The notes below the pieces were generated by a model, which was not told the DNA's origin, searched no databases, and saw nothing but the letters and a program-made list of their open reading frames with translations. From assembly GCA_027459705.1 (NCBI GenBank), contig DAIDHM010000062.1, forward strand, positions 1 through 45,216: a stretch of 45,216 nt of DNA. The letters are read 5' to 3'. Shown in pieces: positions 1 through 45,216 of this stretch; position 1 is the first letter of the stretch, and each line of letters starts with the position of its first letter. Source of the DNA: Ktedonobacteria bacterium. Lineage in GTDB: Bacteria; Chloroflexota; Ktedonobacteria; Ktedonobacterales; JACDGC01. The position numbers and the translations under genes are program-made.

Positions 1-231
1 CCGAAGACCCTCAGTACCAGAACCCACGTGTGTTTTGCTTGTGGGCTGGTCTTGGATCGGGATGAGAATGCCGCATGTAATATCTTGGCTCTGGCGCTCG
101 AGATACTGGCACACAATCGTACCGAGGGGCACTCGGAAACGGGTCGTCGCAAGACGGCGCAAAGCTTAGGGACTGATGGCCTCCAGTCGGTGTTTGGCAA
201 CAGCTCCGATTGCGCTGACAGGCTGAACTAA
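1..231 (+). CDS. tnpB: TnpB RNA-guided nuclease, C-terminal fragment (5' cut by window edge)
   Basis: The open frame runs in from base 1 to a TAA at 229-231 and gives the last 76 residues of a TnpB (OrfB) protein. The visible part has the second half of the zinc-finger knuckle (CFACG) followed by LDRDENAACNIL, the conserved DRDxNAAxNI segment that carries the last RuvC-like catalytic Asp. In this family the protein is an RNA-guided DNA nuclease that helps keep the element at its donor site; its guide RNA comes from the 3' end of the gene and the right end. The tail after the RuvC motif is variable. Whether the missing N-terminus is intact cannot be seen. Confidence 0.85.
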   Translation, partial: PKTLSTRTHVCFACGLVLDRDENAACNILALALEILAHNRTEGHSETGRRKTAQSLGTDGLQSVFGNSSDCADRLN

Positions 232-267
232 GAATCCGCTATGGCTTTAGCCTATGCGGAGTGTCAA
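128..267 (+). ncRNA. Possible omega RNA (reRNA) region of the tnpB element
   Basis: In characterised IS200/IS605 elements the guide RNA overlaps the end of tnpB and ends at the element's right end, so its guide is copied from flanking DNA. The conserved part here, ending in the hairpin at 235-260 and TCAA, has the right place and shape. The implied guide starts at 268. The 5' end of the RNA is not visible, and no promoter or processing site was identified. This is an inference from element architecture only. Confidence 0.35.
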
Positions 268-326
268 TTTTCCATCCAGTTGAGTTGGCATCTCGTATGC
301 GTGATGGTTTTGCAGGAGGGTCAGGG

Positions 327-1772
327 ATGACAAACCACTCAGTACAGCGCCAGGGAACAGAGCCTTTTACCACATACACTCCCTCATTCGCTCATCAGAG
401 TCATGTATCCTCATCTCTCGTTGGAAGCAGACCAGCAGGACGCCAATTAGTCGGTACCGGAGCCTATGCCGCGTTGCATGCCGATCGTGTGGCGCGCGCC
501 GTCAGACCAGACCCGATCGCGATGTTGATTACCTTTACGTTGGTTGTCTTCGGCCTGGTGATGGTCCAGAGCGCCAGCCAATTTGCCGATCCGTTTGATC
601 CTGGGGCGATCGCGCGACGCGATCTCCTCTGGGCGGCGCTGGGTGGTTTGGCGCTCGCGATTACCACCCATGTCGATTATCATCGCTGGCGTCCGTTTAG
701 CCGTATCGCGGCGCTGATTGCAGTCATTCTGCTGGGGCTTGTCTTGAAGATCGGCATTACTGTCGGTGGCGCGCAACGCTGGCTCGCGTTAGGACATAGT
801 TTCACTTTGCAACCCAGTGAGATCGCGAAATTAGCTTTCATTCTCGTGGGGGCGGATCTCCTTGGTCGCCAAAACCAGCATGGTATGTCACCATGGAGCT
901 CGCTACGCGAATTGCCGGAAGGTCCCGTGCCTGTCACACGGATGCATCATCACGCGCTGAACAGGGTATCTGGCCTCAGATCTTCTGGACCGCTGGTATT
1001 ATTTCTGACAATCGCTGGGATGATGATTGGACTGGTCCTCTGGCAAAATGATTTGGGGACGGCGCTCGTACTCAGCGCAATCGCCCTGGGATTGTTGATT
1101 GCCGCGGGGGTACCCTGGCGGTCGTTGATTCTCGGTGGTGGCGTGGCGCTATGCATCGGTGCGCTGAGCATCGCCCTGTCGCCTTTCCGGCGTGACCGCG
1201 TGTTGGCTTTTTTGCATGTCAGGATGGACGCGAGCCAATCACGCCTGATGTGCGCAGCGGATGGCGCGGCGCACCATGTGTGTCAATCGTTACTGGCGCT
1301 TGGTTCAGGGGGCTTATTTGGGCGAGGCCTGGGACATGGCATCGAAAAGGCGGGGTACCTGCCCGCGCCGTTCACGGACTCTATCTTTGCTGTGATTGGC
1401 GAGGAGCTTGGCTTTATAGGCACTTTGTTCGTCATCTTGCTCTTCGCGGCATTGCTCTGGCGCGGCATGCGCGCGGTTCGGCAAGCACCGGATGATTTTG
1501 GGGCGTTGCTAGCCATGGGAGTGACACTCTGCATCGGCACGCAGGCAATCCTCAATATTGGTTCGAGTGTGGCCGCGCTCCCATTCACTGGCGTACCCCT
1601 CCCGTATATCAGTTATGGCGGATCTTCGCTGGTTGTCCTGCTCGCTGCACAAGGACTGTTGCTCAATTGCTCTGCGCAAGGCAATGGACATGTTATGCGC
1701 TTCCAGTCACCGGATGATTCCGCTCACTCACCCATAACATCCAACAATGGATGCGTCAAACCTGTGCGATAA
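327..1772 (+). CDS. FtsW/RodA/SpoVE-family (SEDS) peptidoglycan polymerase, FtsW-like
   Basis: A polytopic membrane protein of 481 residues. SEDS proteins polymerise lipid II into glycan strands, FtsW at the septum and RodA in the side wall, each with a class B penicillin-binding protein. Visible signatures are LALGSGGLFGRGLGHG, then GYLPAPFTDSIFAVIGEELG near residues 340-360, and LPYISYGGSSLVVLLAAQG near the C-terminus; the TDSIFAVIGEELG form favours FtsW over RodA. A cytoplasmic N-terminal tail of about 60 Ser/Thr-rich residues precedes the first membrane segment. The ATG at 327 is chosen because AGGAGG lies 8 bases before it. A GTG at 261 would start inside the IS end and is rejected. The gene stands outside any visible division cluster, so FtsW versus RodA stays open. 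Confidence 0.85.
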   Translation: MTNHSVQRQGTEPFTTYTPSFAHQSHVSSSLVGSRPAGRQLVGTGAYAALHADRVARAVRPDPIAMLITFTLVVFGLVMVQSASQFADPFDPGAIARRDLLWAALGGLALAITTHVDYHRWRPFSRIAALIAVILLGLVLKIGITVGGAQRWLALGHSFTLQPSEIAKLAFILVGADLLGRQNQHGMSPWSSLRELPEGPVPVTRMHHHALNRVSGLRSSGPLVLFLTIAGMMIGLVLWQNDLGTALVLSAIALGLLIAAGVPWRSLILGGGVALCIGALSIALSPFRRDRVLAFLHVRMDASQSRLMCAADGAAHHVCQSLLALGSGGLFGRGLGHGIEKAGYLPAPFTDSIFAVIGEELGFIGTLFVILLFAALLWRGMRAVRQAPDDFGALLAMGVTLCIGTQAILNIGSSVAALPFTGVPLPYISYGGSSLVVLLAAQGLLLNCSAQGNGHVMRFQSPDDSAHSPITSNNGCVKPVR

Positions 1773-1911
1773 TGAGGGCGGATAGCTTGACCAGGGCACA
1801 TCGCGGGACATAGGGATCGCAGCTTCTCATCACGTTGGGCAACAGGTCGCAAACTTTCCAAATTCCCACCATGCTGGCCCGAAGAAACTCGTTTTTGTAG
1901 AGGATAGGTTT

Positions 1912-2469
1912 ATGCCGATATATCCGTACCATGGAGTCTGGCCGACAATCGCCGAGGGTGTCTTCATCGCACCTGGAGCGCGCATCATCGGCGATGTGCA
2001 ATTAGGGCCAGGGGTCAGCGTTTGGTATAATGTCGTCATTCGCGCCGATACCGAACCCATCCGCATTGGGGCACGTACCAATATTCAGGATAATACCGTC
2101 ATCCATGTCGATCCTGGCGCTCCATGCATCATTGGTGAAGACTGTGTTATCGGTCATAGCGCCATCGTCCATGGAGCGCGGCTTGGCGACCGGGTCATGG
2201 TCGCGATCCATGCGACTGTCCTCTCGCACTCATCAATTGGTGATGATGTCATCGTTGGCGCCGGTGCGCTCATTTCCGAGCATAAAGCAATTGAGGGCGG
2301 AGTCGTAGTCATGGGCGTGCCTGGCAAAGTGATTCGCCCCATCACCGCGGGCGAATTGGCTCGTGTCAAGGTCAATGCACAGGCCTACCTGGCACTGGCG
2401 GAGCAACATCGCGCATCATTGGCAACGAACAATCTGGCCGATGGCAGCGGCCATGGCGACCCCCTTTGA
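1912..2469 (+). CDS. Gamma-carbonic anhydrase-like hexapeptide-repeat protein
   Basis: A 185-residue left-handed beta-helix protein of the gamma-class carbonic anhydrase/YrdA/PaaY group, which acts as a trimer with a metal between subunits. Hexapeptide repeats run from about residue 15 to 140. The three expected metal-binding histidines are present: one in TVIHVD and two in GHSAIVHG. The turn usually read as GMGA is AIHATVLS here. The C-terminal helix (about 145-185) is normal for the group. Members include true carbonic anhydrases and proteins of unknown activity, so the reaction is not certain. Start at ATG 1912, with AGAGGATAGG just upstream. The 139 bases back to ftsW show no gene. Confidence 0.85.
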   Translation: MPIYPYHGVWPTIAEGVFIAPGARIIGDVQLGPGVSVWYNVVIRADTEPIRIGARTNIQDNTVIHVDPGAPCIIGEDCVIGHSAIVHGARLGDRVMVAIHATVLSHSSIGDDVIVGAGALISEHKAIEGGVVVMGVPGKVIRPITAGELARVKVNAQAYLALAEQHRASLATNNLADGSGHGDPL

Positions 2470-2517
2470 ACATGACATGGGCCTTCCCAGAATATCTGGC
2501 GCCAGAGGAGTACGAAC

Positions 2518-3375
2518 ATGCCCTATGACTATACGATAGTGGATGCATTTACACATGATGCTTTTCATGGTAACCCGGCCGCGGTATTTCTGCTCGATGC
2601 GCCACGATCGACTGAGTGGATGCGCCAGGTCGCTAGCGAGATGCATCTCTCTGAGACCGCCTTTGTCGTGCGCGAAGCGGTCGATGAGATAGGTCCGATC
2701 TTCCGCTTGCGGTGGTTTACTCCCACGGCCGAAGTCAAACTCTGTGGCCACGCCACGCTTGCCACGGCCCATGTGCTCTGGGAGCGTGAGGTACTTCCAG
2801 CCCAGGATCAAGCTCGCTTTTTAACCCTGAGCGGATTGCTGACCGCCTCACCGGGCGATGCTGGCTGGATAACCTTGAATTTTCCCGCACGACCCGGACA
2901 GCCCTGCCCACCGCCGACTGGCATCGCGGCCGCACTGGGGCAAGTGCCAGTCGGAACCTGGATAAGTGCGGAGGATCTGCTGGTGGAACTACCAAATGCC
3001 CAGGCGGTGAGGACCCTGACACCGGATATCGGGGCATTGCGTACAGTACCAGTCCGTGGTGTTTGCGTCACCGCAATTGCTGATTCTCCTGGTGTTGACT
3101 TCGTGTCGCGGTTCTTTGCCCCCAATGTCGGAGTTGATGAAGATCCCGTCACCGGTTCGGCTCATACCGTCCTCGCGCCATTCTGGGCGGCGCGATTACA
3201 GGATCGTCCTGGGTCTTCAGCCGGTCCGCTCCCGGTTGACCACGAGTTGATCGGGCACCAGGTCTCGCCACGAGGCGGATTTGTCCGCACGCGCCTGCAG
3301 GGTGATCGCGTTTTGCTCAGCGGTGAGGCCCTCACCGTCGCGTGCGGTACGCTGGTCGTGGAAGACAACGGTTAA
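2518..3375 (+). CDS. PhzF-family isomerase/epimerase-like protein
   Basis: A 285-residue protein of the PhzF family, named after the phenazine pathway isomerase; most relatives in other genomes have unknown substrates. It has the diaminopimelate-epimerase-like double fold. The family N-terminus is clear (DAFTHDAFHGNPAAVFLL), and the catalytic Glu lies in LSETAFV near residue 45. The second conserved glycine-rich site is GVDEDPVTGSAHT around residue 215-230. AGAGGAG lies about 7 bases before ATG 2518. It is 48 bases after the carbonic anhydrase-like gene, so the two are probably co-transcribed. No phenazine genes are nearby, so phenazine synthesis should not be inferred. The stop is 27 bases from the end of the convergent terpene synthase gene. 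Confidence 0.9.
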   Translation: MPYDYTIVDAFTHDAFHGNPAAVFLLDAPRSTEWMRQVASEMHLSETAFVVREAVDEIGPIFRLRWFTPTAEVKLCGHATLATAHVLWEREVLPAQDQARFLTLSGLLTASPGDAGWITLNFPARPGQPCPPPTGIAAALGQVPVGTWISAEDLLVELPNAQAVRTLTPDIGALRTVPVRGVCVTAIADSPGVDFVSRFFAPNVGVDEDPVTGSAHTVLAPFWAARLQDRPGSSAGPLPVDHELIGHQVSPRGGFVRTRLQGDRVLLSGEALTVACGTLVVEDNG

Positions 3376-3402
3376 GCAGCGATGAGCGTTGGACCTGTCG
3401 GC

Positions 3403-4638
3403 TCAGCGCAACGGTCGGCGCAACCGAAAAAGAATGAACAGGACTCCAACAAGCGCCAGAGTCAGAGTAGCAATCATGCCCACCAATCGTCCGTTGAGCC
3501 GAACTGGACTGGATTCACGCTGGCCGGAGGGTCTGGTGCCAGGTGCATGCTCTATATATTCAGTGAGAGGATCCTCACGTGTGTCTGGCGAAACTTCCCC
3601 CACGTTCACCGACGGTCCCGGTGGCAAATCCGCCAGTGGAGCTTCCCAGATAGCTTCCAGGTAGCGGAGTGGCTCCTCTAAACCTTCCTCCTGGTATCTT
3701 CCCGTCACCTTTGACCAGGCGATATTGCCACTGATCCAGGAGGAGAGGACATTGATATAGCGACGAAGATTGTCCGCGACGGCGGGAGAGTCCGGTACCA
3801 GAGGAAGGTTGCTCGTAAGTTCCGCCTCCAGTAGTTGAAAATATTGCGCCTCTCTATGTATCATGTCTACAACTGTGTCAATCGATTGCTGCAAACTGAG
3901 GTGGTCTTCGTGCTGAATTACCAGGACAATGTTATGCATTTCACCTGCAAAACGTTCTTTCTGGAGCGAGAAAATGTCATTCGACCAGCTGATGATGTCG
4001 TTGGCGCAATCGGTGAGAGCATGAAGTCGTGCGTCCGCGCGTACACTCTGTGGGAGATCGATATGATCGGTGAGATCCGCCAGGTCCATATGCGAGGCAA
4101 AACCGCTTGTTGCCCGACGATTGCGGATATACTCCTCGCGGCTCGGGATGGTTCCCGTGGCGCGGTTTGTCGCTTCCCAGATCAATCCATCGAAAACCTC
4201 GCGGACTGAGCGTCGAAAGCGTGCTTGCCAGCGATGATCGGTCAGCGCAGTCAATTGTGACCAGATCGCCTCCAAACTCTCGAATAGCGGGCCTGACTGT
4301 CGTTTTTCACCAAATAGAACCGCATAGAGGTCATCCAACAAACTCCGTAGCTGGTCAGGTTCATAGCGCAGGTGACTCTCATCGGACTGATCATCCAGCA
4401 TGAATGCCCATGCATCCCACTCACCCACCAGTAGTAAGGCAGATGGATCGCCGGCTGGAAAACAAACGGAGACGAGGTACCAGAATTTGCCAGCAAGAAA
4501 CCGTTGATAGGCATGCGGTTTGCGGACGAGATGATAGCGGCGAACCCATTCCGTTATATGGGATTGCACATCTTCGGTCGCGGGGCTTTCGGCGGGAGCG
4601 AATGGGATGCTAATCGAAGGGAAGCGGTACGAGTCCAT
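3403..4638 (-). CDS. Class I terpene synthase with a C-terminal membrane anchor
   Basis: A 411-residue bacterial class I terpene cyclase, expected to ionise a prenyl diphosphate and cyclise it. All metal and diphosphate motifs are present: DDQSD at 82-86, the pyrophosphate-sensor arginine in RNRRATSG near 174, the NSE triad NDIFSLQKE at 220-228, and the late W..T.RY motif (WISGNIAWSKVTGRYQ). After the cyclase fold comes a Pro/Ser-rich linker and, at about 383-403, a hydrophobic segment followed by RLRRPLR, a likely single-pass tail anchor, which soluble cyclases lack. ATG 4638 is preceded by AAGGAAGG. It is the last gene of an operon after a response regulator and a histidine kinase (39-base gap). 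The product cannot be predicted; length and motifs suit a sesquiterpene-type cyclase. Confidence 0.88.
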   Translation of the reverse strand: MDSYRFPSISIPFAPAESPATEDVQSHITEWVRRYHLVRKPHAYQRFLAGKFWYLVSVCFPAGDPSALLLVGEWDAWAFMLDDQSDESHLRYEPDQLRSLLDDLYAVLFGEKRQSGPLFESLEAIWSQLTALTDHRWQARFRRSVREVFDGLIWEATNRATGTIPSREEYIRNRRATSGFASHMDLADLTDHIDLPQSVRADARLHALTDCANDIISWSNDIFSLQKERFAGEMHNIVLVIQHEDHLSLQQSIDTVVDMIHREAQYFQLLEAELTSNLPLVPDSPAVADNLRRYINVLSSWISGNIAWSKVTGRYQEEGLEEPLRYLEAIWEAPLADLPPGPSVNVGEVSPDTREDPLTEYIEHAPGTRPSGQRESSPVRLNGRLVGMIATLTLALVGVLFILFRLRRPLR

Positions 4639-4677
4639 GATACCTTCCTTTTGAGGGGATCCATTTCGCCGGGACCA

Positions 4678-6186
4678 TTAATGTGGTTTCCCGGCGACAG
4701 AAATGACTTTCATACGTGGGTTGGTGATATCGCCAGCATGGTTTATTTCGTCTGATGTGACAGCGAGCAAGGTGAGGTAGAAGGTTGAGCCTTCGCCGGG
4801 GATACCCTGACTGACGACACGGATGTCGCCGCCCATCGCGCGACTGAGGACGCGACACAGATAAAGTCCTAATCCATTGCCGATGACCGTCGATGCGAGA
4901 TCGCGCGGGAGGCGAACAAATCGATTGAAGAGCAATGGAATCTGGTCGGGAGGGATGCCTAACCCATAATCGCGGACGCGAATCTCCACCAGCGGTTGGT
5001 CTGAGTGGTCGGCGCCACGGCGCAAACGTTGGCGTGCCTCGTGCTTCGGCATAACCCGCGCAGATATCTCAATTGGCATGCCTGCGTCTGAATACTTGAT
5101 GGCATTGGATATCAGGTTGATCATGATTTGTTGAACACGGACCGGTTCACCCATGACGCGCAAAGCGTGGGGAACACTCAAGTGTAGTTGTCGCGCACCC
5201 TGGCCGACTTCCCGCGGATCGAGCAGTGACAGCGATTGTTCAATAGCTTCGAGTAATACGACAGGTTCAAGTTCGAACTCGCCAGCATGTTCATCAATCC
5301 GACGAACATCCAGAATGCTCGTGAGCAGCGCGACGAGATTCATCCCTGACCGACTGGCGCGATCCAGCATCTCCGCGATTTCTTCCTCGGGAATTTCTTC
5401 ACGCGTCAGTCGCAAGTACTCGATGTAGGCCTGCAGTGTCATTACTGGCGTCCGCAATTCGTGGTTGATATTTGTAATAAACTGATCTTTCAGTCCATCC
5501 AGCCGTTGCACCTGCACATATGCTTGCCCCAGCGCGCGCATCGTACTCAGATAGTTCCGGTTCATCGTCACGGCAATGGCGGCTACAGCCCATTGAATGG
5601 CGATAGTCAGGAGCGTAAAAAGTACCCGCTGATGTTGAAAGAACTGAGTGAGCGCGGGATCTTGCGAAGGGGTAAATACGATCAACCCGAGGACGAGCAC
5701 GTTCATTGTTAGCACTGAACTGAACACTGCCCAGGTATCACTTAACTCACCTGCCAGGAGAATAGGTACAGTCGTTGCGGCAAACAGGATCAGGGTGACG
5801 GGCGTCAATCCATGCGCGAGCAGTATGGTCCAGGAGAGGGTTGCCGCGATGATAGAGAGATTGCTGGATACTACTGTTATGATGGTGGCAGGGAGAAGTC
5901 GACCATTCTGCGCGAAAAGCCACCCAATGCCATAGAGTAGGACACAGAGCAACAATCCCCCAGCGATCGCGAGAATATTGAGTTGGGTGATGACGCCGAA
6001 GGCGTTTTGGTAAGCGAGAATCAAGAATGCCAGAACCAAACCCGTCAGGACAAAGCCGAAGAAACCTGAAATGAGGCGCGACGCGTCCAATCGGCGTTGT
6101 GTATTGAACGGACGTACGGCCGCTAATTCCTCATCACGAAGCTTCCGATCGATATTCGCAGATGGTGCTACCTCATTGCTCACCAT
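4678..6186 (-). CDS. Membrane sensor histidine kinase
   Basis: A 502-residue kinase. The N-terminal third holds about six hydrophobic segments and no large outside domain, followed by a short coiled linker. The HisKA domain has the phospho-acceptor histidine in NINHELRTP (about residue 245). The HATPase domain has the N box QIMINLISNAIKYSD, the G1 box RDYGLGIPPDQ, an F box and the G2 box GNGLGLYLCR. ATG 6186 is preferred over upstream ATGs at 6225 and 6198 because GAAGGA lies 6 bases before it and it does not overlap the upstream gene. It lies 16 bases after the response regulator stop and 39 bases before the terpene synthase, so the three probably form one transcript. The packed membrane domain suggests sensing of a membrane or hydrophobic signal (inference). 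Confidence 0.92.
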   Translation of the reverse strand: MVSNEVAPSANIDRKLRDEELAAVRPFNTQRRLDASRLISGFFGFVLTGLVLAFLILAYQNAFGVITQLNILAIAGGLLLCVLLYGIGWLFAQNGRLLPATIITVVSSNLSIIAATLSWTILLAHGLTPVTLILFAATTVPILLAGELSDTWAVFSSVLTMNVLVLGLIVFTPSQDPALTQFFQHQRVLFTLLTIAIQWAVAAIAVTMNRNYLSTMRALGQAYVQVQRLDGLKDQFITNINHELRTPVMTLQAYIEYLRLTREEIPEEEIAEMLDRASRSGMNLVALLTSILDVRRIDEHAGEFELEPVVLLEAIEQSLSLLDPREVGQGARQLHLSVPHALRVMGEPVRVQQIMINLISNAIKYSDAGMPIEISARVMPKHEARQRLRRGADHSDQPLVEIRVRDYGLGIPPDQIPLLFNRFVRLPRDLASTVIGNGLGLYLCRVLSRAMGGDIRVVSQGIPGEGSTFYLTLLAVTSDEINHAGDITNPRMKVISVAGKPH

Positions 6187-6202
6187 AAGATCCTTCATTC
6201 CA

Positions 6203-6649
6203 TCAATATGACGGTGTTTCGTCATCGGCGAGTGTTTGCAGTTGGTGTTGCCGCTCTTGCTCACTAATCAAGATTGCTCTGTGTATGGCGGCCGCTAAAT
6301 CTTGGGGAGTAATGGGTTTAAGGAGATACAAATCTGCACCGGCGGCGAGACCCGCGAACCGTTCTTTATCCTGGGTCATCGCGGTCAGGATAATGAGAGG
6401 GGTTGCGGCAGTTGTCGGATCACCCCGCAGGGCGCGGACCAGTTGATAGCCATCCAACCCGGGCATCTTGACATCAATCACCATACAGTTTGGATGAACG
6501 ACATAATATTGCTCAAGCCCTGTAACGCCATCACTTGCGCCTACGACATTGAAGTGACCGATGCGTCGTAAGGCGCGGCTCAAGATATCGAGTAATTCTA
6601 CATTATCTTCAACGATGAGAACGGTGTATGGCTCTGAAGGTGTCGTCAT
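6203..6649 (-). CDS. Single-domain response regulator
   Basis: A 148-residue CheY-like receiver with no output domain. Acid pocket E14-D15, phospho-acceptor D59 (VIDVKMPGLDG), T89 and K111 (LLKP) are all in place. After the receiver there are only about 25 residues of charged, Gln-rich tail. Without a DNA-binding domain it should act by protein contact or in a phosphorelay. ATG 6649 has GGAAGG about 8 bases upstream; the frame stays open further upstream, but without a site. It is the first gene of the regulator-kinase-terpene synthase operon. A TACAAT with TTGTTG 16 bases before it occurs on the minus strand further upstream and could be its promoter (weak). Confidence 0.92.
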   Translation of the reverse strand: MTTPSEPYTVLIVEDNVELLDILSRALRRIGHFNVVGASDGVTGLEQYYVVHPNCMVIDVKMPGLDGYQLVRALRGDPTTAATPLIILTAMTQDKERFAGLAAGADLYLLKPITPQDLAAAIHRAILISEQERQHQLQTLADDETPSY

Positions 6650-6860
6650 GATATGCCCTTCCGTGAGTTGTCGCAGCGCGAAAGAATTCGTTGGTGATCG
6701 GGATGATCCTACGCTGCTCCGATCATGATCGCAATGACGCTTCAATGTTTGCTCTTTCATTGTATGTATCCTGTCAAGCACAACAATTTCAAGGGATATC
6801 AGTGCAGGAAGACTCCCCAGAGTACCAATTCTGAGCGGCTAGTAGGTCATGCGAACTGGC

Positions 6861-6917
6861 GCGTATGGTATGATGGGTGTGGTAAAACCAGGCCACCCAC
6901 CAAGTAGCACCATACGC
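6861..6917. promoter_or_regulatory. Nested inverted repeat in the divergent promoter region
   Basis: In the 302 bases between the response regulator (minus) and the lipoprotein (plus) there is a two-layer inverted repeat. The outer arms are GCGTATGGT (6861-6869) and ACCATACGC (6909-6917), a perfect 9-base match. The inner arms are GGGTG (6875-6879) with CACCC (6894-6898) and TGGT-AAA-ACCA (6880-6890). It ends 34 bases before the lipoprotein start and has no T-tract. It could be a 5'-UTR hairpin of that gene or a pair of protein sites. The symmetry is seen; the role is inferred. Confidence 0.5.
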
Positions 6918-6951
6918 ACCAACGGCCAAGAACGGGAGAACGAGTCAGAGC

Positions 6952-7620
6952 ATGGCTACAACGTCTGGGCGAAGGTATATCGGTATCCTCACAGGGATTT
7001 TTCTCTTCTTGACCGCATGCGGTTCTGTCACTGGCCAAAGCGCAACAAATACTGCCATGGTCAATCAAATTCTTGCGAACGCGCGGTCCGCGAGCCCAAG
7101 CGCGGCCTCTTATACGGTTGATATTGTCTCGACGAGTGGGAGTACCCCAGAATTTGTCCATGAACAAGTCAGCTACATCAAGCAGCCACTCGCGATGGAT
7201 ATCGCTATCACTACGAACACCCATACCAACGCCTCCACGATAGAAACGTTAATCTCGGGAGGTGTTTCGTATGAGAAACTTGATGGAGTCTGGCATAAAG
7301 TGCCGGCAAAGCAAGTACCAGCGCTGAGCACTCTGGATGTTGGCCATCTGATTCTGGGGGAAGTGACAACTGCAACCTTGATTGGTACCGAACACGTCAA
7401 TGGTATCGCGGCTTACCATTTGCATGCTATCTTTGTCGATAGTGTCTCGGGCAGCACTCAGGATGCGGACCTCTGGATACGGACAGATAATGCTTATTTT
7501 CTTCGTGAAGAAGCGCAGGTAACGGGTCACGATGCCCAGGGAAATATCGTCAAAGGGACTATTTCATACCTCTATACTGCCTGGGATAACAATGTCAAGA
7601 TTACGCCGCCACAAGTCTAA
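6952..7620 (+). CDS. Exported lipoprotein, LppX/LolA-like
   Basis: A 222-residue lipoprotein. Positively charged start, hydrophobic stretch and lipobox LTAC-G give cleavage before Cys near residue 22. The mature part alternates beta strands (VSYIKQPLAMDIAI, GVSYEKLDGVWHKVP, GIAAYHLHAIF, DADLWIRTDNAYFLREEAQV). This pattern, including the xxLWIRxDnxFLxxx strand, resembles the LppX/LprAFG/LolA fold, where a half-open barrel holds a lipid. The assignment is by pattern only and the function is not known. ATG 6952 has GGGAG about 13 bases upstream, a weak match. It is alone on its strand and followed by a bidirectional terminator-like hairpin. Confidence 0.75.
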   Translation: MATTSGRRYIGILTGIFLFLTACGSVTGQSATNTAMVNQILANARSASPSAASYTVDIVSTSGSTPEFVHEQVSYIKQPLAMDIAITTNTHTNASTIETLISGGVSYEKLDGVWHKVPAKQVPALSTLDVGHLILGEVTTATLIGTEHVNGIAAYHLHAIFVDSVSGSTQDADLWIRTDNAYFLREEAQVTGHDAQGNIVKGTISYLYTAWDNNVKITPPQV

Positions 7621-7641
7621 ACCCCACTACCATCACCACGC

Positions 7642-7688
7642 ACACGTCGGCGCTGGCGGACATGTGGTCCGTTGCGTCGACGTGTTTT
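7642..7688. terminator. Terminator-like hairpin between convergent genes
   Basis: Arms ACACGTCG (7642-7649) and CGACGTGT (7678-7685) match perfectly, and an inner hairpin CGGAC-ATGTG-GTCCG adds to the stem. Only three T residues follow on the plus strand. It lies between the stop of the lipoprotein and the stop of aceB, so it can serve both strands. Confidence 0.6.
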
Positions 7689-7705
7689 GAGCCTGGTGAG
7701 CGCGC

Positions 7706-9298
7706 TCAATCGAGATAGGCGTAACCTGGTACAGTCAGGAAATCCGCGAATTGCTCGCTCGTCGTGAGTCGGGTGAAGAGATCAGCCGCTTCAGCGAAGC
7801 GTCGATCCGCCATTGCGCTGGGGCCAAGCGTAGACGTAATCGCGGCAAGTTCTTCATCCAACACCTGACGGAAGAGATCCACCGTCACTTTGCGACCATC
7901 ATTCAGCACGCCTTTGGGATGGCGAATCCATTGCCAGATTTGCGCGCGCGAGATTTCGGCGGTAGCGGCATCTTCCATAAGGTTATTGATTGGCACACAG
8001 CCATTGCCGTTGATCCAGGATTCCAGATACTGGAGGCCGACATTGACATTGTTGCGCAAGCCCGCCTCTGTGATGGCGCCGTCTGGCACAGCCAGGAGGT
8101 CGGCCGCGGTCACATGGATGTCCTCGCGCAAGCGGTCAAGTTGATTTGGCTGTGGCATGACCCGATCAAAGACCTCCATCGCGATGGGAACAAGGCCAGG
8201 ATGAGCCACCCAGGTGCCATCATGCCCATCCCCCGCTTCGCGCTCTTTATCCGCGCGCACGGCGCTGAGCGCTCGTTCATTGGCCTCGGCATCGCTCTTC
8301 ACAGGGATGTACGCCGCCATGCCACCCATCGCATCGGCACCACGGCGATGACAGGTCTGGATGAGCAACAGCGAGTACGAGCGCATGAAATGGGTCGTCA
8401 TCGTGACCAGCGCGCGGTCGGGAAGGACGAAATTGGGGTCCTGGTGGCGCTTCTTGATGCAACTAAAGATATAGTCCCAACGGCCGCAATTCAACCCTGC
8501 CGAATGGTCACGTAATTCGTACAGGATCTCATCCATCTCAAATGCAGCAGGAAGCGTCTCGATCAACACGGTTGCTCGAATGGACCCTCGCGGTACGCCG
8601 ATATACTCCTGCGAGAAATTGAAGACGTCATTCCAAAGGCGCGCCTCCAGATGACTCTCCATTTTCGGCAAATAGAAATATGGGCCGCTACCACGCGCCA
8701 AAAGCTCTTTGGCGTTGTGGAAGAAATAGAGGCCGAAGTCGACTAACGAGCCAGACGCTACCTGGCCATCGACGATAAAATGTTTTTCCTCGAGGTGCCA
8801 GCCGCGCGGCCGGGCAAAGAGCACGGCGACGTGATCATTAAGATGGTATGACTTACCTTCCGGGCTGGTGAATGTGATCGTCCGGCGAATCGCGTCCCGC
8901 AAGTTACTCTGCCCGACGATCATGTTTTCCCACGTGGGTGCATTGGCATCTTCGAAATCCGCCATGAAGACTTTAGCGCCTGAATTTAACGCGTTGATCA
9001 CCATCTTCCGATCTGTAGGACCGGTGATCTCGACTCGGCGGTCGGCTAGATCGTTGGGTAGTGGTGCCACACGCCAGGCGGCGGCCCGGATCTCAGCGGT
9101 CTCTGGCAAGAAATCATAGCTCTTGCCAGCATCCAGGGCTTGTTGTCGTACGACACGGCGCTGCAGCAATTCCAGGCGGCGACTCTGAAAATGTCGTTGG
9201 AGCGCGGCCAGAAATTCGATGGCCTCAGGCGTCAAAATTTCTGCCATGGCTGGTGACACTGGTCCACGAAATTCAACGCCATCGGGTAGTGCTTGCAT
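7706..9298 (-). CDS. aceB: Malate synthase A
   Basis: A 530-residue malate synthase of the A (AceB) type; E. coli AceB is 533 residues. It condenses glyoxylate with acetyl-CoA to give malate, the second glyoxylate-shunt step. Family marks include [23 protein letters not shown] near residue 165, [19 protein letters not shown] in the TIM barrel with its metal-binding acid residues, and the late [20 protein letters not shown] 9298 is chosen over the upstream start at 9361: GGGGGTGAG lies about 8 bases before it and [10 protein letters not shown] matches the usual N-terminus. It follows aceA by 119 bases on the same strand, so both serve growth on acetate, fatty acids or other C2 sources. Confidence 0.97.
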
Positions 9299-9417
9299 GA
9301 GAGGCTCACCCCCTTGTGGATGTGCGGATGCCCGCAGGGCGATCCACCAGTGAACACGCACTGCGGGGGCCAGGCCAAATGCCTCGCCCCCTGACTGATA
9401 GTCGATCGCGGAACGGT

Positions 9418-10713
9418 TCAGAACTGTTCGTGTTCTGTCGATCCATGCAGCGCTACCGTTGACGACTCGCCGCCCGCGATGACCTGAGCAACTTCATCAA
9501 AATAACCGGTTCCGACTTCTCGTTGATGCTTTGTCGCGGAATACCCCGCGGGTTCCAACGCGAACTCCGCTTGCTGCAACACCGAATATGCGGCCATCCC
9601 TTGCTCGCGGTAATCGCGAGCGAGGCTAAACATACTGTAATTCAAAGCGTGGAATCCCGCCAGGGTAACAAACTGGAATTTATACCCCATTTTTCCCAGA
9701 TCCTGCTGGAATGACGCAATGGTCTGAGGATCCAACTTCTTCTGCCAATTGAATGATGGGGAGCAGTTGTAGGCCAACATCTTGCCAGGGAAACGCGCAT
9801 GGATAGCTTCCGCGAAGCGTTGCGCCTCCGCAACATTTGGTTCACTGGTCTCGCACCAGATGAGATCGGCGTAGGGCGCGTAGGCTAATCCGCGCGCAAT
9901 GGCGGCGTCCAGTCCAGACCGGATGCGATAAAAACCTTCAGTGGTCCGTTCCCCGGTGAGAAACTGATGATCATACGGGTCAACATCCGTGGTCAACAAT
10001 TGCGCCGCATTGGCGTCCGTCCGGGCGATTAGCAAAGTTGGAACATCCAGAACGTCAGCGGCAAGGCGCGCGGCGGTGAGATTCTTGATGGCGGTGTTTG
10101 TGGGGATCAAGACTTTGCCGCCCATGTGACCACATTTTTTCTCCGAAGCCAGTTGATCCTCAAAGTGCACACCGGCGGCGCCAGCTTCGATCATCGCTTT
10201 CATGATCTCAAAGACATTGAGGGGACCACCAAAGCCCGCTTCAGCATCGGCGACGATAGGGGCAAACCAATGCGTATCGCGCTGTCCTTCGCTCCAGGCA
10301 ATCTGGTCGGCGCGCCGGAGGGCATTATTGATGCGTCGAACCACATTAGGCACACTATCGGCTGGATAAAGGCTCTGATCAGGATACATCTGGCCAGCAT
10401 CATTCGCGTCTGCCGCGACTTGCCAGCCACTGAGATAAATAGCCTGTAAGCCAGCTTTGACCTGCTGGACGGCTTGATTGCCTGTCAGCGCCCCAAGCGC
10501 GGGAATATATGCGGCACTCTGCAGCAAATTCCAGAGGCGCTCTGCACCCATCCGCGCCAGGGTATATTCGATCTGTACACTGCCACGCAGGCGAAACACA
10601 TCGGCGGCACTATATGCTCGAGTAATATCCTGCCACCGTGGATCTTCACGCCAGGTCTGTTCAAGGGTTGCGGGTGTTGTGATCATTTGACTGGAATTCG
10701 TGACAGCGACCAT
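9418..10713 (-). CDS. aceA: Isocitrate lyase
   Basis: A 431-residue isocitrate lyase that splits isocitrate into glyoxylate and succinate. The catalytic signature [10 protein letters not shown], containing the active-site Cys, is present near residue 195. Also seen are the metal-site segment [22 protein letters not shown], and [13 protein letters not shown]. Length is normal for the shorter bacterial type (E. coli 434). GAGGAGG lies about 8 bases before ATG 10713. It is the promoter-proximal gene of aceA-aceB, behind a leader of about 460 nt. No IclR-type or other regulator gene adjoins; the nearest regulator is a receiver-only gene upstream on the same strand. Confidence 0.97.
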
Positions 10714-10872
10714 TGAGAAGCCTCCTCATGAGCAATTGGGGGTACGACAATTCGACTCGCAGTCAGTGGAACAGCGAGTTGCGACGGGCCTGGGCCACAG
10801 GGGAGCGGTTTCGCTACGCAGGTATAACATAACTGCGGGCGCCGCACAAAGTGGCGAGAGACGACCGTTGGT

Positions 10873-10893
10873 GGGTGCGCGCTAGGGTGCGCG
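10873..10893. repeat. Direct repeat GGGTGCGCG in the aceA leader
   Basis: The nine-base word GGGTGCGCG occurs at 10873-10881 and 10885-10893, a period of 12 bases, separated by CTA. A two-site tandem near one helical turn is a plausible operator or RNA element, but no known binding consensus was matched. Confidence 0.4.
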
Positions 10894-10894
10894 A

Positions 10895-11035
10895 TTAAGA
10901 GAGGAGGAGATCTGGGATACACCCCTCACGACGGTGCCAGACAGCACAATACAAAGAGGGTAAATGGAAGGGGTTCCCAACGAAGTCAGCGCATGGCGCT
11001 TGAGGCGAATGGTGCGTCATCATGGCACGCATCAT
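10895..11035 (-). CDS. Possible small leader ORF upstream of aceA
   Basis: A 46-codon frame beginning with two ATG codons (11033-11035 and 11030-11032). AAGGAG stands 4 and 7 bases before them respectively, a good ribosome site. The peptide begins MMRAMMTHHSPQAPC and ends PDLLLS; it has no signal peptide and no recognised family. It overlaps the direct repeat region only at its end. It could be a regulatory leader peptide or chance; no run of a single regulatory amino acid is seen. Confidence 0.25.
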   Translation of the reverse strand: MMRAMMTHHSPQAPCADFVGNPFHLPSLYCAVWHRREGCIPDLLLS

Positions 11036-11180
11036 CTCGCTCCTTTCTCGGACAAAACCACGACCGAAACAGGAGAAACTGGCGACATTGCCAGGGATGT
11101 GTTCACCGTTCCTCTAACAGCATATTCCGCATAACAGTTGCGGGCTGTCCTCAGAGGTAATTGCGAACAACTTGATCCCT

Positions 11181-11209
11181 AGTCTACCAGATCATGCGGG
11201 GATTGTCAA
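11181..11209 (-). promoter_or_regulatory. Sigma70-like promoter for aceA-aceB
   Basis: Read on the minus strand, TTGACA (11204-11209) is a perfect -35 and TAGACT (11181-11186) is a four-of-six -10, with exactly 17 bases between. It sits 41 bases after the stop of the upstream response regulator gene, so aceA-aceB can be transcribed independently of it. Confidence 0.65.
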
Positions 11210-11250
11210 TGATATTCGCAACCAGATCGCACAGGATTGGAATTTTGCTC

Positions 11251-11736
11251 TTATCCGGCGCGTTCCCGGAATTTACGGGCCCGTGTCCGTGGATGGTGCT
11301 GAACCACCACCGGAGGCAAAAAGGTGAGCAAAAGTTCCTCCAATGCACTTACCTCAAAAGGTTTATGTAAAACTTTCACGATGGCTGACGGCAGAGGTGA
11401 TACACGCAATTGTGCGGTCATGATAATGATAGGGGGTGGGCAGACTCCCATGCAGACAGCATCTTGCTGAATGCGTTCGCACAATTCCCAGCCGTCCATA
11501 TATGGCATCTCAAGATCCGTCAGGATAATCATGGGATGGTGATCGCGCAACCAATGATACGCATCAGCGCCGTTCGTCTGGACACACACGTCATAGCCTT
11601 GATCATGTATGTACGATGCGAGCAGGTCCCCCAGGGTCAGGTCATCGTCCACAACCAGGACGAGCGGAATCGCACATTCCTGGGGTAGTGGGAAGGCCAC
11701 CTGTTCACGACGCGCAGTCATTTGATTATCTATCAA
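11251..11736 (-). CDS. Single-domain response regulator (orphan)
   Basis: A CheY-like receiver of about 161 residues. The acid cluster (VVDDD), phospho-acceptor Asp in LTDLEMPYMDG, Thr in IIIMTAQ and Lys in VLHKPFE are all present. An Arg-rich tail (RTRARKFRERAG) follows and no output domain is seen. The start is uncertain: a TTG at 11736 has AAGGA 7 bases upstream and is preferred; the ATG at 11721 has no site at the right distance, and the frame extends to a TTG at 11784. No kinase gene adjoins, so its partner is unknown. It lies upstream of aceA on the same strand, but an independent promoter separates them. Confidence 0.85.
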   Translation of the reverse strand: MIDNQMTARREQVAFPLPQECAIPLVLVVDDDLTLGDLLASYIHDQGYDVCVQTNGADAYHWLRDHHPMIILTDLEMPYMDGWELCERIQQDAVCMGVCPPPIIIMTAQLRVSPLPSAIVKVLHKPFEVSALEELLLTFLPPVVVQHHPRTRARKFRERAG

Positions 11737-12104
11737 CGTATTTTCCTTCCCTGGTGGTGGTTGATTTCGCTTTCGCTGATCCAACCGAACAGAAGTTCCT
11801 TGCCCGCTTCATCGGAGACACAGCAGAGGGTATGCCATTACGTGCGTGATCACCCATGAATTTTCCAAAACTGAAAACTTTCTAACGTGCGAAAAATGTC
11901 AGCAATTTGTGAAACGCATCTATTATGGGGATCGTGTTGCAAATGTCTGGACGCAGCGACGCGATCAGCAATGGGATGAGACGATCTCGCAACAGATCGT
12001 AAGATTATCGTCGCATCCCACAGCAATCGGTACCTGTTCCACGCGATGACTGCTGATTTCAAAGCAGTTATCGCCACACCATCGACGAATAAGGGAGAAA
12101 CAGT
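11737..12104. other. Intergenic region without a supported gene
   Basis: These 368 bases separate the minus-strand response regulator from the plus-strand lipoprotein pair, so promoters for both should lie here. No clear -35/-10 pair was found on either strand. Open frames on both strands here lack ribosome sites and recognisable protein character. Confidence 0.5.
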
Positions 12105-12446
12105 ATGTCTTGGCGAGGTATGCCCAGCACAGTGTTGACCCGCGGCGTAGTGATCTGCGCTTTGGGCATCGCACTGGCTCTGGGTGGTTGTGGCCATGCT
12201 AACAACACGACCACGAGTGGGGTCAACAATCCTACAAGCAGTCAGAATCCGAGTCAGAAACACCAGGGTGGGACTGGTGGCAACAATGGCACGGTCGGCA
12301 ATACCGGGTCCGCCAGCCAGGGCAGTTCCTATCAGAATATCTCGAGTGGAGTCAATACAGTGAATTCGGTGGTTGGCTCGCTCAGCGGTAGCTCAAACGA
12401 TGCGAATACGAATTTTTCCGCCTCGAATCCGGAGGTGCAACCATGA
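12105..12446 (+). CDS. Small Ser/Asn/Gly-rich lipoprotein
   Basis: A 113-residue protein with an Arg-containing start, a hydrophobic stretch and the lipobox LGGC near residue 29. The mature part is low-complexity Asn/Ser/Gly/Thr, typical of an extended surface-exposed chain, with no domain. AGGGAGA lies about 8 bases before ATG 12105. Its TGA overlaps the next gene's ATG (ATGA at 12443-12446), so the two are translationally coupled and probably act together. Function unknown. Confidence 0.72.
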   Translation: MSWRGMPSTVLTRGVVICALGIALALGGCGHANNTTTSGVNNPTSSQNPSQKHQGGTGGNNGTVGNTGSASQGSSYQNISSGVNTVNSVVGSLSGSSNDANTNFSASNPEVQP

Positions 12447-13279
12447 AGTCTCTTCGCGCAATGCTCGTTGGCAGCGCCACGCTCCTGGCGTTGCTGGTCG
12501 CACTCCTGGCGAATGTGGGCACAGCGCGTGCCGCAACCTCGGCGATCATCGATAACTGTGACCCCACGAAGCTCACGCAACTGCAATTTGTGCAATGTGT
12601 CGGCAATGCCGAGATCACCCGACGCATCAACTACTTGAATGATCTCAGCACCAAGACGCAGAGTTTGATCACGTTCATCAATCAGAAGTCTCCCAACTCT
12701 CAGATTACGACTGATCTCCAGGGCATAGTGAATGATGCCAATGCTAATATCAGTGGTGGCACTACGTTCGGGACTCAGGTCAATGGGCTCAACGCGCTCA
12801 AGACAACCCTTGATGCTGAGACGACGGTCCAGGCGGCGCGCGCGGATATCCAGACCATCTATAAGGGATATCGCATCTATGCCCTTGTGTTGCCCCGTGA
12901 TTACAATCAGAAACGCTTCTTCCACTTACAGTGGGCCTATGGCGTCATCGAACAGCTGATCGGCCAATTCTCGGTCTTCAGTTCAACGCCAACGCCTTCG
13001 CAGCCCACCTGCCCTCCCGACGACAGCGCTCGTACCGTCCAGGCGCTCATGGCGTGCGCCAACCAGTATCTGACCCAGGAGAGCAGCCTATATAGTAGCT
13101 CGACTCTTCAGTTGGCGAACTACAATGAGGCCAACGTCGACCAGACTCTCAAACAAGCACGACAGGACAGCAACTCAGCGGAACATTATCTGAACGCTGC
13201 GACGATCGTGATCAACAATGTCTGCAACAAGACGTCCGGTTGCGCGACCAACACGCCCCCACCGACACCCGCGCCATAA
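12443..13279 (+). CDS. Secreted helical protein of unknown function
   Basis: A 278-residue exported protein. The signal peptide (MKSLRAMLVGSATLLALLV then TARA-A) predicts cleavage near residue 31. The mature part is mostly helical, with Asn/Gln/Thr-rich heptad-like stretches and paired cysteines (DNCDP, VQCVGN, PTCPP, MACAN, NVCNKTSGC), suggesting disulfides outside the cell. It ends in a Thr/Pro-rich tail. It starts within the stop of the lipoprotein gene (ATGA overlap) and is followed by a strong rho-independent terminator, so the two genes form a complete two-gene unit. No family was recognised. A structural or cell-surface role is a guess. Confidence 0.72.
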   Translation: MKSLRAMLVGSATLLALLVALLANVGTARAATSAIIDNCDPTKLTQLQFVQCVGNAEITRRINYLNDLSTKTQSLITFINQKSPNSQITTDLQGIVNDANANISGGTTFGTQVNGLNALKTTLDAETTVQAARADIQTIYKGYRIYALVLPRDYNQKRFFHLQWAYGVIEQLIGQFSVFSSTPTPSQPTCPPDDSARTVQALMACANQYLTQESSLYSSSTLQLANYNEANVDQTLKQARQDSNSAEHYLNAATIVINNVCNKTSGCATNTPPPTPAP

Positions 13280-13318
13280 GCGCGTGCAGTGATTGGATGG
13301 CTATTGGATCGCACCACT

Positions 13319-13366
13319 ACGGGACAGGCTTGGCGCATTGCGGCGCCGATCCTGTCCCGTTTTTTT
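13319..13366 (+). terminator. Rho-independent terminator of the lipoprotein/secreted-protein pair
   Basis: Perfect 10-base arms ACGGGACAGG (13319-13328) and CCTGTCCCGT (13351-13360) enclose a further GGCGC/GCGCC pairing and are followed by a run of T (13360-13366). It is the most canonical intrinsic terminator in the window. Confidence 0.9.
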
Positions 13367-13386
13367 ATAGAAGAGGGCCATGAAAA

Positions 13387-13872
13387 CCCCCGACTTTGAA
13401 GCGGGGGAGGAAATGGCCCGTCGCCGCAGCGACAACGGCTTGACCTACCCGGCCATATCATGAATAATACGCGTATGGAACCATCGCTTGAGAAACAGAA
13501 AGGCACCTTCGTCTCTCCAAAGGATCTTCTTGGTGCGTTGCGGCGACTGGCCCAAGCGCATCAACGCTCGTTCATTGGTGAGATTGTGTGGGCGTGACGC
13601 CAATATATCCAGCATCAGCAGGAAACCGAGATGCCGAACGTAACCAAGACGTTCAAGTACAAATTGGACCCAACACCCCAGCAAGCGATGGCGTTGGCAC
13701 ATACCAAAGGAATCTGTAACTGGTTGAACAATACCGCCCTGGAACAACGTCGGGCCGCGTGGCAGATGCGGCGATCAACATCAAACGGGCTGGGCTGGCC
13801 CTTCGGGGGGCCCCTGCATCAGCGAGGACGGTGAACCGAGAATCCCCCGCGCTTTAGCCGGGGGAGGGTCAA
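13387..13872 (+). mobile_element. Internally deleted IS200/IS605-type tnpB element with both ends kept
   Basis: Left hairpin: CCCCCG (13387-13392), bulged A, CTT-TG-AAG, then CGGGGG (13402-13407). Right hairpin: CCCCCG (13844-13849) to CGGGGG (13859-13864) with a TTTA loop. The element ends GGGTCAA at 13872. The right end shares GAATC, CTTTAGCC and terminal TCAA with the tnpB elements at the window ends but has a different stem, so it is a relative and not a copy. Between the hairpins are about 220 noncoding bases and a tnpB remnant. The exact left cut site upstream of 13387 is not resolved. It ends 22 bases before murF-alr. Confidence 0.78.
13631..13857 (+). pseudogene. tnpB: tnpB remnant: N-terminus joined out of frame to C-terminus
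   Basis: ATG 13631, preceded by AGGAAACCGAG, encodes a typical TnpB start (MPNVTKTFKYKLDPTPQQAM, then CNWLNNTALEQRRAAWQ). At about 13765 the homology switches to another frame encoding DAAINIKRAGLALRGAP, the end of TnpB just after the DRDxNAA site, closing at TAG 13855-13857. Roughly 300 central codons, including the RuvC core and most of the zinc finger, are missing. The join shifts the frame, so no nuclease can be made. Any movement or guide-RNA activity would need proteins from another copy. Confidence 0.85.
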
Positions 13873-13894
13873 ACTGCCTCAGGGAGGATCATGC

Positions 13895-16534
13895 ATGATT
13901 CTGCGAGAGTTATTAGCGCGTGCGACCGCTGGGACGGTACTCTATCCTGGTGGCAGCGATCGGTTCGCTCATTTCGCTTCGGACTCGCGCGAAGTTTCTC
14001 CCGGCGCGTTGTTTGTCGCGGTGCAGGGCATCCATACCGATGGGCATGAACATGCGGATGAGGCGGTGGCGCGAGGCGCCACTGGTCTGTTGGTAGAATC
14101 CGCCCGTGTGGCGCAGGATCCCGCCCGCTGGGCTGATTTTGGCGCGCGTGGCGTAGCGGTGATCTCCGTGCTCGATGTGCGGATGGCGCTTCGCCAGTAT
14201 GCCGCTGCCGTGTTGCGCACCTGGCACCCACGCGTCATTGCGATCGCGGGAAGCGCTGGCAAGACGACTACCAAAGAAGCGATCGCGTCGATCCTCAGTC
14301 GGCAGGCCAGTGTCTTTCGATCCTGGCGCAACTATAATGATCTGCTCGGGGTGCCGCTCTCGCTTGGCGGATTGGAACCCCATCATGAATATGCTGTTAT
14401 TGAACTGAGTTGCGACTATCCCGGTGAGATTGCCGAATTGGCGTCACTGACCATTCAATCAAACGCTCCCACCCCTCCTATTGCGGTGATCCTCAATACC
14501 TTGGCGACGCATCTTGATGGATTGATTTCGGAAAATGGTATTAGCGATGCGTTATCACCGCTGATCGACGCCCTGGGGCCTGACGGTATCGCTATTCTGA
14601 ATGCACGAGATCCGCGACTACGAGACCTGGGCAAAGAGCGCAGTGGATCCGTTCATGGACCACGCATCGTTTGGTTCGGCGAACATCCCGAGAGCCTGGT
14701 AGTGGGCCAGGTGACTTGCAATGAAGATGTCACCAATCCCCACATCAGCCTGAGTCTGGAGCCTGTCGCTGCCGCGGATCCCCCGGTATGGCCATTGCGT
14801 GGCCTCTATGGCGTGCAATGGCGCGATGCGGTGCTCGCAGCAGTGACGACAACGGCGGTGCTCGATGTTGCACCCGCGGCCGCCGCGGCATCATTGGAAG
14901 ATTTCACTGCGCTGCCTGGGCGTATGCGCCCGTTGCCGGGGGTAAATAATCTCCAAATCCTTGATGATAGCCATAGCGCGTTGCCCGACGCCACTCTGGC
15001 CGCGTTGCGCGAGCTCGCGCGTCAGGGTCGGCTGATGGGGGTGCCTACCATTGCCGTGCTCGGCGATATGGATCATCTTGGTGGGGCTGCCGAGGACTGG
15101 CACACGACGATTGGCATTGCGGCGGCCAGCACCGTGACAGCACTCATTACGCGCGGATCTCTGGCTGAAGTCATTGCGAGATCGGCGCGCTCAGCCGGCA
15201 TGCCGACTGAGCGCGTCGTGATGACCCACACCGCGGAAGACGCGGCGCGCGCGGTCCGTGATCTGGCGGCGGCGATGCCGGTGCCGCCAATTGTGCTCAT
15301 CAAAGGTGGCCCCCCAATGCGCATGGAGCAGGTCGTGGCAGCGCTCTTGCGCGATCCCACGCAGGCCTCCGCCGTGCTGGATCGTCAGCGCGCGATCTGG
15401 CGACGCGAGATTGTGGGCGAGTTATTACGGCCAACCTGGTTAGAGATCGATCTCGAAGCGATCGGTGCGAACTGCCGCGCCCTCAAAGACATCATTGGCC
15501 CACATGTCGCCCTGATGGCAACGCTGAAGGCAGACGCTTATGGGCACGGTGCGCTGAAAGTCGCGCATACCGTCTTGAGGAATGGAGCGACCTGGCTGGG
15601 GGTTGCCACCGTCAGTGAAGCCCTTCCGCTCCGTGCCGCCGGCATCACCGCGCCGATTCTGGTCTTCGGATACATTCCCCCCTGGCAAGCGCGCCAGGCC
15701 GTCGAATTAGATGTACGCGCGACGGTCTATGATCGTGAAACCCCATTTGCCCTGGATCGCGCCGCGCGAGCCCTGGGCCGCGTGGTGCCGGTCCATGTCA
15801 AAATTGATACGGGCATGGGGCGCTTAGGCTTGCGTGCGGAAGATGTGGTGGCAATTTCCACGTACCTGCGCGAGTTGCACACACTGCCTGGTATAACTAT
15901 CGAAGGGATTTATACACATTTTGCCACTGCGGATGAACTTGACCTGAGCTTTGCTGAGACTCAACTGCAACGTTTTCAACAGGTCCTGCGTGCCTTGGAA
16001 GTCCGTCCTCCTATAGTGCATGCTGCCAATTCCGCGGCCACCTTGCGCTTGCCCTCCGCGCATTTTGATCTGGTGCGGCCAGGAATTGCGTTGTATGGAC
16101 TCTCTCCTTCATCGGCAGTGCCGTTGCCATCTGCCTTTCGCGCGGCGCTCAGTTTCAAAACGCAGATCGCCCTGGTGAAAGTGGTACCCGCCAATGAGGG
16201 TATCAGTTATGGACAAACCTACGTGACTACTACAGCCGAGCATATCGCTACCTTACCCGTTGGCTATGCCGACGGCTTCCGCCGAGGGCCAACCAATTGG
16301 GGCACGGTCCTGATCCGCGGTCGCCGCGCCCCAATCCGAGGTCGTGTTTGTATGGACCAAACCATGGTCAGCATCGAAGCCATCCCCCTGGCGCGCACCG
16401 GCGATGAGGTCGTCCTGATTGGCCGTCAGGGCGAGGACGCCATAACCGTCGAGGAGGTCGCCCAGCAACTCGGTACTTCGCCGTACGAAGTCGTGGCGGC
16501 ACTGCTGGCCCGTGTGCCTCGCGTCACGCATTGA
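13895..16534 (+). CDS. MurF-alanine racemase fusion protein
   Basis: An 879-residue two-enzyme fusion. Residues 1-about 490 are Mur-ligase-like (MurF, which adds D-Ala-D-Ala to the UDP-MurNAc-tripeptide): N-terminal domain DSREVSPGALFVAVQG, P-loop GSAGKTTTKE near 118-127, NYNDLLGVPLSL, and C-terminal IKGGPPMRMEQVV. The usual DDSYNANP motif reads DDSHSALP and ELGMNxPGEI reads ELSCDYPGEI. Residues about 500-879 are a full PLP alanine racemase with K545 in LKADAYGHG, VKIDTGMGRLG, Y772 in GISYGQTY, LPVGYADGFRRG and GRVCMDQTM. Such fusions couple D-Ala supply to peptidoglycan precursor synthesis and are known in other phyla. GGGAGG lies 7 bases before ATG 13895, just past the IS remnant, whose insertion may have changed its promoter. 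Confidence 0.92.
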   Translation: MILRELLARATAGTVLYPGGSDRFAHFASDSREVSPGALFVAVQGIHTDGHEHADEAVARGATGLLVESARVAQDPARWADFGARGVAVISVLDVRMALRQYAAAVLRTWHPRVIAIAGSAGKTTTKEAIASILSRQASVFRSWRNYNDLLGVPLSLGGLEPHHEYAVIELSCDYPGEIAELASLTIQSNAPTPPIAVILNTLATHLDGLISENGISDALSPLIDALGPDGIAILNARDPRLRDLGKERSGSVHGPRIVWFGEHPESLVVGQVTCNEDVTNPHISLSLEPVAAADPPVWPLRGLYGVQWRDAVLAAVTTTAVLDVAPAAAAASLEDFTALPGRMRPLPGVNNLQILDDSHSALPDATLAALRELARQGRLMGVPTIAVLGDMDHLGGAAEDWHTTIGIAAASTVTALITRGSLAEVIARSARSAGMPTERVVMTHTAEDAARAVRDLAAAMPVPPIVLIKGGPPMRMEQVVAALLRDPTQASAVLDRQRAIWRREIVGELLRPTWLEIDLEAIGANCRALKDIIGPHVALMATLKADAYGHGALKVAHTVLRNGATWLGVATVSEALPLRAAGITAPILVFGYIPPWQARQAVELDVRATVYDRETPFALDRAARALGRVVPVHVKIDTGMGRLGLRAEDVVAISTYLRELHTLPGITIEGIYTHFATADELDLSFAETQLQRFQQVLRALEVRPPIVHAANSAATLRLPSAHFDLVRPGIALYGLSPSSAVPLPSAFRAALSFKTQIALVKVVPANEGISYGQTYVTTTAEHIATLPVGYADGFRRGPTNWGTVLIRGRRAPIRGRVCMDQTMVSIEAIPLARTGDEVVLIGRQGEDAITVEEVAQQLGTSPYEVVAALLARVPRVTH

Positions 16535-16547
16535 CGCTGGTGGATCT

Positions 16548-18266
16548 TTATACCTCGGCGGTATCCAGGACGATGACCTCGGAGCCATGCGCCGCAGAAT
16601 AGGCTGCCGCCTCCATCACAGCGATATTGCGGCGCGATGAGGTCGGTGGCACCGCCAATGGCGCACCTACCAAAAGATGATCGGCGAAGTTGCGATGGAA
16701 GGGGTGGCGCGGCGCGGGAGGCAACCCGAGTCGCTGGTGATGCATCTGGCCTCGTGCGTCGCGGATGGCGACGGTGATCTCAGGAAGCGCTTCGGAGGGG
16801 GCGAGGGGCGTCTCGACAAGATCGCCATTCCATTTACGCGACTGAATCACCGTGTCGCGCCACTGACCGATGATCGCGCCGCGTGTCCCCAACACATACC
16901 ATTTCGGTTTCAGCAACGCCGCAACATCAGAATGGATGAAACTTGCCTCAGCCCCATCGGCGAAATGTATCACCAGATGCGCCTGATCCGCGTTGGTGAC
17001 ATCTTGCCAGACCCGCTTATGGGCGGTCGCACGCACATCGCGTACGTTGGCGGCCAGCAGTTGCAGCACCCAATCGAGGTAATGCGATCCCCAATCATAG
17101 AAAACCCCACCTGAAATTGGTTCGTGCGAATGCCAGTAGTCGCAGGGGTGATCATAGCCACCGATGAACGTCTCCAGATGGAATATCTCGCCGATCGCTC
17201 CAGACTGGATGACTTCGCGGATCGCCACGAAGTCAGCGTCCCACCGACGATTCTGGTACACCGTCAAAGCGAGATCTCGTTCGCGGGCGGCTGCGATCAA
17301 ACCGTCGGCTTCGGCAACAGTCATACAGAACGGTTTCTCGACAATCACGTGCTTGCCAGCTTGTAACATCTGCAGGGCCAACCTGGCATGGGTATTGGGC
17401 GGCGTGCCAATGATGACGGCATCGACCGTGGGGTCCACTGCGATCTCGTCAGCTTCGGTGGTGATCCGCGCGTCCGGGAAATCCACGCGTGCGACTTCGA
17501 GACGCTCAGGGCTACGATCGCAGACGACGCGCATTGCCAGTCCCGGTGTCGTGGTGATAGCGCTGGCATGTTCGAAGCCGATCGCGCCGTAGCCGAGCAT
17601 TGCCATGCCTATGGGACCTGCGGTCCGCCAACCTCCAAGGTATCGCGCTAACCGGGCGATGAACTGTGTGATTCCCGCTGGATACGCCGCCAAGCCGGTG
17701 GATCCGGTAATCCCGAGGTAAGCCAAATGCCCCTCGCCCACCGGACGCAGCATCGCAAGTGTCTGGCGAGTATAGCGCCAGCTCATAGTCAACAACGGCG
17801 TCGCATCATCTGGTAGCGCGGCGAGTGGTATGACTGCATCTTCGAACACGATGTCTTCATCCAGTCGACTGGTCGTCATATGGTCACCAACGGGATGGGC
17901 GATAATTTCGGCACGAGGGAATGGCGTGGCAGGAAGGGGTCCGATGAGACCCTGTAATGCCTCATGCGCGCGCCAGGCATCCGTAGCATTGCCGAGTAGT
18001 AGCAATCCGCCTCCGACAGAGGACTTTTTGCCTTCCACCCTGCGCCTGCCGCCAAGGCGCAGATGGGCGACGAGCACGTTGACCGCTTCGGTGGTGAGTG
18101 GGTTGCGCGTCGCAAGGATGATGACTTCCGCATCTGGCGAGCGGAGTAACCGATCGACTGTTGCCACTTCCAGTTCAATCTGGTGCCAGGTGCGCAAGGT
18201 GGCTACGAGTGGACCGGTAGCCGACGTTTCTGGCTCGCGATCAACAATCAACAGGACCCGCGTCAT
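16548..18266 (-). CDS. Fusion of a ThuA-like domain with a Gfo/Idh/MocA oxidoreductase
   Basis: A 572-residue protein. Residues about 1-215 look like a ThuA/glutamine-amidotransferase-like flavodoxin fold (MTRVLLIVDREPETS, later MSWRYTRQTLAMLRPVGEGHLAYLG, then the FIARLARYLGG helix); ThuA domains occur in sugar-utilisation clusters. From about 218 a Gfo/Idh/MocA dehydrogenase follows: Rossmann start MAMLGYGAIGFEHASAI, then IIGTPPNTHARLALQMLQAG, the signature KHVIVEKPFCMT with the catalytic-site EKP, YQNRRWDADF, and GGVFYDWGSHYLDWVLQLL supplying the sugar-site Asp and His. It probably oxidises or epimerises a sugar or cyclitol with NAD(P). Substrate unknown. AAGGGAAAA precedes ATG 18266. It converges with murF-alr with a 13-base gap. 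Confidence 0.83.
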   Translation of the reverse strand: MTRVLLIVDREPETSATGPLVATLRTWHQIELEVATVDRLLRSPDAEVIILATRNPLTTEAVNVLVAHLRLGGRRRVEGKKSSVGGGLLLLGNATDAWRAHEALQGLIGPLPATPFPRAEIIAHPVGDHMTTSRLDEDIVFEDAVIPLAALPDDATPLLTMSWRYTRQTLAMLRPVGEGHLAYLGITGSTGLAAYPAGITQFIARLARYLGGWRTAGPIGMAMLGYGAIGFEHASAITTTPGLAMRVVCDRSPERLEVARVDFPDARITTEADEIAVDPTVDAVIIGTPPNTHARLALQMLQAGKHVIVEKPFCMTVAEADGLIAAARERDLALTVYQNRRWDADFVAIREVIQSGAIGEIFHLETFIGGYDHPCDYWHSHEPISGGVFYDWGSHYLDWVLQLLAANVRDVRATAHKRVWQDVTNADQAHLVIHFADGAEASFIHSDVAALLKPKWYVLGTRGAIIGQWRDTVIQSRKWNGDLVETPLAPSEALPEITVAIRDARGQMHHQRLGLPPAPRHPFHRNFADHLLVGAPLAVPPTSSRRNIAVMEAAAYSAAHGSEVIVLDTAEV

Positions 18267-18787
18267 GGAATTTTCCCTTCAGTAGTCGCTGGCACTGAGT
18301 TGCCAGCCGCGACAAGAACACAACGAGTTTCATTGTATGCTACCGCATAGTCGGCTGCCCAGATCAAGTGACACTCTGGCCTCTCAATTGGCTTGCCCGG
18401 AACATCAGCGCTGGTGAGACATGGGTTTCGGAAAATGCTACTTTACTTTGGGTCAGCCAGCAGGTCCGATGCCTTTGGCAAATACAACGCTATATTTGGG
18501 GATTATGTGTCAATGTGCTACTGAAAATCACCGCATCCAAGCCAAAAATAGCCAAACCAAATATATCTGGGTCCAGTAGCCCAAACTTGAGTGGTGGAGC
18601 GGCGATGTCCAGAATGGGAGCCTTACACAGAACAAAGAGCAGATCTTTTATGCGCACGTCGCGTTGATCTGTGATGCACTTTGCTTCCAAACCCGACGAT
18701 CTTGCCAGGGTGACCGTATGATTCGACGTAACCACGCCGAAGGTGAAAATTTTTAGCAGCCAGTATTGGCACTATTGCTTCCCGCCG
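18267..18787. other. Gene-poor stretch with a possible decayed small ORF
   Basis: These 521 bases separate two minus-strand genes and look more AT-rich than their surroundings. On the plus strand one frame from ATG 18421 to TAG 18754-18756 would give about 111 codons broken by one TAG at 18577-18579. Its translation (begins MGFGKCYFTLGQPAGPM; later WWSGDVQNGSLTQNKEQ) has protein-like composition but no recognised family. A minus-strand frame over the same place (18490-18735) is uninterrupted and hydrophobic. Neither is supported enough to call. Confidence 0.25.
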
Positions 18788-18834
18788 CCCATATAGGGAG
18801 GGCTATGATCAGAGCATAGTCCTCCCTATATGGG
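18788..18834. terminator. Long inverted repeat after the OYE gene
   Basis: The arm CCCATATAGGGAGGGCTATG at 18788-18807 pairs with 18815-18834 at 19 of 20 positions (the other is a G-T wobble) around the seven-base loop ATCAGAG. It lies 18 bases past the stop of the minus-strand flavin oxidoreductase gene, where a terminator is expected. No T-run follows on either strand, so it may instead be a protein site or small repeat. Confidence 0.55.
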
Positions 18835-18851
18835 AGCAGCGTAAGGATGGA

Positions 18852-19976
18852 TTACTGCTTCGCACGCAGATATTGCGCTGGCCAGGCAATCTCCTGCCCC
18901 AATGCCTGAGCGGCATGCATGGGCCAATACGGGTCGCGCAACAGTTCGCGTGCCAGCGCCACCAGGTCAGCGTCACCCGATCTGATGATCGTATCTGCCT
19001 GGTGCGGATCGGTGATAAGCCCAACCGCTGCGACGGGAATATGAGCTTCGACACGGATGCGCTGTGCGAAAGGTACCTGATAGCCTGGGCCAAGTGTGGA
19101 AATTTGCTGCCGCGCGTCCAGGCCGCCACTGGAGACATCGATGGCATCGACGCCCGCCTCGCGGAGCCACTGTGCCACCTGCACGCAGGCATCGACCGTG
19201 AAACCGCTGTCCGCTGGCAGCCAATCGGTAGCACTTACTCGAACCATAATTGGGAGATCCTTGGGCCATACCGTCTGAACCGCCGCTACGACTTCCATTA
19301 AAAAACGCGCGCGATTCTCCAGCGATCCACCATACTGGTCAGTACGTTGGTTCGATGCAGGCGAGAGGAATTCATGCAGCAGATAGCCATGGGCGGCATG
19401 CAACTCGATAAGCTGGAAGCCTGCTTCGAGAGAGCGGCGCGCCCCTTGCGCGAAAGCCTGCGTGACCTCACCAATTTGCTCGATCGTCATAGCCTGCGGT
19501 TGCGGATAGCTGGGTGCGAAGGCCACCGCACTGGGAGCAATGACCTGACCGAGCCAGCCCGCATGCGCCGCATCGGCCGCACCGTTACCGTCCCATGGCC
19601 GGAGTGTGCTGGCTTTGCGGCCCGCGTGCGCCAGTTGAATGCCGGCTACTGCGCCTTGCGAGCGGATAAAGTCCGTGATACGCGCAAGCATAGGGATATG
19701 CGCATCGTCCCAGATGCCCAGATCTTGTGGAGAGATGCGACCGCGCGCCTCGACCGCGGTGGCCTCCGTCATCACCAGGGCTGCTCCGCCGACAGCGCGA
19801 CTGCCGAGGTGAACCATGTGCCAGTCATTGGCGAAACCATCGACACTGCTATATTCGCACATAGGCGAGACCATGATGCGATTGCGCAATGTCAGAGATT
19901 TCAAGCTATAAGGTGCAAAGAGATGCGCAGTAGTCTTATCGCTGGTTGTTGGGACGCTTTGTGGCTGGACCGCCAT
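18852..19976 (-). CDS. NADH:flavin oxidoreductase, old yellow enzyme family (YqjM-like)
   Basis: A 374-residue FMN-dependent ene-reductase-type TIM barrel. The YqjM class is indicated by SPMCEYSS, whose Cys tunes the flavin in that class, and by QLAHAGRKAS with the substrate-binding His pair. Other marks are LIELHAAHGYLLHEFLSPASN, TDQYGGSLENRARFLMEVV, VRVSATDW and the phosphate-binding VGLITDPHQAD region. These enzymes reduce activated C=C bonds with NAD(P)H and are linked to oxidative or electrophile stress; the physiological substrate is unknown. AGGAG lies 5 bases before ATG 19976. A TTGACA occurs upstream on the minus strand (near 20060), but without a good -10 at normal spacing. Confidence 0.93.
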   Translation of the reverse strand: MAVQPQSVPTTSDKTTAHLFAPYSLKSLTLRNRIMVSPMCEYSSVDGFANDWHMVHLGSRAVGGAALVMTEATAVEARGRISPQDLGIWDDAHIPMLARITDFIRSQGAVAGIQLAHAGRKASTLRPWDGNGAADAAHAGWLGQVIAPSAVAFAPSYPQPQAMTIEQIGEVTQAFAQGARRSLEAGFQLIELHAAHGYLLHEFLSPASNQRTDQYGGSLENRARFLMEVVAAVQTVWPKDLPIMVRVSATDWLPADSGFTVDACVQVAQWLREAGVDAIDVSSGGLDARQQISTLGPGYQVPFAQRIRVEAHIPVAAVGLITDPHQADTIIRSGDADLVALARELLRDPYWPMHAAQALGQEIAWPAQYLRAKQ

Positions 19977-20183
19977 ATGTACTCCTGCTTGCCCTCGTGA
20001 GGAAAAGTGAAATAATGCACTGTCTTACTCACGAGTGATGTTATTTGGGTCACAGCTTTGTCAAGGCCATCGATCAGTAGTAGACTAACTGCGAGTGGCC
20101 CTGACGTTTGGAGACCTCTGCGACACTTCATAAATTATAGCATTGTGCGCCGAATCGGTGCTATGTACCATTTGCAAGTTGTT

Positions 20184-21410
20184 CTATGGCCCGGTCATCA
20201 ATTGGTCGTTCTCATCATACGCGTTATCTGGGTTATTATCGTTGTGGTCGTCGCGTTCAATCGTCACAATGTTGCCAATCCAGAAATGGGCGTTGGGGTT
20301 GGCGGTCGCGCCGGTATAGGGATCGACTCCTGCCTGGTAAGGACCCATATACGGGTCGGGATCATAGCCATTATTACTGGCATAGGGCCGCGCCAACCAG
20401 GTTGCCCCATCACGCGAGGTGCCACCGACAAACTGATCGAGAGGAACTCGCTCGAAATACGTACCGTCGAGAAAATATCCCCAATTTTGGTCCCAGGGAC
20501 TATACACGGCGAAACTATCGATAATTGCGTGTGGGTCAGTGGCCGGATTGCCATAAGCCCAGACACCAGCAATCAGCACGGAATGCTCGCCGCGATTCAT
20601 CATCAACATCAGAGGTTCCTGATATTTCGCGGTCACCTGGGCAATGTGATTGGCAACATCGCCTGGCGCATTATGAAAGATATGCATGTGGTAAGGGTGA
20701 ATCGCGTTGGTTTCATAGGTAACGGTGACAGCCACCGCGCGTGGGTCCATGCCGGAATCATGCGAGATATTTGCGAGGGTAAATGGTTTGCGATAACGGC
20801 CGCTGCTGACAATTTTTAATCCGGGGGCGAGATGAGCCGCTAAAGCATGATCCATATCGTAGAGCAATTGACCGGCCTGCTGCAAATTCGGATCTCCAGG
20901 TGTGGAACTATAGGTTGCTGGTCCTTCACTCGCTCTGGTCATGAATTTTTCTGTTTGGTTATTCGCCCATTCGATATAATTGATCATGCCCTGAGTTGTG
21001 GCTAATGAACAATAATTACCGGAAGCTTGTGGCCAGGGGCTATTGGCGGCGACTTGATTATTGGTGTTGACTCCAGTTGCTTGCTGCATCCCTTGCAGGC
21101 TCGCCCCATAATATTGCAGCGAAACCGGGCCAGAGGTCGCGGTGGGGAGGGCAGTGCCAGCTGGTGGGGCTGTCCAGGTCGGATTCACTCCAGTAGTCCC
21201 GAACCCCAGATATGACTGACCAAAACTGGAATGTGCCAAGGCGTAATACGAACCACCAAACGCCGCGACAAAAATGATGATCAATGCCAAGACCGCTATC
21301 AGGCCAGCGGACTTCCGCGGCGCGGGTGGTAATGATCGCGTTGTGCGCAGCGTTGCAAGTCGCGTTGTTGCGAACTCATCATGATCGGTATATGAAGGTC
21401 GCTGCCCCAT
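20184..21410 (-). CDS. Membrane-anchored C39-like putative cysteine peptidase
   Basis: A 408-residue protein with a cytoplasmic N-terminus of about 35 residues, one membrane segment at about 36-58 (LIAVLALIIIFVAAF) and a large outside domain. A possible papain/C39-like triad is seen: Cys134 at the head of a helix (GNYCSLATTQGMINYI), His in RGEHSVLIAGVWAYG, and Asp/Asn in FAVYSPWDQNWG. The HSVLIAGV...DPHAIIDSFAVYSPW order is typical of C39-like folds. The C-terminal 90 residues are Asp/Asn/Tyr-rich. No family was firmly recognised, and a non-catalytic version is possible. ATG 21410 is chosen because AAGGG lies about 9 bases upstream, while the ATG at 21419 sits directly on it. Confidence 0.65.
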   Translation of the reverse strand: MGQRPSYTDHDEFATTRLATLRTTRSLPPAPRKSAGLIAVLALIIIFVAAFGGSYYALAHSSFGQSYLGFGTTGVNPTWTAPPAGTALPTATSGPVSLQYYGASLQGMQQATGVNTNNQVAANSPWPQASGNYCSLATTQGMINYIEWANNQTEKFMTRASEGPATYSSTPGDPNLQQAGQLLYDMDHALAAHLAPGLKIVSSGRYRKPFTLANISHDSGMDPRAVAVTVTYETNAIHPYHMHIFHNAPGDVANHIAQVTAKYQEPLMLMMNRGEHSVLIAGVWAYGNPATDPHAIIDSFAVYSPWDQNWGYFLDGTYFERVPLDQFVGGTSRDGATWLARPYASNNGYDPDPYMGPYQAGVDPYTGATANPNAHFWIGNIVTIERDDHNDNNPDNAYDENDQLMTGP

Positions 21411-21657
21411 CGTATGCATCCCTTGGCCCGGTCACCGGGAGTGGAAATGAGTTGTTAGTTTACTGATCACCCAGATTGTCGCTTTGCCTGATCCGCTGAG
21501 GACATTGTACTCGGTAGACTGCTGAGGATCAAGCACAAATTTCAACAGAGGAAATGAGAGGGGCAACGCGGCACCAGTCCGCCGTGTTACAATGCAAAGG
21601 CTGGCATTCGTTTCCAGTTTGATCACTCGACATCTGACCGCGAAAGAGGCTCTTGTC

Positions 21658-23898
21658 ATGCCACATTCATCAGATCCGCACGCTGGCGGCGCACCAGGGG
21701 ATACACTCGCGGGCCAGGTCGCTGCGCTCATAGAACAGATCCCAGGGATCGCGGCGGAATTGCGGACAGCGAATACACGCGAAACCATGCAGGTCGCACT
21801 TGCCCCCATTCTGGACATGCCGAATGACGTACAGGAAGCACTGGCACAAGCTGTTGGTCGGCTCCGAGGCGATCAAGGTAGAGATGCTCTGGACGTGGTG
21901 GAAGCCTGGAGCGAGCTTGGTACTCAACGCGCCGCCACCAAAGAGGCCCGGCGAGCGAGCATCCGACTTGAGAGCGCGGGCCTGCGATCAAGCATTAAAG
22001 TTCCTGCCGCGCGCTCCGTGGCGGCAACTGTACCCAATGAACTGCAATTCGCGGGGGCCTGGGCGACACGATCGCGCGATACGAGTGAAGTGGCAATCCT
22101 GATTGCCTGGTCACGCGGCGAAGAATGGCAGGGCTATCGCGTCTCGCTCATCTTTTGGAAGGGCGAGATTCTCATCGAAACGACACCATCAGGCCTGACG
22201 CAGCGACGATTCGAGCGCGAACAGGTCGAGGCCATGCGTTCCTCGTTCGATGTTCCGGTCGTCGCGATCTCACTCGGCCAGGTCCGCTTCCTCTATGAAG
22301 ATCTCCTCGATCAAATGGCCTGGCGTGGGACAAGGCTTGCGGCTGACGTTAAGAGTCTGGTGGATCTCTTGAAGGGGCGCATCCAGCGTGACGCAGCACA
22401 TCAAGGACAGTTGGCGGATGCCAGTGTCATGAGCTTGCTTATCGACGCGGACATTGAAGCGGATGAGGTGATGGTAGATTTCTGGAGCGCGTGGGCATTC
22501 GGAGATTTTATGCTCTGCTATGAACTGCTCTCTGAGCGCGCCGGTCCTCGTCAGGGCACCACACGCGACGATTTTATCGCATTGCGGCGAAAGTGGTATG
22601 GTGAAGCTCTCCCTGCGCGCCTGCGCATCGGTGCGACTGCGAAAACTACCGCTGAACAGAGTGGCCTCTGGGTGCCAGACGCATCGATGGGCACCAGCCG
22701 CAGCAATTGGGCTTTCTTTTGGTCACTTGAAATGCGCGAGACGCCAGTTGCTGGTCAACTCAGTGAAGTACCGATGGCGACCCTCACGAATCCCAGCAAT
22801 CAACGGCGTTGGTTCTGGCAAACCATCAGCCTGGAACGCGACGCGATGAGCAAGCGTTGGCATATTACCCGCATTCGCGACGAAGGCGCCGCCGCACAGG
22901 CGCGACCCGTTGAGGATCTGATCAAACGCAGCAATGAACTCTGGGATGAAGCTGACGCATTGGCCCAACAATTCGAGCGGACTGGCACCGAAGCGCAAAA
23001 CCGCGAGCATGTCTTGCACATCATGGCGTTAGTCCAGGAGTCACAGAGCTTGGGGGAAGCGGCACTTATGCGTCTCCCCGGTGATCGTGCACTGCATCAG
23101 ACGCTTGTCGATCACGCCCAATCCGTCCGCCTCTTGGATCGCGCCGCCGCTCTCCTCGAACGTATTATCACGCATTTCGGGGCGACCATGGACCTCTGGC
23201 TCCAGGTAGCGGCCATCCAGTTCAACCAGGCACAAGTGCTTGCCGAGCAAGAAGATGCGTCCGGGCATCATTTCTGGCTTGACACCGCGATTGCCAGCGC
23301 GCGTCAGGCCATCGCGATCGAACGGACGCCTGAAGGGTTGGTGGTGTTGGGTGAACTTCTTAACATGCATGGCGATTCCGCCGAGGCAGAGAGTCTGCTC
23401 CGCGAATCACTCGCCATACGCGAAACCTCCGGCGCGTGGATCGACCTGGGTGATCTGCTGATGCGCCAACGCCAGTTTATCCCGGCAATCTCGGCATTTG
23501 AGCAAGCACAGCGCCTGGATCCTACCACGGCCGTCCCACGCTGGCGATTGGGCCGCGCGCTCGAGATGGTGGATCGGAAGCCTGAGGCGCGTTTAGCCTA
23601 CGAAGACGCGGTGGAACAGAACCCTGAGGATGGCATGGCGCAGATGCTACTGGGAGTCTTGCTCTCTACAGAACATGAGTACGATCAAGCCTATCTGCAT
23701 CTGATTAAAGCGTTAGAGTTGGGAATCATGGAGACGGATATCTTTCTCCAGCTCGCCGTGATCGAAGCAGATCGCGGGAATACCAACTCCGCGCTACAAC
23801 TGCTGGACCAGGCCATGCGCCTCAGTCCGCAACTGGCGCCACAGATCAAACAAATGGCTGAATCTCTCCGTGCGCAACCACGTAACAAACCGCGCTAA
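21658..23898 (+). CDS. Large TPR-repeat protein
   Basis: A 746-residue cytoplasmic protein without signal peptide or membrane segment. The N-terminal half (about 1-400) is alpha/beta and unrecognised, with a Trp-rich middle (SNWAFFWSLEMRETP, NQRRWFWQTISLERD). From about residue 480 to 740 there are tetratricopeptide repeats: GLVVLGELLNMHGDSAEAE, GAWIDLGDLLMRQRQFIPA, VPRWRLGRALEMVDRKPEA, MAQMLLGVLLSTEHEYDQA, and others with the W/L-G-Y/A-A-P pattern. TPRs bind partner proteins, so a scaffold role is likely, but the partner is unknown. ATG 21658 is preferred to 21592 because AGAGG lies 8 bases upstream. A perfect hairpin follows the stop. Confidence 0.8.
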   Translation: MPHSSDPHAGGAPGDTLAGQVAALIEQIPGIAAELRTANTRETMQVALAPILDMPNDVQEALAQAVGRLRGDQGRDALDVVEAWSELGTQRAATKEARRASIRLESAGLRSSIKVPAARSVAATVPNELQFAGAWATRSRDTSEVAILIAWSRGEEWQGYRVSLIFWKGEILIETTPSGLTQRRFEREQVEAMRSSFDVPVVAISLGQVRFLYEDLLDQMAWRGTRLAADVKSLVDLLKGRIQRDAAHQGQLADASVMSLLIDADIEADEVMVDFWSAWAFGDFMLCYELLSERAGPRQGTTRDDFIALRRKWYGEALPARLRIGATAKTTAEQSGLWVPDASMGTSRSNWAFFWSLEMRETPVAGQLSEVPMATLTNPSNQRRWFWQTISLERDAMSKRWHITRIRDEGAAAQARPVEDLIKRSNELWDEADALAQQFERTGTEAQNREHVLHIMALVQESQSLGEAALMRLPGDRALHQTLVDHAQSVRLLDRAAALLERIITHFGATMDLWLQVAAIQFNQAQVLAEQEDASGHHFWLDTAIASARQAIAIERTPEGLVVLGELLNMHGDSAEAESLLRESLAIRETSGAWIDLGDLLMRQRQFIPAISAFEQAQRLDPTTAVPRWRLGRALEMVDRKPEARLAYEDAVEQNPEDGMAQMLLGVLLSTEHEYDQAYLHLIKALELGIMETDIFLQLAVIEADRGNTNSALQLLDQAMRLSPQLAPQIKQMAESLRAQPRNKPR

Positions 23899-23918
23899 TC
23901 GCTTTGTGCTCTGCAAAA

Positions 23919-23958
23919 GCAATGAGGGCGCTGAGCTCACGCTCAGCGCCCTCATTGC
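23919..23958 (+). terminator. Perfect 18-base-pair hairpin after the TPR gene
   Basis: GCAATGAGGGCGCTGAGC (23919-23936) pairs perfectly with 23941-23958 around a TCAC loop, 20 bases after the stop. No T-tract follows. Position and strength argue for a transcription end or message-stabilising structure. Confidence 0.7.
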
Positions 23959-24147
23959 CATGGCCATGTGTTTGAGAATCGCCAATGAAGAATTATGAGT
24001 GGCCGAGATGGGTTGAGGTGGGAATAGTAGAATGCCTTGCGCGCTGCCAATGGAACGCATGACGCGTCATCAGCAGGGAACAACTCTACCATTTTGCACG
24101 TCATTGAAGGAGCGCAGATTATTCATATCAAGAGGAGGACCATTCCC

Positions 24148-24609
24148 ATGCGACCTCACACTGTGACTGCTTCAACCGTTACTTGCGCTCTCATACTCAT
24201 GATTACGCTCGGTCTGTCAGCGTGCGCATCTTCGTCCAGCCTTGCAGGATCGACGACCCCGGTGACAACCAACTGTGGGGCAGTCTCAACCACCCTCAAC
24301 GGACGTGTGGTCGATGCCGCGGCTTTGACCGCAGAGAACTGTTTTGCTCAAGCATTCAAGACTTGCGCGCCCGCGACCCTCACCTTCAGCTCGCATGGAA
24401 TCGACAATGGCACGGTTCACGGACTGACGATCAATAGCCAGGCCGGTAAGTGTATTATCACGGATGCCCAGCAATCGTACATCGCTCCTCAACCCCTCAA
24501 ACCAAGCGGTACGGTAACCTGTACGCAACTTCAACAGGATCAGCAGGGGGTAACTATCGACAGTTGCTCTGATCAATCCACCATCCTGATTCCGGCACCT
24601 ACAGCATAA
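24148..24609 (+). CDS. Small cysteine-rich lipoprotein
   Basis: A 153-residue lipoprotein with signal sequence and lipobox LSAC near residue 26. The mature part has several cysteines (TNCGAV, ENCFAQA, KTCAPA, GKCIIT, VTCTQ, DSCSD) suited to disulfide bonds outside the cell, and a beta-rich pattern. No family was recognised. ATG 24148 is chosen because AGGAGG lies 9 bases before it; the frame is open upstream to 24037 without a site. The gene stands alone between the TPR gene and the TldD-family gene. Confidence 0.75.
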   Translation: MRPHTVTASTVTCALILMITLGLSACASSSSLAGSTTPVTTNCGAVSTTLNGRVVDAAALTAENCFAQAFKTCAPATLTFSSHGIDNGTVHGLTINSQAGKCIITDAQQSYIAPQPLKPSGTVTCTQLQQDQQGVTIDSCSDQSTILIPAPTA

Positions 24610-24836
24610 TGCGGAAGTGCTCCCGAATCTCCACGGGCAGAGCTTGATCTAAGTACCAGTCACTATATAACCCATGATCCTTGATCTCCATTCCAACGAC
24701 CTGGCGCCATACCCTTGGAGATTGGCCGCAGACCCGACTCGCCGAGTGAATATGCTGAATATCCACTCGATATTGAGCAGTGAGTCCCCGCAAGCCGATT
24801 GATGGTGTGGCATACTGGTGGAACAGGAGGCGAGTG

Positions 24837-26282
24837 ATGGTGGATGAAACGATATTGCGGACGGCACTGAGTGCCGCGACCACGGCTGGGGCGGCCTATG
24901 CCGAAGCTCGGAGCGTCGCGACGCGCGAACGCCAGGTCAGCGCGCGCGATGGCACGGTGGATCTGGTCGGGGAGCGCAGCGACGCGGGCTACAGCATCCG
25001 TGTCGCGGTACTCGAGGGTGCAGGTGGCTGGGGCTTCGCCGCGACAGCCGATCCTTCGCCCGAAGCTGCCGCCAGTGCCGCCCGCGCGGCAGTCGAGATC
25101 GCCCGCGCCAGTGCGAGCATGCGCCACACGCCGTTTGCGCTGGATGGTTTGCCGACTGAGCGCGGCGATTATCTGACAGCGGTGCAGCGTGACCCTTTCC
25201 AGGTTCCCATCGAGGAGGCCATTGACTTGGTCCTGTCGGCCTCCTCGCGTGCCCATTCCGCCCACTCCCGGATTGTCACGAGTCAGGCAAATGTGCACGC
25301 CTGGCACACAACGAAGCGCTATCTCAACACGCTCGGCGCGGATCTGCACCAGACCATCTTCGAGACGGAGGGGAATGTCAGCGCTATCGCCCAGGATGAC
25401 GCGGGATACACTTACCGGCGCAGCTTCGGCAATATGGCGCAGAGTGGCTGGGAATTCGTTGAAGGACTTCATCTCGCCGAAGCCGCCCTGACCACTGGAC
25501 AAGAAGCCGCCGATCTTGTTGTGGCTCCCTGGGCGCCATCAGGGCCACAGACCGTCATTTTGGGAGACTCCCTCGTTGCGTTGATCATTCACGAGTCGTG
25601 TGGGCATCCGACTGAGTTTGACCGCGTGCTTGGCTGGGAAGCCGCTTTCGCCGGGACAAGCTTCCTCATGCCAGAGATGGTGGGAACATTCCGCTATGGT
25701 TCGCCACTGGTCTCGATCGTCGCTGATTCCACTTCCCCTGGCGGCCTGGGCACCTTTGGGTGGGATGATGAGGGTATACCCGCCCAAAGGTGGGATCTTG
25801 TCCGCGATGGTCTCTTCACTGGCTATCTGACTGATCGCGAGGCCGCGCTCAGCGGAGGGCAGCCGGTGCGATGTTGTGGGCGCGCGTCCAGTTGGGCGCG
25901 TATGCCGATCGTGCGTATGGTCAATGTGAGCCTGCAACCCGTCCAGGGGACATTAGATGACCTGATTGCCTCTGTGGATTCGGGGATCTTGGTAGACACC
26001 CCTTCATCCTGGAGTCTGGATGATAAACGGATGAATTTTCATTTCAGTGCCGAACTCTGCCGCGAGATTCAAGGCGGCAAGCTGGGAGGATATCGCAAAG
26101 GCGCGGCCTTTCAAGCGCGGACCCCCGATTTCTGGGGCGCTGTGCAGATGGTGGGTGGTCCAGCGGATTGGCGATTGCATGGCTTCTCATCCTGCGCAAA
26201 AGGCGAACCATTACAACTGGCGCATGTCGCGCATGGTGCCCCGCCAATCATTGTCGAAGGACTGAACATCGCGCGTGGCTGA
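24837..26282 (+). CDS. TldD/PmbA-family metalloprotease (TldD-like)
   Basis: A 481-residue protein of the TldD/PmbA family. TldD-TldE (PmbA) heterodimers cleave unfolded peptides and mature some microcins. TldD carries the zinc site, seen here as HESCGHPTEFD at about 252-262 (HExxxH). Other family marks are the N-terminal VSARDGTVDLVGERSDAGYS, IVADSTSPGGLGTFGWDDEG and the C-terminal GYRKGAAFQARTPDFWGAVQMVGG. The HESCGHPTE form resembles actinobacterial and chloroflexal versions. ATG 24837 has AGGAGG 6 bases upstream. A TldE/PmbA partner would be expected but is not the next gene, so it is either elsewhere or absent. Confidence 0.9.
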   Translation: MVDETILRTALSAATTAGAAYAEARSVATRERQVSARDGTVDLVGERSDAGYSIRVAVLEGAGGWGFAATADPSPEAAASAARAAVEIARASASMRHTPFALDGLPTERGDYLTAVQRDPFQVPIEEAIDLVLSASSRAHSAHSRIVTSQANVHAWHTTKRYLNTLGADLHQTIFETEGNVSAIAQDDAGYTYRRSFGNMAQSGWEFVEGLHLAEAALTTGQEAADLVVAPWAPSGPQTVILGDSLVALIIHESCGHPTEFDRVLGWEAAFAGTSFLMPEMVGTFRYGSPLVSIVADSTSPGGLGTFGWDDEGIPAQRWDLVRDGLFTGYLTDREAALSGGQPVRCCGRASSWARMPIVRMVNVSLQPVQGTLDDLIASVDSGILVDTPSSWSLDDKRMNFHFSAELCREIQGGKLGGYRKGAAFQARTPDFWGAVQMVGGPADWRLHGFSSCAKGEPLQLAHVAHGAPPIIVEGLNIARG

Positions 26283-26362
26283 ACCGCGCAACACACCTGG
26301 AACGGTTCCTGCTACCTTGTGTGCACAGCTTATCTGTGACCACTGTGAAGGAAGGAACCAAC

Positions 26363-29257
26363 GTGCAGCAGCGTACAATTTTACGCCGCGCGCTGATGTG
26401 GGCGGGCGTCGGCATGGCCTTGGTGGGCTTTTACGCCGCGCTGAGCCAGGTCTGGTTGACTCGCGCCGCCCCCATGAGCCACGAGCTCGCCAATTCCGTG
26501 GCGCCGCGTCTTGCGGCCGCCACACGCGCCGGTACTGTCGCCCCAGACCGTCCGATGACGGTGACGTTCACATTACAATCGCGCAATCAGGCAGCGCTTC
26601 AACAATTCGCGACCGCCGTCGCCACGCCGCATTCGCGGCTCTACCACCACTTTCTCTCGCCAGCGCAATTTGCCCAGGTCTTCGGCCCCGACCCCGCCGA
26701 AGTACGTCGGGTGGAACTCTTCGCGCAACAGCAAGGGATGCGAGTAACCGCTGTACAGAGCGGTGGCATGTTTATCACCATCACTGGCCGAGCCAGTCAG
26801 ATGCAACGTGCCTTCGGCGTCCAGATCGGTGAGTATCACGACAGCAGTGGTGGGAGCTTCTTCGCGAATGATCGACCTCTCTCGCTGCCCTCCGCGCTGG
26901 CGCCCGGCGTCATCAGTGTCTCCGGGTTGGATAATGCCACCCAGCGTAGTAACCACGCGGTTGGTCCGCGCGCGCTACCCCGGCTCGTGCCGCATGTTGG
27001 GCCACACGATGCCACCTGCCCCGCAACCACGGGCACCTATGGACTGACGCCACCACAACTCAAAACGACGTATGGATTTGGTAGCCAGACTGGTAGCGGG
27101 CAGCGCATCGCCCTGGTGGAATTTGATGGCTATTTGAATAGCGATATCGCCGCTTATACTACCTGTTTCGACCCCGGTGTCAATAGCGCTACCGTTGTCA
27201 AACCCCGACTCGTGGATCTCAGTTCGGCCATGGCGGCGGGCGATGGTGCGGTTGAGGTTGACCTGGATATTGAGGTCGCGTTAGGGATGGCGCCTGGCCT
27301 CGCCAACGTTGATGTGTATGAAGCGCCCAATACGAATCAAGGTCTGATTGATCTGCTCGCCGCGATCGCCAATGACGATCTGGATGCTACGGTCAGTGAT
27401 AGTTGGGGAGCCTGTGAGGCCGACACCAGCTATCCCGTCGCGGCATCTGAGGAGATGGCCTTCTTACAGATGGCCGCCCAGGGCCAGGGTGTGTATATTG
27501 CCGCGGGCGATACAGGCGCGTATACCTGCCTCAGTGGGTTCAATACCTTCCATGGTCGAGTCGTCAATGCTGATGATCCCGCCACAGATCCCTATGTCAC
27601 GGCTGTTGGGGGAACGACCCTCACCCTCAACGCGACGACCGCCGGTTATATGGGCGAGACAGTCTGGAATAACAGCAGCCAGGGGGCCAACAATGGCACT
27701 GGCGGCGGATATAGTATGTTCTGGGCGGCGCCGACCTGGCAGGTGAATGCCAAAGCGGTGACAACGCCAGGCGGCGTAGCAGACCCAACCGCGGCACGCG
27801 TCATCCCCGATGTCGCGGCGGATGCTGATCCACAGACGGGCTATGCGATCTACTGCACGGCAGGATCAATCTGTGCCGGTCTGAATGGTTGGTTTGATAT
27901 TGGCGGCACCTCTGCGGCTGCTCCACTCTGGGCTTCGCTGGGCGCACTGACCAATCAACAAGCTGGTGGTTCGCTCCCTGGTGGCACCCGCATTGGCTTG
28001 ATCACCCCGGCGCTTTACCAACTCTATGGATCAGATACTGGCGCCACTGGCGCGACTGGCATTACGATGGGGAGTGCAACGTATTACGACTATTCCGCGC
28101 AGGTGAATGGATCCACGCCTCCTGCTAGCGGACAGGTGGTTTTCCATGATGTGACCCAGGGCAGCAATACGTTCCCATCCACGCAAGGCTTTCCTGCGGG
28201 CTTCAGCGCCCAGACTGGTTTTGACGCTGTCTCTGGACTGGGTACGATGCAAGCGCAGTCAACCACCCAGTTTTTGGTCGGCCAGATTCGCTTCACTGCC
28301 CCCCGCCTCTATATGGTCGCCAAAGGCACGAACAACGGCTATTGGATCGCCAATTATTTCCTAAATACTGGCGATAACAATACTCTTCCTAATGCGGGAT
28401 TGGCATCTCAATGGACTTCCTTGCCCGGTCAGACGTTCCAGGGTGCGCCAGGGATCGCCGACAATGGTCTGGCAACGGCTTCATTGGGGGCCACGACGGG
28501 CATGGTGTATATCGCAGGCATCGGCACGGATGGTACCGTGCGGTTCGGTTCCTGGAATCCCGCACAGATGCTCTTTAGCGGCTGGAGCAGCGTGCCAGGA
28601 ACCACGTGCCAGGGTGATATGTCCGCCGCCTTCGCGCAAAGCACCTTCTTTGTGGCTTGTATGACCCCCAGTGGCGGCGTCGTCATCAATGCTTATAACC
28701 CACAAAACAATACCTGGGGCGGCTGGGCGACGATCGGTGGTGGATTGACCTCACCACCTACGATGTCCACCGATGGCCAGCAACTCTTGATCGTAGCGCA
28801 GGCGCCAACAGGCAAAGGCGATCAGAGCGATTGGTATACGTACTACACTCCAGGGACCGCCGCGCAGACCCCCTGGTATCGTTTTATGACGACTTGCCAG
28901 GTGACACCCGCTGTGGCGTTCGCGGGAGCCAGCGCGGGTGACTATATGTTGGCATGTGTGGCGAGCGACACAGGCACGATGTGGCAGAATCAACTCGCCA
29001 CCGCCAATAATTCGCTCTCCTATTGGTCGAATCTCGGTTCGCCTGCTGGGGTCAAGCTGCGCAATGGCACGTCGATCGCCCTCGATACATTGGATTCGCC
29101 AGATGTCGTATTCTTCACTGGCCAAGGCACTGACAACGCCAGCTATGTCCAGTTAGTGACGACGAACCCCTATTTTAGCGGCATTACGGGTTGGCAGATG
29201 GCTTCCAGCCCCAACATCTTCTCGTCGAGCGCCGCCACCGATTACTTCGGCGTGTGA
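26363..29257 (+). CDS. Secreted sedolisin (S53) peptidase with a propeller-like C-terminal domain
   Basis: A 964-residue exported acid-type serine-carboxyl peptidase. An N-terminal membrane/signal segment (MWAGVGMALVGFYAALSQVW) is followed by a pro-kumamolisin prodomain (about 35-190; YHHFLSPAQFAQVFGP) and the catalytic domain (about 220-640). The family catalytic set is present: E298 and D302 (VEVDLDIE), oxyanion D383 (AAGDTG) and nucleophile S517 (GGTSAAAP). The calcium-site region DVTQGSN...GFDAVSGLGT closes it. About 320 further residues form repeating Trp-rich blades (GSWNPAQMLFSGWSSVPG, YNPQNNTWGGWATIGG) like a lectin-type beta-propeller. The GTG start at 26363 is preferred because GGAAGG lies 7 bases upstream; an in-frame ATG at 26168 overlaps tldD. 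Probably digests extracellular protein. Confidence 0.92.
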   Translation: MQQRTILRRALMWAGVGMALVGFYAALSQVWLTRAAPMSHELANSVAPRLAAATRAGTVAPDRPMTVTFTLQSRNQAALQQFATAVATPHSRLYHHFLSPAQFAQVFGPDPAEVRRVELFAQQQGMRVTAVQSGGMFITITGRASQMQRAFGVQIGEYHDSSGGSFFANDRPLSLPSALAPGVISVSGLDNATQRSNHAVGPRALPRLVPHVGPHDATCPATTGTYGLTPPQLKTTYGFGSQTGSGQRIALVEFDGYLNSDIAAYTTCFDPGVNSATVVKPRLVDLSSAMAAGDGAVEVDLDIEVALGMAPGLANVDVYEAPNTNQGLIDLLAAIANDDLDATVSDSWGACEADTSYPVAASEEMAFLQMAAQGQGVYIAAGDTGAYTCLSGFNTFHGRVVNADDPATDPYVTAVGGTTLTLNATTAGYMGETVWNNSSQGANNGTGGGYSMFWAAPTWQVNAKAVTTPGGVADPTAARVIPDVAADADPQTGYAIYCTAGSICAGLNGWFDIGGTSAAAPLWASLGALTNQQAGGSLPGGTRIGLITPALYQLYGSDTGATGATGITMGSATYYDYSAQVNGSTPPASGQVVFHDVTQGSNTFPSTQGFPAGFSAQTGFDAVSGLGTMQAQSTTQFLVGQIRFTAPRLYMVAKGTNNGYWIANYFLNTGDNNTLPNAGLASQWTSLPGQTFQGAPGIADNGLATASLGATTGMVYIAGIGTDGTVRFGSWNPAQMLFSGWSSVPGTTCQGDMSAAFAQSTFFVACMTPSGGVVINAYNPQNNTWGGWATIGGGLTSPPTMSTDGQQLLIVAQAPTGKGDQSDWYTYYTPGTAAQTPWYRFMTTCQVTPAVAFAGASAGDYMLACVASDTGTMWQNQLATANNSLSYWSNLGSPAGVKLRNGTSIALDTLDSPDVVFFTGQGTDNASYVQLVTTNPYFSGITGWQMASSPNIFSSSAATDYFGV

Positions 29258-29287
29258 CTCATGACCCATACAGCGATTGCCTACTTC

Positions 29288-29330
29288 AAGGCGACTATGG
29301 ACCAAAATGGTCCGTAGTCGCCTTGGTTTT
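29288..29330 (+). terminator. Terminator of the sedolisin gene
   Basis: AAGGCGACTATGGACCA (29288-29304) pairs with 29308-29324 with one T-G wobble, loop AAA, then GGTTTT. It lies 30 bases after the sedolisin stop and just before the end of the minus-strand PP2C gene. Confidence 0.85.
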
Positions 29331-29359
29331 ATCAGTTTGTGTCAAGTAGCCAATATATT

Positions 29360-30358
29360 TTACCAGCGTACGAGAATTCCCGTTGCATCGTCATGGAGTT
29401 TGATAGGGTTGTCATGGGTGCGATGGGCGACCTCCGCACGCTGCACTGTGATGTAATCCCCCAGTGTGCGCTGCTTGAGCGCAGACATTGTGGCGTTGGT
29501 GATATCTGACATATCGCCCGCTCCGATGAACGTCGGAGCGAGCCAGAGAAAGCCATCGCTGCAGATCAGAAAACCATCGCATGATTTTATAGCAAAGACT
29601 CCCGCGCGCGCAAAGGACTCCATGGCATCCAGACCATCGAGGACGCCCATGCCGCGCGCGCGTTGCGGTTGGCCAAAGAGATCGACAGCGTTATGACCGA
29701 ATCGTCCTGCGACCTGACGGCGCAACTCAGCATCATCAAGGTGGTGCAAGCTTGGATGGATGATCGCCCGGTCCACCGGAAGCGTCAGCATATTGCGGTA
29801 GGCGAGATCATCCAGCATGCTTCCCTGGTGGGCCGCGTAGGTTACCTGCTTATACGGCTCGGCGAGCGGAATGAGCGCCGTATCCCCCAGGTGCAGCCAT
29901 TCGACAGTCCCGGCGCGGCGATCCACCCGCGCTATCGTCGCGACCGCTGCGGGCAGCGCGAGGCGGATGGCGCGAGCGTCAGCCAGCCATGGTGCCAGCG
30001 TCGGTTCGCGCGCCACCACCGCTGCCACGGTGAGGGAGCCATAGTTTGCGATGACCGCTTCCTGGATGGCTTCGTTCGCATACCGGAAGAGATCGAGAAG
30101 CGGAGTGGTTGGATCGCGGACGATGCGGGCCATACAGACATCGCGCGCGGTCATTGCGGCAAAGCGACCTGGGGTCAGGGCCGCGCCCGCCAGTTCAGCC
30201 AACGCGGGAAAAGCCAGGATCTGTGTCACTCCATCAAAGACCGCCACGATGAGCAGATCATTGGTCTCCCAGACCAGCCAGGCGTCCTCATTGAGCCGAG
30301 TTACCGAACCCGGTTCGCTGATCGCCGCAATCTCCCATCGTTCACTACATATGTCCAC
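29360..30358 (-). CDS. PP2C-like (PPM) protein phosphatase, divergent
   Basis: A 332-residue soluble protein with the PPM order of motifs: SVTRLNEDAW (first metal-site region), VAVFDGVT in place of the usual VxDGMGG, LHLGDTAL for GDSR, LICSDGFLW and the final HDDATGILV with its metal-binding DD. Core acids are kept but the flap and GG turn differ, so it belongs to a divergent PPM branch; activity is likely but not certain. GTG 30358 has AGGAG 9 bases upstream; an out-of-frame ATG lies between. It is transcribed away from the helical-protein/caspase operon across a 250-base promoter region, so a shared role is possible. Confidence 0.8.
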   Translation of the reverse strand: MDICSERWEIAAISEPGSVTRLNEDAWLVWETNDLLIVAVFDGVTQILAFPALAELAGAALTPGRFAAMTARDVCMARIVRDPTTPLLDLFRYANEAIQEAVIANYGSLTVAAVVAREPTLAPWLADARAIRLALPAAVATIARVDRRAGTVEWLHLGDTALIPLAEPYKQVTYAAHQGSMLDDLAYRNMLTLPVDRAIIHPSLHHLDDAELRRQVAGRFGHNAVDLFGQPQRARGMGVLDGLDAMESFARAGVFAIKSCDGFLICSDGFLWLAPTFIGAGDMSDITNATMSALKQRTLGDYITVQRAEVAHRTHDNPIKLHDDATGILVRW

Positions 30359-30608
30359 AACTCATGTCTCCTCTGACTGCCATATCCTCGCGTTATAGCT
30401 TGCACGTTGGCATTATAGCGAACAACCTGGAGCAGCGCTATGTGACTGGCATGCCTCATTAGCTGCTGCAGAGTGCTTGCGCCATTGCGAATGTGAACTT
30501 TCACCGAGATCACAAGGGTGTGAGTCTGTATTCCCGCATATGTTGAGTATACTTGATCTCGAGATACGGATACTGTTGTCGTATCATAACGGAAATGGAG
30601 GGCATCCC

Positions 30609-31310
30609 ATGGTCCCCAACGAGCTGCCTGTATACAACATCTTTGTCCGCGAACTCGAAGCTGTACTCAAGACGAAGCCTAAAAAGAAAGGCATCAGCCA
30701 ATTGACTGAACTGCCATTTTACATCCATCCCATGAAGATCGCACGGCTTCTGGCTTCCCGGCATTCCCCGAAACATCTCGCCATCTTGAATCCAACCGAT
30801 TTGGAGGCCATCATGGATCATTTTGAATTTGACCAGAAGGAGCGGTTGCGCATCAAAGCTGCGATCATGGCCACCGCCGTCGAGCGCGTCCTTATTGATC
30901 GCATCGATGCGGAACTCGCGTTACATGCAGCCGACGAAGTCTTCAGCATTCTTTACCATGCCATGAGCCGCGCGACGCCATCCCCAGCCCAACCGGCTAG
31001 CGAAGCAATCTCTGTGGAGACTCCAATGAGTCTCAGCGAGATTAAATTCACCCCAGAGATCGAATCTGAATTTACCCACGTCCTTGATGTGCTCGATCAG
31101 GCACTTGAGTTGATGTTTCGCTGCAAAGAATTGCCTAAAGGAGAAGAACGCACGCATTGCGCGCAGGATCTCGTGAGCTTGTTCGATCGAATGCTCGATT
31201 TGCTCGACAGCATACCCCAGGATCAACGTACATTGGAGCGTTGGCAGCCCTGGTTCGATGAAGCTCGTAAATGCCGCGCTGATGCACAGCGCTGGCTCCA
31301 GGAGGACTAA
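30609..31310 (+). CDS. Helical protein of unknown function, first gene of the caspase operon
   Basis: A 233-residue, almost entirely helical cytoplasmic protein in two parts. Residues about 1-125 have a basic patch (KTKPKKKG) and a compact helical bundle (IHPMKIARLLASRHSPKHLAILNP, then DQKERLRIKAAIMATAVERVLI and ELALHAADEVFSILYHAM). A Pro/Ala/Ser linker follows, then about 150-233 a second bundle (HVLDVLDQALELMFRCKEL, DLVSLFDRMLDLLDSI). No catalytic motif is visible. GGAGGG lies 6 bases before ATG 30609. Its stop is two bases from the caspase-like gene's ATG, so they are co-translated neighbours; an adaptor, inhibitor or substrate role for the protease is an inference. No known family was recognised. 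Confidence 0.78.
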   Translation: MVPNELPVYNIFVRELEAVLKTKPKKKGISQLTELPFYIHPMKIARLLASRHSPKHLAILNPTDLEAIMDHFEFDQKERLRIKAAIMATAVERVLIDRIDAELALHAADEVFSILYHAMSRATPSPAQPASEAISVETPMSLSEIKFTPEIESEFTHVLDVLDQALELMFRCKELPKGEERTHCAQDLVSLFDRMLDLLDSIPQDQRTLERWQPWFDEARKCRADAQRWLQED

Positions 31311-31312
31311 TA

Positions 31313-32563
31313 ATGGGAAAACGCGCATTACTCGTCGGAGTGGATCATTATCCAGGAATGCAGTCGTTGCAGAGCTGTGTCCGCGACACGATGACCCTGC
31401 GGAACTTGCTGCTATTTCACGCGAACCTGGATGTGAATTACGATTGTATCACCTTCCTGGGTATGGACCCTCAATTGGTCACCGCGGCTCATATACAGGA
31501 AAGGATTGTGTTGGGAGCTACGAAATCTGTCGTGCAGCAGGCATTAGCATCCCTATTCCTCTATGATGATACAGTCCTTTTCTATTTCTCGGGCCATGGG
31601 ACCAAAACGGCGAATGGCACCATGATTCTCTTGCCGACTGATCGGGACGGACGCCAGCAGGGAATCTACTTGCAAGAGCTACTTGACATGGCGAACGGGT
31701 CGAACGCGCGCCAGATCGTGTTGATCCTGGACTGTTGTTTTGCGGGGGCGATCGGCGAAGAGTTCATCGATCTCCAACGGATGTGGTTACGGCCTGGGGT
31801 GACCGTCCTGGCGGCGGCGAGTCCTGATCAGTACGCATTTGCGCGCGATGGGCAGAGTGTCTTCACACGTGCCTTGTTGTTGGGCCTAGAAGGTGGAGTC
31901 GCGGATCCCCGTGGTTGGGTGACAGCCGCCGCTCTGTATGCTTTCATCGAACAGTCATTAGGCCCCTGGGAGCAACGGCCAATGTACAAATCTAACGCCA
32001 CCGAGATGCGGCCCATCCGCTATTGCGAGCCGATCGTCAGCGATGATGAACTGAGACTGATTCCTGTGCTTTTCAAGGAATCGACGTGTCTCTTAGACCT
32101 GGATAAATCCTTTGAGCCTACGCAAGTTGATAGTGCAAAGCCGGAGAATGTTGCGATATTTCATGTCTTACGGCGGTTACAATTAGCGCGGATGATTCGG
32201 CCGACCAATCCACGTGAGGATGCGCTGTATTGGACTGCGATGCATCATGAATCCGTACAGTTAACCCCGTTGGGCCAATACTACTGGCAGCTTGCTAAAG
32301 CTGGGAAAATTGGTGGAACACCAGCATTCACAAGGAGGCTAGTCATGAATCACCTGGAACCAGAGAAACTCGCGCAGATTTTCCACGAGACCTACGAGCG
32401 TTTGGCGCCCTACTTCAATTACACAACCCGCAAGGAGACGGCGGTTCCCTGGGCTCAAGTACCAGATACGAACAAACAGTTGATGATTGCGGTTGCTACG
32501 GAAGTGCTGGCTGCTCTGCAACCGGCCGCCACTCCCGATACCCCGACCGCGCCCAGCGCATAA
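31313..32563 (+). CDS. Caspase-like (C14/metacaspase-type) protease
   Basis: A 416-residue protein whose first about 230 residues are a caspase p20-like fold: KRALLVGVDHY first strand, FYFSGHGTK with catalytic H95, and VLILDCCFAGAI with catalytic C142. Next is a middle winged-helix-like stretch (about 265-350; VAIFHVLRRLQLARMIRP). The C-terminal module (about 350-402) has EKLAQIFHETYERL and VPWAQVPDTNKQLMIAVA, a pattern I associate with small stand-alone proteins in phages and actinomycetes (from memory). There is no signal peptide, so it acts inside the cell. Bacterial caspase-like proteases occur in defence and regulated-death modules. It is second in a tight operon (2-base gap) and followed by a hairpin terminator. 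Confidence 0.86.
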   Translation: MGKRALLVGVDHYPGMQSLQSCVRDTMTLRNLLLFHANLDVNYDCITFLGMDPQLVTAAHIQERIVLGATKSVVQQALASLFLYDDTVLFYFSGHGTKTANGTMILLPTDRDGRQQGIYLQELLDMANGSNARQIVLILDCCFAGAIGEEFIDLQRMWLRPGVTVLAAASPDQYAFARDGQSVFTRALLLGLEGGVADPRGWVTAAALYAFIEQSLGPWEQRPMYKSNATEMRPIRYCEPIVSDDELRLIPVLFKESTCLLDLDKSFEPTQVDSAKPENVAIFHVLRRLQLARMIRPTNPREDALYWTAMHHESVQLTPLGQYYWQLAKAGKIGGTPAFTRRLVMNHLEPEKLAQIFHETYERLAPYFNYTTRKETAVPWAQVPDTNKQLMIAVATEVLAALQPAATPDTPTAPSA

Positions 32564-32567
32564 CACC

Positions 32568-32607
32568 ATCCCACCAGTATCATGAATGCACATGACGCTG
32601 GTGGGAT
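32568..32607 (+). terminator. Hairpin after the caspase operon
   Basis: ATCCCACCAG (32568-32577) and CTGGTGGGAT (32598-32607) match perfectly over 10 bases, four bases after the caspase-like gene's stop. No T-tract follows. Confidence 0.65.
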
Positions 32608-32619
32608 GCAACGCAACTG

Positions 32620-32650
32620 CCAGACCCGGCATGATCCATGACGGGTCTGG
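32620..32650 (-). terminator. Hairpin after groEL
   Basis: CCAGACCCG (32620-32628) pairs perfectly with CGGGTCTGG (32642-32650), 10 bases past the groEL stop read on the minus strand. With the neighbouring hairpin at 32568-32607 it makes back-to-back terminators between convergent units. Confidence 0.65.
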
Positions 32651-32660
32651 TTGGGGAACT

Positions 32661-34301
32661 CTAGAAGTCGCCCATACCGCCACCCGGGGCTGCCGGAGCG
32701 GGAGGATTCTTCTCGGGGATGTCGGTGATGAGCGCCTCGGTCGTGAGGATCATCGTCGCGATGCTGGCGGCGTTCTGCAGAGCGGAGCGCGTCACCTTGG
32801 CGGCATCGATGATACCAGCGGCGACGAGATCTTCGGTCTTGCCGGTCAGCACGTTGTATCCGATCTTCGGATCGTTGCCAGCTTCGCGCTGCGAGCGGCG
32901 GATGGCTTCCACAATGACCGCGCCATCGGCGCCAGCATTGTGGGCGATGGTTCGGACCGGCTCTTCGAGCGCGCGGCGCAGGATCAGAATGCCCGTCGCG
33001 GCGTCGCCCGTCAGATTGAGCTTATCCAGCGCCTGAGTCGCGTTGAGCAGGGCAACTCCACCACCAGGAACGTAGCCCTCTTCGACCGCCGAGCGCGTCG
33101 AGGAGAGCGCGTCTTCGACACGGGTTTTGCGGAACTTCAGTTCCACTTCGGTGCCCGCGCCGACTTTGATAACGCCAACGCCGCCAGAGAGTTTCGCCAG
33201 CCGCTCTTGCAGCTTCTCGCGGTCGTAGTCGCTGGTCGTCTCGTCGATCTGCGCGCGAATCTGTTTGATGCGCGCCTGGATCTCCGCCAGATCGCCCTTG
33301 CCCTCAATGAACGTCGTGTCATCTTTCTTCGAGATAACGCGGCGCGCCTGGCCAAGATCGCTGATCTGGGTGTTCTCGAGGCGGCGGCCCATTTCTTCGC
33401 TGATAACCTGACCGCCAGTCAAAATGGCCAGGTCACGGAGCATCTCTTTGCGGCGATCACCAAAGCCAGGGGCTTTGACTGCCAGCACATTCAACACACC
33501 ACGGAGCTTATTGACGACCAGGGTCGGCAAAGCTTCGCCATCGACATCTTCCGCGACGATGACGATGTTGCGCTGCCCCATCTGGGTGAGCTTCTCCAGC
33601 ACGGGGAGCATGTCCTGAACTGCGCTGATCTTCTTATCAGTGATCAGGATGTGCGCGTCCTCGATGATAGCTTCCATGCGGTCCGTATTCGTGACGAAAT
33701 ACGCCGAGATGTAGCCCTTATCGATCTGCATACCCTCGACATATTCGACTTCGAAGCTGGTTCCGCGGGATTCCTCGACCGTAATGACGCCATCGCGACC
33801 CACGCGATCCATGACATCGGCGATCAAGTTGCCAATCGATTCATCGGCAGCGGAGACAGTCGCGATCTGCGCGATCTCTTTCTTGCCTTCGACGGGAGTG
33901 GCGATGCTGCGGATATATTCCACAATCGCCTCGACGCCGCGGTCGATGCCCTGACGGAGCATCATGGGGTTGGCGCCGGCGGCCAGGTTGCGCAGGCCTT
34001 CGGTGACGATCGCCTGGGCCAGTACCGTGGCGGTGGTCGTGCCATCGCCGGCGACATCATTGGTCTTCACAGCGGCTTCTTTCAGCAACTGCGCGCCCAT
34101 GTTCTCGAACGGATCTTCGAGCTGGATCTCTTTGGCAACCGTCACGCCATCATGCGTGACGCTGGGGGAGCCGAATTTCTTATCAAGCGCAACATTGCGG
34201 CCCTTAGGACCTAACGTCGTCTTGACGGCTTCGGCCAGGACATCGATGCCGGCCTTCAGTTTGCGACGAGCCGTCTCGTCGAAAATAATCTGCTTCGCCA
34301 T
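32661..34301 (-). CDS. groEL: Chaperonin GroEL (60 kDa)
   Basis: A 546-residue group I chaperonin, which folds proteins in a double-ring chamber with GroES and ATP. Family marks are [13 protein letters not shown], the ATP-site [14 protein letters not shown] near residue 85, the apical-domain segment with [13 protein letters not shown], and [15 protein letters not shown] near 400. The C-terminal tail is short (APGGGMGDF) and lacks long GGM repeats. ATG 34301 starts MAKQIIF, the usual N-terminus; AAGGAG is 12 bases upstream, and a TTG four codons earlier abuts that site and is rejected. It is 84 bases after groES on the same strand. The long reverse frame opposite the gene is a coding shadow. 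Confidence 0.98.
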
Positions 34302-34385
34302 AGTGCGATGCAACTCCTTATGGTGCTAACCGCCCCACTCACCTCGCTACGCGTGGCGAGAGGCGATGAAACTGCAGTACCAGGC

Positions 34386-34685
34386 TTATTCGCCGGCCAG
34401 CACAGCCAACACGTCCGACTCGCGAAGGACCAACAGATCCTCGCCTTCGAACTTGAATTCCGTGCCGCCGTATTTGGCGTAAAGAACCTTATCGCCGACC
34501 TTCAACTCCATCGCGGAGCGATCGCCGGAATCGAGCAACTTACCAGGACCTACGGCGATGATAACACCTTCCTGGGGTTTCTCTTTCGCGGTATCCGGGA
34601 TGATGATCCCGCCTTTGCTGACTTCTTCCTTGGCGCTGGGCTTCACGACCACACGGTCTGCCACTGGCCGAATCTTGCTTGCCAC
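34386..34685 (-). CDS. groES: Co-chaperonin GroES (10 kDa)
   Basis: A 99-residue co-chaperonin that caps GroEL. It begins ASKIRPVADRVVVKPSAKEE, has the mobile loop with GGIIIPDTAKEKPQ, then GDKVLYAKYGGTEFK and ends DVLAVLAGE. The GTG at 34685 is chosen because AAGGAG stands 8 bases upstream and the length then matches the family (E. coli 97). An ATG at 34745 would add 20 Lys/Ser/Gly-rich residues and has only AGAAGA before it; it remains possible. No CIRCE operator (TTAGCACTC-N9-GAGTGCTAA) was found upstream, so HrcA control is not evident. Confidence 0.95.
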   Translation of the reverse strand: MASKIRPVADRVVVKPSAKEEVSKGGIIIPDTAKEKPQEGVIIAVGPGKLLDSGDRSAMELKVGDKVLYAKYGGTEFKFEGEDLLVLRESDVLAVLAGE

Positions 34686-34924
34686 GCTTGCTACTCCTTC
34701 TGGTAAGTTTGTTTTACCAGTTGAACCGCTCGCCTTTTTCGGCATATGAATCTTCTCTCTACCACCGGTGTCTACACAGCAGTGTCGTCAGGATCCCATG
34801 CTCATCGGCATTGGGGAGTGCGCTATGCACCACTTGCTCGATGAGCCTGGGCATTATGGATGAGCCACATGCCCGTGTTCCGGAAGAAACTATATCGCAT
34901 TGGGTGTAAGAGGGGCGTTGGAGG

Positions 34925-34944
34925 TCTGTTAGACTTCTGTTAGA
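34925..34944. promoter_or_regulatory. Tandem TCTGTTAGA direct repeat, possible response-regulator box
   Basis: TCTGTTAGA occurs at 34925-34933 and 34936-34944, a period of 11 bases. On the other strand this reads CTAACA twice with five bases between, resembling the tandem TTAACA boxes bound by PhoP-type OmpR-family regulators. It lies 52 bases before a -35 box for the speD-like gene and about 240 bases upstream of groES. The gene controlled, if any, is unknown. Confidence 0.4.
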
Positions 34945-34995
34945 AATGACTTTTGGCAATCTGGCCATGTTTCCCTCAAATCGCCGCCAAATCTC

Positions 34996-35024
34996 TTGAC
35001 AAATCGTCTCGCTCAGCGTAATGT
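34996..35024 (+). promoter_or_regulatory. Candidate promoter for the speD-like gene
   Basis: TTGACA at 34996-35001 is a perfect -35. A weak -10 (TAATGT, 35019-35024) lies exactly 17 bases on. It would give a leader of about 250 nt before the gene at 35285. The poor -10 makes this tentative. Confidence 0.45.
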
Positions 35025-35142
35025 GTATTATTGCCCGGTCAGAAATGTGGCCCGGCCGTCCGTCGTCCGCGGCACTCGCGATCCTCCGCAATTGCAGCAT
35101 GCACTGCCACTGGTCCGCCGACGATGTCAGAAGCGAGGCTTT

Positions 35143-35247
35143 ATGAGTACCAAGCACCACCCCGCGCAAGTCAGCGGGCAATTGTTTATAGAATTTGAGT
35201 CGTATCTCAGCTGGTACATCGCCTGTTTCCATACCGGCGAGAGTTAG
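35143..35247 (+). CDS. Possible small upstream ORF before the speD-like gene
   Basis: A 34-residue frame (begins MSTKHHPAQVSGQLF, ends ACFHTGES) starting at ATG 35143, with GCGAGG four to five bases upstream and ending 37 bases before the speD-like gene. It is not recognised. It could be a regulatory upstream ORF, as polyamine genes often have translational control, or simply chance; there is no conservation evidence. Confidence 0.2.
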   Translation: MSTKHHPAQVSGQLFIEFESYLSWYIACFHTGES

Positions 35248-35284
35248 CGGCGGGTTCGTTTGCCCGTAGGAAGGACATGCAACG

Positions 35285-36697
35285 TTGTTTGGACCACATC
35301 TCATCATTGACGGCAGCAAGTGCGATACAGTGAAACTCGGCGATAGACTCCTCATCGAACGCATCCTCACCGATTACCCTCGTGCGATTGGCATGACCCG
35401 CATTGGCGGCCCCTACATGTTTGAATATCAGGCGCCTGACCCGGCCTATTCCGGGGTCTCTGGTCTGGTAGTCATCGCTGAAAGCCACATCGCCATTCAT
35501 ACCTTCCCCGAGCTGGATTACTTTACAATGGACATCTTCTCGTGCAAAAATTTTGACCACGAGGTTGCCATTGCTTACATCCGTGAAGCTCTGGGTGTGC
35601 GCGAAATGGACCGCATGCTTGTCCAACGTGGCCTCTCGTTCCGCGGGCCTCATCATGGCCCCCTGGGCGCGACGGATGAATTGATCTCCGCGGCGGAATC
35701 GCGCAACAATGGTCTAGGGGTGACGATCGGGTCCATACCAACCGATGATCCACTGTACCCCCGGATGGCGGATGTCGGCGCGATGCTCTGGCCAAGTTAT
35801 GGCGCGGTGCCAGATGTCGGCTCATGTGGAACGGTCACGGGTGGTGCTCGTGATGGCGCGGTGGTGACCGCGGCGAACGCCGCGGCCGCAGGTGATGTGG
35901 GTCGTCCTGGCCTCCTCCCCATTCAGCCACTCCAACTCAATCCCACAGCTTCGACGAGTGGAATCATGGACCGGATGCTGGCATTGGGTGGGCAGGGGCG
36001 ACAACTGGGCAAAGCGCTGCAACTCTGGGAAGCCACCGTTCGCGCGGGGAATGCACCGGTCGTCCTGGCTATCGGCGCCGACGTGGTCGCGCAAGGTCTG
36101 CGGGATGTGGTGGCCGATCTCATCCAGCGTGGCCATATCCAGGGTATCATCCTGGAAGATAGTGCCGCGTTCGCGGATGCTTTTGAGTCACTGGGCTACC
36201 GTCACTACCTACGGGAAGACGATGAACTCGCCCCCGCTATCCGTCCAGAAGACGAATCGCAGGCGGCCAGAACCAAAATCACCGCGATGCTTGGCCACCA
36301 TCATAATGCCACCATTCAGCAACTCGCTGATGCATTGGCGCACAATGCGCCGCGGCCGGGCATATTGACGGCGGCGATCGCGGCAGGCATCCCCATTGGA
36401 CTGGCTGGTTCACCAGCGCTTAAAGCCCTGGGGGTGACGTTGTCGGACAATGCCGACATTCTGGATTTGGTGGCACAACCCGAAACGTTGTTGATCGCTT
36501 GCGGCACCCGCGTTGCGATCAACGCTGGACAGGCTCAGACCATCGCCATTGCGGCGCCTACCCAATCATCGGTAGCCGTTGCTCTTACGCTAGACGCACC
36601 AATCGCACTCACTTTGCTAGCGACGGGATTGGTGCAGCGCGTACCACAGCGGCACGTATCGCGATCGAATGCGCGGCAACTTTTGAGTGTGGGTTGA
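35285..36697 (+). CDS. SpeD-like pyruvoyl decarboxylase fused to a degenerate deoxyhypusine-synthase-like domain
   Basis: A 470-residue protein. Residues 1-about 120 are a bacterial class 1b AdoMet decarboxylase: the self-cleavage site is Glu66-Ser67 in AESHIAIHTFPE, where Ser becomes the pyruvoyl group, and the proton-donor Cys follows in MDIFSCKNFD. AdoMet decarboxylation feeds spermidine synthesis; some SpeD relatives act on ornithine or arginine instead. Residues about 120-210 are a linker. Residues about 215-470 match the order of deoxyhypusine-synthase-like proteins: GGQGRQLGKALQLW, GLRDVVADLIQRG, ESLGYRHY, ILTAAIAAGIPI, ending VALTLDAPIALTLLATGL. The stretch where DHS carries its WGK catalytic lysine is missing, so this half looks inactive. 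No aminopropyltransferase gene is nearby. A hairpin terminator follows. Confidence 0.82.
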   Translation: MFGPHLIIDGSKCDTVKLGDRLLIERILTDYPRAIGMTRIGGPYMFEYQAPDPAYSGVSGLVVIAESHIAIHTFPELDYFTMDIFSCKNFDHEVAIAYIREALGVREMDRMLVQRGLSFRGPHHGPLGATDELISAAESRNNGLGVTIGSIPTDDPLYPRMADVGAMLWPSYGAVPDVGSCGTVTGGARDGAVVTAANAAAAGDVGRPGLLPIQPLQLNPTASTSGIMDRMLALGGQGRQLGKALQLWEATVRAGNAPVVLAIGADVVAQGLRDVVADLIQRGHIQGIILEDSAAFADAFESLGYRHYLREDDELAPAIRPEDESQAARTKITAMLGHHHNATIQQLADALAHNAPRPGILTAAIAAGIPIGLAGSPALKALGVTLSDNADILDLVAQPETLLIACGTRVAINAGQAQTIAIAAPTQSSVAVALTLDAPIALTLLATGLVQRVPQRHVSRSNARQLLSVG

Positions 36698-36704
36698 CTT
36701 CATG

Positions 36705-36745
36705 GCCTGGGACAGTGTTGCATTATGCCTGTCCCAGGCTTCTAT
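36705..36745 (+). terminator. Terminator after the speD-like fusion gene
   Basis: GCCTGGGACAG (36705-36715) pairs perfectly with CTGTCCCAGGC (36729-36739), starting 8 bases after the stop; TTCTATGTTTT follows, a partial T-tract. Confidence 0.8.
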
Positions 36746-37111
36746 GTTTTGTATTCTTCATGACAGAGTTTGCTGCAAAGATCAAACACTTTCCCACATC
36801 TTCAGTTTCCACTGAGCCTGTCCCATTTCGCTTGATATTGGCATGACCGATGCAACTTTTTTCCCCCGTGGTGCGTACTCTATCTGAAGCCCTCTTGCCA
36901 GAGGGTTTAGAATGTGATTGTTGTTACGTTTTGTACAGCCAAAATAGGCCATAAGTCCGGATGGGGCGCGCAGGGCACTGAAACAGACTATACTTAAAGC
37001 GGTGCCGTGACACTAAGGATGGTGGATGTGTGGGTGTTCCACACGCCTGGAAAAGTGTCGCGTTCTGTGATGGCTGTGCGCTTAGGTCGTTGGTGGAGGA
37101 TTCAATCTGCT
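36746..37111. other. Intergenic region upstream of the GtrA-like gene
   Basis: These 366 bases contain no supported gene. TATACT at 36989-36994 is a fair -10 box but has no matching -35. The GtrA frame is open back to 37007, so a longer N-terminus is conceivable; no ribosome site supports it. Confidence 0.4.
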
Positions 37112-37804
37112 ATGTCACTGAATACCGCCGATCAAGAGACGGAAAAACGACCGATCGTGCCACGCCAGGATATCTCCACATTGCAGACACGACAGTATTC
37201 CGCCTGGCGGTGGAGACCTGTTGATGAAGAGGAGACACAGATTCTGGCTAGCATCTCTGGCATCACCCCTTTACCCGTCAAAACGACGGACCTGATGATC
37301 GACGCCGATTGGTTTCGCGCCTTCCATACCTGGCTCGACGCGAAAAGTCATGGCAAAGCAAATTCGATCATCTCACTCCTGTCTTTTCTGGTCATAGGCG
37401 GTTCCGCCTCGATCATCAACTTGATGGTCGTTTTGATCTTCGATATCGTCGACAAGACCCACCGTAACGATCTCGCCGTGCAGCTCCTATATGGAGCGAT
37501 TGCGACCGAGATCTCGCTGATATACAATTTCATGCTCAACGACCGGTTTACCTTCAAGTTACTGGTCGATAAAAATCGGACCTGGTTGCAGCGCTGCATT
37601 CGCTTTCATGGACCAGCGATGGTGGGATTCGTGCTCACCCAGGTGCTGCATGCGGTGTTTTATCTCGCTTTGCGCGGTACAGCTACACCGCACATCACGG
37701 TCGTCTCTCAAGCCCTGGCCATTTTGATTGTGACCTTTGTGAATTTCGCGATGCATCGCTTCTGGACCTACCGCCCCCAGAAACCACGTCCCGCTACCGC
37801 GTAA
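37112..37804 (+). CDS. GtrA-like membrane protein with a long N-terminal extension
   Basis: A 230-residue protein. The C-terminal about 135 residues hold four membrane segments in the GtrA/DPMS-TM pattern: LLSFLVIGGSASIINLMVV, YGAIATEISLIYNFMLNDRFTF, MVGFVLTQVLHAVFYLAL and ILIVTFVNFAMHRFWTYR. The NF.LNDRFTF and NF..HRFWTYR ends are typical. GtrA proteins are thought to help move polyprenyl-linked sugars across the membrane for glycan or polysaccharide decoration. The first about 95 residues are polar and Trp-containing with no known domain, longer than in usual GtrA (120-150 residues in all). ATG 37112 has GGAGG 12 bases upstream, somewhat far. No glycosyltransferase gene adjoins. Confidence 0.78.
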   Translation: MSLNTADQETEKRPIVPRQDISTLQTRQYSAWRWRPVDEEETQILASISGITPLPVKTTDLMIDADWFRAFHTWLDAKSHGKANSIISLLSFLVIGGSASIINLMVVLIFDIVDKTHRNDLAVQLLYGAIATEISLIYNFMLNDRFTFKLLVDKNRTWLQRCIRFHGPAMVGFVLTQVLHAVFYLALRGTATPHITVVSQALAILIVTFVNFAMHRFWTYRPQKPRPATA

Positions 37805-37839
37805 TCGCACTTTTGGTCGTGTGGTTGCCGATCGCTGAG

Positions 37840-37880
37840 CGCGCTTCGCACCGAAATGGTCTGCGAAGCGCGACTTTTAT
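37840..37880 (+). terminator. Terminator after the GtrA-like gene
   Basis: CGCGCTTCGCA (37840-37850) pairs perfectly with TGCGAAGCGCG (37862-37872), followed by ACTTTTAT. It lies about 36 bases after the stop. Confidence 0.8.
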
Positions 37881-37952
37881 ATGGTGCACCTGAGAGAATT
37901 TGGCGCTATACTGCCGCACTACGTGACGCGGGCAGCCAATTGAGCGGGCGCG

Positions 37953-37981
37953 TTGACACTGCGCAGCTTTCATGCTATCCT
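37953..37981 (+). promoter_or_regulatory. Sigma70-like promoter of the transmembrane PP2C gene
   Basis: TTGACA (37953-37958) and TATCCT (37976-37981, four of six) are 17 bases apart. Transcription would start about 115 bases before ATG 38102, placing the hairpin at 38047-38096 in the leader. Confidence 0.6.
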
Positions 37982-38046
37982 CACGACATCTCATGTGCCA
38001 ACCACTACACCAGTGAATAGGCTGTAGAATGCGTTCCAGAAAGGAG

Positions 38047-38096
38047 CGCGGACAACTTCGTCAAACCTCGTTGCCGAGGTCGCGTAGCAGTCCGCG
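38047..38096 (+). promoter_or_regulatory. Leader hairpin that overlaps the likely ribosome site
   Basis: Outer arms CGCGGAC (38047-38053) and GTCCGCG (38090-38096) and inner stem ACCTCG-TTGC-CGAGGT (38065-38080) form a nested structure. The right arm overlaps GCGGGGG (38094-38100), the only purine-rich stretch before ATG 38102, so folding would hide the start. A translational switch is inferred, not shown. Confidence 0.45.
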
Positions 38097-38101
38097 GGGG
38101 T

Positions 38102-40450
38102 ATGAAGCGGACGACGCTATGGCATAGTCATCTTATCGGTATAGCCACATTACTCGCGGTCCTCAATCTCGTGCTCGCACTACCAGCCATGGCGCGGGTA
38201 AGAGTTGCCGATCCGCAAACGAGCCAGGCTGTCGCGTATAGTGATCCGGCAATCGTGCGACTTACCGTGCAGTATGCAGATCGCGCGACTGGTTCACCGG
38301 CCCCTGTCCTATGCACAGGACAGGGGGTTATTGTCGCGACCACAGGACCCACAGGTGGCAACCCGCATACCTACATCGTGACAGATGCCCAACTGGTCAG
38401 CCCAATCACCCCTTGTAATGGAGCAATTACTGCTTATCAGCGCATGTACTCGACTTTGCCTACTTCCTGGTCACTTACGACGATCACGGCCTATCTCTCG
38501 ACAGCGTATAGCGGGTCAAATGCCCCGCCCGTCGCCTTGCCGCTCAGCACAACTTCTGTGACGGCCTTGCCTGCCACTGAAAATGTCGCTGTGTTACCGT
38601 TAGCGTCCGAACCCGCATATGATCTCCCCGTATTGCCACTGGGTGATGCGACGAGTGTTCCGCGCGATATTCTGACGCTTGGGACTACAACATCCGCGAC
38701 TCCATACACGACTGATACCATATCGTTGAATGATCTGCCTACGGCGCTGACACCCTATAGTGCGGCAGTTCCTGTTGGATTACCGTATCTGCCAACACCG
38801 ACACCAACGTTGCCAGCGACCACCAGCTCACCCGTCGCGACTCCATCTGCACTCCCCACGACAGCCACCAAGTCCACAACCCCACAGATCACCGCGACCA
38901 TCGCAGCGACTCCGACAACCGTTGCCGGTATGGCGCTGCCGCCAGGTACTGCAATTATTGATGATGATGGTTCTGGGTATGGCCACTTGATGGGTATTGT
39001 GGTGGTGACCGCAACGGGCTCAGGTATTGCTGGCCCAGCGAATCTCGCGGTTGCTCTGAGCAATGCCAACGTCACATCTCAACCTGGAACATTTGCCAAT
39101 TTGTGGCATACTGCTCTCGCATCGTACTATGCGGCGAGTGGGACTAATCCGCAAGATGCGCATTACGGAGTCGCCGTGCAACAATTTACGGATCTCCAGC
39201 AAAAATACCCAGCTTTTCAAGCGGTAAGTAGCTGGATTCAAGCCGCGCAACAGCATGTTGCGCCCGCGGCGCCAGTGGTGACCCCTACCTCGGGAACAAT
39301 TAACAAGATTTTAGGGATTTCGATCTGGAGTCCGCAGGGCTTGATCTCCCTGGCGATTGCGGTTGTGGTCCTGTTGTTGGGACTCTTCTTCTGGGGACGC
39401 GCGCTGGCGACGAATCGCCAGCGCTCAGCAAACCAACGCGGTCCGCTAAAGGGTGAGAATCTTGAACGACCGGACACGGCGCGTATGCCAGCGCTCGCGC
39501 ATAACGGCGCAATCGAACGGCGCGCTAAACCTGAGGAGATCTCATCGTCCTGGCGCATGACCTCCTTGCGACCAACCGTTCCACTACCCTACAATTATAA
39601 ATTGGCCCGGCTGGGCATACGCGTCGCAGGTCTCACGGACCCAGGCCTGCGTCGGAAAGCTGATCCCAATCAAGACACGATCCTCGCGTTACATGGCGCA
39701 CGCTTGCAGGATGGCGAGCCGCAACCATTTGGCATCTTTGTCGTTGCCGATGGGATGGGTGGACACCAGTTTGGACGTGAGGCCAGCATCCACGCTATCG
39801 AAAAAATTGTTGAACATATTTTAGCACCCTTGATGGATGGCACGGTCTTGAGTGAAGAGGCGGTCCTCGAATTACTGAAAGAAAGCGTCATTCATGCTAA
39901 TGCCGCTCTCTATGGACGCAATCTTCGCCAGCATGCCGACATGGGGACGACCGTCACGGCGGCGCTGGTCACAGGGGATATCGCGCATCTGGTGAACGTC
40001 GGCGATAGCCGCATCTATCATCTGCAACCCAATTTTCCGTTGCGTCAGATTACGGTCGACCATTCAGTGGTGGCGGGTTTAGTGGCGGCGGGGGTGATTA
40101 AGCCGGAAGATATCTATACCCATCCCAAACGCAACCAAATCTATCGCAGTCTCGGCGAGAAAGAGGAGGTCGAGATCGATGCGTTTCGCATCGCCCTGCA
40201 ACCCGGAGATATGTTGCTGCTCTGCTCCGATGGCCTCTGGGAGATGGTGCGCGATCCGCGCCTGGAAGCCTTATTACGCGTGCACCCAGAACCGCAACAA
40301 GTGGCATACGCGCTGATTGAGGAAGCGAATAGCAACGGTGGGGTGGACAATATTAGCGCGGTAGTCGTCAAAATGCTTGATGAACAATATGCACCGCAAC
40401 AAACAGGCATCCAAATATCTGCGGGTCCACCTTCGCTCACTGGCGCCTGA
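38102..40450 (+). CDS. Transmembrane PP2C phosphatase with an exported HtrA-like pseudoprotease domain
   Basis: A 782-residue single-pass receptor-like protein. A signal/anchor (about 8-31) leads to an exported part that follows the trypsin/HtrA order: GQGVIV, YIVTDAQLVSP, ENVAVLPLASE, LPVLPLGDATSVP. The expected catalytic His (NAHxV) is Gln, the Asp (DVAVL) is Asn, and the GNSGGP site is replaced, so it looks like a binding domain and not a protease. A Thr/Pro-rich stalk and helical TPR-like piece (about 325-390) follow, then a membrane segment near 413-434 (LISLAIAVVVLLLGLFFWG). The cytoplasmic end is a full PPM phosphatase: NQDTILALHG, FVVADGMGGHQFGREAS, MGTTVTAALV, VNVGDSRIYHL, LLCSDGLWEMV and GGVDNISAVVV. 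No Ser/Thr kinase gene is nearby. The ribosome site is poor and may be masked by a hairpin. Confidence 0.85.
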   Translation: MKRTTLWHSHLIGIATLLAVLNLVLALPAMARVRVADPQTSQAVAYSDPAIVRLTVQYADRATGSPAPVLCTGQGVIVATTGPTGGNPHTYIVTDAQLVSPITPCNGAITAYQRMYSTLPTSWSLTTITAYLSTAYSGSNAPPVALPLSTTSVTALPATENVAVLPLASEPAYDLPVLPLGDATSVPRDILTLGTTTSATPYTTDTISLNDLPTALTPYSAAVPVGLPYLPTPTPTLPATTSSPVATPSALPTTATKSTTPQITATIAATPTTVAGMALPPGTAIIDDDGSGYGHLMGIVVVTATGSGIAGPANLAVALSNANVTSQPGTFANLWHTALASYYAASGTNPQDAHYGVAVQQFTDLQQKYPAFQAVSSWIQAAQQHVAPAAPVVTPTSGTINKILGISIWSPQGLISLAIAVVVLLLGLFFWGRALATNRQRSANQRGPLKGENLERPDTARMPALAHNGAIERRAKPEEISSSWRMTSLRPTVPLPYNYKLARLGIRVAGLTDPGLRRKADPNQDTILALHGARLQDGEPQPFGIFVVADGMGGHQFGREASIHAIEKIVEHILAPLMDGTVLSEEAVLELLKESVIHANAALYGRNLRQHADMGTTVTAALVTGDIAHLVNVGDSRIYHLQPNFPLRQITVDHSVVAGLVAAGVIKPEDIYTHPKRNQIYRSLGEKEEVEIDAFRIALQPGDMLLLCSDGLWEMVRDPRLEALLRVHPEPQQVAYALIEEANSNGGVDNISAVVVKMLDEQYAPQQTGIQISAGPPSLTGA

Positions 40451-40465
40451 TTCTCCACGCGGATT

Positions 40466-41734
40466 TCAGCGCGGCCAGGGAATCGCCAGTTGGACGGTGG
40501 TTCCCTGGCCAGGGTGTGACTGGATACTGAATTGCTTGGAGTGAGGCCGTACGCGCTCGTGCATGTTGAGCAATCCCCAGGATCGCCCATGCGGATAGCT
40601 CGCCAGGACCGTCTCTGGATCAAATCCAACACCATTGTCTCGGACACTCGCGGAAATATACTCGGCTGTTTGCCGAATTGCGATCAAGCAGTGGGTCGCG
40701 CAAGCGTGTTTTAGGACGTTCTGCAGGGCTTCGCGTACCACCAGGAAAATCGTTGATTCGATATCAGCCGGTAGTCGTCGCGCGACATCGTACTGTAAAA
40801 CGATACGCGGCGATGCTTGGGCATATGACTCGATCAAATCTTCTAACGCGATCTCCAGGCCTTCCGTCTCCAATGTCACTGGCCGCAGATCAAAGATCAT
40901 TTGACGCAGATCGCGCGCTGTTTTTACAAACCGATCGTATAATCGTCGGATTTCCAGCCGCGCATGAGTTGGGTTGCTCGTTACCATCGCGTCGATATGT
41001 TCCAGGGTCATGGCGGCATTCGCGATGACCTGAATTGGCCCATCATGCAGATCGCGCGCCAGTCGCCGTCGTTCATCTTCCTGACGCTGAATGACCAGCG
41101 CGTGTTCATTGCGGACTTCCTGCTGGCGCTGTTCGACACCAAGCGCCAAGGCGGCCAGCGCCCCTAATGCCCGTAGTTGCTCAAGGAGCGGGTCATCAAA
41201 AACTGCGCCGGGGGTCATGCGCGTGACTTCCAAAACTCCAACGACTGTTCCGCTCTCGATTAACGCCAGTGCGCAGAGCGCCGATGGGATATACCCCAGG
41301 CGCTCCGCGGTGTGGGTGAGCGCTTCCGCCGGAACGCGCTGCTCATCTGCCCAGGTATTCACGATGAGCGTATTGCCAGTTATGGCTACATGCCCGGCCA
41401 CACCCTCGCCAGTGCGAAGTGGACTCAATTGGGGCATTGCAAAGATGCCTGATGAATTATCCAACGATTGCGGCAGGGTGACGCCATCCAGATGAGCGAG
41501 CGCACGCAAGATCCCCGTTGCCGCATCAAGTTGCCAGATGATTGCCCTACCGCCGGTAATCGTCGCGGCGGCACGCGCGATCAGGCGCGCACGTCGCACG
41601 GGGTGGGCTTCCGCCGCCACTATCGGGCCAACTTTAGTGACGATTTGAGCGGCGCGATTGGCGAGATTGTTGCCATCCATGGCAGTTGCGCCGGAATCAC
41701 CAAAATGGGCAGATTCTTGGTTGTACGGCAGCAT
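40466..41734 (-). CDS. GAF-domain sensor histidine kinase (NarL-type, HisKA_3)
   Basis: A 422-residue soluble kinase. Residues about 45-205 form a GAF sensor domain (AIIWQLDAATGILRALAHL, GEGVAGHVAITGNTLIVN, GTVVGVLEV). A coiled segment leads to the HisKA_3 dimerisation helix with the phospho-acceptor His in ERRRLARDLHDGPIQ near residue 236. The ATPase domain has VVREALQNVLKHA, RDNGVGFDPE and SWGLLNMHERV. Such kinases normally pair with NarL/LuxR-type regulators; none is in the window, so it is an orphan here. AGGAGG lies 8 bases before ATG 41734. It converges with the transmembrane PP2C gene (15-base gap) and diverges from the phosphodiesterase-like gene. Confidence 0.93.
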   Translation of the reverse strand: MLPYNQESAHFGDSGATAMDGNNLANRAAQIVTKVGPIVAAEAHPVRRARLIARAAATITGGRAIIWQLDAATGILRALAHLDGVTLPQSLDNSSGIFAMPQLSPLRTGEGVAGHVAITGNTLIVNTWADEQRVPAEALTHTAERLGYIPSALCALALIESGTVVGVLEVTRMTPGAVFDDPLLEQLRALGALAALALGVEQRQQEVRNEHALVIQRQEDERRRLARDLHDGPIQVIANAAMTLEHIDAMVTSNPTHARLEIRRLYDRFVKTARDLRQMIFDLRPVTLETEGLEIALEDLIESYAQASPRIVLQYDVARRLPADIESTIFLVVREALQNVLKHACATHCLIAIRQTAEYISASVRDNGVGFDPETVLASYPHGRSWGLLNMHERVRPHSKQFSIQSHPGQGTTVQLAIPWPR

Positions 41735-41866
41735 AGGTCATGCCTCCTGCATACCTGTAGGCATGCATGTTACAGTATAGAATGTCGACGATGTGTGCAC
41801 CGCACTGAGTATAGCGGTTGCGGTTTCTGTAGACAAGAACCCACCGGATAAGCGCAGAGGTACGGC

Positions 41867-43906
41867 ATGACTCCTCCACCTTCGCATAGTTCGTCAACTC
41901 GCGCGCTCTTCAATCAGTTCATCACGCTGCTGCTCGTTATCATCGCGCTCTCCATCTCTCTGACTTTCTTATTCGTCCAGACGCCAGCACCGCAACAGCA
42001 GACAGCCTCCACCATCATGATCGTCTGGGATGGCATGCGCCCCGATATGGTTTCCAGCAATTTAACTCCTCGGTTACAAGCGCTCGGCGACTCTGGCGCC
42101 GTCGCCCTCGCCCATCACGCTGTGTATCCATCGATCTCCACAGTGCAGGAGGCGACGCTCGCAACTGGCGCGCTGCCTGGTGATGTCTTGCTCAACGCGC
42201 CAGGCGATGGGTCTGGTAGTCTGCCAGTTACGGCTTCAACCACAACCGGCACTGGCATTACCAGTGCTCTGCCCTATTGGGTGTTGCCAACATCAGCCAA
42301 TGCAACTGGTGCGGCCACACCAACTCATGTCGCGACTGCCACTGTTGCGCCCACTGCCACTGCTGCCGCGACTGCCACGAATTCTCATACCATTAGCCCG
42401 ACACCCACCGTAGGTGCGACGGCAACGCCTGGAAATAGTTTGGGCATAACCTCTTCCGGTAATACCGGTCAGGTTTGGAATCTTGGGGATCCTGCTACCC
42501 AACTCAAACTTCAGAATGTTTTGCCTGGAGGGCTCGTGCAAGTTCCCACGCTGGCGGCGGAAGCGATCCAGGCTGGCATGGGCATCTCGTATGAAGGCAC
42601 CGGGGGAGCTGGTCTCTTACCCGCCATCGGCACGGTCGCGAAAAATCCTGGCAATACGTATATCATCGATCAATCCTATACGTATCCATTTGTTCTCAAT
42701 TTGCAGCTTGCCACTGCGGGTATAACTCCTGGGACGACGGCAGGACAGCAGAGCACGTATCTCACGCGGGCCTACACCCAGGTGGTGTTGCCACAGTTAC
42801 TGAGTGTCAAGAAGACCTTTCTGAGTGTGATCGATATTCCAGACATTGCGCAGGCCGGCATGCTCTTCGGTGAAGGATCGCCGCAGCAACTCGTCGCAAT
42901 ACAATCTGCCGATATGAATCTTGGCGTATTGCTGGATACGTTAGCTAACGATGCGCAACTTGATAATGTGAATGTCATCGTCACATCGGATAATGGTTTG
43001 CTCGCCGTCCTCCCACCCAATGCGGCATCTCTCGCAGGGGGTCAGGCCTCAATGCCAGGACCCGCGCAGAGTGTCGCGGTCGCGCAACGTTTGCGCTCGG
43101 CGCAACTCAACACGCCCGCGTTGGCCGCATTGGGGTCACAAGGGGTATCTACAGGCGCAGTGACTCCGATGACCACCACGCTCGTAATCCCACAGGGCAG
43201 TGTAAATATGATCTATCTGCCTACTACCCCCGCCCTATCAGCGATCGGCGGTGGCGATGTGAGGAGCGCCCGGCAGACCTTGACAGCGTCACTGGTCACC
43301 TGGCTTCAGCAACAACCGTGGATCGGGCCGATCTTTGTTGCTCCAGCGCTCGGGAAATATCCTGGTACGCTCACGCTGGCAGATGTAATGATCGCTGGAC
43401 CCCGGTCCCCTGCCATCGTCTTTGGCTTTGTGAGCCACACCAATGATCATGCCCCGCTGGTGAGCAATCCGCAACAATTCGCGGGGTCCACCGTGGCCGA
43501 CACCGAGGCGCTGGCGACCTCTGGTGGCATGAGTCGGCGCGAAATGCAAACCATCTTCTATGCCAATGGACCCAGTTTCGCGCAAGGGGTCCGTGATATT
43601 GCTCCAACCGGTGTATTGGATGTGGCGCCAACCATCGCGCGTGTTTTGGGATTGCCCACTCTCGCTGATGCGAATGGTCGCGTAATCATCGAACTCTTGC
43701 GCAGCGGCGGGAATCCCGACACGATCACACAAGGTGTCCTGACCAGTAAGACCACGTTGCCAGACGGACGTGTCTTCTTCGAGGCAGTTCAGGTCGAACA
43801 TGTTGGGGCAGAGACCTATATCGATGCAGGCGGTGTGACGACAGGTACGAGTAGTGACAGTGACGCGACGCTCACCGCAGCGGCGCTGCAAGCGGGTGGG
43901 GTGTGA
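41867..43906 (+). CDS. Exported type I phosphodiesterase-like protein (alkaline phosphatase superfamily)
   Basis: A 679-residue protein with an N-terminal membrane anchor (about 15-37; FITLLLVIIALSISLTFLF) and a large outside domain. It matches the type I phosphodiesterase/nucleotide pyrophosphatase family: metal Asp in VWDGMRPD, nucleophile region YPSISTVQEATLATGALPG, VIVTSDNG, and later MSRREMQTIFYANGPSF and VLDVAPTIARVLGLP. Two usual metal-binding histidines appear replaced: SDHG reads SDNG, and the HGG before the ...M.. strand reads SGG, so metal binding may be altered or lost. A Thr/Ala-rich low-complexity insert (about 125-195) interrupts the fold. AGAGG lies about 6 bases before ATG 41867. 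Substrate unknown. Confidence 0.78.
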   Translation: MTPPPSHSSSTRALFNQFITLLLVIIALSISLTFLFVQTPAPQQQTASTIMIVWDGMRPDMVSSNLTPRLQALGDSGAVALAHHAVYPSISTVQEATLATGALPGDVLLNAPGDGSGSLPVTASTTTGTGITSALPYWVLPTSANATGAATPTHVATATVAPTATAAATATNSHTISPTPTVGATATPGNSLGITSSGNTGQVWNLGDPATQLKLQNVLPGGLVQVPTLAAEAIQAGMGISYEGTGGAGLLPAIGTVAKNPGNTYIIDQSYTYPFVLNLQLATAGITPGTTAGQQSTYLTRAYTQVVLPQLLSVKKTFLSVIDIPDIAQAGMLFGEGSPQQLVAIQSADMNLGVLLDTLANDAQLDNVNVIVTSDNGLLAVLPPNAASLAGGQASMPGPAQSVAVAQRLRSAQLNTPALAALGSQGVSTGAVTPMTTTLVIPQGSVNMIYLPTTPALSAIGGGDVRSARQTLTASLVTWLQQQPWIGPIFVAPALGKYPGTLTLADVMIAGPRSPAIVFGFVSHTNDHAPLVSNPQQFAGSTVADTEALATSGGMSRREMQTIFYANGPSFAQGVRDIAPTGVLDVAPTIARVLGLPTLADANGRVIIELLRSGGNPDTITQGVLTSKTTLPDGRVFFEAVQVEHVGAETYIDAGGVTTGTSSDSDATLTAAALQAGGV

Positions 43907-43919
43907 TCGCACACCCCAC
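43896..43919. terminator. Bidirectional hairpin between convergent genes
   Basis: GTGGGGTGTG (43896-43905) pairs perfectly with CACACCCCAC (43910-43919) around ATCG. It overlaps the stop codon of the phosphodiesterase-like gene and lies 10 bases from the end of moaA. No T-tract on either side. Confidence 0.65.
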
Positions 43920-43928
43920 TCGCCCTGC

Positions 43929-44927
43929 TCACCCGCCGATCATCGACATGCTGCGCGTGGAGCGCACGAACCGCTTGTCATTGATATAATGTTTGAGCTC
44001 TTTCTGCAGGACTGCGCCACGTATCGCCGCTTCGATCGCATGGTCATCCGCACCACCGCGCAGCAAGGTCCGCAAATCGGTTTCCGTCTGCGAGAAGAGA
44101 CATGTGCGCAGTCCTCCCTCTGCCGTCAGCCTGATGCGATCGCAGGTCGCGCAGAATGGCTCGCTGACCGGATTGATGAAACCGACCTCACCGATGCCAT
44201 CAGCAAAGCGGTAGCGGCGCGCAGTCTCGGAGGCGCCCGCTTCGGCGATGGGCACCAACGGGCCATACTCTGCTTCAATGATGGCGCGAATCTCACCGCC
44301 GGAGAGAATATCTTCTTTGCGCCAGATCTGGTCCGCGTCGAGTGGCATAAACTCGATCCAACGGACGATATAAGGCTTCCGTCGCGCCAGCGCGGCAAAA
44401 TCCAATACTTCATCCTCAGTAAAGTTCTTCATCGCCACGGCGTTGATCTTAATGGGATGGATGCTCGGATACGCTTCCAGTGCTGCTAACCCTGCCAGGA
44501 CGGCTTCCAGAGCATTGCGTCGCGTGATCTGGAAAAATTTATGTGGAACCAGCGAGTCCAGGCTGACGTTGATGCGCGTCAACCCCGCCGCAGCCAGGGG
44601 GCCAGCGAGTTGCGGAAGCCTGGTGCCGTTCGTCGTCAGGCTAATGCTGCGCAGGTCGGGGATCGCAGTGAGCATACGGATGAACTCCGGTACATCGCGG
44701 CGCACGAGGGGCTCGCCACCCGTCAGCCGGATCTGGTCCACACCCATCAACGCCGCAATGCGCACGATTCGCGCGAGTTCCTCATAAGTGAGAATTTCGT
44801 CGCGTGGTAACCATGGCAACCCTTCGGCTGGCATGCAGTAGCGGCAGCGAAAATTGCAACGATCCGTGATGGAGACGCGCATACTTTTGATGTGGCGTCC
44901 ATAGCTATCCACTAACTGCCCATCCAT
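43929..44927 (-). CDS. moaA: GTP 3',8-cyclase MoaA (molybdenum cofactor biosynthesis)
   Basis: A 332-residue radical-SAM enzyme that starts molybdopterin synthesis: with MoaC it turns GTP into cyclic pyranopterin monophosphate. The N-terminal cluster motif is CNFRCRYC (CxxxCxxC), followed by RLTGGEPLVRRD for SAM contact. The C-terminal second 4Fe-4S site is PFCATCDRIRLTAEGGLRTC, and the family's terminal Gly-Gly is kept (SMSMIGG). ATG 44927 is preferred: GGGGAG lies 7-8 bases upstream and MDGQLVDSYGRHIKSMRVSITDRC is a normal start. An in-frame GTG at 45083 would begin inside the IS end. No other moa/moe genes lie in the window. Confidence 0.96.
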   Translation of the reverse strand: MDGQLVDSYGRHIKSMRVSITDRCNFRCRYCMPAEGLPWLPRDEILTYEELARIVRIAALMGVDQIRLTGGEPLVRRDVPEFIRMLTAIPDLRSISLTTNGTRLPQLAGPLAAAGLTRINVSLDSLVPHKFFQITRRNALEAVLAGLAALEAYPSIHPIKINAVAMKNFTEDEVLDFAALARRKPYIVRWIEFMPLDADQIWRKEDILSGGEIRAIIEAEYGPLVPIAEAGASETARRYRFADGIGEVGFINPVSEPFCATCDRIRLTAEGGLRTCLFSQTETDLRTLLRGGADDHAIEAAIRGAVLQKELKHYINDKRFVRSTRSMSMIGG

Positions 44928-45076
44928 TGCGACACTCCCCTTTGCGCCATCTGTACGCCCGTACTCCACGCTCTCCCTGGTAGCCCTGGTTTTGGCTATG
45001 GAACGCGGGCGTATCCTCGTATGATCGCCTTGCTGGTGGATCCAGCAGCGGATAGGCCCACCGAGCGCGTGAAAGA

Positions 45077-45216
45077 TTGACACTCCGCATAGGCTAAAGC
45101 CATAGCGGATTCTTAGTTCAGCCTGTCAGCGCAATCGGAGCTGTTGCCAGACACCGACTGGAGGCCATCAGTCCCTAAGCTTTGCGCCGTCTTGCGACGA
45201 CTCGTTTCCGAGTGCC
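45077..45216 (-). mobile_element. Right end of a second IS200/IS605-family tnpB element (right window edge)
   Basis: Read on the minus strand, this 140-base piece is the end of tnpB plus the same right-end hairpin (45084-45109) and terminal GTGTCAA (45077-45083). It matches 128-267 except at two positions. It is inverted relative to the left copy, so both right ends face the interior. A guide RNA from this copy would take its guide from 45076 leftward. The element continues beyond the window. Confidence 0.8.
45113..45216 (-). CDS. tnpB: TnpB C-terminal tail (cut by window edge)
   Basis: The frame enters from the right edge and ends at TAA 45113-45115. It gives the last roughly 34 residues, the variable tail after the RuvC domain, and differs from the left copy by two base changes. 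No catalytic residue lies in the visible part; identity rests on the match to the left copy. Confidence 0.75.
   Translation of the reverse strand, partial: HSETSRRKTAQSLGTDGLQSVSGNSSDCADRLN

Follow-up and report, generated by a model that had tools for sequence, protein, structure and literature searches.

An open reading frame at positions 35285-36697 (+) of the window, the 45,216-nucleotide stretch of Ktedonobacteria DNA that we analysed, was found to encode a SpeD-type pyruvoyl decarboxylase fused to a domain of the deoxyhypusine synthase (DHS) fold that has lost the DHS catalytic site. The domains are known; their fusion is a new conserved arrangement that is apparently undescribed. The protein may well be a pyruvoyl arginine (or ornithine) decarboxylase that feeds homospermidine synthesis and keeps its DHS domain as an assembly module, an explanation to which we give an even chance.

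Organization of the fused gene

The gene is a single intact ORF of 470 codons, recognized from its open frame and its homologues, with a TTG start codon and no internal stop. A Shine-Dalgarno-like AGGA was read from the sequence at 35272-35275 (+), nine bases 5′ of the TTG. The start position is kept among the homologues, in which TTG, GTG or ATG precedes FGPHL. The product comprises a SpeD (AdoMet_dc) domain identified with PF02675 and TIGR03330 (residues 1-118; 35285-35638, +), a linker (residues 119-215; 35639-35929, +), and a DHS domain with approximate boundaries, delimited from PF01916, an AlphaFold (AF2) model, Foldseek and a residue comparison (residues 216-456; 35930-36652, +). The linker had pLDDT values mostly below 50 and contains two conserved islands of invariant alignment columns, GPHHG..GATD..I (residues 121-134; window positions 35645-35686) and M.WP.YG..PD.G (residues 167-179; 35783-35821). 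These islands might be docking or metal sites.

The divergent neighbour of the fused gene is groES (34386-34745, −), an ORF named from a reading of its translation and placed outside the system. Neighbours vary between genomes (groES/groEL in the window, an lspA-like gene in L131, TetR-like and MFS genes in L127), and no recurrent operon partner was seen. There was no Rfam riboswitch match within the window and no CIRCE near the fused gene, and promoter and terminator scans near the gene gave results at chance level. Adjoining groEL, the window encodes a caspase-domain protein (Peptidase_C14, 50 bits) at 31313-32563 (+).

Distribution of the fusion

A contig search with the window protein revealed 13 fused homologues with 46-66% identity over the alignment. 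We surveyed 47 genomes of the class with PF02675 and PF01916, requiring both domains in one frame. The same two-domain order was present in 15 genomes, all from three related families of soil bacteria: 6 of 6 in family f1 (that of the window), 1 of 1 in f2, 8 of 11 in f3, and 0 of 29 in f4. None of the fused copies has a stop or frameshift. Because the same ORF occurs in 15 genomes, one of them a single-contig chromosome, a sequencing or assembly error that joined separate genes was rejected. When the survey was widened to 400 genomes drawn from the phylum, no other SpeD-DHS frame was recognizable among the matches listed, a list that ended before the weakest; the only other long frame opened in this draw, of 508 codons, was a BpsA-SpeD fusion. 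Three f3 genomes (G007 and G008, both of genus g6, and G016) carry SpeY without any SpeD, which reflects either loss or incomplete assemblies (58-85% complete).

The SpeD domain and its processing residues

Pfam AdoMet_dc (PF02675) matched residues 5-116 (3.1e-26, 92.3 bits; cut-off 25) over profile positions 1-107 of 107; the SpeD fold, of class 1b, was thus covered over the whole domain. Alignment with T. maritima S63 placed the self-cleavage site, at which Ser would be converted to the pyruvoyl group, at Glu66-Ser67 (35480-35485, +). His72 (35498-35500, +) and Cys87 (35543-35545, +) align with T. maritima H68 and C83, respectively. Ser67, His72 and Cys87 were unchanged in all 14 aligned fused sequences, and the intact pyruvoyl self-cleavage site reported in the initial annotation was thereby confirmed. 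Ser, His and Cys have processing and catalytic roles in SpeD (PMC10407285). In view of the invariance of these residues, the pyruvoyl group should form, and the protein would self-cleave to give a pyruvoyl-dependent amino-acid decarboxylase.

Substrate of the decarboxylase

The SpeD domain scored 79.7 bits against TIGR03330, just above the AdoMet decarboxylase (AdoMetDC) cut-off of 75.65, as expected if it were a true AdoMetDC. However, canonical SpeD of the phylum reaches 150 on this profile. Position 76, the equivalent of T. maritima Glu72 (which we take to contact the AdoMet ribose), is Ala in 5 of 14 homologues. No true spermidine synthase was found in the window's own genome, where the sole confident PF01564 match was a membrane MFS_SpdSyn protein. 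The best spermidine synthase match in the fusion genomes scored ≤63 bits, versus 149-166 for true speE in genera of f4. A SpeD tree was built without three very long branches; an earlier tree that included them was unreliable. A 99/97 branch separated the fused domain from T. maritima AdoMetDC; neither other placements (AU p 0.21-0.32) nor forced grouping with proven AdoMetDC (p 0.23) was rejected. Overall, AdoMet is an improbable substrate, and automatic naming of the fused group as AdoMetDC, which follows from its passing TIGR03330, is probably wrong.

The only SpeD in the window's own genome is the fused one. The genome also encodes an intact SpeY (PRK00770, 494 bits; cut-off 450), which was assigned to homospermidine synthesis and whose catalytic residues are kept in the alignment. 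Of the 15 fusion genomes, 12 have SpeY, and the other three are 79-89% complete. Each of the 12 fusion genomes tested for agmatinase (TIGR01230), the window's own among them, had a match exceeding the cut-off. No alanine-racemase-fold decarboxylase was found in the window's own genome, and neither agmatine deiminase nor AAT-fold decarboxylase was found in any fusion genome at the thresholds used. The sister family f4 has a cluster, on one strand, of speY, the agmatinase gene speB and a speD that stands alone (L121); Li et al. (2023, PMC10407285) found this arrangement with SpeD proteins that decarboxylate arginine.

The initial annotation had allowed for a substrate other than AdoMet, and genome context points to arginine or ornithine rather than AdoMet. 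Arginine is probably the substrate. The closest neighbours of the fused domain in the SpeD tree were second SpeDs from other Chloroflexota. One protein of this kind, in Anaerolinea, has been proven to decarboxylate ornithine (PMC10407285), so an ornithine route is possible, and the arginase gene rocF in the window's own genome leaves this route open. Four residues, Gln, Thr, Phe and Tyr, are diagnostic of SpeDC, the SpeD-type ornithine decarboxylase (PMC10407285). Ornithine supplied through arginase is a distinctly weaker candidate than arginine. The fused protein would thus most likely convert arginine to agmatine, and less likely ornithine to putrescine. Agmatine would be converted to putrescine by agmatinase (SpeB), and putrescine to homospermidine by the separate intact SpeY.

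Some genomes of the order have a second PRK00770-type SpeY: L124:2835-3929 (−), L123:7415-8536 (+) and L125:2782-3894 (+). In L123, agmatinase is encoded ~3.4 kb upstream of the second SpeY. SpeY ORFs of the family (e.g., in L066, L074 and L078) have histidine-rich N-termini.

The C-terminal half has the DHS fold

The Pfam DS (deoxyhypusine synthase) profile PF01916 matched residues 227-312 (4.8e-10, 39.6 bits; cut-off 27) over profile positions 2-87 of 288, and the DHS sequence signal in the window's copy weakens past residue 312. In less decayed relatives, the match covered profile positions 3-285 of 288 (L024 from G013, 91 bits) or 2-217 (L030 from G001, 147 bits). These matches indicate that the C-terminal half is DHS over its whole length, beyond its start. 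NCBIfam agreed with Pfam, and the best DHS subfamily for the fused protein was PRK00805. The whole-protein score was far lower than the equivalog cut-offs of PRK00770 and PRK00805.

An AF2 model of the window's DHS domain alone had a mean pLDDT of 81.8 and pTM of 0.81. When this model was searched against the PDB with Foldseek, the top matches were deoxyhypusine synthases (Pyrococcus 7cmc: TM 0.76, probability 1.00); T. brucei DHS (6dft_J) was also among the structural matches. The fold search showed that the Rossmann-like fold is kept. A full-length model again gave DHS, with the SpeD half poorly predicted and the linker mostly unstructured. The C-terminal ~255 residues (residues 216-470), described at first as DHS-like from their motif order, therefore prove to be so by HMM, AlphaFold model and fold search, and structure prediction did not yield another fold.

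Two other identities were rejected. An ArgZ-like C-terminal domain gave a Pfam E value of 0.083 and a fold TM of 0.62, versus 0.76 for DHS. Nor was an origin by recent copying of the genome's own SpeY supported: the best subfamily of the domain is PRK00805, and the domain falls outside the SpeY clade.

Loss of the DHS active site

The fused proteins were aligned with human DHS, SpeY and other DHS proteins, and the numbering was anchored on the SWGK lysine 329; a K329A DHS entry in the fold-search list also marks this catalytic lysine. The K329 equivalent (WGK motif) was missing in 12 of 12 fused proteins aligned. The stretch that should carry it had been noted as absent from the window's protein, and this absence extends to all fused homologues aligned. 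Equivalents of W327 and E323, together with the loop holding Y305 to D313, were likewise missing from every one of these proteins, and the NAD glycines (GGG 282-284) and D238 were mostly replaced. In human DHS, we take the NAD contacts to be D238, GGG 282-284 and T308-D313, and the polyamine contacts to be H288, Y305, D316, E323 and W327. Residues of both sets (for NAD, D238, GGG 282-284 and loop 308-313; for polyamine, H288, Y305, D316, E323 and W327) are replaced or deleted in the fused proteins. Because both the catalytic lysine and the NAD site are lost, the domain is judged not to be a member of the DHS enzyme family. It is predicted from these residues to be catalytically dead, so that the whole would work like a pseudoenzyme fusion.

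These losses also bear on the proposal that the domain is a sensor of homospermidine, of other polyamines or of a nucleotide that exerts feedback on the decarboxylase. In its favour, the Rossmann-like fold is retained, and a pathway could sensibly be controlled by feedback at its entry. However, the DHS residues that contact NAD and polyamine are replaced or deleted, with the window's family most affected; the loss of ligand residues makes ligand sensing unlikely, and we regard a sensor as a remote prospect. The earlier suggestion that the fold binds a polyamine or NAD is not supported by the same residues. Ligand binding at a new site of the domain is possible.

Loss of the site is graded among families: greatest in f1, less in f3, and least in f2. 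Loop deletions are heaviest in f1, and PF01916 scores fall from 147 bits in f2 to roughly 80-90 in several genomes of f3 and 31-40 in f1. The lysine is already absent from the best-preserved copy, that of G001. The window's DHS domain retains NPTAS.SG (219-226), WE (248-249), G.R (271-273) and a terminal helix ending in QR (451-452); one D and one H in mid-domain are also conserved. The conserved residues belong to the core and helices rather than to ligand sites, and they look structural.

Selection on the DHS domain

Ten of the closer pairs of genomes gave dN/dS values of 0.08-0.36 (DHS domain) and 0.01-0.11 (SpeD domain). Intact SpeY had dN/dS of 0.04-0.13 in comparable pairs; values for the DHS domain were 1.5-6 times those of SpeY. 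Values were higher, at 0.47 and 0.71, in two deep comparisons involving the f2 copy, where such estimates are less reliable. dN/dS of 0.08-0.36 despite graded decay indicates that the DHS part is retained under selection. Constraint on the domain is relaxed but held, and the domain is under purifying selection.

The graded decay from f2 through f3 to f1, in both PF01916 score and loop deletions, is consistent with descent from a bifunctional decarboxylase and homospermidine or deoxyhypusine synthase, whose second activity was lost when SpeY took over and whose remnant is now decaying. However, dN/dS is well below 1 in the ten closer pairs, the frame is open in every copy, residues are invariant across families, and a confident fold is predicted even for the window's shortened copy. 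We consider such a remnant improbable. Slow loss could nevertheless be reflected in the elevated dN/dS of the domain and in the window's own copy, which is among the most shortened DHS domains.

Assembly as the probable retained function

DHS forms homotetramers whose active sites lie at the subunit interfaces (PMC3663545). Given this tetrameric architecture, assembly is the likeliest retained function of the C-terminal domain. The domain would be a DHS descendant that no longer catalyses or holds NAD in the usual way, kept since its fold still assembles. Its most probable role is to bring decarboxylase units together in a larger oligomer, either with itself or with SpeY; we infer this oligomerization from the ancestral fold. 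In the initial annotation, the domain was proposed to regulate the decarboxylase or to anchor a larger complex. Anchoring or assembly fits the evidence best, and regulation through a ligand was not upheld, the contact residues having been lost.

Assembly with SpeY could take a more specific form, in which the DHS domain enters mixed tetramers with SpeY, activates or controls it, and tethers the first step of the pathway to the last. Most fusion genomes also carry intact SpeY, as noted above, and the structural matches include T. brucei DHS; pairing with a dead paralogue in a heterotetramer raises the activity of trypanosome DHS 3000-fold (PMC3663545). However, the catalytic residues of SpeY are intact, and f4, G007, G008 and G016 have SpeY but not the fusion, so SpeY need not depend on activation. 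Furthermore, the derivation of the domain from the PRK00805 subfamily, outside the SpeY clade, weakens the case for mixed assembly. Activation or control of SpeY by the fused protein is therefore unlikely.

Comparison with known systems

The trypanosomatid prozyme is likewise a dead DHS fold whose genome also encodes an active homologue of DHS (PMC3663545). The window's own genome has a pairing of this type, with the dead DHS homologue alongside a SpeY whose catalytic residues suggest that it is active. In contrast to the fused domain, the prozyme is a separate protein and a duplicate of its partner; it activates that partner, an effect that is conjectural for the fused domain. The fused domain is joined to a different enzyme and comes from another DHS subfamily. 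It shares fold and motif order with SpeY (PRK00770) and the PRK00805 DHS group, from which it differs in having no catalytic lysine and in the loss of NAD-site residues.

SpeDA (a pyruvoyl arginine decarboxylase) and SpeDC (a pyruvoyl ornithine decarboxylase), both derived from SpeD (Li et al. 2023, PMC10407285), resemble the fused protein in SpeD fold, processing residues, absence of spermidine synthase from the genome, and the company of speY and speB. However, the proteins described there have a single domain or are SpeD-SpeDC fusions, and none has a DHS domain. The Victivallis vadensis SpeD-SpeDC fusion and eukaryotic class 2 AdoMetDC (PMC10407285) also combine a pyruvoyl decarboxylase with an inactive domain; in those, the inactive half is a second copy of SpeD, whereas in the fused protein it is an unrelated fold. 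No description of a SpeD-DHS fusion was found in the literature searched (open-licence papers only), in agreement with the first impression that no protein of this arrangement had been described.

Trypanosomatids have been described as the sole species that use a dead-partner strategy for both DHS and AdoMetDC (PMC3663545). The fusion of a dead DHS domain to a decarboxylase, kept across three bacterial families, would provide a tractable, independent case of the dead-partner idea, and copies at different stages of decay could be used to test which DHS features a pseudoenzyme must keep. We suggest tentatively, as a conjecture that is more doubtful than the assembly module itself, that a bacterial DHS-fold pseudoenzyme builds a homospermidine-making complex with SpeY and is an independent, one-polypeptide counterpart of the trypanosome dead-paralogue strategy.

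Other SpeD fusions

A different SpeD fusion was observed at L129:525-2048 (+) in G230, where a 507-aa protein has BpsA_C (228 bits, residues 98-341) followed by AdoMet_dc (376-479). This fusion of BpsA (branched-chain polyamine synthase) with SpeD belongs to another Chloroflexota family, and a frame in G289 is equally long (508 codons). A Pelagibacteraceae contig (L016:5959-7026, +) encodes a SpeD-spermidine synthase fusion, with AdoMet_dc at residues 17-119 and Spermine_synth at 180-350.
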